DNA of 64,000 nt from Wenyingzhuangia gilva (lineage in GTDB: Bacteria > Bacteroidota > Bacteroidia > Flavobacteriales > Flavobacteriaceae). The stretch spans positions 62,001-126,000 of the forward strand of contig NZ_JAUMIT010000002.1 in NCBI RefSeq assembly GCF_030519655.1. The letters run 5' to 3'. Positions 1-64,000 of this stretch are shown piece by piece. The translations under genes were made by a program, and so were the position numbers. Below the pieces are notes generated by a model. The model made no database searches, was not told the DNA's origin, and saw nothing but the letters and a program-made list of their open reading frames with translations. The first letter of the stretch is position 1. Every line of letters begins with the position of its first letter.

Positions 1-565
1 ATTCTTTTCTAAGCGTTTTGGTAAATCCATCACTTACTCCTTTGTAAGGATAGTTAAAACGAACATTTAACTGAGGAGCTCTTTTTTTTAGTTCAATCTT
101 TAATTGTTTGGCAATGTTTTTTTCTAATTCTTTAGCAGGATCATATAAAATACCAATATCACATTTACGAGTGACTCCTTTAAAAACAGGAGTAAACGTA
201 TGAATGGATAAATGAAACACACTTTTATTACAATCTAAAATGTTTTCTATTTGTTGAGTGATTTTACTTCTGTAAATTACGTAGTACTGTTTTATTAAAA
301 CTTGTTTTTGCTCTTTATTTAAAGATTTTGTGCATTCTGAAAACAAAGCAGGGTGATGTAAAGATCTGTTTAGTTCTATTAACAAACGACTGATTTCATT
401 GCTTTTATAATAAGTTGCAAGTGGACGTAAAAATTTAAACAAATCTAAAGCACCAGGATCATAACCTTTATGCGTTTTTAAAACTGTTTCATGTTTTTGA
501 AACAGTTTGTCGTAGGCTAAAGGAATTTGATTTCCTCCGTGTTCACAAGAAAGAATTAATTTCAT
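1..565 (-). CDS. N-formylglutamate amidohydrolase-like protein (partial, C-terminus beyond window)
   Basis: Reading the minus strand from ATG at 565 gives MKLILSCEHGGNQIPLAY, then GYDPGALDLFKF, LIELNRSLHHP and VFHLSIHTFTPVF. The CEHGGN start, the conserved Asp-Pro-Gly-Ala, the Asn-Arg-Ser and the SIHTFTP segment are typical of the N-formylglutamate amidohydrolase (FGase, HutG-like) family, zinc-dependent hydrolases that cleave N-acyl amino acids. About 188 residues are visible and the frame is still open at base 1. The gene lies only 3 nt after the GCS2 ligase gene and is the last visible member of a minus-strand operon with it and the ATP-grasp gene. No hut genes are visible nearby, so histidine degradation is not indicated. 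It may instead process a peptide-like product of the two ligases; that is inference. Confidence 0.85.
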   Translation of the reverse strand, partial: MKLILSCEHGGNQIPLAYDKLFQKHETVLKTHKGYDPGALDLFKFLRPLATYYKSNEISRLLIELNRSLHHPALFSECTKSLNKEQKQVLIKQYYVIYRSKITQQIENILDCNKSVFHLSIHTFTPVFKGVTRKCDIGILYDPAKELEKNIAKQLKIELKKRAPQLNVRFNYPYKGVSDGFTKTLRKE

Positions 566-568
566 GCT

Positions 569-1795
569 TTAAATATCGAATAAAATATTGGATTGTAAAC
601 AATCAGCTAATTTTTTATAAACCATTGTAATGTTTTCAGGAGAAATATCATCACCCAAAGCTTTTTCAATTCGGGTTGACAAGGTTCCTTTTGATAAAAT
701 AATTTCTATGGCTTCTCTGTAATGAGGAGCAATATTGTTTTTAACATGTTCATATAAGTGTTTCCAAACATCGTTCACCAAACAATGATCTCCTAAACCT
801 AATTCTTCTAAATAACCAAAGTTGGTAATTTCATAATTCTCTCCTTCTTTGATAATTTTATTTAGAATGCCAGCCAACTCATTTTGATGCCAATCTTTTT
901 GTGATGTTAAAGAGGTAAAAGGATGGTATACCAATAATTTTAAAACTTCAATCACCAATACAGCTATGGCAATATCTGCTTTTGGGCATTCTTGAATATC
1001 AATCACTCTAATTTCAATCGCATTTCTATCAAACCTAGCAATGGCACCTCTTGAGTTTACAAAATGATAATCTAAAATTCCATCCTCGTTATATGGTGCT
1101 ATGGCTTTTTGAATAGGTAAATAAATTCCAGTTTCGTAGGCTGCTTTACTAAAAGCTTGTTCTGGAACTACTTTACCCGCAATGACAGGTATTTCTTTTT
1201 GATTGGTTTTATAACTTTCTAGTCTACTATCTTTAAAACCAGTAATTTTTCCGTCTAAAATAGGGGAACTAGCACACAATCCTGGAAGTATAGGTAATAA
1301 AATACGAATGGCAGCATGTAGTTTTTCAAATTCTTCATCGTTTGCAAAAGGCAAGTTGATGTGCATACTTTGTAAGTTGCTCCATCCGTGACCTCTACAA
1401 TCAAAAATTTTGTTGTACAATTCGTAAATTTCGTTAGAACCGTGTTCCCAAAGTTTGGTTTCCTCAAAAGGATTCATCAATGGGTGACAAGCAGTTCCTA
1501 ACAATTCACTATCAAAAGGTTTTAATAGTTTGTTGATTTCTAAAATGTTTTGATGAAATGCATCAGCCAAACCATTCAATTCATCTGTAGGACCATTGGT
1601 TTTAATTTCTATTACATGAGCAACCAACTCGTTACTCCAGGCAATGGCTCCGTTTTCAATATCATCAATTAAAACGCCATTTTTAGCAGTTAAAACCTCT
1701 GCTACTTTTGGATTTACTTTAAAAGTTGAATTGTTAATTAACATGTATTCTAGCTCAATACCGAATACTTCAAATAAATGATACATAGCACTCAT
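569..1795 (-). CDS. Glutamate-cysteine ligase family (GCS2) carboxylate-amine ligase
   Basis: 408 residues. The N-terminus (FGIELEYMLIN) carries the Glu-x-Glu pair expected for a glutamine-synthetase-fold ligase of the GCS2 type. Later segments (GHGWSNLQSMHINLPF; NSRGAIARFDRNAIEIRVID) fit the metal/ATP-binding strands of that fold. Such enzymes join an amine to a glutamate gamma-carboxylate or a similar carboxylate using ATP. The start at 1795 lies one base from the stop of the upstream ATP-grasp gene, so the two are translated from one message. The true substrate is unknown: cysteine (a gamma-Glu-Cys product) is possible, but a dedicated amidoligase role within this cluster is equally likely. 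An ATG nine bases further in is an alternative start. Confidence 0.85.
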   Translation of the reverse strand: MSAMYHLFEVFGIELEYMLINNSTFKVNPKVAEVLTAKNGVLIDDIENGAIAWSNELVAHVIEIKTNGPTDELNGLADAFHQNILEINKLLKPFDSELLGTACHPLMNPFEETKLWEHGSNEIYELYNKIFDCRGHGWSNLQSMHINLPFANDEEFEKLHAAIRILLPILPGLCASSPILDGKITGFKDSRLESYKTNQKEIPVIAGKVVPEQAFSKAAYETGIYLPIQKAIAPYNEDGILDYHFVNSRGAIARFDRNAIEIRVIDIQECPKADIAIAVLVIEVLKLLVYHPFTSLTSQKDWHQNELAGILNKIIKEGENYEITNFGYLEELGLGDHCLVNDVWKHLYEHVKNNIAPHYREAIEIILSKGTLSTRIEKALGDDISPENITMVYKKLADCLQSNILFDI

Positions 1796-1796
1796 T

Positions 1797-3242
1797 TTAT
1801 TCTAAGCGATTTTTAAGGGCAGTTAAAATTTTTGTGTATACCAAATCACCATAATATTCATCTTCTACACCCACATCAATGTTTGGGTTGTCGTTAATTT
1901 CTATCACCATAGGTTCATTGTTTATGACTTTGATGTCTATTCCATACAATCCTTTTCCCATCAACTTGGCAGATTTAATAGCCATGTTAATTACTTTTTT
2001 AGGAACTTTTTCTATAGGTAAACACTCAGACAATCCGTCTTGTTCTTTTTTCTTTTTGGCACTCCAGTTATAAATTTGCCAGTGACCTTTGGCCATGTAA
2101 TATTTACATGCATAAAAAGGTTCTCCATCAATAATTCCTATTCGCCAATCATAATCCGAAGGGCAAAATTCTTGAGCAATAATTAAGTCTGATTCTTTTA
2201 GCATATCACCCACCATGGTATTATATTCCTCTTTAGAAGTGGCTTTTTTAACACCGAAAGAAAAAGTAGAATCAGGAGCTTTTAACACGCAAGGAAAACC
2301 AATACTATCTATTACTTTTTCTTTGTTATCGCTGTGAATAATGGCTGTTTTAGGAGTACTGATATTGGCGTTTTGTAAGGCTTCTGCCATGTACACTTTG
2401 TTACAGCATTTTAAAATCGCATCAGGATAATCTACAATGGCAATAGATTCTTGTTGTGCTTTGCGGGCAAACATATAAGCTTCGTTATTCACCTCGGTAC
2501 TTTGTCTAATAAACAAAGCATCAAAAGAAGTGAGTTTGGACAAGTCTTTAGGCTGAATAATTTCAGTATAAATATGCATTTTCTCAGCAATGTCCATAAA
2601 TTTTTTAATGGCTTTGGCATTGCTAGGAGGTGCAGGGTCGTTAGGATTTATCAGAATAGCCAAGTCAAAATCGTATTTGGTTAATTTAGGTTTGTCATAA
2701 CGTTTTTTAGAAAAATATTGATTGGCAAAAACTTGTACATCTTCCATGTGTTCCAAAGGAATTTCTGCTTCGGAAATAGGTTTAATACTTTGTACCTGCC
2801 ATTTGTTGTTAAAAACAAAGTTGACACGTACAAATGGAATTTGAAAATGCTTGTAGAACAAACTACTCAACTCCTTGTACTTTTGAGCCACGTTTTGACC
2901 AAAGTAAATACTTAAGGTAAATTCTCTAGACTTAATGTTTTTTAAACTTTGTTGGATAACATTATCGAATTCATCAGATAAAATCCTAACAATTTTCAGG
3001 GTTTTTAAATCTACTAAGTTTTTAACAGTTGGCGATACCAAATGGCCGCGAGCCTCCGCTAATAAAGAAACATAGTATCCTTTAGATTGATAGCTGTAGT
3101 CTTTACAAAGGTTGAATATTCTTGCTTTTTTAAGCAAAGCATAATCTGGGTTGGTAAGGTATTCTTGTGGAGAAATCACAAAAATTGTGTCAATCGAAAA
3201 ATTCCATTTCTCAGGTTGGTTTACAACAATATACTTGTTCAT
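1797..3242 (-). CDS. RimK-like ATP-grasp ligase with N-terminal RLAN domain
   Basis: 481 residues. Residues about 1-180 resemble the RimK-like ATP-grasp N-terminal (RLAN) domain (SKGYYVSLLAEARGH is a characteristic stretch). Residues about 190-480 form an ATP-grasp ligase: PCVLKAPDSTFSFGVKKA (317-334) is the ATP-binding Lys/Gly region and VIEINDNPNID (446-456) is the magnesium-binding end of the active site. RimK relatives add glutamate or other amino acids to carboxylates through an acyl-phosphate. It is first in the minus-strand cluster with the GCS2 ligase and the FGase. The RLAN/ATP-grasp plus GCS2 pairing is known from comparative genomics of amidoligases, but the product is not known to me. 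Confidence 0.85.
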   Translation of the reverse strand: MNKYIVVNQPEKWNFSIDTIFVISPQEYLTNPDYALLKKARIFNLCKDYSYQSKGYYVSLLAEARGHLVSPTVKNLVDLKTLKIVRILSDEFDNVIQQSLKNIKSREFTLSIYFGQNVAQKYKELSSLFYKHFQIPFVRVNFVFNNKWQVQSIKPISEAEIPLEHMEDVQVFANQYFSKKRYDKPKLTKYDFDLAILINPNDPAPPSNAKAIKKFMDIAEKMHIYTEIIQPKDLSKLTSFDALFIRQSTEVNNEAYMFARKAQQESIAIVDYPDAILKCCNKVYMAEALQNANISTPKTAIIHSDNKEKVIDSIGFPCVLKAPDSTFSFGVKKATSKEEYNTMVGDMLKESDLIIAQEFCPSDYDWRIGIIDGEPFYACKYYMAKGHWQIYNWSAKKKKEQDGLSECLPIEKVPKKVINMAIKSAKLMGKGLYGIDIKVINNEPMVIEINDNPNIDVGVEDEYYGDLVYTKILTALKNRLE

Positions 3243-3353
3243 TTAAGGGTGTTCATCTTGCTTTAATTTTAAGATAAATGTATATTAAAAAACAATACGA
3301 TTTTAGAAAAAGCATTAGAAGATTAAAAAAATATTCAGTTGTTTTTTAGACTG

Positions 3354-5468
3354 TTATAATTTCATTGTCAAACCAATACGCTTGTTCTCTAAGTCTAGTT
3401 GAATGATTTTAACTGTTACAATTTGGTTTAAATGCAAAACATCATTTGGGGAGTTGATAAATTGATTGGTGATTTGAGAAATATGTACCAAACCATTTTC
3501 TTTGATTCCTAAATCTATAAAAGCTCCAAAATTGGTAATGTTGCTAACTTGTCCTTGTAAGATCATTCCGTCATATAAGTCATTAATAGTTGTAATGTTT
3601 TGACTAAACTCTAGTTGATCTTCTTGTTTTCTTGGATCAATGTTCGGTTTTGCCAGTTCGTTTAGTAAATCGCTTAAAGTAAGCTTTCCTATTTGTTCTT
3701 GTAAGTTGAGGTTGTTACTTAAAGATAAAATGTCTTTGTTACCAATCAAATCACCTATAGATAATTTTTGTTGTTTGGCAATTTGAGTAACTACGTTGTA
3801 TTGTTCTGGATGTATTCCTGTATTGTCTAAAGGTTGTTTTCCTTGAACTCTTAAAAACCCTGCACATTGTTCAAAAGCTTTATCTCCCAAACGAGGCACT
3901 TTTTTAAGTTCGTTTAAACTGTTAAACTGTCCGTTTTTTGCTCTGTATTCTACAATGTTTTTTGCCAAACTAGGACCAATTCCAGCAATGTATTGTAATA
4001 GGTATTTACTAGCGGTATTTAATTGTACGCCAATTTTATTTACACATTTTTCTACTACGTGATCTAATTCAGTTTTTAAAAGTGTTTGGTCAACATCATG
4101 TTGATATTGTCCCACACCAATAGACTTAGGTTCTATTTTAACCAACTCGGCCAAAGGATCCATTAATCTACGACCGATGCTTACCGCTCCACGAACAGTA
4201 ATATCGTGGTTAGGGAATTCTTCTCTCCCAATTTCTGAGGCAGAGTAAATAGAAGCTCCGTTTTCATTTACCAAATAAATAGCAATGTCTTTAGCAAGGT
4301 TTATAGATTTTATAAAGGTTTCAGTTTCTCTTCCTGCTGTTCCATTCCCAATAGCAATGGCTTCTATTTTGTGTTTATTTAGTAATTGTAATACTTTATC
4401 TATGCTTTTGCTATGCTGTTTTTGTGGTGGATGTGGATAAATAATAGTGTCTTCTAATAAATCTCCTTGCTTGTTTAAGCAAACTACTTTACAGCCTGTT
4501 TTAAAACCAGGATCTATGGATAAAACATTCTTTTTTCCAATGGGAGCTGCCAATAATAATTGTTCTAAATTTTTAGAAAAAACCTGAATAGCTTCTACAT
4601 CTGCTTTTAATTTTAGCTCGTTTAGTAATTCTTTTTCTAAAGAGGGTTTTAAGTTTTTTCCATAAGTGTTGGCAATGGCTTGTTTTACAATTTCAGCGCT
4701 TTGGTTTTTACTTTTGATAAAATTGCGTTCTAACAACTCAATAGCGGTTTGTTTGTCTATGCTAATTCCAGAACTTAAAAGTCCTTCGTTGGTTCCTCTT
4801 AAAATGGCTAAAATTCTGTGCGAGGGTAGTCTGGTTGCTTTTTGTTCAAAATCAAAATAAGTTTTGTATATCTGGGCTTCTTGTTCTTTTCCTTTTTTTA
4901 TTTTACTCTTTAAAACTCCTTCTCTGTTAAACAATCTCCTTAGTTGATTTTTAGTATAAGTATGTTCGGTAATCCATTCACTAATAATATCAATAGCACC
5001 GTTAATGGCATCAGTTTCATTTTTGATGTTGTTTTTGATAAAAGGTTGAATGTTGATATGATCACTTTTTTGCGACATGATGATTTTTGCCAAACCTTCC
5101 AAACCGTTTTCCTTAGCCACACTGGCTTTGGTTTTACGCTTGCTTTTATAAGGGGCAAATAAATCTTCTAACTGTTTTTTATCCCAACAACTTTCAATGT
5201 TGTTAATTAGTAGAGGATTGTCAACTTTTAATTCTTTAATGGTTTCTAAAACATATTCTTTTCTTTTAACCAATTCTTCAATAGCAGTGGCTTCTTTCTG
5301 AATTTTAAAAATCTCATGATCTTCCAATCCACCTGTTTGATCTTTTCTATAACGTGCAATAAAAGGAACAGTGGCTCCTTCATTCAATAAATTTAGAACT
5401 GTTTGAATTTTGTTCTGAGCTAATTGGGTATTGTTTGCTATTTGTAAAGATAAGATGGCTTGACTCAC
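3354..5468 (-). CDS. tex: Tex family S1-domain RNA-binding protein
   Basis: 704 residues, close to the usual Tex length. The order is an N-terminal helical region (FIARYRKDQTGGLEDHEI), a YqgF-like nuclease-fold domain (VLSIDPGFKTGCKVV and AIAIGNGTAGRETE), paired helix-hairpin-helix motifs (YIAGIGPSLAKNIVEYRAKN and VPRLGDKAFEQCAGFLR) and a C-terminal S1 RNA-binding domain (GMILQGQVSNITNFGAFIDLG). Tex binds nucleic acid and is tied to transcription accuracy and RNA handling. It is transcribed alone on the minus strand. The GIHPEQYN segment between the HhH and S1 parts is also typical of the family. Confidence 0.97.
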   Translation of the reverse strand: MSQAILSLQIANNTQLAQNKIQTVLNLLNEGATVPFIARYRKDQTGGLEDHEIFKIQKEATAIEELVKRKEYVLETIKELKVDNPLLINNIESCWDKKQLEDLFAPYKSKRKTKASVAKENGLEGLAKIIMSQKSDHINIQPFIKNNIKNETDAINGAIDIISEWITEHTYTKNQLRRLFNREGVLKSKIKKGKEQEAQIYKTYFDFEQKATRLPSHRILAILRGTNEGLLSSGISIDKQTAIELLERNFIKSKNQSAEIVKQAIANTYGKNLKPSLEKELLNELKLKADVEAIQVFSKNLEQLLLAAPIGKKNVLSIDPGFKTGCKVVCLNKQGDLLEDTIIYPHPPQKQHSKSIDKVLQLLNKHKIEAIAIGNGTAGRETETFIKSINLAKDIAIYLVNENGASIYSASEIGREEFPNHDITVRGAVSIGRRLMDPLAELVKIEPKSIGVGQYQHDVDQTLLKTELDHVVEKCVNKIGVQLNTASKYLLQYIAGIGPSLAKNIVEYRAKNGQFNSLNELKKVPRLGDKAFEQCAGFLRVQGKQPLDNTGIHPEQYNVVTQIAKQQKLSIGDLIGNKDILSLSNNLNLQEQIGKLTLSDLLNELAKPNIDPRKQEDQLEFSQNITTINDLYDGMILQGQVSNITNFGAFIDLGIKENGLVHISQITNQFINSPNDVLHLNQIVTVKIIQLDLENKRIGLTMKL

Positions 5469-5671
5469 AAGTTAAATATTTTAAAAGGGAACTGTAAATA
5501 TAATAGTAGAGGGTGAATTGTTTGTATAATTTTAACAATAAATCTTCTTTTTTAATTACAAATAAAAAGAAGATGAAAAAATACATGTTTTAAGTCATAT
5601 AAAGTTATGTTGTTACTTAGTTATTATAAGTAGTAACATTTTGTTAACTTGCGCTATATTGATAAAAAGAA

Positions 5672-5899
5672 ATGAGTTTGATAAATGATATTCGACATTT
5701 TTTTGAAAAACATGGTTTTGATGTTTCTTCAAGGTTGGCTGATCGTATGGGAATAAGAACGGCCAATGTACGATTGTTCTTTGTGTATATATCATTTGTA
5801 ACCTTTGGTTTTTCGTTTGCTATTTATTTAACCTTGGCTTTCCTATTAAGGTTAAAGGATATGATAAGGACTAAAAGGACATCTGTATTTGATTTATAA
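5672..5899 (+). CDS. PspC-domain small membrane protein
   Basis: 75 residues. RLADRMGIRTANVRLFFVYI fits the PspC domain: a short helical part followed by a hydrophobic segment (about residues 33-60). PspC proteins are inner-membrane proteins, in some bacteria linked to membrane stress through PspA. No pspA or pspB is visible, so the role here is open. The charged N-terminus (FFEKHGFDVSSRLADRMG) would be cytoplasmic. The gene ends 7 nt before the likely start of the potassium channel gene and is probably co-transcribed with it. Confidence 0.75.
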   Translation: MSLINDIRHFFEKHGFDVSSRLADRMGIRTANVRLFFVYISFVTFGFSFAIYLTLAFLLRLKDMIRTKRTSVFDL

Positions 5900-5906
5900 A
5901 AACCCT

Positions 5907-6899
5907 ATGCTAAGCAAGATTTATAAAGGTTTAATTTTATTTGCCATTGTTCTGCTTATTGGGACTCTGGGATATTATTTAGCGTTTGACTATTCTTGGT
6001 TAGATGCTTTTTTTATGACCATTATTACTACATCAACAGTAGGTTTTGGAGAAGTAAAACCCTTAGATGATTCAGGTAAATTATTTACTATTTTATTAAT
6101 ATTTATGAGTATTGGGGTTTACGGATATTTGGTTACTGTAATCTCAGATTTTTTTTCAAACAATGTACTTATGGAAGCTTTTCGTGTAAAAAAAGAATTA
6201 AAAGAAATTGCCAAATTAGAAGGACACACCATTATTTGTGGTTTTGGAAGAAATGGAAGACAGGCTTATGAAAAATTAAAAAGATTTAATAAAACTTGTG
6301 TTGTTATTGAGCAAAGTGAGTCTTTTATAGAAAATCCTATGTATCAAGATGTACAGTTTGTAAAGGGAGATGCAACCAATGATGATGCACTTAGAAATGC
6401 AGGGATAGAAAAAGCCTCGAGTTTGGTAACCGCTTTGCCTTCGGATGCAAATAATTTATATGTGGTATTGTCTTCTAGACAAATTAACGAAAGGTTAAAT
6501 ATTGTAAGTAGAGCAAATGATGAAAATGCGACTAAGAAATTAAAAATTGCAGGAGCCAATCATGTCATTATGCCCGATAAACTCGGAGGAGACCATATGG
6601 CTTCTCTTTTGGTAACTCCCGATTTGGTAGAGTTTGTCAATAGAATTAATATGGAAGGAGATTCTAATGCCAATTTAGAAGAAATTGGTGTGGATGAATT
6701 ACCAGAAGAATATTTAATGAAATCCATTCAGGATTTAGACGTTCGCAGAAATTCAGGATGCAACGTCATTGGCTTTATTACCCAAGAAGATGAATATATT
6801 GTAAATCCTTCTTCTCAAATGATTTTAAAGCCAAAGTGTAGATTAATCGTCTTAGGAAGACCTGAACAAATTAAAAAATTTAAAGAAATTTATGAGTAA
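5907..6899 (+). CDS. Two-TM potassium channel with RCK (TrkA-N/TrkA-C) domains
   Basis: 330 residues from ATG 5907; an in-frame TTG at 5889 would overlap pspC and add six residues. Layout: TM1 (LILFAIVLLIGTLGYYLAF), pore helix and filter (TSTVGFGEVKP), TM2 (FTILLIFMSIGVYGYLVTVI), then a Rossmann RCK domain (IICGFGRNGRQAYEKL) and a TrkA-C domain at the end. This is the MthK/Kch plan for a ligand-gated K+ channel in the inner membrane. The filter reads TVGFGE rather than TVGYGD, a variant known in bacterial and eukaryotic channels. Its 3' end overlaps the next gene by 8 nt. Confidence 0.93.
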   Translation: MLSKIYKGLILFAIVLLIGTLGYYLAFDYSWLDAFFMTIITTSTVGFGEVKPLDDSGKLFTILLIFMSIGVYGYLVTVISDFFSNNVLMEAFRVKKELKEIAKLEGHTIICGFGRNGRQAYEKLKRFNKTCVVIEQSESFIENPMYQDVQFVKGDATNDDALRNAGIEKASSLVTALPSDANNLYVVLSSRQINERLNIVSRANDENATKKLKIAGANHVIMPDKLGGDHMASLLVTPDLVEFVNRINMEGDSNANLEEIGVDELPEEYLMKSIQDLDVRRNSGCNVIGFITQEDEYIVNPSSQMILKPKCRLIVLGRPEQIKKFKEIYE

Positions 6900-8514
6900 A
6901 GCTATTAGAAAAACAATTCAAAAAGTATTAGGGGTGCTGCTGTTAATGTTTCCAGCGATGTCTTTTGCCTCCATAGATCAAATTATAGAGGAAAAGTTTC
7001 AGCCCATTTCTCATGTAGTTACACAAATAGTGTTTTACCCTGTAACTATTGGTCCTAAACAGGTTCCTATAGTTTTAATTATACTGTTAGGGGGGGCTTT
7101 CTTTTTTACACTGTATTTTAAATTTGCTAACATTCGTCTTTTAAAAGTAGCCATCAAAGCTACCAAAGGAGATTATGATGAAATAGATCATACCTTTGAA
7201 GAAGATGATGATATTGAAACCATTAAAGAAGTTGCAGATGCTGATAAACAAAGAAAAACAACTCCAGTTATTGGTGTTGTAACCCATTTTCAGGCATTAA
7301 CGGCGGCACTTTCAGCAACAGTTGGTTTGGGAAATATTGCAGGGGTTGCTGTAGCCATTGCCTTAGGAGGGCCTGGGGCTATTGTATGGATGATACTAGC
7401 TGGTTTTCTAGGGATGTCTACCAAGTTGGTAGAGGCTACTTTGGGAGTAAAGTATAGAGAAGTAAGTCCAGAAGGTAATATTTATGGAGGACCTATGTAT
7501 TATTTAAGACAAGGTCTAAAAGAAAAGAATATGGCTCGTTTAGGAAAGGTATTGGCAACCATGTATGCTATTTTTGTGGTTGGTGGTTCTTTTGGAGGCG
7601 GAAACATGTTTCAAGCCAATCAGGCAACAGCCCAGTTCATGTCTTTAACAGGGATGAAATCAGGATTTATTTTTGGTTTGATCTTAGCAGCACTTGTAGG
7701 GGTTGTGATTATTGGAGGGATTAAAAGAATTGGAAAAGTAACAGAAAGAATTGTTCCTTTTATGGGAATCTTATTTGTGGGAGCCTCTCTTGTTATTATC
7801 TTTAAGAATTTTGATATGATTCCAAATGCAGCCATTCAGATTTGGCAAGGAGCTTTTGGAGGAAATGCAATGATGGGAGGATTTGTTGGAGTGATGATTG
7901 TTGGTTTTCAACGTGCAGCTTTTTCTAATGAAGCCGGAGTAGGATCTGCTTCTATTGCCCACGCAGCAGTAAAGACTAAATTTCCTGCAAGTGAGGGAAT
8001 TGTAGCAAGTATAGGGCCTTTTGTTGATACTGTTATTATATGTAGTATGACAGCCTTGGTAATTGTGATTACTAATTTAAAATATGATTTATTTAGGTAT
8101 GCAAACTTAGATGGTAGTAATGTAATTATGAACGGAACTGGTGAAAAGTTAGGTGGAGTAGATTTAACTTCAGCCGCTTTCGATTCTTCAATTCCTCATT
8201 TCTCAGTAGTTTTAACAATTGCAGTTATTTTATTTGCCTTTTCAACTATGTTGTCTTGGTCATATTATGGGATTCAAGGATGGAGTTACTTATTTGGAAA
8301 AGGAAAAGTTGCAGATATTACATATAAAGTGTTATTTTTATTTGTGATTGTTGTTGGAGCTTCGTCTTCTTTAAACTCAGTTGTAGAATTTTCGGATTCT
8401 ATGATTTTTGCCATGGTTTTTCCAAACATTATTGGTTTGATATTGTTGGCTCCAAAAGTTAGGCAAGAGATAAAACGTTATTTAACAGCTATCAAATATC
8501 AAGTAGAAGAATAA
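6892..8514 (+). CDS. Alanine/glycine:cation symporter family (AGCS) transporter
   Basis: 540 residues. After a signal-like hydrophobic N-terminus and a first membrane segment comes an acidic loop (about residues 94-122), then the AGCS core: FQALTAALSATVGLGNIAGV, GGPGAIVWMILAGFLGM, GGPMYYL and FSNEAGVGSASIAHAA are family signatures. These inner-membrane proteins import alanine, glycine or related amino acids with sodium. It starts inside the last codons of the K+ channel gene, so the two are translationally coupled. The length is above the usual 450-500 because of the N-terminal extension and acidic insert. Substrate cannot be assigned from sequence. Confidence 0.95.
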   Translation: MSKAIRKTIQKVLGVLLLMFPAMSFASIDQIIEEKFQPISHVVTQIVFYPVTIGPKQVPIVLIILLGGAFFFTLYFKFANIRLLKVAIKATKGDYDEIDHTFEEDDDIETIKEVADADKQRKTTPVIGVVTHFQALTAALSATVGLGNIAGVAVAIALGGPGAIVWMILAGFLGMSTKLVEATLGVKYREVSPEGNIYGGPMYYLRQGLKEKNMARLGKVLATMYAIFVVGGSFGGGNMFQANQATAQFMSLTGMKSGFIFGLILAALVGVVIIGGIKRIGKVTERIVPFMGILFVGASLVIIFKNFDMIPNAAIQIWQGAFGGNAMMGGFVGVMIVGFQRAAFSNEAGVGSASIAHAAVKTKFPASEGIVASIGPFVDTVIICSMTALVIVITNLKYDLFRYANLDGSNVIMNGTGEKLGGVDLTSAAFDSSIPHFSVVLTIAVILFAFSTMLSWSYYGIQGWSYLFGKGKVADITYKVLFLFVIVVGASSSLNSVVEFSDSMIFAMVFPNIIGLILLAPKVRQEIKRYLTAIKYQVEE

Positions 8515-8534
8515 CTATGTAAATATTTCCTGTT

Positions 8535-9389
8535 ATGAAATTTAAGATGTCCCATTTTGTTTACTCCAAGAGTCAGCGAAATGGGATTTTCTTTTTGATT
8601 TTTATCGCTATTGTGTTTCAATGTGTTTTGTTATTTTGTAGCAACTCCCAGCAATCGTCTTTTACAGTTTCTCCAGTATCTAAAAAATTACAATCTCAAT
8701 TAGATAGTGTTTTATTGATTAATGAAACAAAGAGATTAAAAATCTTTCCTTTCAATCCCAATTATTTGTCAGATTACAAAGCATACCAATTAGGAATGTC
8801 TGTAGATGAAATAGATCGATTGATGACTTTTAGAAGTTCTGGGAAATATATCAATTCCTCAAAAGATTTTCAAGAGGTAACCCAAGTCTCAGATTCTTTA
8901 CTCAACATCATTGCTCCTTATTTTAAATTTCCAGATTGGGTATCTAAGAAGACTTCTGCATCAATGAATATTAAAAAAACAAAAATCATTGTTAAAGATA
9001 TCAATACAGCTACTCTAGAGGAGTTGATAAAGGTAAAAGGGATTGGTGAGAAAAGAGCTAGTAGCATTATTAAGTATCGAAGTTTGTTAGGAGGTTATAC
9101 TTATAATGAGCAACTCAAAGAAGTTTGGGGAATTCCACCTGATGTTTTAAAACAGATACAAAAAGAATTTCAGGTATTGTCAATACCTAAGATTGACAAA
9201 ATTAATATCAATACAGCTAGTGAGAATCAGCTTTCTAAAATTGTTTATATTAATTCTAAACTAGCAAAATCAATCATCGCATATAGAAAAGAAGTAGCTG
9301 AAATACAGAACTTAGCTGAGTTAAAAATAATAAGAGATTTTCCTAAGGATAAATTTAACTTAATAAGCTTATATTTGCACGCTTACTAA
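8535..9389 (+). CDS. Helix-hairpin-helix (ComEA-like) membrane-anchored protein
   Basis: 284 residues with one N-terminal membrane segment (GIFFLIFIAIVFQCVLLFC, about residues 17-35), then three helix-hairpin-helix units. The clearest is the middle one, INTATLEELIKVKGIGEKRASSIIKYR, where a typical hairpin (KGIGEKRA) is visible; the first (AYQLGMSVDEIDRLMTFR) and last (INTASENQLSKIVYINSKLAKSIIAYR) are degenerate. This resembles ComEA, the DNA-binding receptor of natural transformation, but flavobacterial proteins of this layout are usually just called HhH proteins. It would sit in the periplasm, anchored in the inner membrane. Confidence 0.85.
   Translation: MKFKMSHFVYSKSQRNGIFFLIFIAIVFQCVLLFCSNSQQSSFTVSPVSKKLQSQLDSVLLINETKRLKIFPFNPNYLSDYKAYQLGMSVDEIDRLMTFRSSGKYINSSKDFQEVTQVSDSLLNIIAPYFKFPDWVSKKTSASMNIKKTKIIVKDINTATLEELIKVKGIGEKRASSIIKYRSLLGGYTYNEQLKEVWGIPPDVLKQIQKEFQVLSIPKIDKININTASENQLSKIVYINSKLAKSIIAYRKEVAEIQNLAELKIIRDFPKDKFNLISLYLHAY
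9370..9377 (+). promoter_or_regulatory. Candidate -7 box for the acyl-CoA dehydrogenase gene
   Basis: TATATTTG matches the Bacteroidota -7 element TAnnTTTG and lies 35 nt before the ATG, inside the last codons of the HhH gene. No clear TTTG -33 element is seen at the expected distance. Confidence 0.45.
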
Positions 9390-9411
9390 AAAAACACAAA
9401 AACTTTTTTGA

Positions 9412-10551
9412 ATGAATTTCGAGACGAATGAAACCCAAAAAATGATTGCATCATCTATTCAAGATTTTGCGAAAATTCATATTACTCCCAATGTTTACAA
9501 GTGGGATGAGTCACAGGAATTCCCTGTGGATTTATTTAAAAAGTTAGGAGAAATGGGGTTTATGGGAGTATTGGTTCCTGAAAATTATGGAGGATCAGGA
9601 TTAACTTACCATGAATACATAACCGTTATTGAGGAGATATCTAAAGTAGATCCTTCTATAGGTTTGTCTGTAGCGGCTCATAATTCACTTTGCACAGGTC
9701 ATATTTTGCAATTTGGTAATGAAGCGCAAAAAGCAAAATGGCTACCAAAATTAGCAACAGGAGAGTGGATTGGTGCTTGGGGATTAACAGAGCATAATAC
9801 AGGTTCTGATGCGGGAGGAATGAATACCACAGCTGTTTTAGATGGAGAAGATTATGTGTTGAATGGAGCTAAAAACTTCATCACACATGCTATTAGCGGG
9901 AACATTGCTGTTGTAATTGCTAGAACAGGAGAGAAAGGAGATTCCCATGGAATGACTGCTTTTGTGATAGAAAAAGGAACGCCAGGTTTTAGTTCAGGAA
10001 AAAAAGAAAACAAATTAGGAATGAGGGCATCTGAAACTGCTGAGCTTGTTTTTGATAACTGTAGAGTTCCTAAAGAAAATGTGTTAGGAAAGGTTGGAGA
10101 AGGATTTATTCAGTCTATGAAAATTTTAGATGGTGGTAGAATTTCTATAGCAGCTTTATCTATTGGGATTGCCAAAGGAGCGTATGAAGCAGCATTAAAA
10201 TATTCAAAAGAAAGAATTCAGTTTGGAAAAACTATTTCTTCATTCCAAGGTATTTCTTTTAAGTTGGCAGAAATGGCCACAGAAATAGAAGCTTCAGAAT
10301 TGTTAACGCATAAAGCGGCTGCTAAGAAAGAGTTAGGGGAAAAAATGACCACTATTGGAGCTATGGCTAAAATGTATGCTTCAGAAGCGTGTGTAAGAGT
10401 GGCAAATGAAGCGGTGCAAATACATGGAGGTTATGGATATACAAAAGATTATCCAGTAGAGAAATTTTATAGAGATAGTAAGCTTTGTACCATAGGAGAG
10501 GGAACCACAGAAATACAAAAAGTAGTGATTTCAAGAAATATTTTAAAATAA
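9412..10551 (+). CDS. Acyl-CoA dehydrogenase
   Basis: 379 residues, the standard length. The ordered landmarks are GGSGLTYHEY, the FAD-binding stretch WGLTEHNTGSDAGGMNT, KNFITHA, the segment GEGFIQSMKILDGGRISIA, RIQFGKTISSFQ and the C-terminal IHGGYGYTKDYPVEKFYRD and IGEGTTEIQ with the catalytic-base region. It oxidises short- or branched-chain acyl-CoA to the enoyl-CoA and passes electrons to ETF. Chain specificity cannot be read here. A TATATTTG box at 9370-9377, inside the end of the upstream gene, is a candidate own promoter, so it is probably a separate unit. Confidence 0.96.
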   Translation: MNFETNETQKMIASSIQDFAKIHITPNVYKWDESQEFPVDLFKKLGEMGFMGVLVPENYGGSGLTYHEYITVIEEISKVDPSIGLSVAAHNSLCTGHILQFGNEAQKAKWLPKLATGEWIGAWGLTEHNTGSDAGGMNTTAVLDGEDYVLNGAKNFITHAISGNIAVVIARTGEKGDSHGMTAFVIEKGTPGFSSGKKENKLGMRASETAELVFDNCRVPKENVLGKVGEGFIQSMKILDGGRISIAALSIGIAKGAYEAALKYSKERIQFGKTISSFQGISFKLAEMATEIEASELLTHKAAAKKELGEKMTTIGAMAKMYASEACVRVANEAVQIHGGYGYTKDYPVEKFYRDSKLCTIGEGTTEIQKVVISRNILK

Positions 10552-10574
10552 AGTATTTATATCGTTTTAAAAAC

Positions 10575-10582
10575 TATCTTTG
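10575..10582 (+). promoter_or_regulatory. Candidate -7 box of rpsU
   Basis: TATCTTTG, an exact TAnnTTTG match, about 65 nt before the rpsU ATG. The -33 region is weak. The leader that follows carries the unusual Shine-Dalgarno noted separately. Confidence 0.6.
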
Positions 10583-10632
10583 CAGTCCAAAAATCTGAAT
10601 TAAAAACATTAAAAATATATTACGACAATGAA

Positions 10633-10640
10633 GGGAGGTG
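10633..10640 (+). promoter_or_regulatory. Strong Shine-Dalgarno of rpsU
   Basis: GGGAGGTG, containing GGAGGT complementary to the 16S 3' end, ends 7 nt before the rpsU ATG at 10648. No other gene start I examined in this window has comparable complementarity. In Bacteroidota the anti-Shine-Dalgarno is hidden by a pocket that includes bS21, and rpsU is a known exception that keeps a strong site, consistent with autoregulation by free or bS21-lacking ribosomes. Confidence 0.85.
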
Positions 10641-10647
10641 CTAAATT

Positions 10648-10845
10648 ATGTTAATTATTCCAATTAAAGACGGAGAAAACATTGATAGAGCTTTAAAGCG
10701 TTTCAAGAGAAAATTCGACCGTACGAAAACAATGAAACAATTACGTGAGCGTCAGCAGTTTAATAAACCATCTGTAGTAAACCGTAAACAAAGAATTAAA
10801 GCTTCTTATGTTCAGCGTTTAAGAACTAACGAAGAGCAAGCTTAA
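10648..10845 (+). CDS. rpsU: 30S ribosomal protein bS21
   Basis: 65 residues, MLIIPIKDGENIDRALKRFK onward, rich in Lys/Arg as expected for bS21. It belongs to the small subunit platform near the 16S 3' end. The start is fixed by the GGGAGGTG site upstream. An 8-codon upstream reading frame (10628-10654, MKGGAKLC) contains that site and overlaps the rpsU start by 7 nt, which may be chance. A strong hairpin terminator follows at 10868-10899, so the gene is monocistronic. Confidence 0.97.
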   Translation: MLIIPIKDGENIDRALKRFKRKFDRTKTMKQLRERQQFNKPSVVNRKQRIKASYVQRLRTNEEQA

Positions 10846-10867
10846 TTACTTGTTACAACGTATTAAT

Positions 10868-10899
10868 AAAAACCCTGTGAATTTTCACAGGGTTTTTTT
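10868..10899 (+). terminator. Intrinsic terminator after rpsU
   Basis: A perfect stem with arms AAAAACCCTGTGA and TCACAGGGTTTTT around a 4-nt loop, followed by a T run. It separates rpsU from xerC. Confidence 0.92.
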
Positions 10900-10933
10900 A
10901 TGTCTTAACTTTCGCTAAGTAAAAGATTCAAAC

Positions 10934-11830
10934 ATGGAATTGATTCATAAATTTTTAGAGTATTTATCCTTAGAGAAAAATTATTCTCCACATACCATTA
11001 CTGCTTATCAAAAAGATCTTAATGATTTCTTTGGGTTTATAGAAAGTGAGTATCAGGAGATGGATCCTTGTGCTGTTGAATATTCTTATATCAGGTCTTG
11101 GATTATTAGTTTAAATGCCTCAGGAATCGTTAATAGGTCTGTGAATAGAAAATTAACGGCCTTAAAAAGTTTTTATAATTATTTGCAAAAGATAGAAATG
11201 ATCACTAAAAACCCACTTTCAAGCCAAAAAAGCTTAAAAACGGCAAAAAAAGTCATCATTCCCTTTTCAGAAAGAGAAATTGAAGAAGTTTTTTTGATAG
11301 AAGATGATTACTATACTCCTTTTGAGCAATTAAGAAACAAGTTGATGATTCATTTGTTGTATGCTACTGGAATTAGACAAGCAGAATTAATCGAGTTAAA
11401 AACACAAGATGTGGATTTTGAAACTAGAACAATAAAAGTGCTAGGAAAGAGAAATAAAGAGCGTATCATTCCTATTTACACAGAAATTTTAAAGGAATTA
11501 AAGCTCTATTTAAATCAACGAGATGGTATGAATGTTGCTACTTTAAATTTGTTCGTCACAAAACGAGGTGGAAAAATGTATGGAGCGCTTGTTTATCGAA
11601 TTATTAATTCCTATTTTAGTAAGGTCTCGACGAAGGAAAAAAAGAGTCCACATGTATTAAGACATTCTTATGCTACGGATTTGATAAATCAAGGAGCAGA
11701 CTTGAATTCGGTAAAAGAGTTACTAGGGCACTCTAGTTTAGCCGCAACTCAGGTTTATACCCACAATAGTTTAGACAAGTTAAAACAAGTTTATAACCAA
11801 GCACACCCTAGAAGTGCGAAAAAAAAATAA
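10934..11830 (+). CDS. xerC: Tyrosine recombinase, XerC type
   Basis: 298 residues, the normal Xer length. An N-terminal SAM-like core-binding domain (LEYLSLEKNYSPHTITAYQK) is followed by the catalytic domain with Arg in YATGIRQAELIEL, Lys in VLGKRNKERIIP, HVLRHSYATDL (His-x-x-Arg), LGHSSLAATQVYTH (the second His and the Tyr nucleophile). XerC with XerD resolves chromosome dimers at dif. Flavobacteria usually carry this gene beside the hibernation factor gene, as here (5-nt gap), so it is the housekeeping enzyme and not an island integrase. Confidence 0.93.
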   Translation: MELIHKFLEYLSLEKNYSPHTITAYQKDLNDFFGFIESEYQEMDPCAVEYSYIRSWIISLNASGIVNRSVNRKLTALKSFYNYLQKIEMITKNPLSSQKSLKTAKKVIIPFSEREIEEVFLIEDDYYTPFEQLRNKLMIHLLYATGIRQAELIELKTQDVDFETRTIKVLGKRNKERIIPIYTEILKELKLYLNQRDGMNVATLNLFVTKRGGKMYGALVYRIINSYFSKVSTKEKKSPHVLRHSYATDLINQGADLNSVKELLGHSSLAATQVYTHNSLDKLKQVYNQAHPRSAKKK

Positions 11831-11835
11831 AGTAT

Positions 11836-12135
11836 ATGAAAATATTTGTTCAGTCAGTAAATTTCAACGCCGACAAGGATTTGGTAGAATTTGTAAACAA
11901 AAAAGTAGAGGGGTTAGAGAAATTTCACGATAAAATAGTAGATGGTGAAGTGTTCTTGAAAGTGCAACAGACCAGTGAAAAGGAGAATAAAGTAACGGAA
12001 TTAAAATTGAATATTCCTGGTCATGATTTGATGGTTAAGAAAGAGTCAAAAACTTTTGAAGAAGGAATAAGTTTGTGTGCTGATGCCATGAAAAGACAGT
12101 TAATGAAGACCAAAGAAAAGGAAAGAGTTGCCTAA
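11836..12135 (+). CDS. hpf: Ribosome hibernation promoting factor (short HPF/RaiA family)
   Basis: 99 residues with the S30AE/sigma-54 modulation fold: the start MKIFVQSVNFNADKDLVEFV, the middle VDGEVFLKVQQTSEKENK and the end FEEGISLCADAMKRQLMKTK fit the short form. It binds idle 30S subunits in slow growth and blocks translation. It follows xerC by 5 nt and ends just before the tRNA-tuf promoter region. Short forms usually lead to 100S dimers together with RMF in gammaproteobacteria; no RMF is expected here. Confidence 0.9.
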   Translation: MKIFVQSVNFNADKDLVEFVNKKVEGLEKFHDKIVDGEVFLKVQQTSEKENKVTELKLNIPGHDLMVKKESKTFEEGISLCADAMKRQLMKTKEKERVA

Positions 12136-12167
12136 TGATAAAAAAAAGTAAAATATTTTTAAAATGT

Positions 12168-12198
12168 TTTGCATGATATCGAAAACTTTATAAATTTG
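12168..12198 (+). promoter_or_regulatory. Promoter of the tRNA-tuf operon
   Basis: TTTG at 12168-12171, a 19-nt spacer and TAAATTTG at 12191-12198 give an exact Bacteroidota vegetative promoter. It lies about 48 nt before tRNA-Thr and should drive the tRNA cluster and tuf. Confidence 0.85.
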
Positions 12199-12228
12199 CA
12201 GTCCGTTAAGATAGCGGGCTGCTTTTTT
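12198..12228 (+). terminator. Hairpin and T run overlapping the tRNA-tuf promoter
   Basis: GCAGTCCG and CGGGCTGC pair (one wobble) around a 9-nt loop and are followed by six T. It has the form of an intrinsic terminator. It may end the xerC-hpf transcript while sharing its first base with the -7 box of the next promoter; or, if transcribed from that promoter, it may act as an early pause. Confidence 0.6.
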
Positions 12229-12245
12229 GTGGATACTATCTAAAA

Positions 12246-12319
12246 GCCGATATAGCTCAGCTGGCTAGAGCAGCTGATTTGTAATCAGCAGGTCGTAGGT
12301 TCGAGTCCTATTATCGGCT
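12246..12319 (+). tRNA. tRNA-Thr (TGT)
   Basis: 74 nt. Acceptor GCCGATA pairs with TATCGGC; the D arm AGCTCAGCTGG and the T arm GGTTCGAGTCC are normal; the anticodon loop reads TTTGTAA with anticodon TGT. CCA is not encoded. First of four tRNA genes before tuf. Confidence 0.97.
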
Positions 12320-12357
12320 CAACAAGAAAAGAAAGCGTTCTTTTAAATTATTGGATT

Positions 12358-12439
<82 letters not shown>

Positions 12440-12492
12440 CAAATAAGGCGTAAAGTAATATTTATGTTCCTTCTGATGAAAATCAGTAAAAT

Positions 12493-12565
12493 GCGAAAGT
12501 AGCTCAGTTGGTAGAGCGTCAGCCTTCCAAGCTGAATGTCGCCGGTTCGAACCCGGTCTTTCGCT
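12493..12565 (+). tRNA. tRNA-Gly (TCC)
   Basis: 73 nt. Acceptor GCGAAAG pairs with CTTTCGC. The anticodon stem TCAGC/GCTGA encloses loop CTTCCAA, giving anticodon TCC (Gly, GGA codons). Confidence 0.96.
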
Positions 12566-12580
12566 CAAATTTAAATCCAT

Positions 12581-12653
12581 GCCGGTGTAGCTCAGTTGGT
12601 AGAGCGCATCCTTGGTAGGGATGAGGTCACCGGTTCAAATCCGGTCATTGGCT
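12581..12653 (+). tRNA. tRNA-Thr (GGT)
   Basis: 73 nt. Acceptor GCCGGTG pairs with CATTGGC, including two G-T pairs. The anticodon stem CATCC/GGATG encloses TTGGTAG, giving GGT. This is the second threonine tRNA in the cluster and lies 64 nt before tuf. Confidence 0.95.
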
Positions 12654-12717
12654 CAAAAGGATTAAAATAGGTTTAAAATAAACACTAATATATAACTAAG
12701 AATTAAAATTTATAATC

Positions 12718-13902
12718 ATGGCAAAGGCAACATTTGATCGTTCGAAACCACACTTAAACATCGGTACTATCGGACACGTAGATCACGGTAAAACTACTTT
12801 AACAGCTGCTATTACTACTGTATTAGCTAACGCTGGTTTATCTGAATTAAGATCTTTTGACTCTATTGATAACGCTCCAGAGGAAAAAGAAAGAGGTATT
12901 ACTATTAACACATCTCACGTAGAGTATTCTACAGCTAACCGTCACTATGCTCACGTTGACTGTCCAGGTCACGCGGATTACGTTAAAAACATGGTAACTG
13001 GTGCTGCTCAAATGGATGGTGCTATTTTAGTAGTTGCTGCTACTGATGGACCAATGCCACAAACTCGTGAACACATCTTGTTAGGACGTCAGGTAGGTAT
13101 TCCTCGTATCGTTGTTTTCTTAAACAAAGTTGATATGGTTGATGATGAGGAGTTATTAGAGTTAGTAGACATGGAGGTTCGTGATTTATTATCTTTCTAT
13201 GACTATGATGGAGATAACACTCCTGTAATTCAAGGGTCTGCTTTAGGTGGATTAAACAATGAGCAAAAATGGGTTGATTCTATTATGGAATTAATGGATG
13301 CTTGTGATTCTTGGATTGAAGAGCCAGTTCGTGAAGTTGAGAAAGATTTCTTAATGCCAATCGAAGATGTATTCTCTATTACAGGTCGTGGTACTGTTGC
13401 TACAGGACGTATCGAAACTGGTGTTGCTAATACAGGAGATACTGTTGATATCATTGGTATGGGAGCTGAAAAATTATCATCTACTATTACAGGAGTTGAA
13501 ATGTTCCGTAAGATATTAGATAGAGGTGAGGCTGGAGATAACGTAGGTATCTTATTAAGAGGTATTGCGAAAGAAGATATCAAAAGAGGAATGGTAATTT
13601 GTAAGCCAGGTTCTGTTAAACCACACGCTAAGTTTAAAGCTGAAGTTTATGTATTGAAAAAAGAAGAAGGTGGACGTCACACTCCATTCCACAACAACTA
13701 CCGTCCACAGTTTTACGTACGTACAACTGACGTAACAGGTACAATTAATTTACCTGATGGTGTTGAAATGGTAATGCCAGGTGATAACTTAACTATTACT
13801 GTTGATTTACATTCTCCAATTGCAATGAACGTAGGTTTACGTTTTGCAATCCGTGAAGGAGGTAGAACAGTTGGTGCTGGTCAGGTAACTGAAATTTTAT
13901 AG
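12718..13902 (+). CDS. tuf: Elongation factor Tu
   Basis: 394 residues, standard length. G1 is GHVDHGKT, G3 is DCPGHADY and G4 is NKVD, and the domain II region contains [15 protein letters not shown]-Tu delivers aminoacyl-tRNA to the ribosome with GTP. It lies between four tRNA genes and tRNA-Trp/secE, the usual bacteroidal arrangement. A terminator follows at 13923-13954, although some read-through into tRNA-Trp is likely. Confidence 0.99.
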
Positions 13903-13922
13903 TCGAAAGATTATTATCATAT

Positions 13923-13954
13923 AAAGAGCTTGTTTTAAAGCAGGCTCTTTTTTT
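13923..13954 (+). terminator. Intrinsic terminator after tuf
   Basis: AAAGAGCTTG pairs with CAGGCTCTTT (one T-G pair) around an 8-nt loop and is followed by four further T directly before tRNA-Trp. Confidence 0.8.
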
Positions 13955-14027
13955 ACGGGCGTAGCTCAGTTGGTAGAGCACTGGTCTCCAAAACCAGGTG
14001 TCGGGAGTTCGAGTCTCTCCGCCCGTG
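13955..14027 (+). tRNA. tRNA-Trp (CCA)
   Basis: 73 nt. Acceptor ACGGGCG pairs with CGCCCGT, discriminator G; the anticodon stem CTGGT/ACCAG encloses CTCCAAA with anticodon CCA. It begins immediately after the T run of the tuf terminator and is followed by its own hairpin. Confidence 0.97.
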
Positions 14028-14035
14028 CAAAATAG

Positions 14036-14067
14036 AAGGAATTATAATTTTTATAATTCCTTTTTTT
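14036..14067 (+). terminator. Intrinsic terminator after tRNA-Trp
   Basis: AAGGAATTATAA and TTATAATTCCTT form a 12-bp stem with a 3-nt loop, followed by T residues. Confidence 0.8.
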
Positions 14068-14119
14068 AGCAAACAAGTCAAAAAAAGATATAAAGTTATT
14101 TACGTGTTGAATAATTTTA

Positions 14120-14127
14120 TATCTTTG
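14120..14127 (+). promoter_or_regulatory. Candidate -7 box of the secE-nusG-rpl operon
   Basis: TATCTTTG, an exact TAnnTTTG match, 22 nt before secE and after the tRNA-Trp terminator. No good -33 element is visible. Confidence 0.6.
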
Positions 14128-14149
14128 CACGACTTTTCAAGAAAATATT

Positions 14150-14341
14150 ATGAATATTCTTAATTACATAAAATCGTCATTTACAGAGTTGAAAGACGAA
14201 ATGACATGGATCTCTAAGGAAGAGGCTCAAAAATCTACTGTAGTGGTGGCTGTGTTTACAATCATTTTTGCGATCGCTGTTTTTTTAGTAGACCAAGGGT
14301 TTCAAAAAACATTAGAAGGTTTTTTTAATTTTATAAAGTAA
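14150..14341 (+). CDS. secE: Preprotein translocase subunit SecE
   Basis: 63 residues with the short amphipathic segment ELKDEMTWISKEEAQKST followed by one membrane helix (VVVAVFTIIFAIAVFLVD), the minimal SecE form. It clamps the SecY channel in the inner membrane. It starts the secE-nusG-rplKAJL block, 9 nt before nusG. Confidence 0.96.
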   Translation: MNILNYIKSSFTELKDEMTWISKEEAQKSTVVVAVFTIIFAIAVFLVDQGFQKTLEGFFNFIK

Positions 14342-14350
14342 AGGTAAATT

Positions 14351-14905
14351 ATGGCTGATTCTGTAAAGAAGTGGTATGTAGTAAGGGCTATTGGAGGTCA
14401 GGAAAACAAAGTGAAAAATTATATTGAAAATGAAATTTCACGTTTGGGTTTGTCTGATTATGTAGATCAGGTATTGGTACCAACAGAAAAAGTTGTTCAA
14501 GTTCGCAACGGAAAAAAATCAACGCGTGAGCGTGTTTATTTTCCTGGTTATATTATGGTAGAAGCTAATTTAACAGGAGAAGTTCCTCACGTTATTAAAG
14601 CTGTAACTGGTGTTATTGGATTCTTAGGTGAAACTAAAGGAGGAGAACCAGTGCCAATGAGACAAAGTGAAATTAATAGAATGTTAGGTAAGGTTGATGA
14701 ATTAACTGTGCAGCCAGATCATAACATAGCTATTCCTTATACAGTTGGTGAAACTGTAAAAGTAATAGATGGTCCGTTTAATGGATTTGATGGTGTGATA
14801 GAAAATATTCATGAAGAAAAGAGAAAACTTGAAGTAATGGTTAAAATCTTTGGTCGTAAGACGCCATTAGAATTAAACTATATGCAAGTAGATAAAATAT
14901 CATAA
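14351..14905 (+). CDS. nusG: Transcription termination/antitermination factor NusG
   Basis: 184 residues: an NGN domain (KKWYVVRAIGGQENKVKNYI; VYFPGYIMVEANL) and a C-terminal KOW domain (GETVKVIDGPFNGFDGVIEN). NusG binds RNA polymerase and couples it to ribosomes or Rho. Position between secE and rplK is conserved in bacteria. Confidence 0.98.
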   Translation: MADSVKKWYVVRAIGGQENKVKNYIENEISRLGLSDYVDQVLVPTEKVVQVRNGKKSTRERVYFPGYIMVEANLTGEVPHVIKAVTGVIGFLGETKGGEPVPMRQSEINRMLGKVDELTVQPDHNIAIPYTVGETVKVIDGPFNGFDGVIENIHEEKRKLEVMVKIFGRKTPLELNYMQVDKIS

Positions 14906-14980
14906 ATAAAGAGTGTTACAAATTAATCTTGTGTTTGCTTCCAACTAATGCACAAGGTTTAATTTAATTTTATATTAAAA

Positions 14981-15418
14981 ATGGCAAAAGAAGTAAGTAA
15001 GATTGTAAAGTTACAGGTTAAGGGAGGGCAAGCAAATCCTTCACCACCAGTAGGTCCTGCTTTAGGTGCTGCCGGGGTTAACATTATGGAGTTCTGTAAG
15101 CAGTTTAATGCTAGAACTCAAGACAAACAAGGAAAGGTTTTACCAGTTGCAATTACTGTATATTCTGACAAATCTTTCGAGTTTATTGTTAAAACTCCTC
15201 CAGCTGCAGTTCAAATTTTAGAAGCTGCTAAACTAAAGGGTGGATCGGGAGAACCAAACCGTAAAAAAGTTGCAAGTATCTCTTGGGATCAAGTAAAAAC
15301 GATCGCAGAAGATAAAATGCCTGACTTAAATGCATTTACTGTAGAGTCAGCAATGAAGATGATTGCAGGTACTGCAAGATCTATGGGAGTAACGGTAAGC
15401 GGAGACGCTCCATTTTAA
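14981..15418 (+). CDS. rplK: 50S ribosomal protein uL11
   Basis: 145 residues. [20 protein letters not shown] and [10 protein letters not shown] are the usual uL11 N-terminal signatures; the C-terminal rRNA-binding domain includes AGTARSMGV. Part of the GTPase-associated centre. 17 nt before rplA. Confidence 0.98.
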
Positions 15419-15435
15419 TTGATAAACAAGAAAAC

Positions 15436-16125
15436 ATGGCAAAATTAACAAAAAAGCAAAAAGAAGCTCAAGCTAAGATTGACAGTTCTAAAGTTTATTC
15501 TTTGAATGAAGCATCTTCTTTAGTAAAAGAAATTACATTAGCTAATTTCGACGCATCTGTAGATGTTGCTATTCGTTTAGGAGTAGATCCTAGGAAAGCA
15601 AATCAAATGGTACGTGGGGTTGTAACATTACCACACGGGACAGGTAAAGATGTAAAAGTATTAGCGTTGGTTACACCAGACAAAGAAGCTGAGGCTAAAG
15701 AAGCTGGAGCAGATTACGTTGGTTTAGACGAGTACTTAGCAAAAATAAAAGCAGGTTGGACAGATGTTGACGTGATCATCACTATGCCAGCTGTAATGGG
15801 TAAATTAGGACCATTAGGACGTATATTAGGACCAAGAGGTTTAATGCCTAACCCTAAGACAGGAACCGTTACAATGGATGTTAAAAAGGCAGTAGCAGAA
15901 GTAAAAGCTGGTAAAATTGACTTTAAAGTTGACAAAACTGGTATTGTACATGCTGCTATCGGAAAAGTATCTTTCGATGCTGAAAAGTTAACTGAAAATG
16001 CTCACGAATTAATCCAAACAATTATTAAGTTAAAGCCAACTGCGGCTAAAGGAACTTATATCAAGAGTGCTTTTATATCTAGTACTCAGTCTCCTTCAGT
16101 TCAGTTAGACCTTAAATCGCTTTAA
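15436..16125 (+). CDS. rplA: 50S ribosomal protein uL1
   Basis: 229 residues. [29 protein letters not shown] and [20 protein letters not shown] are the uL1 landmarks. It forms the L1 stalk. In many bacteria uL1 represses its own operon through the rplK leader, but no clear target structure was recognised here. Confidence 0.98.
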
Positions 16126-16148
16126 TTAGCTGTTAAAACTCATAGACA

Positions 16149-16685
16149 ATGACAAGAGAAGAAAAATTTCAAGTAATTGAAGATTTAACAAGCCAATTAG
16201 CGGAGAATACAGTAATCTATTTAGCCGATATTTCAGGGTTAAATGCTGCTGCAACTTCTAACTTAAGAAGAGCTTGTTTTAAAGCAGATATCCAATTATC
16301 TGTAGTGAAAAATACATTGCTAGAAAAAGCAATGGAGAAGTCTGATAAAGACTTTGGTGATTTACCATCAACATTAAAAGGTAACACATCTGTGTTTTAC
16401 GCTTCAGTAGCGAATGCTCCTGCAAAAGTAATTCAAGATTTCTTAAAGAAATCTAAAGGTGAGAAACCATTATTGAAAGGAGCCTTCATCGCTGACGAAG
16501 TATATGTAGGAGCTGATCAATTACCTGCTTTAGTTGCAATTAAATCTAAAGAAGAACTTATTGGTGATATCATCACTATCTTACAGTCTCCTATTAAAAA
16601 CGTTGTTTCAGCGTTGACTAATGAGGAACGTCCAGATAGAGCTGGTGCTGCTGTAGAAGCATCTACAGAAGAATCAGCAGAATAA
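16149..16685 (+). CDS. rplJ: 50S ribosomal protein uL10
   Basis: 178 residues with MTREEKFQVIEDLTSQLAEN, ADISGLNAAATSNLRR and VVKNTLLEKAM. uL10 is the base of the stalk that holds bL12. The C-terminal tail (AAVEASTEESAE) is acidic and low in complexity. Confidence 0.97.
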   Translation: MTREEKFQVIEDLTSQLAENTVIYLADISGLNAAATSNLRRACFKADIQLSVVKNTLLEKAMEKSDKDFGDLPSTLKGNTSVFYASVANAPAKVIQDFLKKSKGEKPLLKGAFIADEVYVGADQLPALVAIKSKEELIGDIITILQSPIKNVVSALTNEERPDRAGAAVEASTEESAE

Positions 16686-16744
16686 TTACGCGCACAAATA
16701 AATTATAATACACCACGTTTAATAAACGTACAAAAAGAATCAAA

Positions 16745-17116
16745 ATGGCAGAATTAAAAGATTTCGCAGAACAATTAGTTAACTTAACAGTTAAAGAAGT
16801 AAATGAATTAGCTACTATCTTAAAAGATGAGTACGGTATCGAACCAGCTGCAGCAGTAGTTGTAGGAGGTGGAGCTGCTGAAGGTGGAGACGCTGCAGAA
16901 GCTCAAACTGAGTTTGATGTTATCTTAAAAGAAGCAGGAGCATCTAAATTAAAAGTTGTAAAAGCAGTTAAAGAATTAACTGGATTAGGATTGAAAGAAG
17001 CTAAGGAATTAGTTGATGGAACTCCATCTGCAATTAAAGAAGGTGTTTCTAAAGAAGAAGCAGAAGGAATTAAAGCTTCTTTAGAAGAAGTTGGAGCTGT
17101 AGTTGAGTTAAAGTAA
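16745..17116 (+). CDS. rplL: 50S ribosomal protein bL12
   Basis: 123 residues: an N-terminal dimerisation part ([19 protein letters not shown]), an Ala/Gly-rich hinge ([17 protein letters not shown]) and the C-terminal factor-binding domain ([20 protein letters not shown]). It recruits translation GTPases. A hairpin with a T run at 17140-17183 lies between it and rpoB. Confidence 0.98.
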
Positions 17117-17139
17117 TTTTTTTACTACAAAACCTTATA

Positions 17140-17183
17140 GGTTTAGGTCTTTCCCACATGGGTTAGACCTAAACCATTTTTTG
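17140..17183 (+). terminator. Attenuator-like hairpin between rplL and rpoB
   Basis: GGTTTAGGTCT (17140-17150) and AGACCTAAACC (17165-17175) form an 11-bp perfect stem with a short CCC/GGG inner pairing, followed by ATTTTTT. It can end part of the ribosomal transcripts before rpoB, as the rplL-rpoB attenuator does in other bacteria. No promoter consensus was seen between it and rpoB, so rpoBC may depend on read-through. Confidence 0.75.
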
Positions 17184-17268
17184 CGTTTAAATAGTTCCTA
17201 TATTTATTCGCCCCTATACAAGCTTAAAAAAGAAAATAGAATTATTAATTCACCTAAATTTTTCCCCT

Positions 17269-20200
17269 TTGGCAACGAAAAATAATACAAGAGTTAACTT
17301 TGCTTCAGCCAAACTAAGTACAGAATATCCGGACTTTTTAGATATTCAGATTAAATCTTTCCAAGATTTTTTCCAGTTGAAAACTAAGGCTGACGAAAGA
17401 AGCGATGAAGGTTTGTATAAAACTTTCATGGACAATTTTCCAATTACTGACACGCGTAACAACTTCGTGTTAGAATTTTTAGACTATTTTGTAGATCCAC
17501 CTAGATACTCAATTGAAGAGTGTATTGAGCGTGGTTTGACTTATAGTTTACCATTAAAGGCAAGATTGAAATTGTACTGTACAGATCCTGAACATGAGGA
17601 TTTTGAAACAATTGTGCAAGACGTGTACTTAGGTACGGTTCCTTACATGACCAATTCAGGTACCTTTATCATCAACGGAGCTGAGCGTGTTATCGTTTCT
17701 CAGTTACACCGTTCTCCAGGGGTATTCTTTGGACAATCTTTCCATGCAAACGGTACAAAATTATATTCTGCAAGAGTAATTCCTTTTAAAGGGTCTTGGA
17801 TTGAATTTGCTACCGATATCAATCAAGTGATGTATGCTTATATTGATAGAAAGAAAAAATTACCTGTTACTACTTTATTCCGTGCGATTGGATTTGAAAG
17901 AGATAAGGACATTTTAGAGATTTTTAACCTTGCAGAAGAAGTTAAAGTTTCTAAGTCTGGATTAAAGAAAGTACTAGGAAGAAAATTAGCTGCTCGTGTA
18001 TTAAGAACTTGGTTTGAGGACTTCGTTGATGAAGATACAGGAGAAGTTGTATCTATTGAGCGTAACGAGATTGTATTTGACCGTGACACTATTTTAGATA
18101 AAGAACATATTGATGAAATTGTTGATACAGGAGTAAAAACAATTTTATTACACAAAGAAGATAATGAAAGTGGAGATTATGCAATTATCCACAACACATT
18201 ACAAAAAGACCCTACTAACTCTGAAAAAGAAGCTGTAGAGCATATTTATAGACAATTACGTAATGCTGAGCCGCCAGATGAGGAAACTGCAAGAGGAATT
18301 ATTGAAAAATTATTCTTCTCTGAGCAACGTTACAACTTAGGTGAAGTAGGACGTTTTAGAATGAATAAGAAGTTAGGACTTAACGAATCTTTAGAGGAGA
18401 AAGTTTTAACTAAAAACGATATAATCACTATTATCAAAAACTTAATTGAGTTGGTGAACTCAAAAGCAGAGATTGATGATATTGACCACTTATCTAACAG
18501 ACGTGTGCGTACAGTAGGTGAACAATTAGCTGCTCAATTTGGAGTAGGATTGTCTCGTATGGCTCGTACTATTAGAGAAAGAATGAACGTTCGTGATAAC
18601 GAAGTGTTTACACCGATTGACTTAATTAACGCGAAGACTTTATCTTCTGTAATTAACTCATTCTTTGGAACCAACCAGTTATCTCAGTTCATGGATCAAA
18701 CAAACCCATTAGCGGAGATTACTCACAAACGTAGATTATCGGCTTTAGGACCTGGAGGTTTATCTAGAGAAAGAGCAGGATTTGAGGTTCGTGACGTTCA
18801 CTATACTCACTACGGTCGTTTATGTCCAATTGAAACTCCTGAAGGTCCAAACATTGGATTGATTTCATCTTTAGCGGTATATGCAAAAGTGAACAATTTA
18901 GGGTTTATTGAAACCGCATACCGTAAGGTAGAAGATGGACAAGTAAACATTACAGATGAACCTATCTATCTAAGTGCTGAGGAAGAAGAAGGAATGAAGT
19001 TTGCACAATCTAACATTGATATTGCTGAAAACGGACAAATCAATTTAGAAAAAGTTATTGCTCGTGAAGAGGCTGATTATCCAGTCGTAACTCCACAAGA
19101 CATTGACTATATGGATGTATCTCCAAACCAGATTGCCTCTATTTCAGCTTCATTGATTCCTTTCTTAGAACATGATGATGCGAACCGTGCCTTGATGGGA
19201 TCTAACATGATGCGTCAAGCAGTACCATTATTACGTCCTGAAGCTCCTATTGTAGGAACAGGTTTAGAGCGTAGAGTTGCCAAAGATTCAAGAATCTTAA
19301 TCAACGCAGAAGGAACTGGTGAAGTGATTTATGTTGATGCTAATAAGATTACTATTCGTTATGAAAGAACTGAGGAGGAAGCTTCTGTAAGTTTTGATTC
19401 TAACGAAATTACATACGACTTAATTAAGTTTAGAAAAACCAACCAAGGAACTTCTATCAACTTAAAGCCAATTGTTAAAGTTGGAGATACTGTTGAAGAA
19501 GGACAAGTATTGTGTGAAGGATATGCTACTCAAAAAGGTGAATTAGCCTTAGGACGTAACATGAAAGTAGCCTTCATGCCTTGGCAAGGGTACAACTTTG
19601 AGGATGCGATTGTGATTTCTGAAAAAGTTGTAAGAGAAGATATCTTTACTTCTATCCATATTGATGAGTACTCTTTAGATGTAAGAGACACTAAATTAGG
19701 AGCAGAAGAATTGACCAATGATATTCCTAACGTTTCTGAAGAGGCTACTAAAGACTTAGATGAAAACGGAATGATTCGTATTGGTGCTGAAGTGAAGCCT
19801 GGTGATATTTTAATTGGAAAGATTACTCCAAAAGGAGAATCTGATCCAACACCTGAAGAAAAATTATTACGTGCTATCTTTGGAGACAAAGCAGGGGATG
19901 TAAAAGATGCTTCATTAAAAGCATCTCCATCATTAAGAGGAGTTGTAATTGGTAAAAAATTATTTAAGAAAGCAGTTAAAGATAAATCTAAGAGAGTTAG
20001 AGATAAAGAGCAAATAGAGGCTTTAGAAGCACAGTTTACTCATGACTTTGAATCTCTAAAAGACACTTTAATAGACAAGTTGTTTACTTTAATTTCTGGT
20101 AAAACTTCTCAAGGAGTTCAGAATGATTTAGGAGAAGAAGTATTCCCTAAAGGTAAAAAGTACACTTTAAAAATGTTAAACTCTGTTACAGACTTTACAC

Positions 20201-21081
20201 ATTTAACTAAAGGAGCTTGGACAACAGATGATCACTTAAATAACTTGGTTGCTGAATTAATTCACAATTATAAAATTAAAGTTAGTGATTTACAAGGTGC
20301 TTTAAGACGTAAGAAATTTGCGATTACTATTGGAGATGAATTACCAGCAGGTGTCTTGAAATTAGCTAAAATTTATATCGCTAAGAAACGTAAGTTAAAA
20401 GTAGGGGATAAGATGGCAGGACGTCACGGTAACAAAGGTATTGTTGCTCGTATTGTTCGTCAAGAAGAAATGCCATTCTTAGAAGATGGAACACCAGTAG
20501 ATATCGTATTGAATCCATTAGGGGTACCATCACGTATGAACATTGGACAGATTTATGAAACTGTATTAGGATGGGCAGGACAAAAATTAGGTCAAACTTA
20601 TGCAACTCCAATTTTTGATGGGGCAAAGTTAGATCAAATTAACGCCTTAACAGACGAAGCAGGAATTCCAAGATTTGGACACACTTACTTATATGACGGT
20701 GGAACAGGAGAAAGATTTGACCAACCAGCAACTGTAGGTATTATCTACATGATTAAGTTAGGTCACATGATTGATGATAAGATGCACGCACGTTCTATTG
20801 GACCATACTCTTTAATTACACAACAACCATTAGGAGGTAAAGCTCAATTTGGAGGTCAGCGTTTTGGAGAGATGGAGGTATGGGCATTAGAAGCCTATGG
20901 AGCATCTAGTATTTTACGTGAAATTTTAACAGTGAAATCTGATGATGTTATTGGTAGAGCCAAAACTTACGAGGCAATCGTAAAAGGAGAACCGATGCCA
21001 GAACCAGGTTTACCAGAATCATTCAACGTGTTGATGCACGAATTGAAAGGTTTAGGATTAGACGTAAGATTAGAAGAATAG
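17269..21081 (+). CDS. rpoB: DNA-directed RNA polymerase subunit beta
   Basis: 1270 residues, normal for Bacteroidota. Visible landmarks are the rifampicin-region segment [20 protein letters not shown] with [13 protein letters not shown], the segment RHGNKG and the C-terminal [20 protein letters not shown]. The start is TTG (17269): the frame opens with [17 protein letters not shown], close to the usual flavobacterial N-terminus, and no ATG or GTG lies nearby in frame. A non-ATG start for such an abundant protein may be part of its balance with the ribosomal genes. Confidence 0.98.
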
Positions 21082-21087
21082 AAATTT

Positions 21088-21146
21088 AGTACAGAGTATT
21101 TAGTATACAGTCCTCAGTTTTTACTGAATACTGTATACCGAGTACT
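21088..21146. repeat. Nested inverted repeat between rpoB and rpoC
   Basis: GTATACAGT (21103-21111) pairs with ACTGTATAC (21130-21138); inside lie TCAGT/ACTGA (21114-21118 and 21123-21127) and outside AGTAC/GTACT (21088-21092 and 21142-21146). There is no T run, so it is not a normal terminator. It fills most of the 82-nt gap. It may be an mRNA-processing or stabilising structure, or one copy of a dispersed intergenic palindrome; no second copy was seen in the window. Confidence 0.65.
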
Positions 21147-21163
21147 GAAAACTTAAAAAGATC

Positions 21164-24100
21164 ATGGCAAGAAATAACGATAAAAACCCTACGCAAAAGA
21201 GATTTGAAAAAATTTCTATTGGTTTGGCTTCACCAGAGTCTATTTTAGAGGCTTCTCATGGTGAGGTTTTAAAACCAGAAACAATCAATTACCGTACACA
21301 CAAACCAGAAAGAGATGGTTTGTTTTGTGAGCGTATCTTTGGACCTATAAAAGATTTTGAATGTGCTTGTGGAAAGTACAAAAGAATCCGATACAAAGGT
21401 ATTGTATGTGATCGATGTGGTGTAGAAGTTACAGAAAAGAAAGTACGTAGAGATAGAGTAGGTCACATTAATTTAGTGGTGCCTATCGCTCATATTTGGT
21501 ACTTTAGATCATTACCTAACAAAATGGGATACCTTTTAGGGTTACCATCTAAAAAGTTAGATATGATTATTTACTACGAGAGATACGTAGTAATTCAACC
21601 AGGAAATGCAACTCAATTAGATGGAACGCCATTACAAAAAATGGATTTCTTAACAGAAGAGGAGTATTTAGATATTTTAGAAACTGTTCCTATGGAAAAT
21701 AGATATTTGGATGATGATGATCCAAATAAATTTATTGCCAAAATGGGGGCTGAGTGTTTAATAGAGTTGTTGGATCGTATTGATTTAGAAACTTTATCAT
21801 ATGAATTAAGACACAAAGCAAACACAGAAACTTCTAAGCAACGTAAAACAGAAGCTTTAAAACGTTTGAATGTTGTAGAAGCTTTCCGTGAATCTCAAAA
21901 GAACAGAGAAAACAATCCGTCATGGATGATTTTAAAGGCTATTCCTGTGATTCCACCTGAATTACGTCCTTTAGTACCATTAGATGGAGGTCGTTTTGCT
22001 ACTTCTGATTTAAATGATTTATACCGTAGAGTAATTATCCGTAATAACCGTTTAAAGCGTTTGGTAGAAATTCAGGCTCCTGAAGTTATTTTACGTAACG
22101 AAAAACGTATGTTACAAGAATCTGTAGATTCATTGTTTGACAATACTCGTAAATCATCAGCAGTAAAAACAGAATCTAACAGACCCTTAAAATCTTTATC
22201 AGATTCATTAAAAGGTAAACAAGGTCGTTTCCGTCAAAACTTACTTGGTAAGCGTGTAGATTATTCTGCTCGTTCGGTAATTGTTGTTGGGCCTACTTTG
22301 AAATTATCTGAGTGTGGAATTCCTAAAGATATGGCAGCTGAATTGTACAAACCATTTATCATCCGTAAGTTGATTGAGCGTGGCGTTGTAAAAACAGTAA
22401 AGTCTGCTAAGAAAATAATAGACAAAAAAGAGCCTGTAGTTTGGGATATTTTGGAGAATGTAATTAAAGGACACCCAGTTTTATTAAACCGTGCCCCTAC
22501 GTTACACCGTTTAGGAATCCAAGCTTTCCAACCTAAATTAATTGAAGGAAAAGCAATTCAGTTACACCCGTTAGTATGTTCGGCATTTAACGCCGATTTT
22601 GATGGGGATCAGATGGCGGTACATTTACCGTTAGGACCTGAAGCTATTTTGGAAGCTCAAATGTTATTGTTAGGTTCTCACTCTATCTTAAACCCTGCTA
22701 ACGGTGCACCTATTACAGTACCATCTCAGGATATGGTATTGGGTCTATATTATATGACCAAATTACGTGTTACTGATGAGAAGCATACGGTAAAAGGAGA
22801 AGGATTAACTTTCTACTCACCAGAAGAAGTTACCATTGCTTTTAACGAAAAGGCAGTTGAATTAAACGCTGGGATTAAAGTTAGAACTAAAGATATTGAT
22901 GAAAACGGTAACCAAGTAACTAGAATTATAGAAACTACTGTTGGTAGAGTATTGTTCAATGAACATGTACCACCAGCAGCAGGATATATCAATGATATTT
23001 TAACTAAGAAATCTTTAAGAGGAATTATCGCAAAAGTTTTAAAAGCTACAGATATTCCTACAACTGGAGAGTTCCTGGATAATATTAAAGACATGGGATT
23101 CAAGTTTGCCTTTAGAGGTGGATTGTCATTCTCATTAGGAGATATCATTATTCCAGCTGAAAAGAAGCAAATGATTGCTGATGCCAATGTTGAAGTTGAG
23201 ATGATTATTCAAAACTATAACATGGGTATGTTAACGAATAAAGAGCGTTACAACCAGGTGATTGATATTTGGGGATCTACAAACAACCAATTGACAGAAT
23301 TGTCTATGAAACGTTTGAGAGAAGATCAACAAGGATTTAACTCTGTGTTTATGATGCTTGATTCTGGAGCCCGTGGTTCTAAGGAGCAAATTCGTCAGTT
23401 AACAGGTATGCGTGGATTGATGGCGAAGCCTAAAAAATCTACTTCATCAGGAGGAGAAATTATTGAAAACCCAATTTTATCTAACTTTAAGGAAGGTTTA
23501 TCAATTTTAGAATACTTTATCTCTACGCACGGTGCTCGTAAAGGTCTTGCCGATACGGCATTAAAAACAGCCGATGCAGGATATTTAACACGTCGTTTGG
23601 TAGATGTTGCACAAGATGTAATCATCAATGAATTTGACTGTGGTACTTTAAGAGGTTTAGAAGTATCTGCTTTGAAGAAAAATGATGAAATTGTTGAATC
23701 TTTAAACGAGCGTATCGTAGGTCGTGTTGCATTACACGATGTTAAAGATCCAGTAAATCATGAAGTAATGGTAACTGCAGGTTCTGAGATTACAGAAGAA
23801 TTAGCAGCTATTATTGAAGAGTCAGGATTAGATACTGTAGAAGTACGTTCGGCTTTAACTTGTGAATCTAAAAAAGGTATTTGTTCTAAGTGTTATGGAC
23901 AATCAATGTCAACACGTGATATGGTTCAAATTGGAGAGTCTGTTGGAGTTATTGCTGCACAGTCTATTGGAGAGCCAGGTACACAGTTAACATTACGTAC
24001 TTTCCACGTTGGAGGGGTAGCAGGAAACATTTCTGAGGATAATAAGTTAATAGCTAAGTTTAGTGGTGCATTAACAATTGATGACTTAGTAACAGTACCA

Positions 24101-25450
24101 GGTAAGAATCCTCAAGGTGAGCCAGTAGAGATTGTTATTTCTCGTACAGCAGAAGCTAAGATTATTGATGATAAAATTGGAACTGTATTAAGTACTACAG
24201 TAATTCCTTATGGTTCTTACATATTTGTAAACGGTCAATCAAAAATTAACAAAGGAGATGCTATCTGTCAATGGGATCCATTTAACGGTGTAATTGTTTC
24301 TGAGTTTGCAGGTAAAATTGCCTTTGAAGATTTAGAACAAGGTACTAACTATGCTGTTGAGATTGATGAACAAACAGGTTTCCAAGAAAAAGTAATTATT
24401 GAATCTAAAGACAAGAAGAAAATTCCTGCTTTATTGATTCAAGATCTTGATGGAAATACTTTAAGATCATACTCTTTACCTTTAGGAGCACACTTAATGG
24501 TGAATAATGGTGAAGAAATTGAAACAGGTAAAACATTGGTTAAGATCCCTCGTAAGTCTGGAAAGGCTGGGGATATTACAGGAGGTTTACCACGTGTAAC
24601 AGAATTATTTGAAGCACGTAACCCATCTAACCCAGCGGTAGTTGCTGAAACAGATGGAGTGGTATCTTTTGGTAAAATTAAGCGTGGTAACCGTGAAATT
24701 ATTGTTGAGTCTAAGTTTGGTGATGTTAAGAAATACTTAGTAAAGTTATCTAGTCAAATTTTAGTACAAGAGAATGATTACGTAAAAGCAGGTATGCCTT
24801 TATCAGATGGTTCTGTAACTCCAGAAGATATCTTGAGAATTCAAGGTCCTTCTAAAGTACAAGAGTACATTGTAAACGAAATTCAAGAAGTATATCGTTT
24901 ACAAGGGGTAAGAATTAACGATAAGCATTACGAAGTTGTAGTACGTCAAATGATGCGTAAGGTTAGAATTATTGATTCAGGAGATACTTTATTCTTGGAG
25001 AACTCTTTAGTGCATAAGAATGACTTTATAGAGAAGAATGATGAGATCTATGGAATGAAAGTAATTGAAGATGCTGGAGATTCTGCCATCTTTAAAGCTG
25101 GTCAAATTATTACTGCTCGTCAATTAAGAGATGAAAATTCAAGATTGAAGCGTGAAGATCGTGCTGAAATTGTTGCAAGAGATGCTAGACCTGCAACGGC
25201 AGAGCAAATTTTACAAGGGATTACAAGAGCATCTTTACAAACCAAATCGTTTATTTCTGCAGCATCGTTCCAGGAAACAACAAAAGTGTTGAATGAAGCA
25301 GCTGTAAGTGGTAAAATTGATTACTTAGAAGGATTAAAAGAAAACGTTATTGTTGGTAAGAAGATTCCTGCAGGTACAGGAATGAGAGCTTACAACAATG
25401 TTATTGTAGGTCCTAAAGAGGAGATTGAAGAAAGTTTTGAAATTAAATAA
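21164..25450 (+). CDS. rpoC: DNA-directed RNA polymerase subunit beta'
   Basis: 1428 residues. The N-terminal zinc site is [20 protein letters not shown], the catalytic magnesium loop is [19 protein letters not shown], and the second zinc site includes [26 protein letters not shown] and the clamp-closing C-terminus are present. Co-transcribed with rpoB. A very strong terminator follows. Confidence 0.99.
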
Positions 25451-25472
25451 GTAACTTACTTGATATAAAAAG

Positions 25473-25505
25473 AAAACGGATTCCTATAGGAATCCGTTTT
25501 TTTTT
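25473..25505 (+). terminator. Intrinsic terminator after rpoC
   Basis: AAAACGGATTCC and GGAATCCGTTTT pair perfectly around TATA and are followed by five more T. This ends the large rpo transcript. Confidence 0.95.
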
Positions 25506-25551
25506 GGTTTATAAATATGCTATTTTAGTGCAGATAATAAGAACATACATT

Positions 25552-25863
25552 ATGGAAGAGTCTAAAGACAAACAAGGAAATATAAATATAGAATTAACAC
25601 CTGAAGTTGCAGAAGGAACCTATTCTAATTTGGCTATTATCAATCACTCAAATTCTGAATTTGTATTAGATTTTGTGAATATTATGCCAGGAGTACCAAA
25701 GGCAAAGGTAAAGTCTAGAATTGTACTTACGCCACAACATGCCAAACGTTTGGCACAAGCTTTAATTGATAATATCAATCGTTTTGAGGCACAAGTAGGA
25801 GAAATAAAAGAATTTGAACAACAAGATTATCCTATAAACTTTGGACCGGTTGGAGAGGCTTAA
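25552..25863 (+). CDS. DUF3467 family protein
   Basis: 103 residues from ATG 25552 (MEESKDKQGNINIELTPEVA); the frame is open further upstream but that part would run through the terminator region. AEGTYSNLAIINHSNSEFVLDF and the ALIDNINRFEAQ helix are typical of DUF3467, a small cytosolic family usually found after rpoC in Bacteroidota. Function unknown. Its last 23 nt overlap the PAP2 gene if that gene starts at 25841. Confidence 0.85.
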   Translation: MEESKDKQGNINIELTPEVAEGTYSNLAIINHSNSEFVLDFVNIMPGVPKAKVKSRIVLTPQHAKRLAQALIDNINRFEAQVGEIKEFEQQDYPINFGPVGEA

Positions 25864-26383
25864 AATACTCTTAGTTATACTGATGTTTTCTACTTTCAGT
25901 ATAAAAGCTCAGCATACCATAGAGAGGATAGGAGATGTAGGTTTATATTCCATGCCTTTTGTTGCTTTGGGAACTACTCTCTTAAAAAAAGATAAACCTG
26001 GAGCTTATGCGTTTTCAAAAGCTTTTGTTTTGAATACGGTTGTAACTTTAGGATTGAAAGAAATTACTCATAAAGAAAGACCAAACGGAGAAGATTTTAA
26101 ATCCTTTCCCTCAGGACACACTTCTATTACTTTTCAAGGAGCTGCTTTTTTGCAAAAAAGATATGGATGGGATTATGGTATTCCTGCTTATGCTGTTGCT
26201 GCTTTTACAGGTTTTAGTAGGGTGTATGCAAAAAAACATTATGTAGAAGACGTTGTTGTTGGTGCAACTTTTGGAATTTTGTCTTCTTATCTTTTTACCA
26301 AGAAATTAAACAGCGATCAACTTAGTTTTTCTTTTGATAAAAGAGGAAAAGATTATTGTTTGAGTTATCGATATCAGTTTTAA
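25841..26383 (+). CDS. PAP2-family phosphatase (secreted or membrane)
   Basis: 180 residues from TTG 25841, or 177 from TTG 25850; no ATG is available before the hydrophobic start (LKILLVILMFSTFSIKAQ), which is a signal peptide. The three PAP2 motifs are complete: KEITHKERP, FPSGHTS and SRVYAKKHYVEDVVVG, with the two catalytic His and the Asp. PAP2 enzymes remove phosphate from lipid phosphates such as phosphatidic acid or undecaprenyl pyrophosphate, here on the periplasmic side. It overlaps DUF3467 and is probably coupled to it. Confidence 0.88.
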   Translation: MDRLERLKILLVILMFSTFSIKAQHTIERIGDVGLYSMPFVALGTTLLKKDKPGAYAFSKAFVLNTVVTLGLKEITHKERPNGEDFKSFPSGHTSITFQGAAFLQKRYGWDYGIPAYAVAAFTGFSRVYAKKHYVEDVVVGATFGILSSYLFTKKLNSDQLSFSFDKRGKDYCLSYRYQF

Positions 26384-26386
26384 AAT

Positions 26387-26422
26387 AAAAAAACCCCGAT
26401 GTAGTACACATCGGGATTTTTA
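26387..26422. terminator. Bidirectional terminator between the PAP2 gene and yidC
   Basis: CCCGATGT and ACATCGGG pair around AGTAC, with an A run on the left and a T run on the right, so it works for both converging genes. Confidence 0.88.
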
Positions 26423-26443
26423 GTTTGTTTAATAGGAAAAATA

Positions 26444-28330
26444 TTACTTTTTTCCTTTTTGTCTAGCTTGTTGTTCTTGAGCTTGTTTCATCGCTTCATC
26501 TAAACGTTGCTTAAACTTGCTTGTTTTTTTAGGCTTCTTTCTGTTCTCGTGAATCTTAGCTAAGATTTTTTCTTCATCAATTACATAAGTTTTAATTACA
26601 TACATAATTGTTAACGTTAATAAGTTAGATACAAAATAGTACAAACTCAATCCTGATGCATAGTTGTTAAAGAAAAACAACATCATGATTGGAGAGAAGT
26701 ACATCATCATCTTCATCATTTTTTGCATGTCTGGCATTCCTTCTTGTGCAGGTTGTTGCATACTCATTTGTTGACCTTGGTTCATTCTCATGTAAAAGAA
26801 AATTGCAATAGAAGCCAATACTGGGAATAAACTAAAGTGGTTTCCGTAAAAACTAGATAGAATAGGAATGTGAGTAGACCATTCAAAAACACTATCATAT
26901 GATGATAAGTCATCAGCCCATAAGAAAGGTTGTTGTCTTAAATCTATTTCGGATGGGAAAAAACGGAATAAGGCAAAGAATACAGGCATTTGTAACAATG
27001 CAGGAATACAACCCGCCATCATATTTACCCCAGATTTACGTTGTAACGCCATAATTTCAGACTGACGTTTCATTTGGTTTTCTTTACCAGGGAATTTTGC
27101 GTTGATGGCATCCATTTCTGGTTTTAAAACTTTCATTTTTGCACTAGAAACATATGATTTGTACACCAAAGGAGACATCAATAAACGAACTACTAAAGTC
27201 ATTAAAATAATAACAATTCCATAGTTCCCAATAAAGCTGCTTAGGAAGTGAAAAATAGGAATGAAAGCATTTCTATTGATCCATCCAAAAATTCCCCAAC
27301 CTAGGTTCATTACATTTTCTATTCCTTTGTTGTAAGACGCTAAATTCTTGTGAATGTTTGGTCCAATATAAAAATTCATATTATAACTCAATGCACCATT
27401 GGTTAGTTTTAAAGGAGCTACAGTGCTAAAACTTTTAGTAGCAAGAGTGTCTACCAAAACATCTTTTACCAATGATTCTGAAGTCAATTCAGCCTTTTCA
27501 AAAGGAGTGTTGCTCAATAAAATAGTAGAAAAGAAATGTTGTTTGTAAGCAATCCAATCTACATCAGATTCTATTTCATCATCTTCGGAACCTACGGATA
27601 AATCATCATATTTACCATCTTCTTTTTCATAATGCAAAGCGGTCATTTGATTTTCGTACTTGATACTTTTCTCTTGGCGATTTGCAGTCATGTCCCACTC
27701 AAGATTGATCTTGTTGTTGCTGTTGATGACATTTTCTAATCCTACAGATCTTACAGAAAAATCTAACATATAATCGTTAGGTTTTAATTCATATCGGTAT
27801 TCTAAATATTGACTGTTAGATACTTTTAATTTAAAAGAAGCAACTTGATTTTTTCCGTTTTTTGAAGTTGTAGGAGCAAAAATTAAATCTTTGGTGTTGA
27901 TTAATTTATTGTCTTGTGTACCAAATTGGATATTAAAATTAGAGTTATTGTCTTTAATTAAATATAAAGGAGCTTTTTGATAGTCTTCATAATTTTTTAA
28001 TTGTGCTTCTATAATTTGTCCCCCTTTGTTAGCAATGACTAATTTTAATACGTCATTTTCTAAAGTAGTGGTTCCATTTTCCTCAGTTCCACTAGCCACT
28101 GCATAAGCAAAGGTTCCATATTTTTGAACAGCTGCTGCTTGTAACAAAGAATCCGTAACTACAGCATCAGAGGTTGAGTTTTCTGGTTCGTTACTTTGTA
28201 CTATTTCTGTTTTGGTATTTTCTGCTACAGGCTCTTTGTCCTTTTGAGTCATTGTGTACCAAACTAACACTGCTCCAATTAATGCAAAACCAATTAACTG
28301 GCTAATGTCTAATTTCTTTTTTTCTTCCAT
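26444..28330 (-). CDS. yidC: Membrane protein insertase YidC
   Basis: 628 residues. The N-terminal membrane anchor (LIGFALIGAVLVWYTM), a large periplasmic P1 domain (about residues 50-350) and a C-terminal Oxa1-like insertase core of several membrane helices (GWGIFGWINRNAFIPIFHFL; MSPLVYKSYVSSAKMKVLKPE; GCIPALLQMPVFFALF; FNNYASGLSLYYFVSN) match YidC of Gram-negative bacteria. The basic tail (KKPKKTSKFKQR) can bind ribosomes. It is 64 nt downstream of pyrG on the same strand and is probably co-transcribed. Confidence 0.98.
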   Translation of the reverse strand: MEEKKKLDISQLIGFALIGAVLVWYTMTQKDKEPVAENTKTEIVQSNEPENSTSDAVVTDSLLQAAAVQKYGTFAYAVASGTEENGTTTLENDVLKLVIANKGGQIIEAQLKNYEDYQKAPLYLIKDNNSNFNIQFGTQDNKLINTKDLIFAPTTSKNGKNQVASFKLKVSNSQYLEYRYELKPNDYMLDFSVRSVGLENVINSNNKINLEWDMTANRQEKSIKYENQMTALHYEKEDGKYDDLSVGSEDDEIESDVDWIAYKQHFFSTILLSNTPFEKAELTSESLVKDVLVDTLATKSFSTVAPLKLTNGALSYNMNFYIGPNIHKNLASYNKGIENVMNLGWGIFGWINRNAFIPIFHFLSSFIGNYGIVIILMTLVVRLLMSPLVYKSYVSSAKMKVLKPEMDAINAKFPGKENQMKRQSEIMALQRKSGVNMMAGCIPALLQMPVFFALFRFFPSEIDLRQQPFLWADDLSSYDSVFEWSTHIPILSSFYGNHFSLFPVLASIAIFFYMRMNQGQQMSMQQPAQEGMPDMQKMMKMMMYFSPIMMLFFFNNYASGLSLYYFVSNLLTLTIMYVIKTYVIDEEKILAKIHENRKKPKKTSKFKQRLDEAMKQAQEQQARQKGKK

Positions 28331-28394
28331 TGTTTTAAAAAATAGAAGTCTGTCATGTATATAATGACAGACTTAATGGTTTATTGTGTGTGAT

Positions 28395-30071
<1,677 letters not shown>

Positions 30072-30174
30072 CTATATCTAAGTAATTGTATATCTTTTTG
30101 ATAAGTTCTTAAGTGATAGATATAATGGTGTTTTTAGGACTTGCGAAAAAACTTTAATTTTTCAATAAAAAACA

Positions 30175-30205
30175 TTTGTAATTCTTAAATAATCATTTAT
30201 ATTTG
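30175..30205 (+). promoter_or_regulatory. Promoter of rpmH
   Basis: TTTG at 30175-30178, a 19-nt spacer and TATATTTG at 30198-30205 form an exact consensus vegetative promoter. The leader before rpmH is about 70 nt. Confidence 0.85.
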
Positions 30206-30275
30206 CACACGCTTTGGGAAACCCTATAAGTGTCCAAGTAAACAGCAATAAACAAACGACGTAAGATATAATACA

Positions 30276-30434
30276 ATGAAAAGAACGTATCAACCATCGA
30301 ATAGAAAAAGAAGAAACAAACACGGTTTCAGAGAGAGAATGGCTTCAGCTAATGGACGTAAAGTCTTAGCTAGAAGAAGAGCTAAAGGTAGAGCAAGCAC
30401 AACTGTTTCTTCGTCTCCAAGACATAAGAAATAA
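30276..30434 (+). CDS. rpmH: 50S ribosomal protein bL34
   Basis: 52 residues, [20 protein letters not shown] onward, with [19 protein letters not shown]: a textbook bL34 in sequence and size. It has its own strong promoter and a terminator directly after, so it is monocistronic here and is not joined to rnpA. Confidence 0.98.
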
Positions 30435-30457
30435 TGATGCATTCATTATAATATATC

Positions 30458-30488
30458 AGGTGTTACTTTTAAGTAACACCTTTTTTTT
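30458..30488 (+). terminator. Intrinsic terminator after rpmH
   Basis: AGGTGTTACTT and AAGTAACACCT pair around a 2-nt centre (the loop is likely a little wider) and are followed by eight T. Confidence 0.93.
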
Positions 30489-30516
30489 GAAATTTTTTTT
30501 TAGAATCTAGTTCAAC

Positions 30517-30542
30517 CAAAGATAATCAGATTGTTATCTTTG
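30517..30542 (+). promoter_or_regulatory. carB -7 box within a perfect dyad
   Basis: TATCTTTG (30535-30542) is the -7 box, 16 nt before the carB ATG. CAAAGATAA (30517-30525) is its exact inverted copy, 8 nt away from TTATCTTTG (30534-30542). The dyad may be an operator, or a palindromic promoter core facing both ways. No clear -33 TTTG is present. Confidence 0.6.
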
Positions 30543-30558
30543 TCTTAAAATTAAACGT

Positions 30559-33414
30559 ATGCCTAAAAATCCTAAAATCAAATCGGTTTTAATTATTGGT
30601 TCAGGACCTATCGTAATTGGTCAAGCTTGTGAGTTTGATTATTCTGGGTCTCAATCCATCCGTTCATTAAAAGAAGAAGGAATTGAAGTCACTTTAATCA
30701 ATTCTAACCCTGCAACCATTATGACCGATCCGTCATTAGCAGATAACGTGTACTTAAAGCCTTTAACGACTAAGTCAATTAGAGAAATTTTAGAAGCACA
30801 TCCAAACATTGATGCTGTATTACCTACTATGGGAGGTCAAACAGCATTAAACTTGTGTATTGAAGCTGATGAAAAGGGGATATGGGAAGATTATAATGTA
30901 GAAATGATTGGAGTAGATATTGCTGCCATCAATATTACAGAAGATAGAGAACAGTTCCGTGAATTAATGGGAAAAATAGGTGTTAACATGGCACCTCAGG
31001 CAACAGCAACATCATTCTTAAAAGGAAAAGAAATTGCTCAAAAATTTGGTTTTCCATTATGTATTAGATCTTCGTTCACTTTAGGTGGAGCAGGAGCTTC
31101 TATTGTATATAAAGAAGAAGATTTTGATGATTTGTTGGCTACAGGATTAGAAATTTCTCCAATCCATGAGGTGATGATTGACAAAGCCATGATGGGATGG
31201 AAAGAATACGAATTAGAATTATTACGTGATGGAAACGATAACGTGGTAATTGTTTGTTCTATTGAGAATATGGATCCTATGGGAATTCACACAGGAGATT
31301 CTATCACTGTTGCACCAGCAATGACTTTAAGTGATAGTACTTTCCAAAAAATGCGTGATATGGCCATTAAGATGATGCGTTCTATTGGAGATTTTGAAGG
31401 AGGATGTAATGTACAGTTTGCGGTATCTCCAGATGAAAAAGAAGATATTATTGCTATTGAAATCAATCCACGTGTTTCTCGTTCTTCTGCATTGGCATCA
31501 AAAGCAACAGGATATCCAATTGCAAAAATTGCAACTAAACTAGCTCTAGGTTATAACTTAGATGAGTTGAATAACCAAGTTACGGGAAACACATCAGCAT
31601 TATTTGAGCCAACTTTAGATTATGTAATCGTAAAAATACCTCGTTTTAACTTTGATAAGTTTGAAGGATGTGATAGAACTTTAGGATTACAAATGAAAGC
31701 GGTTGGTGAAGTAATGGGAATTGGACGTTCTTTCCAAGAAGCATTACACAAAGCAACACAGTCTTTAGAAATTAAACGTAACGGTTTAGGAGCAGATGGT
31801 AAAGAAGAAACTCACTACGATACCATTATTTCTAAATTAACACACGCTTCTTGGGATAGAGTATTTACAATCTATGATGCAATTAAAGCAGGAATTTCGT
31901 TAAAGAAAATTTACGACATCACTAAAATAGACATGTGGTACTTAAAGCAATACGAAGAATTGTTTGCTTTAGAAAAAGAAATTTCAACTTATAAATTAGA
32001 TACTTTACCAAAAGCATTATTGCTAGAGGCAAAACAAAAAGGGTATGGTGACAGACAGATTGCTCATATGTTAAAATGTTTAGAGTCTGAAGTATATAAC
32101 AAACGTGAGGAGTTAAATATTAACCGTGTTTATAAGTTAGTAGATACTTGTGCTGCAGAATTTGCTGCCTCTACACCTTATTACTACTCAACTTTTGAAA
32201 ACACCATGACTTTGGCAAATGGTCAACCATATGCCGATAATGAATCTGTAGTTACAGATAAGAAAAAAGTAGTGGTTTTAGGATCAGGACCTAACCGTAT
32301 TGGTCAAGGAATTGAGTTTGACTACTGTTGTGTACATGGAGTTTTGGCTGCTAAAGAAGCAGGATATGAAACTATTATGATTAACTGTAACCCAGAAACG
32401 GTGTCTACCGATTTTGATACAGCTGATAAATTATATTTTGAGCCAGTATTCTGGGAACATATTTATGACATTATTCGTCATGAAAAACCTGAAGGAGTGA
32501 TTGTTCAGTTAGGAGGACAAACAGCCTTAAAGTTGGCAGAAAAATTAGAGGCTTATGGAATTAAAATCATGGGAACTAGTTTTGAAGCTTTAGATTTAGC
32601 AGAAGATAGAGGACGTTTTTCTGATATGTTAACTTCTTTAGACATTCCTTTCCCTAAATTTGGAATTGCAACAAATGCTGACGAAGCTTTAGATATTGCA
32701 GATCATTTAGATTTCCCGATCTTGGTTCGTCCTTCTTATGTATTAGGAGGTCAAGGGATGAAAATTGTTATTAACAAAGAAGAATTAGAAGAACACGTAG
32801 TAAGTTTATTGCGTTCTATTCCTGGAAACAAATTGTTGTTAGATCATTATTTAGATGGGGCTATAGAAGCAGAAGCAGATGCTATTTGTGATGCAGACGG
32901 AAATGTTTACATCATTGGTATTATGGAGCACATTGAACCTTGTGGAGTACACTCTGGAGATTCAAACGCTACCTTGCCACCATTTAACTTAGGAGAGTTT
33001 GTGATTCAACAAATTAAAGATCACACTAAGAATATTGCTATCGCATTAAAAACGGTTGGATTGATTAACATTCAGTTTGCCATTAAAGACGATACGGTTT
33101 ACATTATTGAAGCAAACCCAAGAGCTTCACGTACCGTTCCTTTTATAGCAAAAGCATATGGAGAACCTTATGTAAATTATGCAACAAAAGTGATGTTAGG
33201 CGTAAATAAAGTAACAGACTTTACTTTTAATCCTCAGTTAAAAGGATTTGCGATTAAACAACCAGTATTCTCTTTTAATAAGTTCCCTAATGTTGATAAA
33301 AAATTAGGACCAGAAATGAAATCAACTGGAGAGTCAATTTTGTTTATTGATGATTTAAAAGACGACACTTTTTACGAGTTATACTCTAGAAGAAAAATGT
33401 ACTTAAATAAATAA
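30559..33414 (+). CDS. carB: Carbamoyl-phosphate synthase large subunit (short form)
   Basis: 951 residues with two ATP-grasp halves (start VLIIGSGPIVIGQACEFDYS and repeat VVLGSGPNRIGQGIEFDYC) and the metal-binding ends AIEINPRVSRSSALASKATG and IIEANPRASRTVPFIAKAYG. It makes carbamoyl phosphate for pyrimidines and arginine. It ends soon after GPEMKSTGE, so the C-terminal MGS-like allosteric domain of E. coli CarB (about 120-140 residues) is absent. No carA is adjacent. Transcribed alone from the dyad promoter. Confidence 0.97.
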   Translation: MPKNPKIKSVLIIGSGPIVIGQACEFDYSGSQSIRSLKEEGIEVTLINSNPATIMTDPSLADNVYLKPLTTKSIREILEAHPNIDAVLPTMGGQTALNLCIEADEKGIWEDYNVEMIGVDIAAINITEDREQFRELMGKIGVNMAPQATATSFLKGKEIAQKFGFPLCIRSSFTLGGAGASIVYKEEDFDDLLATGLEISPIHEVMIDKAMMGWKEYELELLRDGNDNVVIVCSIENMDPMGIHTGDSITVAPAMTLSDSTFQKMRDMAIKMMRSIGDFEGGCNVQFAVSPDEKEDIIAIEINPRVSRSSALASKATGYPIAKIATKLALGYNLDELNNQVTGNTSALFEPTLDYVIVKIPRFNFDKFEGCDRTLGLQMKAVGEVMGIGRSFQEALHKATQSLEIKRNGLGADGKEETHYDTIISKLTHASWDRVFTIYDAIKAGISLKKIYDITKIDMWYLKQYEELFALEKEISTYKLDTLPKALLLEAKQKGYGDRQIAHMLKCLESEVYNKREELNINRVYKLVDTCAAEFAASTPYYYSTFENTMTLANGQPYADNESVVTDKKKVVVLGSGPNRIGQGIEFDYCCVHGVLAAKEAGYETIMINCNPETVSTDFDTADKLYFEPVFWEHIYDIIRHEKPEGVIVQLGGQTALKLAEKLEAYGIKIMGTSFEALDLAEDRGRFSDMLTSLDIPFPKFGIATNADEALDIADHLDFPILVRPSYVLGGQGMKIVINKEELEEHVVSLLRSIPGNKLLLDHYLDGAIEAEADAICDADGNVYIIGIMEHIEPCGVHSGDSNATLPPFNLGEFVIQQIKDHTKNIAIALKTVGLINIQFAIKDDTVYIIEANPRASRTVPFIAKAYGEPYVNYATKVMLGVNKVTDFTFNPQLKGFAIKQPVFSFNKFPNVDKKLGPEMKSTGESILFIDDLKDDTFYELYSRRKMYLNK

Positions 33415-33438
33415 TTTAAGATTATCTAATATAAATAA

Positions 33439-33467
33439 AAAAGAGCCACTCAATGAGTGGCTCTTTT
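33439..33467. terminator. Bidirectional terminator between carB and the next minus-strand gene
   Basis: AAAAGAGCCACT and AGTGGCTCTTTT pair around a short loop. Its right arm overlaps the stop codon of the converging gene (stop at 33466-33468). Confidence 0.9.
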
Positions 33468-34038
33468 ATTTAGTACCATTTTCTAGATTGATTTTAAGTT
33501 TTAAAGCCAATCCATTTTGAACTTCTTGTTTGATAAGGTTTGGAATGTTGATATTGTAATCATTAGGGCTTAAGCGATAACTAATTTGTAAGGTGTAATT
33601 ACCATTATAATTGTTAAAAAAGCCTCCTTTAAGGGTGATAATCTGTGCAGCACCATTCATGTTTACATAACTTTTAAATCTAATATCAGTATTTGTATTC
33701 TTAAATAGACTGCTTTTAAAAATAGAAGTACTAGGGATTTTTAAAAAATCATTTATTTGTTGAATAGGAACTATTTTTTCAAGTTGATTTAAATTAAAGG
33801 AATAATGATACCCTTTGATAAATGGAGAAGACGTAATTGATCTTTTAATAGCCTCAAGATCGTTAATATCTTTCTTTTTTTGTTGTTGTTTTGTTTTTAA
33901 AAAGTTAATATCATTAGAGTTAAATGATGGATTACTATCCTTATTTATCACTTGCGCAGGTAATAAAGTAGTGTAGCAGATACTAAAGAATAGTATTAAA
34001 AATAAATGCTTTTTTGAAAAATTATTCAGGATAACCAT
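33466..34038 (-). CDS. Secreted protein of unknown function
   Basis: 190 residues from ATG 34038; two codons further out (TTG, CTG) are unlikely starts. The N-terminus has a signal peptide (KKHLFLILFFSICYTTLLPAQ). The rest is rich in Asn, Lys and Ile, with a Gln/Lys-rich stretch (FLKTKQQQKKKDIND) and a C-terminal half of probable beta strands (INMNGAAQ-like region to LALKLKINLENGTK). I do not recognise a family. It starts inside the end of the upstream lipoprotein gene (17-nt overlap), so the two are likely made together. Confidence 0.7.
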   Translation of the reverse strand: MVILNNFSKKHLFLILFFSICYTTLLPAQVINKDSNPSFNSNDINFLKTKQQQKKKDINDLEAIKRSITSSPFIKGYHYSFNLNQLEKIVPIQQINDFLKIPSTSIFKSSLFKNTNTDIRFKSYVNMNGAAQIITLKGGFFNNYNGNYTLQISYRLSPNDYNINIPNLIKQEVQNGLALKLKINLENGTK

Positions 34039-34984
34039 CAGCAATCCATTTTTTGATCAAATCAATTGTTACCTGAGGTAGTTTACTTGCATTTCGGGGC
34101 ATTTCCCCAAGTTCAATTTGTATTAAAGCACCATGGTTTTCAAATGCATCTTTAGTAAGTGCATAAGTTTCTAAACCAATTCCACTAGCAGGATTGGTTC
34201 CTTTATGGCACCCTGTGGTAGCACAACTATTATTCATAATGGGTTGAATGTCTTTTGTATAAGTGGTGGCTGGAATTGATTCAATACCATTTCCTGATAA
34301 ATTTACATTTGCTAGTATCGTGTTTTCTGCTGTAATTGTAATGACATCATTATAGCTTTGTACTTTTGTTGGTGTAAAGTCAACAGTGATGGTTTTAGAG
34401 GCATTAACCGCTAATGAAAAAGATGTTGGATTGATAATAAATTGAGCAGAATTCTTGCTCAGTATGATGGAGTTTATATTTTGATTTCCTGTATTATTAA
34501 TAGAAAAAGTCAATTGTTTTGTGTTGTTTGTTTGTACATCAGCAAAACTTAAAGATGTTTTACTACTTTGAATACTTGTAATAGGCATTGTAATAATTCC
34601 TTTACCAGTTACTTTTAACGAACCTAGAACGGTTTCTCCTAATTTTAAAGTAAAAGTGTCAGCGTAATTTTGATCTTGACCAGGACTAAAGGTTACTGTA
34701 AAAGTTTTAGATTCGTTCTCTGATAATGAAAATGTTGTAGGTGATACAGAAAAAATGGAATTTGAGTTTGTAATATTAGCATTGTTAATACTCGTGTTTC
34801 CGGTATTACTTACAGTAAAAGACAATTCAGAACTCGTATTTACTTCTGTATCAGAAAAAGGAATTGTTTTCAAGGAAGTGCTAATAGAGGTTGTAAACTC
34901 AATTTCCTCAGTTGAATCTGAACCACAAGAAATAAGCAATAAGAAAATAATAAGACAGAAGTATTGAATTACTTTTTTCATCAT
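34022..34984 (-). CDS. Lipoprotein with two Ig-like (choice-of-anchor/ASH-type) repeats and a cytochrome-like C-terminal domain
   Basis: 320 residues. Lipobox LLISC with Cys20. Two repeats of about 100 residues follow (about 30-130 and 135-235), each with SFTVSNTGN or TFSINNTGN, NPTSFSLAVNASKT and FTPTKVQSYND-like strands, ending VTGKG or LSGNG; these resemble ASPM-SPD2-Hydin type domains. The C-terminus (about 243-320) has DIQPIMNNSCATTGCHKG and GEMPRNASKLP, like the c-type cytochrome domains of planctomycete and Bacteroidota proteins, except that the haem motif is C-x4-C-H (Cys254, Cys259, His260) instead of C-x2-C-H. Probably outer-membrane anchored. Substrate or electron partner unknown. 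Confidence 0.8.
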   Translation of the reverse strand: MMKKVIQYFCLIIFLLLISCGSDSTEEIEFTTSISTSLKTIPFSDTEVNTSSELSFTVSNTGNTSINNANITNSNSIFSVSPTTFSLSENESKTFTVTFSPGQDQNYADTFTLKLGETVLGSLKVTGKGIITMPITSIQSSKTSLSFADVQTNNTKQLTFSINNTGNQNINSIILSKNSAQFIINPTSFSLAVNASKTITVDFTPTKVQSYNDVITITAENTILANVNLSGNGIESIPATTYTKDIQPIMNNSCATTGCHKGTNPASGIGLETYALTKDAFENHGALIQIELGEMPRNASKLPQVTIDLIKKWIADGYPE

Positions 34985-35076
34985 TTTGTTTTTTAAAAAA
35001 TAATATTTAAGATAGTGATTTTTTAGTTAAAGATAAACTGTGAATATCTTTCTTCTAAACTAGTAAAAGTTTCTTT

Positions 35077-35084
35077 TATATTTG
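35077..35084 (+). promoter_or_regulatory. Candidate -7 box of topB
   Basis: TATATTTG, exact TAnnTTTG, 86 nt before the ATG at 35171. The -33 element is unclear. Confidence 0.5.
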
Positions 35085-35170
35085 TTGTTCTTTGAACAAT
35101 TAGACTTGTGATGTATTTCACAAATTATTGTCATTATTTTTGTTTAGAAAAACATCATAAATTCATCTTC

Positions 35171-37477
35171 ATGAAAGTTTGTATTGCCGAAAAACCAAGT
35201 GTTGCTAAAGAAATTGCTGCTGTATTAGGAGCCAATATTCGTTGTGATGGCTATTTTGAAGGAAATGGTTATCAGGTGACATGGACTTTTGGGCATTTGT
35301 GTGGTTTATATGCTCCACATGAATACAAACCGCATTGGAAAAGTTGGAATTTAGATACGTTACCTATGCTTCCAGATCGATTTGAAGTTAAGGTGATGGA
35401 AGACAAAGGTGTGCAAAAACAGTTTAGAACTATTAAGTTTTTATTTGACAAAGCAGATGTAGTCATTAACTGTGGCGATGCGGGTCAAGAAGGAGAATTG
35501 ATTCAAAGATGGGTAATTAATCAAGCAGGTTACAAAGGAAAGGTAGAACGTTTGTGGATTTCCTCATTAACTACAGAAGCCATTAAAGAAGGTTTTGAAA
35601 AATTGACTCCAGCAGAAAAATATGATAATTTGTATTATGCGGGAAGTTCAAGAGCTATTGGAGATTGGTTGTTGGGAATGAATGCGACTCGTTTGTATAC
35701 TTTAAAATATGGTAGAGATCGTCAAGTACTTTCTGTTGGACGAGTACAAACACCAACTTTAGCCATGGTGGTAAAAAGATTTCTAGAAATACAAAATTTT
35801 AAACCACAACCTTACTGGGAAATTCAAACCACTTATAGGGATACCGTTTTTAACAATGAACAAGGACGTTATTTAAAAAAGGAAGATGGTGAACAAACTA
35901 TGGAATTGATTAAAGATGAGCCTTTAGAAATTATCTCTGTAGAAAAAAAGAAAGGAAAAGAATACGCTCCAAAATTGTTCGATTTAACAGGGTTACAGGT
36001 TTATTGTAATCAGAAATTTGGGTTTACTGCTGATGAAACCTTAAAGTTAACACAAGGTTTGTATGAACAAAAAGTGGTAACGTATCCTCGTGTAGACACT
36101 ACTTTTTTACCGAATGACATGTATCCAAAAGTAAGAGGTATCTTATCAAAATTGACTAAATACGCAGCTTTAACAGAACCTGTTTTAGCTGAACCAAAGA
36201 TTAAAAAATCGACTAAGGTTTTTAATGATAAAAAAGTAACGGATCACCATGCTATTATTCCTACAGGAGTAGAAATTCCTTTGCATGCCAATGCACAAAA
36301 GGTGTACGATATTATTACTCGTAGGTTTATCGCAGTTTTTTATCCCGACAGTAATGTTTCTAATACCACAGTATTGGCCGAAGTGGCTAAAATAGGATTT
36401 AAAACTACAGGAAAAGAGGTGTTGTCTGAAGGTTGGCGAGTAGTGTTTAAAACTCCAGAACAAAACCAAGCAACAGCAAATAAAACCGATGAGGAAAACA
36501 TCATGCCTACTTTTGTAAAAGGAGAATCTGGACCACACGATCCTTCTTTTTTAGAAAAAGAAACCAAACCTCCAAAACAATATACTGAAGCAACTTTGTT
36601 ACGTGCTATGGAAACGGCTGGAAAGCAAGTAAAAGATGATGAGTTAAGAGATTTGATGAAAGAAAATGGTATTGGAAGACCTTCTACGAGAGCGAGTATT
36701 ATTGAGACTTTATTTAAACGTAATTACATAGAACGTAATAAAAAACAGCTATTACCAACCTCTACAGGAATTCAATTGATTGCAACTATTCAGAATAGAC
36801 TGTTAAAATCTGCCAGGTTAACTGGGGAATGGGAAAAGCAATTAAAAGATATTGAAAGAGGAACCTACCATGCAGGAACCTTTATTAAAAACATGAAAAA
36901 AATGGTAGATGATTTGGTGGTAGAAGTTCGCCTATCTAATCATAAACCTATTTTTATCGATCCCGTTTCTAAAAAAGACGAAAGTCCAGCTAAAAAAGAA
37001 GTCAAAGGTGTGGTAGGGTCTACTTGTCCTAAATGTAAAGAAGGACACTTGTTAAAAGGAAGCAAGGCTTATGGTTGTAGTAAATACAATGATAATTGTG
37101 ATTTTGTGCTTCCCTTTGAATTTAAAGGAAAGAAAATTTCAGATAATCAAATATTACGATTGATTAGCAAAGGAAGTACAGTAAATTTAAAAGGATTTAC
37201 ATCGGAAGGAAGAACTGTGGATGGATCTGTAACTTTTAATGATGCTTATAAAATGATCTTAAAGACTAAAAAAGCAACTCATAAAACAATCAAAGTACCT
37301 GATGTTTTGACTTGTCCTAAATGTAAAAAAGGAACTGTGTTAAAAGGAAGTTCAGCTTATGGATGTTCAGAATATAAATCAGGATGTGATTTTAAAGTTG
37401 ATTTTGCTACCATTAAAGAAAAAGCAGCAGGAAAAGAAATTACCAAAGCTTTGGTTTGGGAGATTTTAAATGATTGA
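35171..37477 (+). CDS. topB: DNA topoisomerase III (type IA), 3' end duplicated downstream
   Basis: 768 residues from ATG 35171 (MKVCIAEKPSVAKEIAAVLG). TOPRIM landmarks are the EKPS start and INCGDAGQEGELI. The catalytic Tyr is residue 305 in VVTYPRVDTTFLP. ENGIGRPSTRASIIETLF is the active-site helix region. Two C-terminal zinc-ribbon units follow (CPKCKEGHLLKGSKAYGCSKY and CPKCKKGTVLKGSSAYGCSEY). Type IA enzymes relax and decatenate DNA one strand at a time. The last 41 codons (37355-37477) occur again at 53746-53868. This copy ends in TGA, the distal copy in TAA. No terminator follows here; the likely original one lies after the distal copy. Confidence 0.96.
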   Translation: MKVCIAEKPSVAKEIAAVLGANIRCDGYFEGNGYQVTWTFGHLCGLYAPHEYKPHWKSWNLDTLPMLPDRFEVKVMEDKGVQKQFRTIKFLFDKADVVINCGDAGQEGELIQRWVINQAGYKGKVERLWISSLTTEAIKEGFEKLTPAEKYDNLYYAGSSRAIGDWLLGMNATRLYTLKYGRDRQVLSVGRVQTPTLAMVVKRFLEIQNFKPQPYWEIQTTYRDTVFNNEQGRYLKKEDGEQTMELIKDEPLEIISVEKKKGKEYAPKLFDLTGLQVYCNQKFGFTADETLKLTQGLYEQKVVTYPRVDTTFLPNDMYPKVRGILSKLTKYAALTEPVLAEPKIKKSTKVFNDKKVTDHHAIIPTGVEIPLHANAQKVYDIITRRFIAVFYPDSNVSNTTVLAEVAKIGFKTTGKEVLSEGWRVVFKTPEQNQATANKTDEENIMPTFVKGESGPHDPSFLEKETKPPKQYTEATLLRAMETAGKQVKDDELRDLMKENGIGRPSTRASIIETLFKRNYIERNKKQLLPTSTGIQLIATIQNRLLKSARLTGEWEKQLKDIERGTYHAGTFIKNMKKMVDDLVVEVRLSNHKPIFIDPVSKKDESPAKKEVKGVVGSTCPKCKEGHLLKGSKAYGCSKYNDNCDFVLPFEFKGKKISDNQILRLISKGSTVNLKGFTSEGRTVDGSVTFNDAYKMILKTKKATHKTIKVPDVLTCPKCKKGTVLKGSSAYGCSEYKSGCDFKVDFATIKEKAAGKEITKALVWEILND
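37363..37475 (+). repeat. Left copy of 113-bp direct repeat (topB 3' end)
   Basis: Identical to 53754-53866 except for T/C at 37387 and T/C at 37441, both silent in the topB frame. Weaker similarity extends a few codons further left (codons for Ser-Ala-Tyr). The two copies are 16,391 bp apart and bracket the whole sugar-utilization locus. Confidence 0.97.
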
Positions 37478-37501
37478 TGTTTTTTTTAAGATAGATTTCA
37501 A

Positions 37502-37509
37502 TAGATTTG
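37502..37509 (+). promoter_or_regulatory. Candidate -7 box of the ECF sigma factor gene
   Basis: TAGATTTG, matching TAnnTTTG, 21 nt before the sigma factor ATG. It is the first promoter-like signal inside the island, 24 nt after the topB stop. Confidence 0.45.
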
Positions 37510-37530
37510 TTTTCTTCTTAATATTTTTAA

Positions 37531-38088
37531 ATGAACCTTATACTCCATGAAATTTCAAAAGAAAACAAAAAAGTTTTTAAAACTTTTTTTGATAGGCATT
37601 ACGAAGAGCTCGTAAAATTTGCCAATGGCTATCTTTTTGACAAGGATGCTAGTGAAGATATTGTTCAGGAAGTATTTATTTATATATGGGAAAACGCTTC
37701 TAAAATTAAAATAGAAACGTCCTTAAGAGGTTATGTGTTTACCATGGTTCGTAATCGATGTTACAATTTTTTAAAATCAATTAAAATAACAGAGAGCTAT
37801 GAATATTTAGATTTTAACATTGGATTGGTTACAGAATATGTCTTTGATTCTACAAATGAAGATGAAAAAAAAATTGTATATCATCAAATGCTAAAAATTG
37901 TAGATGCTCTACCTGAAAGAATGCAGCAAGTTGTAAAACTTAAGTTTTTACAGAATTATAAATACTCTGAAATTGCAGATGAACTAGGGATTTCTATTAA
38001 TACAGTTAAAACTCAATTAAAAAGAGCAAAAGAAATTATTTCTCAATCAATTACGATAATTGCTGTTTTGCTAGAAACGTATAAATAA
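37531..38088 (+). CDS. ECF-type sigma factor (FecI-like, Bacteroidota PUL type)
   Basis: 185 residues. Region 2 is FFDRHYEELVKFANGYLFDK with ASEDIVQEVFIYIWEN; region 4 is LPERMQQVVKLKFLQNYKYS followed by a helix-turn-helix (EIADELGISINTVKTQLKRA). Such sigma factors are held by a FecR anti-sigma at the inner membrane and released when a SusC-type transporter with an STN domain senses its substrate. The three partners lie here in order: sigma, FecR, SusC. It starts 53 nt after the topB stop. Confidence 0.95.
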   Translation: MNLILHEISKENKKVFKTFFDRHYEELVKFANGYLFDKDASEDIVQEVFIYIWENASKIKIETSLRGYVFTMVRNRCYNFLKSIKITESYEYLDFNIGLVTEYVFDSTNEDEKKIVYHQMLKIVDALPERMQQVVKLKFLQNYKYSEIADELGISINTVKTQLKRAKEIISQSITIIAVLLETYK

Positions 38089-38207
38089 CCTTTTAAATAA
38101 ATATAAAAAACACCAAAAAGGATGTTTTTTTAAATATTTATTAATTTTTTGTCACCCATTTTAAGTTATTGATTGTCGTATAGGTGTAGAAGGTTAAAAA
38201 CAAAAAG

Positions 38208-39344
38208 GTGAAATTCAAAATTTTAATAAAAAAACTAAACAATAGTCTCACAAAAGAAGAAGAAATTATTTTTTCTGAGTGGTACAAATCTTCAAAACTT
38301 CACAGAGATTATTTTGATAGATTAAAAAATAATTTTGAAAAGGAATTAGATTTTATTGATGTAGAACAAGGTTGGATTTTACTTAACAAAAAATTAAATT
38401 CAAAACGAGTAATCAAAAAATACTTTAATTACGGAATTGCAGCTTCTATCGCAATTCTCCTTAGTCTTGTTTATGTTGTTTTTGAAAAACACAATCATCC
38501 AAAAGTAGAAATAGCGGTTAATAAAAATCAAAATAAAATTTTTCCAGGATCTGATAAAGCTATTTTAACCTTAGCAAATGGGGCTAACGTTGCTTTAGAA
38601 AAAGGAAATACCCATGTTTTAAACCATGCATCTAGCAATGGCTCCGAAATAATATACACCAACAAAAATAAAATTTCTCAAGAAGTTGTATATAACTATT
38701 TAACAATCCCAAGAGGAGGACAGTTTGTTCTTCAACTATCAGATGGAACCAAGGTGTGGTTAAATTCTGAAACAAAACTTAAGTACCCTGTAAACTTTAT
38801 TAAAAATAAAGTACGTGAAGTTGAATTGGTTTATGGAGAAGCATATTTTGATGTTTCTCCCAGTTCAGAACACAATGGAGCTGGTTTTAAGGTCTTTCAA
38901 AATAATCAAGAAGTATCTGTTTTGGGTACAGAGTTTAATATAAAAGCTTATAAAGATGAAACTTTTATTTATACTACGCTTGTAGAAGGAAAAATATTTT
39001 TGCAAAACAACAAAAGCAAACAATATTTAACACCAAATGAACAAGCTATATTAAATTTAAACACTCAACAACTTTCAATTCAATCAAATATAGATACATA
39101 TAATGAAGCCTCATGGAAAGATGGTGTGTTTAGCTTTGAAAACAAACCTTTAGAGGAGGTTATGAAAGTATTGTCTAGGTGGTATGATTTTGAAGTTATA
39201 TTTGAAAACAAGGAAATACAAAAAGAAGAGTTTATAGGGGTCTTAATGAAAGACAGAAATATAGAAGACGTTCTTATTTCAATAAAAAGCTCAGGAATTA
39301 TAAATAATTACAAATTTAATGATCATGTTTTGATACTCAAATAA
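38208..39344 (+). CDS. FecR family anti-sigma factor
   Basis: 378 residues from GTG 38208; no upstream ATG fits. A cytoplasmic N-terminal part (about 1-70, including NSLTKEEEIIFSEWY) would bind the sigma factor; one membrane helix (about 72-92, YFNYGIAASIAILLSLVYVV); then the periplasmic FecR domain (YLTIPRGGQFVLQLSDGTKV, NSETKLKYP, VELVYGEAYFDVS) and a C-terminal DUF4974-like domain (LSRWYDFEVIFENKEIQKEE) that meets the STN domain of the transporter. The intergenic gap before it is 119 nt. Confidence 0.95.
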   Translation: MKFKILIKKLNNSLTKEEEIIFSEWYKSSKLHRDYFDRLKNNFEKELDFIDVEQGWILLNKKLNSKRVIKKYFNYGIAASIAILLSLVYVVFEKHNHPKVEIAVNKNQNKIFPGSDKAILTLANGANVALEKGNTHVLNHASSNGSEIIYTNKNKISQEVVYNYLTIPRGGQFVLQLSDGTKVWLNSETKLKYPVNFIKNKVREVELVYGEAYFDVSPSSEHNGAGFKVFQNNQEVSVLGTEFNIKAYKDETFIYTTLVEGKIFLQNNKSKQYLTPNEQAILNLNTQQLSIQSNIDTYNEASWKDGVFSFENKPLEEVMKVLSRWYDFEVIFENKEIQKEEFIGVLMKDRNIEDVLISIKSSGIINNYKFNDHVLILK

Positions 39345-39352
39345 AAATAAAA

Positions 39353-39403
39353 AGAGGGAGATATAGCTCAGATATTTAGCGGTTTCCTAACTATAGTCCC
39401 TCT
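39353..39403 (+). repeat. Imperfect hairpin in the susC leader
   Basis: AGAGGGA (39353-39359) pairs with TCCCTCT (39397-39403), and inside it TATAG (39362-39366) pairs with CTATA (39391-39395). There is no T run, so it may be a leader RNA structure or mRNA-stability element between fecR and susC, allowing different expression of the two. Confidence 0.5.
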
Positions 39404-39446
39404 ATATACATTAATTAAACAAAGTCTAACTAATAACAACTAAATT

Positions 39447-42400
39447 ATGAAAATTAATTTTATTAATTGTCGTTTTAAATTTTTAAAACGGCTTACTCTA
39501 ACTATGATTAAAACTTTTTTAATTCTTTTTTGTTCAACAGTATTTGGATTAAATACAGAAATCACCTTTTCTCAAGAAAAGATAGAAATAAAGAAGAATC
39601 AATTAGTTTCTCCCAAGCAAGTATTTAAAATTATACAAAAACAAACAGATTACAGTTTTATATATCCTAAAGACCTATTTGATAACATTCCTAAAATTCA
39701 ATTAAAAAAAGGAAAGGTTCAGGCTGCGGAGTTACTAGATCAAATTTTTACTCCCAATCATTTAAATTACGAGGTCACCAAAAGCAAAAGCATTATTATT
39801 AAAAGTTTTTTTAAACAAGAAAAAATAATAATTACTGGTAGAGTAGTTGATGAAAAAGGTTTTCCTTTAATAGGTGTAAACGTTCTAGAAAAAGGACAAA
39901 GCAATGGTACTATTACAGATTTTGAAGGAAATTATAGTATTAAAATAAATCCTGGTTCTACATTGGTCTATAATTTTGTAGGATATGTATCTGCCGAGAG
40001 AACATTTACTCAAAACACAACAATTAACATTGTTCTTAAAGAGGATACATTTTTATTAGATGATTTAGTGATTGTTGCTTACGGGGAGTCTAGCAAAAAT
40101 AAAATTACAGGAGCTGTTCAAAAAGTAGATGCTGAAGAGTTAGAAGATATTCCAGTAGCTCAAGTAACACAAAAATTACAAGGGAAGTTATCAGGAGTGC
40201 AAATACTTCAAAACACAGGAACACCAGGTGGTGGAATGTCAGTAAGAATTAGAGGTCAGGCTTCTATTTCTGCAGGAAGTGATCCACTTTATGTAGTCGA
40301 TGGTTTTCCTATTACTGGTGATATTGCCAATTTAAACCCAGATGAAATAGAAAATATTACGGTATTAAAAGACGCTTCATCAACAGCTTTGTATGGGTCT
40401 AGAGGAGCCAATGGAGTTATTTTAGTAACCACCAAAAGAGGAAAAGGAAAAAGCACCATGTCCTTAAGTGCTTATACAGGTATGCAACAAATTCCTGCTA
40501 AAGGAAGACCAGACATGCTTAACGCAACAGAATTTGCTCAATTTAAAAAAGAAATTTTTGAAGCAAGAGGACAAGCTGTTCCTGCTGCCTACCAAAACCC
40601 TGAACAATACGGAGAGGGAACAAATTGGTTTGATGCCATTACAAGAAACGCAATGATTCAAAACTATAGTTTATCTTATACCGGTGGTGGAGAAAAATTA
40701 AAAGCATCTGTAGTTGCTGGTTTTTTTAATCAAGAAGGTGTATTGTTAAATTCAGAATACAAGCGTTTTTCTTTACGTGCTAACTTAGATTATGAAGTTA
40801 ATGATAAAGTTAAAGTAGGATTTAATGTTGCACCAAATTTTACAACCAGAAAGTCACCTCAATCAGATGGGGTTTGGTATGAAACCGGTGGAATTATTCA
40901 GGGAGCTATGTTAACCAACCCAATGTATAGTTATATTAATGATGATGGATCTTATCCATATGCTTTGCCAGGTTGGGATAATGAATTTTTTGTAAACGGT
41001 ATTGTACCTATGCCTAACTGGTATCATCAAGTTCAAGCTGTAAAAAATAGAAATATCAATGTTGGAATCTTATCTAACGCGTTTTTAGAAGCTGAAATTA
41101 TCCCTAATTTAACGTATAAAATTATGGCAGGGGTAGATTTAGGAAACTCTGTGAGTGATAGTTTTAGACCCTCAACAGCAGGTAATGTTTTTGACCCAGG
41201 TAATCCAAATGATGCCACAAGAATTTCAGGAGGACATGCAAATAGTTATGGGTACTCATGGGTGATGGAAAATACTTTAAATTATGATATAGATTTAGGA
41301 GATCACCAAGTTGAAGTATTGGCTGGTTACACCACGCAAGCCGCAAGAGGAGAAAGCGGGTCTTTTGGAGGAACAGGATATCCTGATAACAAAGTAGAAA
41401 CATTAAATGCTGCAACTACAATTACAGGAGGAACAGATATCCAAGAATGGAGTTTAGCATCTCTTTTAGGTAGAGTTAATTATAGCTTTAAGGATAAGTA
41501 TTTACTTTCTGCGGCATATAGATCTGATGGTTCTTCAAAATTTGGAAAACAAAATAGATGGGGGAACTTTCCTTCATTGTCTGCAGGATGGATTATCTCA
41601 AAAGAAAATTTCTTAAAAGACAAATCATCTATTTCTTTCTTAAAATTTAGAAGTAGTTACGGGCTTACAGGAAATAATAATATTGGAAACTATACCCAAT
41701 ACGCTTCTGTGGTTCCTACAAATTATCCAATAAACAATACGTTAAACGGAGGAAAAACGCTGGCTGGTTTAGACAACTCTGAACTAGGGTGGGAAAGAAC
41801 TACTCAGCTAGATCTAGGACTTGAATTAGGTTTGTTTAATGATCGTATAAACTTTGCTTACGATTACTATGATAAACTTACCACAGATTTATTATATACT
41901 GTAGAAATTCCTATTTCTTCTGGATTTTATAATTACGCAACAAATATTGGTGATTTTAAATTTTGGGGACATGAATTTAGTTTAAATACCAAAAACTTTG
42001 TAGGAGATTTTAACTGGACTACAGATTTTAATATTTCGTTTAATAGAAATGAAGTTCAAAAACTAGGAGTAGATGACGCACCTGTTAGAGGGGAATATAC
42101 CATTACTGAAGTAGGAAAACCTATGGGGCAACTTTATGGTCTTAAAGCAGATGGAATTTTTCAAAATCAAGATGAATTTGACGCTGGTCCTAAACACAAT
42201 GGTGCTGCGGTAGGAACCATAAAGTTTGAAGATCAAGATGGAGATAATGTGATTAATAACGATGAGCGTGATTATACATATTTAGGAGATACCAATCCAG
42301 ATTTTATATACGGATTTACGAATACTATTAAATATAAAAACTTCGATCTTACCGTAGTTGCACAAGGAGCGTATGGGAATAAAATAGTAAATGTAGCAGA

Positions 42401-42794
42401 AAGATTTACAGGAAACTTAGATGGATCTTTTAATGTAAATCGTGGCGTTTTAGATAGATGGAAGTCCGAAGCAAACCCTGGAAGCGGTAGATATGGAACT
42501 GTAGCAGCAGGAACAACAGGACCTGAAAGAGACTGGTTTCATTCTAAGTTAGTTTATGATGCTTCATATTTAACTATAAAAAACATTACTCTGGGATATA
42601 CGGTACCGGTTTCTAAAGCTAACTTTTTATCCAATTTAAGAGTATATGCAAGTGTACAACAAGCATTTGTATTTTCTAGTTTCCCAGGAGCTAATCCAGA
42701 GGTTTCATCTGCAGGAGGTTTGTTTTCAGGTTCAGACAAAACAACTTACCCAGTTCCAAGAACATTTACAATAGGATTAAACCTATCGTTATAG
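39447..42794 (+). CDS. SusC/RagA family TonB-dependent outer-membrane transporter with STN domain
   Basis: 1115 residues. Signal peptide (about 1-42), STN signalling domain (about 48-118, QKQTDYSFIYPKDLF and LLDQIFTPNHLNYEV), CarboxypepD-regulatory-like domain (about 128-200, GRVVDEKGFPLIGVNVLEKG), TonB-box-like LDDLVIVAYG (205-214), plug domain with SVRIRGQASISAGSDPLYVV and SSTALYGSRGANGVILVTTK, then a beta-barrel ending in RTFTIGLNLSL. SusC proteins import oligosaccharides with a SusD lid. The STN domain means it can signal to the FecR/sigma pair just upstream. Stop is 31 nt before susD. Confidence 0.97.
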   Translation: MKINFINCRFKFLKRLTLTMIKTFLILFCSTVFGLNTEITFSQEKIEIKKNQLVSPKQVFKIIQKQTDYSFIYPKDLFDNIPKIQLKKGKVQAAELLDQIFTPNHLNYEVTKSKSIIIKSFFKQEKIIITGRVVDEKGFPLIGVNVLEKGQSNGTITDFEGNYSIKINPGSTLVYNFVGYVSAERTFTQNTTINIVLKEDTFLLDDLVIVAYGESSKNKITGAVQKVDAEELEDIPVAQVTQKLQGKLSGVQILQNTGTPGGGMSVRIRGQASISAGSDPLYVVDGFPITGDIANLNPDEIENITVLKDASSTALYGSRGANGVILVTTKRGKGKSTMSLSAYTGMQQIPAKGRPDMLNATEFAQFKKEIFEARGQAVPAAYQNPEQYGEGTNWFDAITRNAMIQNYSLSYTGGGEKLKASVVAGFFNQEGVLLNSEYKRFSLRANLDYEVNDKVKVGFNVAPNFTTRKSPQSDGVWYETGGIIQGAMLTNPMYSYINDDGSYPYALPGWDNEFFVNGIVPMPNWYHQVQAVKNRNINVGILSNAFLEAEIIPNLTYKIMAGVDLGNSVSDSFRPSTAGNVFDPGNPNDATRISGGHANSYGYSWVMENTLNYDIDLGDHQVEVLAGYTTQAARGESGSFGGTGYPDNKVETLNAATTITGGTDIQEWSLASLLGRVNYSFKDKYLLSAAYRSDGSSKFGKQNRWGNFPSLSAGWIISKENFLKDKSSISFLKFRSSYGLTGNNNIGNYTQYASVVPTNYPINNTLNGGKTLAGLDNSELGWERTTQLDLGLELGLFNDRINFAYDYYDKLTTDLLYTVEIPISSGFYNYATNIGDFKFWGHEFSLNTKNFVGDFNWTTDFNISFNRNEVQKLGVDDAPVRGEYTITEVGKPMGQLYGLKADGIFQNQDEFDAGPKHNGAAVGTIKFEDQDGDNVINNDERDYTYLGDTNPDFIYGFTNTIKYKNFDLTVVAQGAYGNKIVNVAERFTGNLDGSFNVNRGVLDRWKSEANPGSGRYGTVAAGTTGPERDWFHSKLVYDASYLTIKNITLGYTVPVSKANFLSNLRVYASVQQAFVFSSFPGANPEVSSAGGLFSGSDKTTYPVPRTFTIGLNLSL

Positions 42795-42825
42795 AATTCT
42801 TGACTAATAATAAAACAGAAACATT

Positions 42826-44337
42826 ATGAAAATTAAATTATATATAATATTTGCCATCGGAATTTTATGTTCTTCATGTGAAGAAGAATTTTTAACAAAA
42901 CTCCCAGAAACGGTGGTTGCTGGAGATGACTTTTTTAAGACAAAAGAAGATTTTCAACAAGCAACTATTGGAATGTATGCTCCATTAAGAAACTTATACG
43001 GAATTGGTCTTGCAGACTATGGAGCATGGATTACTGGTGAAATGCGTTCGGACAACACTATCTTTTTATATAATAATGCTAATAGAGGATATGCGGGCTT
43101 AGAATATATCGATCAATTTATTGATGATGCTAATGGAGGGCATGTAGGTACAAAATTTGATAATAATTATATTTTAATTGGTAGAGCCAATCAAATTATT
43201 AGCAGAATTGACGAAGCGGATATAGAAGAAGCTTCTAGAGACAACTATAAGGGACAAGCTTTAACAATGAGAGCTTTTGCTTACTTTGATTTGTTGCAGT
43301 ATTTTGGAGATGTGCCTTTAAAATTAGATCCACCTACATCTTATAAAAATACTTCAGGACCTAGAATTGATTCGGATATTATTTACAATCAAATTATAGA
43401 TGATTTAATTATTGCAATTGATTTACTTCCAGGAGTAGCAAACCAAAGTCCTGGATTAATTTCAAAAGGAATGGCTCAAACATTATTGGGAAATATTTAT
43501 TTAGTGCGTAAAAATTGGGAATTGGCCGAAGAAGTACTGTTAAAAGTATCAGGATATACATTATTATCAGATTACGAAGCCATTTTTGATCCTGCTAATA
43601 AAGGAAATTCAGAATTAATTTTTGAAGTACAATATTGGGATGATATTAGTGCAGGATTGAGTAGTAATTTTGGATATAATTTTTTACCAATTTTACCAGA
43701 TGTAGGAGTTATTAACGGATTTCCTTCAGGACATTCTAATGGTTATGCAGGATGGAATATTCCAAGTCCAGAATTGTTAGATGCCTATGAGCCTGGAGAT
43801 TTAAGAAAAGATGCTTCTATTGCTTATTATACAGGAGGTCAATACACTAATTTTCCTTATATCAAAAAATATACACAAGGGTCCACTTTAGCTCCAAATA
43901 CAAATAACAATTGGCCTGTATATAGATATGCCGAGGTTTTGTTAATGATTGCAGAGGCTAAAAACGAACAAAACAAAACAGATGCCATTGATTATTTTAA
44001 TATGGTTCACGCACATCCAAGAACAGGGCTTGCAGCCGTTCCTTCAGCAACTCAATCAGAGTTAAGAGATTTAATTCTTGACGAAAGACAAGTAGAGTTA
44101 GCTTTTGAAAATAAAAGATGGCTTGACTTGGTAAGAACCGATAAAGCTATTTCTGTAATGAATCAGCAAGGAGCTTCCATAAAAGCCAACCCTCAAGATT
44201 ATTATTATCCAGCAGGTATTGGTTTGCCAGCAGGAGCTTACAGCGTATCTAGCAAGCATTTATTGTTGCCATTACCGCAGAGAGAAATTAGAGTAAACCC
44301 AGAAATTACACAAGAAGATCAAAACCCTGGTTACTAA
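42826..44337 (+). CDS. SusD/RagB family glycan-binding lipoprotein
   Basis: 503 residues. Lipobox with Cys18 (LCSSC), then acidic residues (EEE) that favour surface export in flavobacteria. Landmarks are TVVAGDDFFKTKEDFQQATI, the TPR-like helices (ALTMRAFAYFDLLQYFGDVP), and the C-terminal RYAEVLLMIAEAKNEQN and ERQVELAFENKRWLDLVRTD. It captures substrate outside the cell and closes on the SusC barrel. Directly follows susC as always. Confidence 0.97.
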   Translation: MKIKLYIIFAIGILCSSCEEEFLTKLPETVVAGDDFFKTKEDFQQATIGMYAPLRNLYGIGLADYGAWITGEMRSDNTIFLYNNANRGYAGLEYIDQFIDDANGGHVGTKFDNNYILIGRANQIISRIDEADIEEASRDNYKGQALTMRAFAYFDLLQYFGDVPLKLDPPTSYKNTSGPRIDSDIIYNQIIDDLIIAIDLLPGVANQSPGLISKGMAQTLLGNIYLVRKNWELAEEVLLKVSGYTLLSDYEAIFDPANKGNSELIFEVQYWDDISAGLSSNFGYNFLPILPDVGVINGFPSGHSNGYAGWNIPSPELLDAYEPGDLRKDASIAYYTGGQYTNFPYIKKYTQGSTLAPNTNNNWPVYRYAEVLLMIAEAKNEQNKTDAIDYFNMVHAHPRTGLAAVPSATQSELRDLILDERQVELAFENKRWLDLVRTDKAISVMNQQGASIKANPQDYYYPAGIGLPAGAYSVSSKHLLLPLPQREIRVNPEITQEDQNPGY

Positions 44338-44450
44338 ATAAACTCAACATATACGTTAGTTATTTCTAACCCTTGACCTAATTGTGAGTTAAGGGTTAGA
44401 AACCTACGTCTCATTTTTAAATCTTAATTATTCTTATAAAATAGTTGTTT

Positions 44451-46784
44451 ATGAAATTTTTACACAAAAAAAAGCAATTCTTTGCCTTACTCTTACTCTT
44501 ATTTGTAAAGAGTTTGTATGCACAACAAACATCGGAAATCTTATTAAGCAAACTTAGTTTAGAAGAAAAGGAACGTATTGTAATAGGTTCTGAAATGGAA
44601 ATTCCATGGTCCGAAGGAGGAGATACAGGTGTTGGAGAGGTAGGAGGAAATGTTCCTGGAGCCGCAGGAAAAAGTTTAGCTAATGAGCGACTTAATTTAC
44701 CTGTAGTTATTTTTGCTGATGGTCCAGCTGGAGTTAGAATTAATCCACATAGAGCTTCAGTACCAGACAAAACATTTTATGCCACTGCATTTCCTGTAGC
44801 TTCCTTGTTAGCTTCTACTTTTAATACAGAATTGATGAGACAAGTAGGGAAAGCTTTTGCTCATGAAGCAAAAGAATATGGTGTAGATATATTATTGGCT
44901 CCAGCTTTAAATATTCACAGAAATCCACTAGGAGGTAGAAATTTTGAGTATTATTCTGAAGACCCATTATTATCTGGTAAAATGGCTTCCGCTTTTACCA
45001 ATGGAGTACAGTCTTTAGGAATAGGAGTTTCTGTAAAACATTATGCAGTTAATAATCAAGAAACCAATAGAAGTAGAATTAATGCAATAGTTGATGAAAG
45101 AGCTTTAAGAGAAATATATTTAAAAGGATTTGAAATTACTGTAAAAGAATCTAAGCCATGGACGGTCATGTCTGCTTATAACAAGGTTAATGGAGTTTAT
45201 GCATCTGAAAGTTATGATTTGTTAACCACTATTTTAAGAGAAGAATGGGGATTTAAAGGTTTTGTGATGACTGATTGGTTTGCAGGAGAAAATGTTCCTC
45301 AACAACTTAAAGCTGGAAATGATTTGTTAATGCCAGGAACACCTAACCATAAAAACATGATTGTAAATGCTGTTAAAAAAGGACTTTTAACAGAAAAAGA
45401 GTTAGATAGAAATGTAAAATCTATTTTAGATATATACCAAAAAACGCCCTCTTTTTTAGGGTATAAGCCTAGTGGTACACCAGATTTAAAAGCTTCACAA
45501 AAAATAGCTAAAGAAACAGCAACAGAAGGAATGGTTTTATTAAAAAATGATGAAAACACATTGCCATTAACTATAAACAAATCACAAAAATTGGCTTTGT
45601 TTGGAGTAGCAAGTTATGAAACTATTGCTGTTGGAACGGGAAGCGGAAATGTAAATATGGCTTATTCTACTTCTTTGTTAGAAGGTTTAGAAAAAAAGAA
45701 TTTGTTCATAGACAACAGTGTAAAGGAGGGTTATGTAGAATACATAGAAAAAACCAAAGCTGCACTACCTCCTAAAGCATGGTCTTTTGGTCCTGATAAA
45801 ATATTACCAGAGAAAAAATGGACATCAGAAGAATTAGATGTAATCGCACAAAAAACATCAATGGGAATTTTTACTGTAAATAGAACATCGGGTGAGTTTT
45901 ATGACAGGCAACAAGGATATGATTTCTACTTATCTAAAGAGGAACAAACATTACTTAAAAAAATATCAGAAGCTTACCACAAGCATCATAAAAAAATGGT
46001 TGTTGTTTTAAATATAGGAGGTGTTATAGAAACAAACTCTTGGAAAAAAGATGCAGATGCAATTCTTTTAATGTGGCAAGGAGGGCAGGAAGGAGGAAAC
46101 GCTGTAGCTGATATTTTAGTGGGTGAACGAAATCCTTCAGGTAAATTACCAATGACATTCCCTATTCAGTATATGGATCATTACTCTTCTATAAACTTTC
46201 CTGGAAAAGAATTGGTAGACAATCCATATCCTAGTGGTACTGTTGGTGTAAAATCGGAAGTAATTTATGAGGAAGGAATTTATGTAGGTTATCGTTATTT
46301 TAACACATTTAATGTACCTGTATCTTATCCTTTTGGTTTTGGACTTTCTTATACAGATTTTGAAATTTCTAAGGGAGATTTTAAAACAACTAAAGACGGA
46401 AAATTAGAGCTTAGCTGTTGGGTGAAAAATATAGGAAACAAAGCAGGAAAAGAAGTCGTACAGTTTTATATATCATCGCCTGAGGTAGAATTAGAAAAAC
46501 CAACAAAAGAACTTAGGGCATTTGTAAAAACAAAACAATTGAAACCTGGAGAAAAACAAGAGGTTAAAGTGATATTAAATGCTACAGATTATGCTTCTTT
46601 TTCTCCAAAAAGATCTGCATGGATATTAGAGTCTGGAATCTACAATATTGAAGTTGGAAATTCTATAGATCACATTTTTTTCAAAGAAACATTTAAAAGA
46701 AATGAGCTGCTTGAAGTCTTAAAAACAACTAAAAGTTTGGTGCCAAAAAGAGAAATTTCTGTATTAACTAAAAAAAGTAAATAA
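44451..46784 (+). CDS. Glycoside hydrolase family 3 (probable beta-glucosidase)
   Basis: 777 residues from ATG 44451. Signal peptide (FFALLLLLFVKSLYAQQ). N-terminal (alpha/beta)8 domain with FADGPAGVRI, KHYAVNNQETNRSR and the nucleophile Asp275 in GFKGFVMTDWFAG; then the alpha/beta sandwich (LLKNDENTLPL; WQGGQEGGNAVADILVGERN; NPSGKLPMTFP) and a C-terminal fibronectin III-like domain (FGFGLSYTDFEIS; LKPGEKQEVKV). Most enzymes of this layout remove terminal beta-linked glucose. No lipobox and no type IX sorting domain, so the periplasm is likely. Its stop overlaps the next start by one base. Confidence 0.95.
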   Translation: MKFLHKKKQFFALLLLLFVKSLYAQQTSEILLSKLSLEEKERIVIGSEMEIPWSEGGDTGVGEVGGNVPGAAGKSLANERLNLPVVIFADGPAGVRINPHRASVPDKTFYATAFPVASLLASTFNTELMRQVGKAFAHEAKEYGVDILLAPALNIHRNPLGGRNFEYYSEDPLLSGKMASAFTNGVQSLGIGVSVKHYAVNNQETNRSRINAIVDERALREIYLKGFEITVKESKPWTVMSAYNKVNGVYASESYDLLTTILREEWGFKGFVMTDWFAGENVPQQLKAGNDLLMPGTPNHKNMIVNAVKKGLLTEKELDRNVKSILDIYQKTPSFLGYKPSGTPDLKASQKIAKETATEGMVLLKNDENTLPLTINKSQKLALFGVASYETIAVGTGSGNVNMAYSTSLLEGLEKKNLFIDNSVKEGYVEYIEKTKAALPPKAWSFGPDKILPEKKWTSEELDVIAQKTSMGIFTVNRTSGEFYDRQQGYDFYLSKEEQTLLKKISEAYHKHHKKMVVVLNIGGVIETNSWKKDADAILLMWQGGQEGGNAVADILVGERNPSGKLPMTFPIQYMDHYSSINFPGKELVDNPYPSGTVGVKSEVIYEEGIYVGYRYFNTFNVPVSYPFGFGLSYTDFEISKGDFKTTKDGKLELSCWVKNIGNKAGKEVVQFYISSPEVELEKPTKELRAFVKTKQLKPGEKQEVKVILNATDYASFSPKRSAWILESGIYNIEVGNSIDHIFFKETFKRNELLEVLKTTKSLVPKREISVLTKKSK

Positions 46785-49036
46785 TGAAAAAGTATTATCA
46801 ATTTTGTAGGCTGTTTTTATTGTTTTTGACTTCTGTTACTTATGGACAAATGACTTCAGCAGATTTTTTAAAAACAGACGGTACTGTATTAAGAAATCAA
46901 AATGGATTGGGTGACACGATAACTTTACGTGGAACAAATTTAGGAGCTTGGTTGAGTATGGAGTATTGGATGGGCCCCGTAGGAAAAGGATCTTTAAATA
47001 GAAGTCAATGGGTTGCAAGCGCATCATCTACTTACTCTGGAACAAATGTTCAAAATGTTTTTGATAGAGATTTAAATTCTCGCTGGTCATCAGGAGCAGC
47101 ACAATTACCAGACGAATCACAATATTTTATGGTAGACATGCAAGAACAGGTATTGTTTAATCGTATTTCTTTTGAGGCTAGAGGCTATACGGGAGATTAT
47201 CCAAGAGGATATAGAATTGAGGTTTCAGATGACCAATTAAATTGGGAAGAAGTAACTTCTGGAACAGGAACTTCTGAAGATATTTTTGTGCAATTACCTA
47301 ATATTTACCACAAGAGATATGTAAAAATAGTTCAAACAGGAACTGCAAATTCAAATTTTTGGTCTATTGCTGAATTCAACCTTTTTATGGAAGATGATTA
47401 CACAGTAAGAAATTCTTTATATGATAGGTTTGGAGCCGATATGGCAGATACCATATTAGATAGTTTTCAAGAAGCATGGATTACTTCTAGTGATTTAGAC
47501 AATATTCAATCTATGGGTATGAACATGGTGAGAGTTCCTTTTTATTGGATGGAAATTATGTACAATGACGGAACCATAAAACCTCATGGCTTTGATCAAT
47601 TAGATTGGGTAATTAATGAGTGTAATGACAGAAACATGTACGTTATTTTAGATTTACACGGAGCACCTGGAGGAATTAATGGTTTTATAACCAGTGGTCA
47701 GGCAGTTATTAATAATTATTGGACCGATCAGAATTCTCAAAATATGACAATAGATATTTGGAAGGCAATTGCTACCCGTTATAAAGACAACCCAACAGTA
47801 GCCATGTATGATTTATTAAATGAGCCATTAAGTTCAGATCAATCAAATTATCCGATACATCAATTTTATAATGATTTGTACAATGAAGTAAGACAAATAG
47901 ATCCAGATCATACTATTTCCATAGGAGCTTTTCCTGGGTTTAGTTTTGTTGTTGCTCCCCAGCATTACGGTTGGACAAATGTGGTTTATCAAGTTCATCA
48001 CTATAATGAAGATAAAACAAATTGGACTTCTCAAGATGGTTTTATTGATGCTGTTTTGTTAGATGTTGCAAACCATATGCACAACTGGAATGTTCCTGTA
48101 TTAGCCGGAGAATTTAATTTATGGAATTTCCCAGATTTGTGGCAAAAATACATCAGTGGATTAAATGCTCTAAATGCATCTTGGTCTAACTGGGCTTATA
48201 AAGTGAAAAGAATTGATAATCCTGTTGAAAATTGGGGGTATTACGATGGTTATCCAGGAGAAATACCTGACATACATTATGACACAGCAGAAGTAATTTC
48301 TCAAAAATGGTCTCAATACGTAACTCCAAATTTTAGAGAGAACACAAATCATATTAATAATATATCTCCTTTAACACAAGCAACTATTTCTGTAGCTCCT
48401 ATAGGAATGAATATATGGATAAAGGGAAATAATTTAAAATACCTGAGTTCCGAAGGAAATGACAATCCGATGACTTGTATTAAAACAGAACAGAATGCAT
48501 GGGAAGTGTTTAAAGTTGTAGATGCAGGAAACGGTAAAATAGCATTACTAGGCTCTAATGACAAATATGTAAATGCAGGAGATGGAACTGGATCAATGTA
48601 TTGTAACGCTGATGCTATAGGAGAAACTGAGAAGTTTACTTTTATACAGTTAGGAGAAAATAAATTTGCTCTAAAAAGTAATGTCGGATTTTATCTTAGT
48701 TCAGAAAATGGAGTAAATCCAGTAATTTCTAATAGACAAACTATTGGAGGTTGGGAGCTTTTTACTTGGGGTGACGCCACAGAGAATACAGTAAGTAAAA
48801 CAACAGAGTTTGAAATATATCCTAATCCGGCTTCTAATGAAGTTTCGGTAATTGTAGAGAATGCAGAAAAAAATTACAATTTAAAAGTATATGATACTAC
48901 AAGTAGATTAATTGTAGCGCTGAATAAAGTAAAAGATAAGGTAGATATTGATGTGTCATCTTTTTCTTCTGGTCTCTATTTCTTTCATCTAACAAATTCT
49001 AATGAAAAGTTTATCAAGAAGATATTTATAAACTAA
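46784..49036 (+). CDS. Secreted multidomain GH5 (exo-glucanase/rutinosidase-like) with inserted F5/8-type domain and T9SS sorting domain
   Basis: 750 residues. Signal peptide, then the GH5 opening (TLRGTNLGAWLSMEYWMGP), then an F5/8 type C (CBM32-like) domain (about residues 75-205, starting near SQWVASASSTYSGTNVQNVF and closing near WSIAEFNLFM), and then the rest of the GH5 barrel with MNMVRVPFYWMEI, ILDLHGAPGGINGF, acid/base Glu347 in LLNEPL and nucleophile Glu443 in LAGEFN. A fascin-like beta-trefoil (about 540-665) and a C-terminal type IX secretion sorting domain (about 675-750, FEIYPNPASNEVSV) follow. The GxNLGxWL and DLHGAPG features resemble exo-beta-1,3-glucanases and related rutinosidases. 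Start codon overlaps the GH3 stop (TAATG). Confidence 0.9.
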   Translation: MKKYYQFCRLFLLFLTSVTYGQMTSADFLKTDGTVLRNQNGLGDTITLRGTNLGAWLSMEYWMGPVGKGSLNRSQWVASASSTYSGTNVQNVFDRDLNSRWSSGAAQLPDESQYFMVDMQEQVLFNRISFEARGYTGDYPRGYRIEVSDDQLNWEEVTSGTGTSEDIFVQLPNIYHKRYVKIVQTGTANSNFWSIAEFNLFMEDDYTVRNSLYDRFGADMADTILDSFQEAWITSSDLDNIQSMGMNMVRVPFYWMEIMYNDGTIKPHGFDQLDWVINECNDRNMYVILDLHGAPGGINGFITSGQAVINNYWTDQNSQNMTIDIWKAIATRYKDNPTVAMYDLLNEPLSSDQSNYPIHQFYNDLYNEVRQIDPDHTISIGAFPGFSFVVAPQHYGWTNVVYQVHHYNEDKTNWTSQDGFIDAVLLDVANHMHNWNVPVLAGEFNLWNFPDLWQKYISGLNALNASWSNWAYKVKRIDNPVENWGYYDGYPGEIPDIHYDTAEVISQKWSQYVTPNFRENTNHINNISPLTQATISVAPIGMNIWIKGNNLKYLSSEGNDNPMTCIKTEQNAWEVFKVVDAGNGKIALLGSNDKYVNAGDGTGSMYCNADAIGETEKFTFIQLGENKFALKSNVGFYLSSENGVNPVISNRQTIGGWELFTWGDATENTVSKTTEFEIYPNPASNEVSVIVENAEKNYNLKVYDTTSRLIVALNKVKDKVDIDVSSFSSGLYFFHLTNSNEKFIKKIFIN

Positions 49037-49051
49037 ACGCAAAAAAAATAA

Positions 49052-52000
49052 ATGAAAAAAATAAAACATATCCTAATTCTGTGCTTATTATTTGTTAAAG
49101 GATTTGGACAAGTCCACCTGAGTGATTTAAAAGTAGAGTCTAAAAAACAAGCTATTGGGTTAGATATAGAAAAGCCTAGATTTAGTTGGAAGATGCTTTT
49201 GAAAGACTCGTATAAAAAAAATGTTTTTCAAAAAGCATATCAAATTATTGTTAAAAATGAAAAAGAGAAAACAGTTTGGGATACGGGGAAAGTAATATCT
49301 GATAAGTCTATAAACATAGCATACGCAGGCGAATCATTACAGCCAGGAACTAGATATAATTGGCACATAAAAGTATGGGATCAAGAAGATAAAACACTTG
49401 AAAAGAACTCCTTTTTTGAAACAGGTATTATGACTTCTACTTTAGAGGGATGGGAAGGTGCAAAGTGGATTGGAGGAAACGATAATGATTTAATGTTATA
49501 CTCTCATGCACTTACCGTTTTTAAAATGGACTACAAAGTTAAATTAGACAAAAGTACGAAGTCTGCTAAAGCAGGATTTGTTTTTGGGGCAAATGACGTA
49601 CGTTTGATGAACAAAAACTTAAATATTTTAGGCGTTGAAAATCAGAAAGACGAAAGTTATTTGGTATTTCAATTAGATATTAGTGAACTTAAAGAAAATA
49701 AGGGAGAAGCTAAATTACACGTATTTAGGAGTGGATATGACTTAAATGATAATATTAGTAGACCACTATTTACTTATCATATTCCCACCTCTTTAATTAA
49801 CCATCAGAATAAATACAATTGGCATCAGGTTGCCTTAGAAATGAATTTTGGAAAATGTTTAATATATATAGATGGATATGAAAAAGAAAATTTAATAAAC
49901 AACGATCCTAATGTGCCAGAATGGGTGGATGTTAGAGGGGTATCTCTTAATCCTTTAGGAGATAATGGAGGAGATTTAATAGTTTATCCTGCTTTGGCCG
50001 ATATTGGCTTTAACATGAAAAAAGGAGAGTTTGCTTATTTTAAAGAAGTAAGAATAACCAATTATAGAAAACCTTCAAGTGTTTTATTTCAGGAAAATTT
50101 AAGTACAAAAGAATCTTATAAAGGAATATTTGAAGATCAGTTAAGCAAAGGATTAAAAATTCAAAATAAAACCTATAAAGTTGGATCGAATGATCACTTC
50201 ATCATTTTAACAGCTAACCCTAGTAAAAATGCAACGCCATTGTTGAGAACTACATTTAACCTTAACAAAAAAATAAGCAAGGCTACTATGTATGTTACTG
50301 CAAGAGGAATTTATGAAATGTATGTTAATGGATATAGAGTTGGAGATGATTATTTTAACCCTGGTTTAACTCAATATAACAAAACACATATGTATCAAAC
50401 ATATGATGTAACAACACTCTTGCAAACGGGAAAAAACATCATTGGGTCTAGTTTAGGTGAAGGATGGTGGTCTGGTAATTCAACCTACAGAGGATTTAAT
50501 TGGAATTATTTTGGAGACAGACAATCTTTATTATTAAAATTAAAAATACAATACAGTGATGGTACCACTAAAACCATAACTTCTAACAATAAAGATTGGA
50601 AAGTGTTTACGGATGGACCTATTCGTTATTCAAGTTTTTTTCAAGGAGAATTATACGATGCAAGAAAGGAAACAAAAACGGAAGGATGGAAAACCAAAGA
50701 ATACAATGATTCAACTTGGCATGCCGCTGTAGAAATTCCTGTAAACTCAAATAATGCTTTTGTAAATGAAACATTTAATTACAACGACTTACAACTTATT
50801 GGTCAGATTGGAGAAAATGCTAAAATTGTTAAAACCCTACAAGCAAAATCTGTAGAGGAAGTGAGGCCTGGTGTTTTTATTTATGATATGGGACAAAACA
50901 TGGTGGGGGTGCCAAGAATTAAGCTAAAAGGTAGTGTAGGAGATACAATTACCATGAGGTATGCAGAAATGAAATATCCTGATTTACTTGAATATTCTAA
51001 AAATGTTAATATGATTATGACGGAGAACATTAGAGGAGCTATGACTACAGACCGATGGATACTGAAAAACAATTCAGAAGAAATTATTCAGCCTCACTTT
51101 ACTTTTCATGGTTACAGGTTCCTTGAAGTTACAGGAATTAACAAAGCTTTACCTCTAGAAAATGTAGAAGGATTGGTGTTGAGTTCAATTCAAAAACTAT
51201 CATCATCTTACAAGACTTCTAACAATTTGGTTAATAAATTATGGGAAAACATTACATGGTCTTTTCGTAGTAATTTTTTATCAATTCCAACAGATACTCC
51301 TGCTAGAAATGAGCGAATGGGGTGGAATGGAGATATTAATGTATTTGCCAAAACAGCAACTTATTTAGGTGATGTGAATGCTTTTTTAGAAAGACATTTA
51401 ATAGCGAATAGAAATTTGCAAGAAAAAAATGGAAGATTCCCCGATATTGCTCCCATAGGTACAGGATTTGGCGGTACACTTTGGGGAAGTGCAGGTGTTA
51501 CAATTCCATGGACTTTATATCAGCAATATGGAGATAAAAAAGTTTTAGAAAATCATTACGGTGCCATGAAAGCTTATGTAGATTTCTTAAGTTCTAAACA
51601 AGATCCTGTTACTGGAATTTTAGATGAAGGGCCTTTGGGAGATTGGTTGAGTCCAGAAGGATATAAAAATGATAATTCTTTGTTTTGGACTGCTTATCAA
51701 ATAAAGACTTTAGAAATTTTATTTAAAACTGCTGCTATTCTAGGAAAAGAAAAAGATGCTTCTAAATATCAATCACTTTACCAGAAAAGGAAGGCTTTTT
51801 TTAATAATACTTATGTTGATGTAAAAACTAAAAAAACAACTCATTCTGGATATTCAGGAGAATCTTTAGCGACTAAACCTAAAAATTTTCAATTGGCTAA
51901 AAAAGGAGATGTTATAGATACACAAGCTTCTTATGCAATCCCATTAAATTTTAATGTGTTTAATAAAGAGAATAGGCCGTTAGCTGAAAAACATTTGGTT

Positions 52001-52645
52001 ACTACTATTGAAAGAAAAAATAAAGATTATGAGGGGATTAATAGGCCTGAATATTCTTTAATGACAGGGTTTATTGGAACAGCAGCGCTTTGTACTGCTT
52101 TATCTAAAGCTGATAAAAGTAACGTAGCGTATGAATTATTACAACAAACCAATTATCCATCTTGGCTTTATTCAGTCGTTAATGGAGCTACTACTATTTG
52201 GGAACGTTTAAATTCATATACTACAGAAAACGGTTTTGGAGGTAACAATAGCATGAATTCCTTCAATCATTATTCCTTTGGAGCTGTTGGAGAGTGGATG
52301 TATGCTTACTCTTTAGGGATTCAACCTTTAGAGCCTGGATATAAGAAAATATTAATAAAACCTACTCCAGATACTACAGGAAAAATGACATGGGCAGAAG
52401 GATATTATGATTCTATGTATGGAAGAATAAATAGTAAGTGGGAAATTACAAAAGAAGGTGTTTTCTATTTTGTTGAAGTCCCTCCTAATACAACAGCGGA
52501 GTTTCATGTTCTTTGCGATAAATATCAGTCGGTTTACATGATAACTTCTAATAAAAATCATAAAAAAAAGGAAGGTTTAAAGGAAAGTAAAGAAAGAAAA
52601 GTGATAGAGTTAGGCTCTGGATCTTACCAGTTTTTAGTAAAATAG
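49052..52645 (+). CDS. Glycoside hydrolase family 78 (alpha-L-rhamnosidase)
   Basis: 1197 residues, longer than usual. Signal peptide (HILILCLLFVKGFGQ), an N-terminal Fn3-like domain (DLKVESKKQAIGLDIEKPRF; PGTRYNWHIKVWD), an inserted segment of about 200 residues resembling a jelly-roll carbohydrate module (about 140-340), then the Bac_rhamnosid_N part (TARGIYEMYVNGYRVGDDYF) and the (alpha/alpha)6 catalytic domain. Catalytic motif: PTDTPARNERMGWNGD with Asp748, Glu754 and Asp761. Later landmarks are WGSAGVTIPWTLYQQYGD, DEGPLGDWLSPEG and the C-terminal FNHYSFGAVGEWMYAYSLGI. It should cleave terminal alpha-L-rhamnose; no outer-membrane anchor is seen. Confidence 0.93.
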   Translation: MKKIKHILILCLLFVKGFGQVHLSDLKVESKKQAIGLDIEKPRFSWKMLLKDSYKKNVFQKAYQIIVKNEKEKTVWDTGKVISDKSINIAYAGESLQPGTRYNWHIKVWDQEDKTLEKNSFFETGIMTSTLEGWEGAKWIGGNDNDLMLYSHALTVFKMDYKVKLDKSTKSAKAGFVFGANDVRLMNKNLNILGVENQKDESYLVFQLDISELKENKGEAKLHVFRSGYDLNDNISRPLFTYHIPTSLINHQNKYNWHQVALEMNFGKCLIYIDGYEKENLINNDPNVPEWVDVRGVSLNPLGDNGGDLIVYPALADIGFNMKKGEFAYFKEVRITNYRKPSSVLFQENLSTKESYKGIFEDQLSKGLKIQNKTYKVGSNDHFIILTANPSKNATPLLRTTFNLNKKISKATMYVTARGIYEMYVNGYRVGDDYFNPGLTQYNKTHMYQTYDVTTLLQTGKNIIGSSLGEGWWSGNSTYRGFNWNYFGDRQSLLLKLKIQYSDGTTKTITSNNKDWKVFTDGPIRYSSFFQGELYDARKETKTEGWKTKEYNDSTWHAAVEIPVNSNNAFVNETFNYNDLQLIGQIGENAKIVKTLQAKSVEEVRPGVFIYDMGQNMVGVPRIKLKGSVGDTITMRYAEMKYPDLLEYSKNVNMIMTENIRGAMTTDRWILKNNSEEIIQPHFTFHGYRFLEVTGINKALPLENVEGLVLSSIQKLSSSYKTSNNLVNKLWENITWSFRSNFLSIPTDTPARNERMGWNGDINVFAKTATYLGDVNAFLERHLIANRNLQEKNGRFPDIAPIGTGFGGTLWGSAGVTIPWTLYQQYGDKKVLENHYGAMKAYVDFLSSKQDPVTGILDEGPLGDWLSPEGYKNDNSLFWTAYQIKTLEILFKTAAILGKEKDASKYQSLYQKRKAFFNNTYVDVKTKKTTHSGYSGESLATKPKNFQLAKKGDVIDTQASYAIPLNFNVFNKENRPLAEKHLVTTIERKNKDYEGINRPEYSLMTGFIGTAALCTALSKADKSNVAYELLQQTNYPSWLYSVVNGATTIWERLNSYTTENGFGGNNSMNSFNHYSFGAVGEWMYAYSLGIQPLEPGYKKILIKPTPDTTGKMTWAEGYYDSMYGRINSKWEITKEGVFYFVEVPPNTTAEFHVLCDKYQSVYMITSNKNHKKKEGLKESKERKVIELGSGSYQFLVK

Positions 52646-52673
52646 TCATCATTTTAACATCAAAAAAATAAAA

Positions 52674-53690
52674 ATGATAGAATTTAAAATCACAGAAAAT
52701 TCCTGTCAGCCTAAATATGTACAAATTGCAAATCAAGTAATAGACCATATTACATATGGTACTTTACAATTGAATCAAAAAATGCCCTCTGTTAATTTAT
52801 TTAGTAAAGAATATGCTGTTTCTAGAGATACGGTAGAGAAAGCATATAATTTGTTAAAAACAAAAAAAGTACTGATTGCAAAAAAAGGTAAAGGAACCTA
52901 CGTGAATCTACCAAAAAATAAAAAAAAGGAAAAGATTATTTTTTTTATTAACAAATTATGTGCATATAAATTAAAAATTTACGAAGCTTTTGTAGATCAA
53001 TTAGGGGATAAGTATCAAGTAGATATTGAAATATATCATTGTGACGAACAGCAGTTTATTGATTTATTAGCTAAAAATATAAACCGATATGATTATTATG
53101 TAGTGATGCCACATTTTATGTTAAGATCAGAGAAGTTTGATGAATATAAACACGCTATTAATACAATTTCCAAAGAAAAACTTATTATTCTAGATAACAA
53201 TGATTTGGTAATAGATGGAGATATTATAGAGATTTATCAGGATTTTGAAAGAGATGTATATATTGCATTAAGGCAAGGGTTTTTGTTGCTAAAAAAATAT
53301 AATAAATTTAATTTAATAGTGCCAAGTAAAGAACAATATCCATACATTGATAAAATTATTAGAGGAGTACAGCTTTTTTGCAATAAACATAAAATTGAAT
53401 TTAGTATTTTATCGGGTGTTTCAAATGATGAACAATTTAAAATAGGAGAGTTGTTTATTACAATTGAAGATGGTGATTTAGTGAATTTATTAGACTGTAT
53501 AAAAACAAAAGAGGTAAATAATATAGGAGTATTATCATACAATGATACTCCTTTTAAAAAACTATTAGGTGTTTCTGTAATTTCTACAAATTACACTAGA
53601 ATCGGAAACAGAGCAGCCAGCATGATACTTAATCAGCAAAAAGGAAGAATAAAAAATCCTATCGATTTTATTGTTAGAGATTCTGTTTAA
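52674..53690 (+). CDS. GntR-family transcriptional regulator with periplasmic-binding-protein-like sensor domain
   Basis: 338 residues. The winged helix at the N-terminus has QIANQVIDHITYGTLQLNQK, KMPSVNLFSKEYAVSRDTVE and KGKGTYVNLPKNKKK. Residues about 88-330 form a LacI/GalR-like effector domain (EKIIFFINKLCAYKLKIYEA; KLIILDNNDLVIDGD; VNNIGVLSYNDTPFKKLL). Flavobacterial regulators of this type usually sense a monosaccharide such as rhamnose or fucose and control nearby sugar genes. It ends the locus and is on the same strand. Its DNA site is unknown; the dyad at 53718-53732 is one candidate. Confidence 0.9.
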   Translation: MIEFKITENSCQPKYVQIANQVIDHITYGTLQLNQKMPSVNLFSKEYAVSRDTVEKAYNLLKTKKVLIAKKGKGTYVNLPKNKKKEKIIFFINKLCAYKLKIYEAFVDQLGDKYQVDIEIYHCDEQQFIDLLAKNINRYDYYVVMPHFMLRSEKFDEYKHAINTISKEKLIILDNNDLVIDGDIIEIYQDFERDVYIALRQGFLLLKKYNKFNLIVPSKEQYPYIDKIIRGVQLFCNKHKIEFSILSGVSNDEQFKIGELFITIEDGDLVNLLDCIKTKEVNNIGVLSYNDTPFKKLLGVSVISTNYTRIGNRAASMILNQQKGRIKNPIDFIVRDSV

Positions 53691-53717
53691 AAGTAATATT
53701 TTATTAAAATTAAAGGC

Positions 53718-53732
53718 ATACTATCATAGTAT
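53718..53732. repeat. Perfect 15-bp dyad at the right end of the island
   Basis: ATACTATCATAGTAT is two inverted 7-mers around a central C. It lies 27 nt after the GntR stop and 13 nt before the topB-like sequence resumes. It could be an operator or part of the junction; no T run follows. Confidence 0.6.
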
Positions 53733-53742
53733 AGCTGTAAGA

Positions 53743-53868
53743 AGTGCTTATACATGTTCAGAATATAAATCAGGATGCGATTTTAAAGTTGATTTTGCTA
53801 CCATTAAAGAAAAAGCAGCAGGAAAAGAAATCACCAAAGCTTTGGTTTGGGAGATTTTAAATGATTAA
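53743..53868 (+). pseudogene. topB 3'-end remnant (second copy, last 41 codons)
   Basis: In frame it reads SAYTCSEYKSGCDFK and continues to the exact topB C-terminus (ALVWEILND), ending in TAA at 53866-53868. It lacks the first zinc ribbon and all catalytic parts, so it is not a gene by itself. An open frame beginning inside the GntR gene (53671) reaches this stop but is an artefact of the junction. The 113 bases 53754-53866 repeat 37363-37475. Confidence 0.92.
53754..53866 (+). repeat. Right copy of 113-bp direct repeat (topB 3' end)
   Basis: Matches 37363-37475 with two silent differences (53778 and 53832). It marks the right boundary of the inserted utilization locus. Confidence 0.97.
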
Positions 53869-53876
53869 AACACAAA

Positions 53877-53935
53877 AAAAACATAGATATTTTTATGCAA
53901 GCACCTATGTTTTTTAGTAAAAGGTTACTTTTTAT
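53877..53935 (+). terminator. Terminator after the topB remnant (probable original topB terminator)
   Basis: AAAAACATAG (53877-53886) pairs with CTATGTTTTT (53905-53914) and ends in a T run; a second small hairpin AGTAA/TTACT with T residues follows (53916-53933). No comparable hairpin follows the full-length topB at 37477. Confidence 0.7.
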
Positions 53936-53938
53936 AAC

Positions 53939-54685
53939 TTAGTCTATCCTAGCCATTATATCGGTAATACTAGCGTTGTTTACAGGGTTTACTCTAGTTA
54001 ATGAAAAGTTTCCAAAGTCATCAAAGGTTCCCGTTCCGTTTAATGTTCCTGCTTTTAATGTATAATTATTTCCATCAGATTTTTTTAGTGTACCTACTAA
54101 AGTTTCATGTTGAAAAATTTGATATTCATTTTGAACGTCTGTTTCTTTAAATTGATAATGTTGTCCTTTAAACTCTAAAGTAAAAGTGTTGGTACTTTTA
54201 GTGGTTTGCTTTATTGGTGTTGTGGGTACCGAAGGAGTTACAGAAGCAATTGTCTCTGAAAACTGATGCTTTTGAATGTTTGGGTCTTTTAGTGCTGCTC
54301 TCAAAGCTTCATAATAAGCAGGTTTAAATTCTTTAATTCTACTAACACCTTCTTTTGAGTTGTATACATTGTTTCCATAACAATCTGTAAAAGATATGAT
54401 TACCTTGGTCGTTAAAAAACCAGATTTATCAGCATCTAAATTTAAAATATCACAAGGTTTTATGTGGTTAGGAATGGTATCACCTTGAATAAAAGCGGTG
54501 AATTCATACTTGTTTAAGTAATCTTTTAAAATGGTATTGATATTGTATTGATTAGGATTTTTTTGCAGGCTAAGCTGTTTAGGAATAGAGAGGTACTTAT
54601 ATTGGTTTAGTTTGTCCTGTGCAAAAGTAGTTATACTAAAAATAGTAATAAATAGTAGGGTGATGGTGATTCTGAATTTATTCAT
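53939..54685 (-). CDS. Secreted protein of unknown function
   Basis: 248 residues from ATG 54685 (MNKFRITITLLFITIFSITT); a GTG further out is less likely. A signal peptide ends near FAQ. The middle has TKVIISFTDCYGNNVYNSKE, a possible small ligand- or metal-binding part, and a Thr/Pro linker (TPSVPTTPIKQTTKS); the end is beta-rich (LEFKGQHYQFKETDV; GTLNGTGTFDDFGNFSLTRV). I do not recognise a family. It sits just outside the island, converging with the topB remnant. Confidence 0.7.
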   Translation of the reverse strand: MNKFRITITLLFITIFSITTFAQDKLNQYKYLSIPKQLSLQKNPNQYNINTILKDYLNKYEFTAFIQGDTIPNHIKPCDILNLDADKSGFLTTKVIISFTDCYGNNVYNSKEGVSRIKEFKPAYYEALRAALKDPNIQKHQFSETIASVTPSVPTTPIKQTTKSTNTFTLEFKGQHYQFKETDVQNEYQIFQHETLVGTLKKSDGNNYTLKAGTLNGTGTFDDFGNFSLTRVNPVNNASITDIMARID

Positions 54686-54776
54686 GATTCTTTTTTTATT
54701 TTTTAAAAACACAATAATAGTGCCTAAGAGATAGCCTAAATTTAATATTTTAAAATTGCTTCAGGAGGATATTTAA

Positions 54777-55286
54777 TTATTTCCCTGTTTTAATAATTCT
54801 TTTTACAATTTTTTGAATACCAGGAGACAGAGTTTCTAGATATTGATCTTGAGAAATAAAGGCCATTTCACCCTCTAACTCTGGATATTTTTGACAGGTT
54901 TTGTGTATAAATTTAAAAGCAAGATATCTTACAGCAGGAGCTTTGGCTAGGTTTTCCCAAAGAGACATACAAATGTCAAACAATTTTCCTTCTTGCTCAT
55001 CATTTAGTTTCATTTTGTCTAAAATTTTGATGGTTTCTCGTTGTTGTCCATCTTTTTGCCTGGGAATTTTTTCTATAAAATCTGAAATATAAGGAATAAT
55101 ACGAGGGTCATTTTTAGAAGTACAATGTGTTAAAATCCATGTAGCCCTCCAAGCCTGTGGTTGCTGATTACTTAAGGCAACTTGTATAGCACTAGCATGT
55201 ACTTCTTTTTGTTCTTGAAACAATTGAATTAAGAAATCTTTGTCTAAACGACTAGAAAGAATATTGTCTAGATTTAGGTTATTCAT
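54777..55286 (-). CDS. Small helical (HEAT/ARM-like) protein of unknown function
   Basis: 169 residues, all probably helical: LSNQQPQAWRATWILTHCTS, YISDFIEKIPRQKDGQQRET and APAVRYLAFKFIHKTCQKYP look like HEAT/ARM-type repeats. No signal peptide, so it is cytosolic. It overlaps the end of the alkC-like gene by 8 nt and is probably made with it. A helper of the glycosylase is possible but not shown. Confidence 0.65.
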   Translation of the reverse strand: MNNLNLDNILSSRLDKDFLIQLFQEQKEVHASAIQVALSNQQPQAWRATWILTHCTSKNDPRIIPYISDFIEKIPRQKDGQQRETIKILDKMKLNDEQEGKLFDICMSLWENLAKAPAVRYLAFKFIHKTCQKYPELEGEMAFISQDQYLETLSPGIQKIVKRIIKTGK

Positions 55287-56379
55287 GCAAATAAAATTCT
55301 ATATGATCAAATTCTTTTCCGTTGGCAATTACCGCAATTTTATGGAGTCCAAAATGATACTTGCGAGTTGTAATGGGTCTAAAATGTTGTTTTCGCCTTA
55401 TTTTATTAATGCTGTATGGAGCGTAATTTTTTTGACTGATTTGGAAAACCTTTTTAGACAAAATTCCATTTTGTTTTAAGTAATACACGGCATATTCTAA
55501 ACGAATAAGCGTCTCGGTTTTGCTATTGTTGATGATGTCAAATGAAAAATGTAAATCTTGGCCTAATTGAATTTTAGTAGCACTTGTTTTTATATTTTGA
55601 ACATCAATTTGTGCAGTGTTTCCAAAACCAAAAGCTTTCATAATTCTAGGTTCTGCTTGTTTTAGCAAATTCCTATTGGCGTGTTTTAGGGTCCAATCTG
55701 TTTTGTGTGTTTCTCCAATGTGCTTTAGGGTAAAAGCAATCACTATTTCTGGATGATCTTTAGAAATATCATTCAAATTGTTGGCCACGCTTTTACGTAC
55801 ATAGACCATTTCATCATTGAGTAAATTTTCCAAAATAGGTAAAATAGTCGATGGATTTTTTTTAAACTCAGGTAAAGCCATTGCCCATGGTAATCTGGGT
55901 CTACAACCTTCGCTAGACAGTCTACGAATATGAAGATTTGGATGAAAAGACCATTCCATCATTTTTGCCATTACATATTTTGGGTGTGCTATGATAAAAG
56001 GGCGAATTGCAAATTCACAGCTTACAAAAGGTGTAATAATTTCAAAACTAGCCACACTTTCTACCAAATAATCTTGCCCATATATTTCTACATAATCCGG
56101 TAAAAACAAATATTCAAAACCACCTGAAATTTGATGTTTTTGCAAAACAGGAATCAGTGACTTGATTTCATGTATGGCAATTCTAAAATCAGTATTTAAA
56201 TGATGATATAAGGTTTTTGCAATGTGATGCATTCGTTCTTTCAGCTCCATTTGTTTCCATTCAGGAATAAAAATAGCAGCTAAAAACATCGCTTTGTCAA
56301 GCTGAGGTTTTACTTCCTCCAATGCATTTAAAAAAGCATTGAAAAATTTTGGGTTGTATGCGTTTTTAAGAGGTTCCAT
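55279..56379 (-). CDS. AlkC-type DNA alkylation repair protein (HEAT repeats plus Ig-like domain)
   Basis: 366 residues. HEAT-like repeats fill about residues 1-245 (CEFAIRPFIIAHPKYVMAKM; WSFHPNLHIRRLSSEGCRPR; LPWAMALPEFKKNPS; VYVRKSVANNLNDISKDHPE). The stretch RRLSSEGCRPRLPWA is typical of the AlkC/AlkD family. A C-terminal domain (about 260-366, beta-rich; LHFSFDIINNSKTETLIRL) looks like the Ig-like domain of AlkC. AlkC removes alkylated bases such as 3-methyladenine without flipping them. Cytosolic. Confidence 0.85.
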   Translation of the reverse strand: MEPLKNAYNPKFFNAFLNALEEVKPQLDKAMFLAAIFIPEWKQMELKERMHHIAKTLYHHLNTDFRIAIHEIKSLIPVLQKHQISGGFEYLFLPDYVEIYGQDYLVESVASFEIITPFVSCEFAIRPFIIAHPKYVMAKMMEWSFHPNLHIRRLSSEGCRPRLPWAMALPEFKKNPSTILPILENLLNDEMVYVRKSVANNLNDISKDHPEIVIAFTLKHIGETHKTDWTLKHANRNLLKQAEPRIMKAFGFGNTAQIDVQNIKTSATKIQLGQDLHFSFDIINNSKTETLIRLEYAVYYLKQNGILSKKVFQISQKNYAPYSINKIRRKQHFRPITTRKYHFGLHKIAVIANGKEFDHIEFYLHE

Positions 56380-56443
56380 GTTTGCTATAAATTTAAAGAA
56401 AGCAAATCAAAATGCTATGGATTCAATTCTATATTTTTGTTAA

Positions 56444-57664
56444 ATGCAATCACTCTTAATTATTGGCTATGTTTGGCCAGAACCTACAGCAACTGCTGCG
56501 GGTAGCAGAATGTTACAAATTATAGAACAATTTCAATTGGCAGAATATGTGGTGACTTTTGCTAGTCCTGCACAAAAACCAACTACTGCTTTTAATTTAA
56601 ATTGTATTGATGTTGTTGAAGAGACTATTTTGTTAAATGATGTTTCTTTTGATGAATTTTTAAAAGACTTAAATCCTACTGTTGTTTTGTTTGATCGTTT
56701 TATGATTGAAGAACAATTTGGTTGGAGGGTGGCTAAAATTTGTCCTGATGCTTTAAGATTGTTAGATTCGGAAGATTTACATTTTTTAAGAAAAGCAAGA
56801 CAAGAAGCTGTTAAAAAAGGGTTGGATTTACCAAAAGGAATGATTCTGTCTGAAGATGCCAAAAGAGAAATTGCTAGCATTTATAGATGTGATGCAACGC
56901 TGACTATTTCGGAGTTTGAAATGATTTATTTAAAAGAGGTCTATCAAATTCCAGAAACTATTTTGTGGTATTTGCCTTTTTTAGTCGAGGTTGAGAATCA
57001 TCTAACTCCTTCTTTTAACAAAAGACAAGATTTTTTATTCATAGGTAATTTTATTCACGCACCCAATTGGGATGCTGTTTTGCAATTAAAACAAGTTGTT
57101 TGGCCAAAAATAAAAAAGAAACTTCCTAAAGCACACCTCCATATTTACGGAGGTTATCCATCAGATAAAGTATTTCAACTACACAATGCTAAAGATGGTT
57201 TTTTAGTACACGGTAGGGCAGAAGAAGTTGCTAAAGTAATGAAGGAAACTAGGGTTTGTTTAGCTCCTATGAGATTTGGAGCAGGTTTAAAAGGAAAATT
57301 GATAGATGCCATGCAAAATAATACGCCTTTTATTACTACAGAAATTGGGTCTGAAGGAATGTTTGGAGATTTTGATTTAAAAAACTGTATTGCCAATACT
57401 GAAGAGGATTTTATAAACAAAGCAATTCAACTATACACAGATGAAAACCTTTGGAATGTTGAAAGTAATAAGGGAAAACAGATTTTAAAAACTAGGTTTG
57501 AGAAATCAATATTTCAGAAAGCATTTACGGAAAAACTTCAAGACTTGATTTTAAATTTGAATACATACAGAGCTCAGAATTTTATCGGAAGTATGTTACA
57601 GCATCATACGTTAAAAAGTTCCATGTATTTATCTAAGTGGATTGCAGAGAAAAATAAGTCTTAA
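56444..57664 (+). CDS. Glycosyltransferase (GT4-like)
   Basis: 406 residues. A Rossmann-like start (LLIIGYVWPEPTATAAGSRM) and a C-terminal half with FLFIGNFIHAPNWDAVLQLK, HLHIYGGYPSD, CLAPMRFGAGLKGKLIDAMQ and GSEGMFGD fit GT-B enzymes of the GT4 type. The acidic residue expected in the EX7E motif is not plain. It likely moves a sugar in a surface glycan or similar pathway. A TATTTTTG box (56432-56439) lies only 4 nt before the start. Its stop overlaps that of the converging LpxR gene. Confidence 0.82.
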   Translation: MQSLLIIGYVWPEPTATAAGSRMLQIIEQFQLAEYVVTFASPAQKPTTAFNLNCIDVVEETILLNDVSFDEFLKDLNPTVVLFDRFMIEEQFGWRVAKICPDALRLLDSEDLHFLRKARQEAVKKGLDLPKGMILSEDAKREIASIYRCDATLTISEFEMIYLKEVYQIPETILWYLPFLVEVENHLTPSFNKRQDFLFIGNFIHAPNWDAVLQLKQVVWPKIKKKLPKAHLHIYGGYPSDKVFQLHNAKDGFLVHGRAEEVAKVMKETRVCLAPMRFGAGLKGKLIDAMQNNTPFITTEIGSEGMFGDFDLKNCIANTEEDFINKAIQLYTDENLWNVESNKGKQILKTRFEKSIFQKAFTEKLQDLILNLNTYRAQNFIGSMLQHHTLKSSMYLSKWIAEKNKS

Positions 57665-58611
57665 AATTTATAGCTAAACTGAAGGCTTCCGTATCGGGTG
57701 ATTTTAGTTCTCATTTCTTTTACATTTCTGGTGCAGTAAATTATGTGATAGCTAAAATTTATATGTTTTGAGTTCCAATAAAATCCAAAATCATTTTGCC
57801 AAGTCCACGGTTCTAAATGAAATTCTTTTTGTGTTGGGTTTTTATCTAATTCTCCTGTAACGGTATCGTCTTTAATTTGATAGGTCGCAAAAGATTTTAT
57901 TCCAAAATAACTTTCCTTGATCCATTTTTCATCACCATATTGCAAGGCAGTACCAAAAAATGTGCTATTAGATATTGGAGCTAATACAGTTTTTAAAAAA
58001 TTAAATCGGATAGCGATTCCACTAGAAATATTGGTAAAAACGGTGTTTAGTTTTGCCTTGTTTGTCCAAGAGATTGAAATGGGAAGGCTTTCTTTGTAGA
58101 GTATATTTCGAGTATAATTGGCCAAGACACCTACAGCATATTTTTCTTTTACTTGTGTTTTCCATCCCTCAGAAGGATCAATATTATAAAAGGTATGAAT
58201 AAAGTTTTGAGCCCATTCTGCTCCAGACTTGGTGTTGGTGACTCCGAGTGTAAGTCCTAAACTTAAAATATTTTTAGAGTTGATTAAGTGTTCTGAATAA
58301 TTAGCATATAAATATCCTGCATATGGTCTTTCTTGAAACGCTACTTTGGTTACATCACTGTCTTGAGGGTTGTATATATTTTGTCCAAGGGTAAACTGTC
58401 TAATTTTTTTATCAAAGAAATTATAACCAGTATTAGTGGCTTGTTTATAAAAAAGCTCTAGACCATTGGTGTAATATTTATCTAAATAAAAAGAAACATA
58501 TAAATCATTGTCGTTAATCAATCCTATTTCATGTTTGGTTTGTGCGTGAGTGTTTATTTTACACATGTAAAGGCTAACAAACAGTAAAAAGAATATTTTA
58601 TTGAAATTCAT
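57661..58611 (-). CDS. LpxR-like lipid A deacylase
   Basis: 316 residues with a signal peptide (FFLLFVSLYMCKINTHAQ). The start of the mature part, HEIGLINDNDLYVSFYLDKYYTNG, and FQERPYAGYLYANYS are typical of the LpxR/DUF2219 family, outer-membrane beta-barrels that remove the 3'-acyloxyacyl group from lipid A. The C-terminus ends in a beta strand (YGSLQFSYKF). The two genes 57661-57664 share TTAA as overlapping stop codons in opposite directions. Confidence 0.85.
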   Translation of the reverse strand: MNFNKIFFLLFVSLYMCKINTHAQTKHEIGLINDNDLYVSFYLDKYYTNGLELFYKQATNTGYNFFDKKIRQFTLGQNIYNPQDSDVTKVAFQERPYAGYLYANYSEHLINSKNILSLGLTLGVTNTKSGAEWAQNFIHTFYNIDPSEGWKTQVKEKYAVGVLANYTRNILYKESLPISISWTNKAKLNTVFTNISSGIAIRFNFLKTVLAPISNSTFFGTALQYGDEKWIKESYFGIKSFATYQIKDDTVTGELDKNPTQKEFHLEPWTWQNDFGFYWNSKHINFSYHIIYCTRNVKEMRTKITRYGSLQFSYKF

Positions 58612-58725
58612 TAAAATCTTGTCAAAAGTTGTCTAAAAGTACAATTATTCGCCTTGTTAAACTATGTTAAAAGCAGTGGAATATGTATATTTACTCGTCA
58701 TAAAGATAAAAAATCCCCAAAAGAT

Positions 58726-59583
58726 ATGAATGAAAAAGAAATGCTAACTGCTGAAGATTTGGCTTCAGTGAGCACGAGGGCGGAGTTGGTACGCAAATTA
58801 GACGAAAAAGGAGAAGATGTTTCGGATATTCTCAATAAAATAAAATACGAAGAAGAGCTTAAGTTATTACAAATAGAGCTGGTTAAATTACAACAGTGGA
58901 TTAAGAAAAATAACAAACGAGTAGCCATTATTTTTGAAGGAAGAGATGCTGCAGGAAAAGGAGGAGCGATTCGTAGATTTATGGAACATTTAAATCCACG
59001 TTCTTCTCGTTTGGTGGCTTTAAACAAACCTACAGATATAGAAAAAGGACAATGGTATTTTATGAGATACATTAAGGAACTACCCAATCCTGGAGAAATT
59101 GTTTTTTTTGATCGTAGTTGGTATAACAGAGCGGTAGTAGAGCCTGTGATGGGATTTTGTACGGATGATCAATACAATACTTTTATGGCACAAGTTCCAG
59201 AATTTGAGCATATGTTGTATGAAGACGGATTGGTAATTATAAAATTTTGGTTGTCTATCTCAAAAAGTGAACAATTGGCTCGTTTTAATTCTAGACAAGA
59301 AAACCCTTTAAAGAGATGGAAATTTAGCCCTGTAGATAAAAAAGGACAAGAGTTGTGGAGCAGGTATACTACTTATAAAGAGCATATGTTTAGTAAAACA
59401 CATACCACTTATAGTCCTTGGGTAATTGTTAAAACAAACGACAAACAAGAAGCAAGACTTGAAAGTATTAGATATGTTTTATCTAAGTTTGATTATGAAG
59501 GGAAGGAACATGCTGTGGCAAATTTATTTCCAGACCCTAACGTTGTGATGCATTATTTTAGATCATCATACCAAATAGATTAA
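58726..59583 (+). CDS. Polyphosphate kinase 2 (PPK2), first of a tandem pair
   Basis: 285 residues from ATG 58726; a TTG at 58654 would add 24 residues without family support. Walker A IIFEGRDAAGKGGAIRRFME, then NPRSSRLVALNKPT, FFDRSWYNRAVVEPV with the Walker B-like Asp-Arg, and a lid region with NPLKRWKFSPVD. PPK2 transfers phosphate between polyphosphate and nucleotides. The N-terminal extension has a short acidic helix. Followed by a second ppk2 after 4 nt. Confidence 0.95.
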   Translation: MNEKEMLTAEDLASVSTRAELVRKLDEKGEDVSDILNKIKYEEELKLLQIELVKLQQWIKKNNKRVAIIFEGRDAAGKGGAIRRFMEHLNPRSSRLVALNKPTDIEKGQWYFMRYIKELPNPGEIVFFDRSWYNRAVVEPVMGFCTDDQYNTFMAQVPEFEHMLYEDGLVIIKFWLSISKSEQLARFNSRQENPLKRWKFSPVDKKGQELWSRYTTYKEHMFSKTHTTYSPWVIVKTNDKQEARLESIRYVLSKFDYEGKEHAVANLFPDPNVVMHYFRSSYQID

Positions 59584-59587
59584 TAGT

Positions 59588-60373
59588 ATGGAGAATAATA
59601 TAACACCAAATGATATTAAAAACTTAAATACCAAAAAAGGAATTCAGGCTTTGTTAACAGACAAAGAAGTGAATCTTCAAAAAGCGGTAAGAAGTATTAA
59701 TTATATAAAATCATTAAAAAAACTTCAAAAGGAGTTGATTAAAATGCACGAGGAGATCATTGAAAAAAACCAACGTGTAATTGTTGTTTTTGAAGGAAGA
59801 GATGCTGCCGGAAAAGGGGGAGCCATCCGTAGAATGACCGAGCGTATCAATCCACGTCATTTTAGAATTGTGGCGTTGCCAAAACCTACAGATGAAGAAC
59901 GTTCACAATGGTATTTTCAGCGTTATATCAACAAGTTTCCCAAAGCAGGAGAAATTGTTTTTTTTGACCGTAGTTGGTATAACCGTGCTGTGGTAGAACC
60001 TGTAAATGGATTTTGTACCCAAGAAGAATACGTTCGTTTTATGAACAATGTAAACGATTTTGAACGTATGATTACTTCTTCAGGGATTAAGTTGGTAAAA
60101 ATATACATGTCTATTACCAAAGACGAACAAGCCAAACGATTTGATGAGATTAGAGACAACCCATTAAAACAGTGGAAAATCACTCCTGTAGATGAAAAAG
60201 CTCAGGAACTTTGGGATGAATATACCAAGTATAAAAATGTAATGTTTACCAACACCAATACAGATTATGCTCCGTGGAAAATAATCAAAGCCAATAGAAA
60301 AACGTTTGCAAGGGTAAATGCCATCAAGTATTTATTGTCAAAAATACCTTACGATAAAAACAGAGAAGTATAA
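59588..60373 (+). CDS. Polyphosphate kinase 2 (PPK2), second of a tandem pair
   Basis: 261 residues. VVFEGRDAAGKGGAIRRMTE, NPRHFRIVALPKPT and FFDRSWYNRAVVEPVNGF are present; NPLKQWKITPVD is the lid. It is clearly a paralogue of the upstream gene but differs along its length, so this is an old duplication. The two may prefer different nucleotides (AMP, ADP or GDP), which cannot be told from sequence. 6 nt before the next gene. Confidence 0.95.
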   Translation: MENNITPNDIKNLNTKKGIQALLTDKEVNLQKAVRSINYIKSLKKLQKELIKMHEEIIEKNQRVIVVFEGRDAAGKGGAIRRMTERINPRHFRIVALPKPTDEERSQWYFQRYINKFPKAGEIVFFDRSWYNRAVVEPVNGFCTQEEYVRFMNNVNDFERMITSSGIKLVKIYMSITKDEQAKRFDEIRDNPLKQWKITPVDEKAQELWDEYTKYKNVMFTNTNTDYAPWKIIKANRKTFARVNAIKYLLSKIPYDKNREV

Positions 60374-60379
60374 AAAACT

Positions 60380-61456
60380 ATGGATAATCCAGAGTACGAA
60401 AAAATATCTAAGAAAAAGCCCACGTATCCAATACAGTCCTTTTTTAGTCAATATTTATCAAAATATGATAGGAATGCATTAATTCCTGTTTTTTATGATG
60501 ATTTGCTTCGTTTTTCTGGAGCCATAGAAGTGTATAACGAAAATGGAGAAGATACTCTTTGGGTACGAGTTTACTATCCAGAACACGAAAGAACTACTAT
60601 TGATAGAGATTTAAAAAAAGTATACTCTATTTTACATGGTGATGGTTCTGACACCTCAGTTCCTTTTTTAAATATTGATGCGGTTGATTATTGTACGTTT
60701 GGAAATTCCAAGCCTTTTAGAATTAAGGTAAGGAATATTTTAAATGATAATTACACTTATATGTATGTAAAAAAAGCAGATGCTTCCAGGGTGTACGGAT
60801 TGGAACTAGAGCATTTGTTATCGCCAAACCGAATTAATTTTTTGGTGTACAAAGAAACGTTGATTGAAGATCATATTTCAGGAATACCAGGAGATACTTT
60901 TATTGAAGCAGGCTTGGATGCTTATTCTATCAGAACTCAAAAACAAATTGCCAAGGAATATGTAAAGTTTAATGAACGTTGTATTGTGCGTTTGTTAGGA
61001 GATATGAGGGCTTATAATTATGTAATTGTCCCTACACATGATTTTGACCAAGTACGTTATAGAATTAGAGCGATTGATTTTGATCAGCAATGTTATGAAG
61101 GGAGATTGAGGGTGTATATGCCACAGTTTCTAAAAGAGAACAATCAGTATGTAGAAATGGTTCATAATAATTTAAGACCAGAATCTATTGAGCAGTATCA
61201 ACAAGAAGAAAGATCCACCATTGCCAAAAGAATTTTATTAGGAAAAAAGAGAATTCAAGAGTTGATCAATTGTATGTTACAAGATAGAATTTCTTCTGAC
61301 GATAAAATTGATCAGCTAAAGAACGACTTATTTATTTATACAAAAGATGTTGCTTTTAAAAAGTGTAAATGTATGGGCGAAATTTTAGAAACTGCCTTTA
61401 GATATGTTATTAGACACTATCAAGATGTAAATGGCCTAAAGAATATAAAGGATTAG
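60380..61456 (+). CDS. Conserved hypothetical protein with kinase-like motifs, in the PPK2 operon
   Basis: 358 residues, no signal peptide or membrane segment. I do not recognise a named family. Residues 203-236 include RLLGDMRAYNYVIVP and RIRAIDFDQQ: a Gly-Asp-x4-Asn loop (Asp208, Asn213) and an Ile-Asp-Phe-Asp motif (Asp233, Asp235). These correspond in order to the catalytic loop and metal-binding Asp of protein-kinase-fold enzymes such as aminoglycoside phosphotransferases. YMYVKKADASRVYGLELEHL (127-146) could supply the beta3 Lys and helix C Glu. It follows two ppk2 genes by 6 nt and is ended by a strong terminator, so the three form one operon. Kinase activity is inference. Confidence 0.7.
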   Translation: MDNPEYEKISKKKPTYPIQSFFSQYLSKYDRNALIPVFYDDLLRFSGAIEVYNENGEDTLWVRVYYPEHERTTIDRDLKKVYSILHGDGSDTSVPFLNIDAVDYCTFGNSKPFRIKVRNILNDNYTYMYVKKADASRVYGLELEHLLSPNRINFLVYKETLIEDHISGIPGDTFIEAGLDAYSIRTQKQIAKEYVKFNERCIVRLLGDMRAYNYVIVPTHDFDQVRYRIRAIDFDQQCYEGRLRVYMPQFLKENNQYVEMVHNNLRPESIEQYQQEERSTIAKRILLGKKRIQELINCMLQDRISSDDKIDQLKNDLFIYTKDVAFKKCKCMGEILETAFRYVIRHYQDVNGLKNIKD

Positions 61457-61460
61457 AAAT

Positions 61461-61495
61461 AAAAAACTCCATGAACTGTTCATGGAGTTTTTTTT
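61461..61495. terminator. Bidirectional terminator after the PPK2 operon
   Basis: AAAAAACTCCATGAA pairs with TTCATGGAGTTTTTT around CTG, with T residues following; the A run serves the converging rsmB gene. Confidence 0.93.
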
Positions 61496-61517
61496 ATCAT
61501 TAATAGATAAGGGAATT

Positions 61518-62726
61518 TTAACCAATTCTTTCTAATAAGGCCATGTAAAAACCATCGTAACCAGAAACAGAAGCCAATACTTTTTTATCTTTAATCAATT
61601 TAAAGTTGTCATTTTTTTCTAAAAACTTAGCTACTTGCTCTTGGTTTTCAGAAGGTAAAATAGAACAAGTAGCATACACTACTTTTCCACCCACTTTTGC
61701 AATTTTAGTATAACGCTCTAAAATATCAGATTGAATTGCTTTGATGTTATCAATAAATTCAGGTTGTAATTTCCATTTACTGTCAGGATTACGCTTTAAA
61801 ACTCCTAATCCAGAACAAGGAGCATCAATTAAAACTCTATCCGCTGTATTGTATAGTTTTTTAATGGTTTTGGTTGATTCAATTTTTTTGGTTGTAATGT
61901 TAAAAGCACCTGCACGTTTTGCACGTTTTTTTAGTTCAATTAATTTACCACCATAAATATCAGTTGCAATAATAGATCCTTTATTTTCCATTAAAGCAGC
62001 AATGTGTAAGGTTTTTCCACCTGCTCCAGCACAAGTATCTACCACTCTCATTCCAGGTTCTATTTCTAGGAATTCTGCTACTAATTGAGATGAAGCATCT
62101 TGCATTTCAAACATTCCACTTTTAAAAGCTTGAGTAACAAAAACATTTTTACGCTCATCTAGTTCTAAGGCATATGGATATCCTTTAATAGGTTTTGTAA
62201 CAATGTCATCTTTAGCCAGTAAATCTTGTAATTGTTTTTTAGTACCTCTTAAAGTATTAACTCTTAAAATGGCAGAAGCAGGAATGTTTTGCGCTTTTAA
62301 TTCCGCTGTCCATTTCTTTTCTCCCAATTCTTTTAAACACAGTTCATCCATCCAATCTGGAATAGATTGAGAGATGGCTCTATTACTTTGTAGTTCATCA
62401 AACTTTCCTTTGATTCTTCTTACTGGTGTGTCTTCAAAATATTTCCAATCTGGCAATTCAATTCCACGTAATACTGCCCAAACAGCAAAAATTTTCCAAA
62501 GATTTTCTCTAGAATAATGATCTTTTGTTCCTGCAATTTCGTTGTACAAACGTTTCCATCGTACAATTTCATAAAAGGTTTCGGCAACAAATTTTCTATC
62601 TCTTGCTCCCCAACGCAAGTCTTTTTTTAAGGCTTTTTGTATTACTTTATCAGCGTATTCTTTTTCGTTAAAAACATCCTCTAAAGAATCTATAACGGTA
62701 AATACTAAATTTCTATGAAGTCTCAT
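61518..62726 (-). CDS. RsmB/NOP family rRNA cytosine-5 methyltransferase
   Basis: 402 residues from ATG 62726; a TTG 24 nt further out is unlikely. An N-terminal NusB-like helical part (about 1-130, DLRWGARDRKFVAETFYEIV) and a Rossmann methyltransferase with VVDTCAGAGGKTLHIA (SAM), DAPCSGLGVLKRNPD and the catalytic Cys in YATCSILPSENQEQV. Typical 16S m5C methyltransferase; whether it targets the C967 equivalent is not shown. Confidence 0.93.
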   Translation of the reverse strand: MRLHRNLVFTVIDSLEDVFNEKEYADKVIQKALKKDLRWGARDRKFVAETFYEIVRWKRLYNEIAGTKDHYSRENLWKIFAVWAVLRGIELPDWKYFEDTPVRRIKGKFDELQSNRAISQSIPDWMDELCLKELGEKKWTAELKAQNIPASAILRVNTLRGTKKQLQDLLAKDDIVTKPIKGYPYALELDERKNVFVTQAFKSGMFEMQDASSQLVAEFLEIEPGMRVVDTCAGAGGKTLHIAALMENKGSIIATDIYGGKLIELKKRAKRAGAFNITTKKIESTKTIKKLYNTADRVLIDAPCSGLGVLKRNPDSKWKLQPEFIDNIKAIQSDILERYTKIAKVGGKVVYATCSILPSENQEQVAKFLEKNDNFKLIKDKKVLASVSGYDGFYMALLERIG

Positions 62727-62882
62727 GTATTGTGAACTATTTGGCAGCAAAGTTACGTGTTTTTTACCTAGTGCATCAAAGAAATTTAATTTCTGTTGGT
62801 AAAGTCCATAATTTTCACTTCACGTCTTTTTTCTTTGATGTAAAAAGCGGTATAAACACTGTTTTAGCTTTGTTTAAAATAG

Positions 62883-62890
62883 TAGATTTG
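62883..62890 (+). promoter_or_regulatory. Candidate -7 box of recG
   Basis: TAGATTTG matches TAnnTTTG and ends 9 nt before the recG ATG, so the leader would be very short. The rest of the 172-nt gap between the divergent genes shows no further signal to me. Confidence 0.35.
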
Positions 62891-62898
62891 TGAAACCT

Positions 62899-64000
62899 AT
62901 GTTTGATTTTGAGACTAATATTACCTACTTAACAGGAATTGGACCTGCCAAAGCATTGATGCTCCAAAAAGAAATGGGGATTTTTAATGCAAATCAGTTA
63001 TTGAATCTATTTCCAAACAGATATGTAGATAAATCTAAGATGTTTACCATTCGTGAATTGCAGGCAGGAAACACCGAAGTACAGATCAAAGGAATTGTGA
63101 CAGATTTAAAAGAAGTTAAGCAAAAGAGAGGTTCTCGTTTGGTAGCTACTTTTAAAGATGAAACTGGTAGTATGGAGTTGATTTGGTTTAGAGTCACCAA
63201 ATGGTTAAAATCAGGAATTAAAATTAATGAGCCCTATGTGATTTTTGGGAAACTTAATTTTTTTAATGGAAATTTTAGTATGCCTCATCCAGATATGGAG
63301 TTGGAGGTTAACTATAAGAAAAACTTTATAGTTGGCTTACAGGCTATTTATCCATCTACCGAAAAAATGAGTGCTAAAGGCTTTAATAACAAAGTCATGT
63401 CTAAGGCTATTCAGCATTTAATTAAAGAAGCTTATCCGTTTATTCAAGAAACGTTGTCTGATGAAATTATTCAAGAGTATGGTTTATTGAGTAAAAAAGA
63501 AGCCTTATTGCATATTCATTTTCCTAAAAATCAAGAATATTTAACCAAAGCACAAAAACGATTAAAATTTGAAGAATTTTTCTTTATTCAGACCCAACTC
63601 ATCAGAAATAAATTGGTGCGAAAAGACAAAATAAAAGGATTTGTGTTTGGACAGGTAGGTGATTATTTTAATGATTTTTACAAATCAGGTTTAAAGTTTG
63701 ATTTGACCAATGCTCAAAAAAGAGTGTTGAAAGAAATTAGAGCCGATATGGCTAGTGGAGCGCATATGAACCGATTGTTACAAGGAGATGTGGGGGCAGG
63801 AAAAACCATTGTGGCCTTGTTAACCATTTTAATTGCCTTGGATAATAACTTTCAAACAGCCATGTTGGCTCCTACAGAGATTTTGGCTTCGCAACATTTT
63901 CAGGCGATTTCAGAGCTGGTTGCTCCTTTTGACATCTCTGTAAAATTGTTAACGGGTTCTACTAGAACCAAAGAACGTAGAATTATTCATGAAGGTTTAG
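62899..64000 (+). CDS. recG: ATP-dependent DNA helicase RecG (partial, C-terminus beyond window)
   Basis: About 367 residues visible from ATG 62899 (MFDFETNITYLTGIGPAKAL); a GTG at 62890 is an alternative. The wedge/OB domain (VQIKGIVTDLKEVKQKRGSR) is followed by the helicase start QGDVGAGKTIVALLTILIAL (Walker A) and MLAPTEILASQHF (motif Ia). RecG rescues stalled forks by branch migration. The frame is open at base 64000. Confidence 0.95.
   Translation, partial: MFDFETNITYLTGIGPAKALMLQKEMGIFNANQLLNLFPNRYVDKSKMFTIRELQAGNTEVQIKGIVTDLKEVKQKRGSRLVATFKDETGSMELIWFRVTKWLKSGIKINEPYVIFGKLNFFNGNFSMPHPDMELEVNYKKNFIVGLQAIYPSTEKMSAKGFNNKVMSKAIQHLIKEAYPFIQETLSDEIIQEYGLLSKKEALLHIHFPKNQEYLTKAQKRLKFEEFFFIQTQLIRNKLVRKDKIKGFVFGQVGDYFNDFYKSGLKFDLTNAQKRVLKEIRADMASGAHMNRLLQGDVGAGKTIVALLTILIALDNNFQTAMLAPTEILASQHFQAISELVAPFDISVKLLTGSTRTKERRIIHEGL

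Follow-up and report, generated by a model that had tools for sequence, protein, structure and literature searches.

The gene at 60380..61456 of the window, the whole stretch of 64,000 nucleotides from Wenyingzhuangia gilva that was analyzed, appears to encode a phosphotransferase of the protein-kinase-like fold that is cytoplasmic and catalytically competent and belongs to a Bacteroidota-wide family with nearly always one copy per genome. We give this reading a probability of roughly 0.77, and the activity, mechanism and cytoplasmic location are what we infer. A kinase-like fold of the 358-aa protein is very likely, and the structural evidence for it, which comes from predicted models, is good. 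Catalysis is likely, judging from the residues that are conserved. The family is best read as a new, usually single-copy, Bacteroidota-wide member of the kinase superfamily, unnamed in the libraries searched, and it is notable for its breadth and conservation rather than for its position behind two polyphosphate kinase (PPK2) genes. The features referred to below are as follows.

60380..61456, + strand: gene of the kinase-fold protein, ATG start, 358 aa (ORF list, AlphaFold2 models, fold searches, conservation)
60380-60664, + strand: N-terminal extension of about 95 residues, 1-95 (AlphaFold2 models)
Residues about 97-165 and about 184-350 of the 358-aa protein: predicted N-lobe and C-lobe (AlphaFold2)
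60692..60721, + strand: loop C-x2-[GA]-N-[ST]-x-P-x-R, codons 105-114 (conservation and model)
60770..60772, + strand: K131 codon, candidate ATP-binding Lys at the end of the third N-lobe strand (conservation, strand 124-132)
60809..60811, + strand: E144 codon, candidate partner of the Lys, in helix 135-147 (conservation and model)
60998..61018, + strand: putative catalytic-loop motif GDMRAYN with D208 and N213, codons 207-213 (conservation)
61073..61090, + strand: putative metal-loop motif IDFDQQ with D233, codons 232-237 (conservation)
59588..60373, + strand: PPK2 gene, second of the pair, 6 nt upstream of the kinase-fold gene, a clade-specific neighbor (PF03976, TIGR03707)
58654..59583, + strand: PPK2 gene, first of the tandem pair (PF03976, TIGR03707)
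61461..61493, + strand: terminator-like hairpin of 15 pairs that can be read on either strand (counted as 2 sites, one for each strand)

Motifs and conservation

A first-pass annotation of this DNA had picked out, in the open reading frame 60380-61456, a Gly-Asp-x4-Asn loop followed by Ile-Asp-Phe-Asp, and both elements lie where it had placed them. The motif GDMRAYN includes G207, D208 and N213, and IDFD (I232, D233, F234 and D235) follows 20 residues past N213. Taken alone, this motif is only suggestive. Among 1136 background ORFs of at least 150 aa, 2 contain the strict pattern GD-x4-N-x15-25-ID[FLVIYW] and 22 a loose one; when the protein was shuffled 20000 times, the two patterns came up 31 and 615 times, respectively. 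The motif is considered more than a chance occurrence because it is conserved across homologues.

For the analysis of conservation, 202 loci yielded 191 distinct sequences, which were aligned; 60 of them come from relatives at class or phylum level, with 40-51% identity. D208, N213 and D233, the three residues singled out for this check, are identical in all 191 sequences. The same is true of K131, and E144 is kept in 190 (one sequence has D), which bears out the suggestion of a plausible Lys/Glu pair. The Lys, Glu, catalytic Asp, Asn and metal Asp of kinases are thereby present in kinase order (K131, E144, D208, N213, D233). In total 34 positions are invariant across the 191 rows, among them M209, F234, D235 and Q236 beside the catalytic motifs, E163, H165 and G168, and C105, N109, P112 and R114 in the loop at 105-114, where position 110 is S in 147 sequences and T in 44. 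G207 and Q237 are each found in 190 of 191, the latter being S in the one exception. Position 210 is R in 157 sequences, including the window protein, and H in 34; all 34 histidines fall among the 60 divergent rows. There is no classical glycine-rich loop in the 358-aa protein.

The N-terminal extension (1-95) is conserved too, with K13, L26, R31, W61 and Y82 invariant in the 191 rows, and past residue 10 it is mostly of good confidence in the second AlphaFold2 model described below. This extension may form a separate domain. By eye, no signal peptide or membrane helix was seen in the 358-aa protein.

Predicted fold

Structure prediction followed by fold searches, as the annotation had proposed, gave a kinase-like fold with AlphaFold2, Foldseek and VIA-align. 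The first AlphaFold2 model was built on an alignment of 56 Flavobacteriaceae sequences (55 of the 80 named loci were used) and is of moderate confidence, with a mean pLDDT of 71.0, a pTM of 0.73, and pLDDT below 50 at 167-176 (the hinge) and 205-253 (the catalytic region). Its N-lobe consists of strands 97-105, 113-119 and 124-132, the last carrying K131, helix 135-147 with E144, and strands 154-157 and 160-165. Its C-lobe has helix 184-206, the catalytic loop, strands 213-221 and 224-232, D233, and then helices. This order of elements is the kinase topology, and the modeled loop 105-114, between strands 97-105 and 113-119, sits in the place of the phosphate-binding loop. A second model, built on 81 sequences with the divergent class- and phylum-level homologues left out, agrees with the first in the N-lobe; its residues 205-247 are without secondary structure, and the C-lobe was not improved.

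When the first model was compared to the PDB with Foldseek, the best 50 of 1772 matches were all kinase-fold proteins, the pseudokinase Pan3 included. None reached E 0.001 (the best was 1.7e-3), and the matches listed have low TM-scores of 0.16-0.38 by query length and rmsd values of 9.7-21 A. Against viral models two matches reached E 0.001, and among the best 50 listed most of the named ones are kinases. VIA-align of Foldseek's best chains gave, for the first model, 50 listed matches that are all PI3K/PI4K/PIKK proteins. With the first model the best Z was 11.7 (275 aligned residues at 5.0 A) and 216 chains scored Z of at least 8; with the second, poorer model the best Z was 8.1 (258 aligned at 4.9 A) and 3 chains scored at least 8, a Z near 8 being one that, by the tool's own note, can reflect a common arrangement. 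PI3K/PI4K/PIKK folds rank first with both AlphaFold2 models, and we hold a PI3K/PI4K-type fold with moderate confidence on these models. RIO, CotH and ABC1 kinases are not among the best 50 matches listed by either Foldseek or VIA-align, which excludes none of them.

If the models are correct, ATP-Mg would bind between the two lobes, with the loop 105-114 and the K131-E144 pair holding the ATP phosphates. N213 and D233 would bind the metal, and D208 would position an acceptor hydroxyl, to which the gamma-phosphate would then be transferred.

Family distribution and gene context

No Pfam or NCBIfam model (E up to 1), no PADLOC model and no PDB sequence (E up to 10 for both) matches the window protein, and PDB searches with profiles built from 56 and 25 sequences came back empty; the smaller profile combines 4 of the 80 named loci with 20 divergent loci. 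A single PHROGs match of unknown function (E 0.04, residues 271-317) was taken as chance. When 25 members were scanned against Pfam (E up to 10), 11 scattered, mutually unrelated families were matched, the best at E 0.00095 (CFAP300, in 2 of 25 members). These were rejected as real kinship and taken as chance, the families being unrelated; they presumably lie outside the kinase clan, and no kinase-clan Pfam family was found among the 25 members. Such a missing match to a member HMM of CL0016 is also what is expected of a new member family; CL0016 is the Pfam clan of the protein-kinase-like fold superfamily (PMC9758233). No description of the family was found in the literature with broad search terms, which weakly suggests that it is undescribed so far.

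All 7 genomes of the genus have a homologue, as do 156 of the 199 family genomes (each from another genus) and 99 of 395 genomes in a phylum sample, the last comprising 37 matches from the same family, 2 from the same order, 32 from the same class and 28 from the same phylum. The closest named relatives are from Wenyingzhuangia species (W. marina, 93%). Two matches were found in one genome of the family set (G067) and one of the phylum sample (G292), and one in every other matched genome. The match in one class-level genome (G443) is a fragment of 41 residues that contains a stop; this genome and the two order-level genomes were left out of the divergent set, which is made up of 60 loci in 59 genomes of class- and phylum-level relatives. 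The gene is dispensable in the Flavobacteriaceae, because it is absent from 43 of 199 genomes, about a fifth. A mobile origin was considered and rejected: 16 stretches of viral contigs matched a pattern and none was confirmed, and no homologue was matched in plasmids or phages. With 34 invariant positions in 191 sequences and a presence in 156 of 199 Flavobacteriaceae genera, the family is a real annotation gap that neither Pfam nor NCBIfam covers with a model. Should the kinase reading hold, the family would be a kinase conserved widely in the Bacteroidota.

Both ORFs upstream of the kinase-fold gene are PPK2 genes by PF03976 (E 4.6e-94 for 58654..59583 and 1.7e-91 for 59588..60373), and they score 358 and 332.4 bits, respectively, against the TIGR03707 cut-off of 301.8. 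The window protein itself has no match to PF03976. The annotation was correct in placing the three genes in one unit, with gaps of 4 nt between the PPK2 genes (59583/59588) and 6 nt before the kinase-fold gene (60373/60380). The listed TTG start of the first PPK2 gene is mechanical, and an in-frame ATG at 58726 appears likelier by eye. The hairpin at 61461-61493, directly 3' of the kinase-fold gene, would perhaps close the three-gene unit; the 2 sites counted are not above chance (shuffle mean 1.2, sd 1.0). The divergent upstream gene at 57661-58611 on the - strand resembles an outer-membrane lipid A deacylase of the LpxR type by eye.

It had been proposed that the kinase draws on nucleotides made from polyphosphate or controls the PPK2 enzymes, and the neighborhood survey speaks against such a pairing. 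PPK2 adjoins the kinase-fold gene in 14 of 116 loci (L001-L008 and L037-L042), all in Wenyingzhuangia or Ochrovirga. These loci come from eight genomes, most represented twice, and two of them (L006 and L040) start inside the second PPK2 gene; in the tree their 8 distinct rows group together as one clade (support 1.0). No PPK2 is beside the gene in the other 102 loci, within flanks of 1.5-5 kb, nor in any of 46 loci of another set or of the 60 divergent loci, these two sets having 20 loci in common; over all the sets the flanks examined ran from 1.5 to 6 kb. Across 199 family genomes the gene is missing in 43, PPK2 in 29 and both in 6, where 6.3 would be expected if the absences were independent (Fisher p = 1). 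PPK2 occurs without the gene in 37 genomes and the gene without PPK2 in 23. Genomes lacking either were read from gaps in the matched rows (23 and 9 so inferred), in agreement with the tallies.

The Flavobacteriaceae often have tandem PPK2 pairs that are not beside the kinase-fold gene, for example at G052:C11, in a genome that lacks the kinase-fold gene, and at G203:C37, in a genome that carries it on another contig. At G061:C13 the two PPK2 matches share a single open frame of 546 aa and look like a fusion.

The PPK2 adjacency is local to two related genera and says little on the function of the kinase-fold gene. A single ancestral rearrangement within the Wenyingzhuangia/Ochrovirga line is the best explanation for it, with co-expression there at most. 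A functional polyphosphate link of the kinase-fold protein is unlikely, and the outcome for polyphosphate biology is negative, in that a PPK2 partner should not be inferred from the adjacency.

No neighbor is kept throughout the loci surveyed. Among the 80 named loci, both neighbors are on the other strand in 62, the downstream one only in 14 and the upstream one only in 4, and because the gene is mostly free-standing, deletion followed by phosphoproteomics should be straightforward. A pRiA4b ORF-3-like gene, identified on one member, is near the kinase-fold gene in 55 of the 80. An NA37 nucleoid-associated gene, one member of which was identified by Pfam, is found downstream in opposite orientation in 35 of the 80 (L037-L116).

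In 17 of the 60 divergent loci (L151-L155, L157, L158, L219-L221, L223, L224, L229, L231 and L234-L236) the bacillithiol synthesis gene bshA precedes the homologue on its own strand, at a distance of 12-138 bp. The identification was made on 150 residues of the L151 copy, which score 261.3 bits with TIGR03999 (E 1.3e-77) compared to a whole-protein cut-off of 273.7. The 17 loci look like one lineage because they have further neighbors in common, and bshA is found in none of the 80 named Flavobacteriaceae loci; a bacillithiol partner was rejected on these two grounds. bshC is present in 194 of 199 family genomes, and being nearly universal it leaves the co-occurrence test with little power. The kinase-fold gene is not needed for bacillithiol synthesis, because among the 43 genomes that lack it, 41 carry bshC.

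Alternative readings and known kinases

A kinase tied to bacillithiol synthesis is a very remote prospect. The bshA gene directly upstream in the 17 divergent loci would favor it, but the apparent single lineage, the Flavobacteriaceae loci and the presence of bshC where the gene is absent all weigh against it. That the protein regulates the adjacent PPK2 enzymes, or uses nucleotides made by them, is improbable. The tight spacing of the unit, its possible closure by a hairpin and its persistence over two genera would fit such a role; on the other side stand the loci where PPK2 is not adjacent, the independent absences of the two genes, and the many tandem PPK2 pairs that do without an adjoining kinase-fold gene. 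A pseudokinase, that is, an ATP-binding or scaffold protein without phosphotransfer, is unlikely. Pseudokinases usually lose at least one of the Lys, Glu, catalytic Asp, Asn and metal Asp, and four of these are kept in all 191 homologues and the Glu in 190, which argues against this reading despite the missing glycine-rich loop and the many invariant residues outside the presumed active site that could mark a binding surface.

A lipid kinase of the PI3K/PI4K type, with an inositol lipid or some other lipid head group as its substrate, would be in keeping with the structural ranking obtained from both models. It would also agree with an Asp-Asn distance of 5, as between D1250 and N1255 of PI3KC2alpha (PMC8930771), and with the histidine that 34 of the 60 divergent rows have at the position of the DRH histidine. 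Against it, that position is R in the window protein and in most rows, and there is no evident counterpart of D1146 of PI3KC2alpha. The inositol phosphate synthase family PF01658 was found in 1 of 199 family genomes (an incomplete genome), as compared to 156 with the kinase-fold gene, in a search whose control was detected in 6 of 14 genomes. Because of this near absence, an inositol-lipid substrate is unlikely in the Flavobacteriaceae; the argument bears on inositol lipids only. At E 0.001, PF00454 matched nothing in 198 genomes of the phylum, among them that of the window, with the control detected in just 1 of 14 genomes and below the cut-off. Taken together, the lipid kinase is a rather unlikely reading. 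Inositol lipids are unlikely substrates, and the substrate is probably neither a phosphoinositide nor PPK2.

The preferred reading remains a catalytically competent phosphotransferase of the protein-kinase-like fold. As a tentative extension, the family could be a bacterial kinase lineage of the PI3K/PI4K type, conserved through the phylum at ~40% identity or more and nearly always single-copy, that phosphorylates an undescribed lipid, metabolite or protein. If so, it would represent an unrecognized phosphorylation pathway of the Bacteroidota.

PPK2 proteins (PF03976) are P-loop enzymes of another fold, linked to the kinase-fold gene in one clade only. APH kinases share the order GD-x4-N ... 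ID[F/L], and it was on this motif order that the protein had been called an APH/HipA-like kinase. Neither outcome named as refuting the kinase reading came about, the predicted fold being kinase-like and D208, N213 and D233 invariant, but the APH/HipA label is not supported at sequence level: no kinase-clan Pfam family is matched, the PI3K/PI4K type ranks first, and neither profile comparison is convincing. For APH (PF01636; 19 of 25 loci used) the best profile alignment falls outside the catalytic loop at an hhalign E of 0.16. For HipA (PF07804; 15 of 17 loci used) it sets the catalytic-loop Asp and Asn in register, at an E of 0.12 that in this one comparison is not significant. The window genome has one APH match and one HipA_C match (L194), both on contig C23 and neither to the kinase-fold gene on C12, and the 25 members scanned include no match to either HMM.

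The best structural matches, with both models and spanning residues 19-352, are of the PI3K/PI4K type (Vps34, PI4KIIIbeta, PI3Kgamma; PF00454), to which the protein is alike in the distance of 5 in the catalytic loop and in the DF at the metal Asp, as in DFG. Identity in the structural alignments is 6-12%, and none of the 25 members scanned against Pfam matched PF00454. PMC8930771 gives PI3KC2alpha the catalytic residues D1250-R1251-H1252 and N1255, the metal motif D1268-F-G, a P-loop serine S1114 and the Mg ligand D1146, and states that H1252 could serve as catalytic base. Compared to these residues, the window protein has DMR, and the family DM[RH] in 191 of 191, in place of DRH. M stands at the place of R1251 and R at that of H1252, and D208 to D233 span 25 residues as compared to 18 from D1250 to D1268. 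By reading, D1146 has no evident equivalent. The window protein therefore fails defining features of the PI3K/PI4K family, and it may yet work like one of its members.
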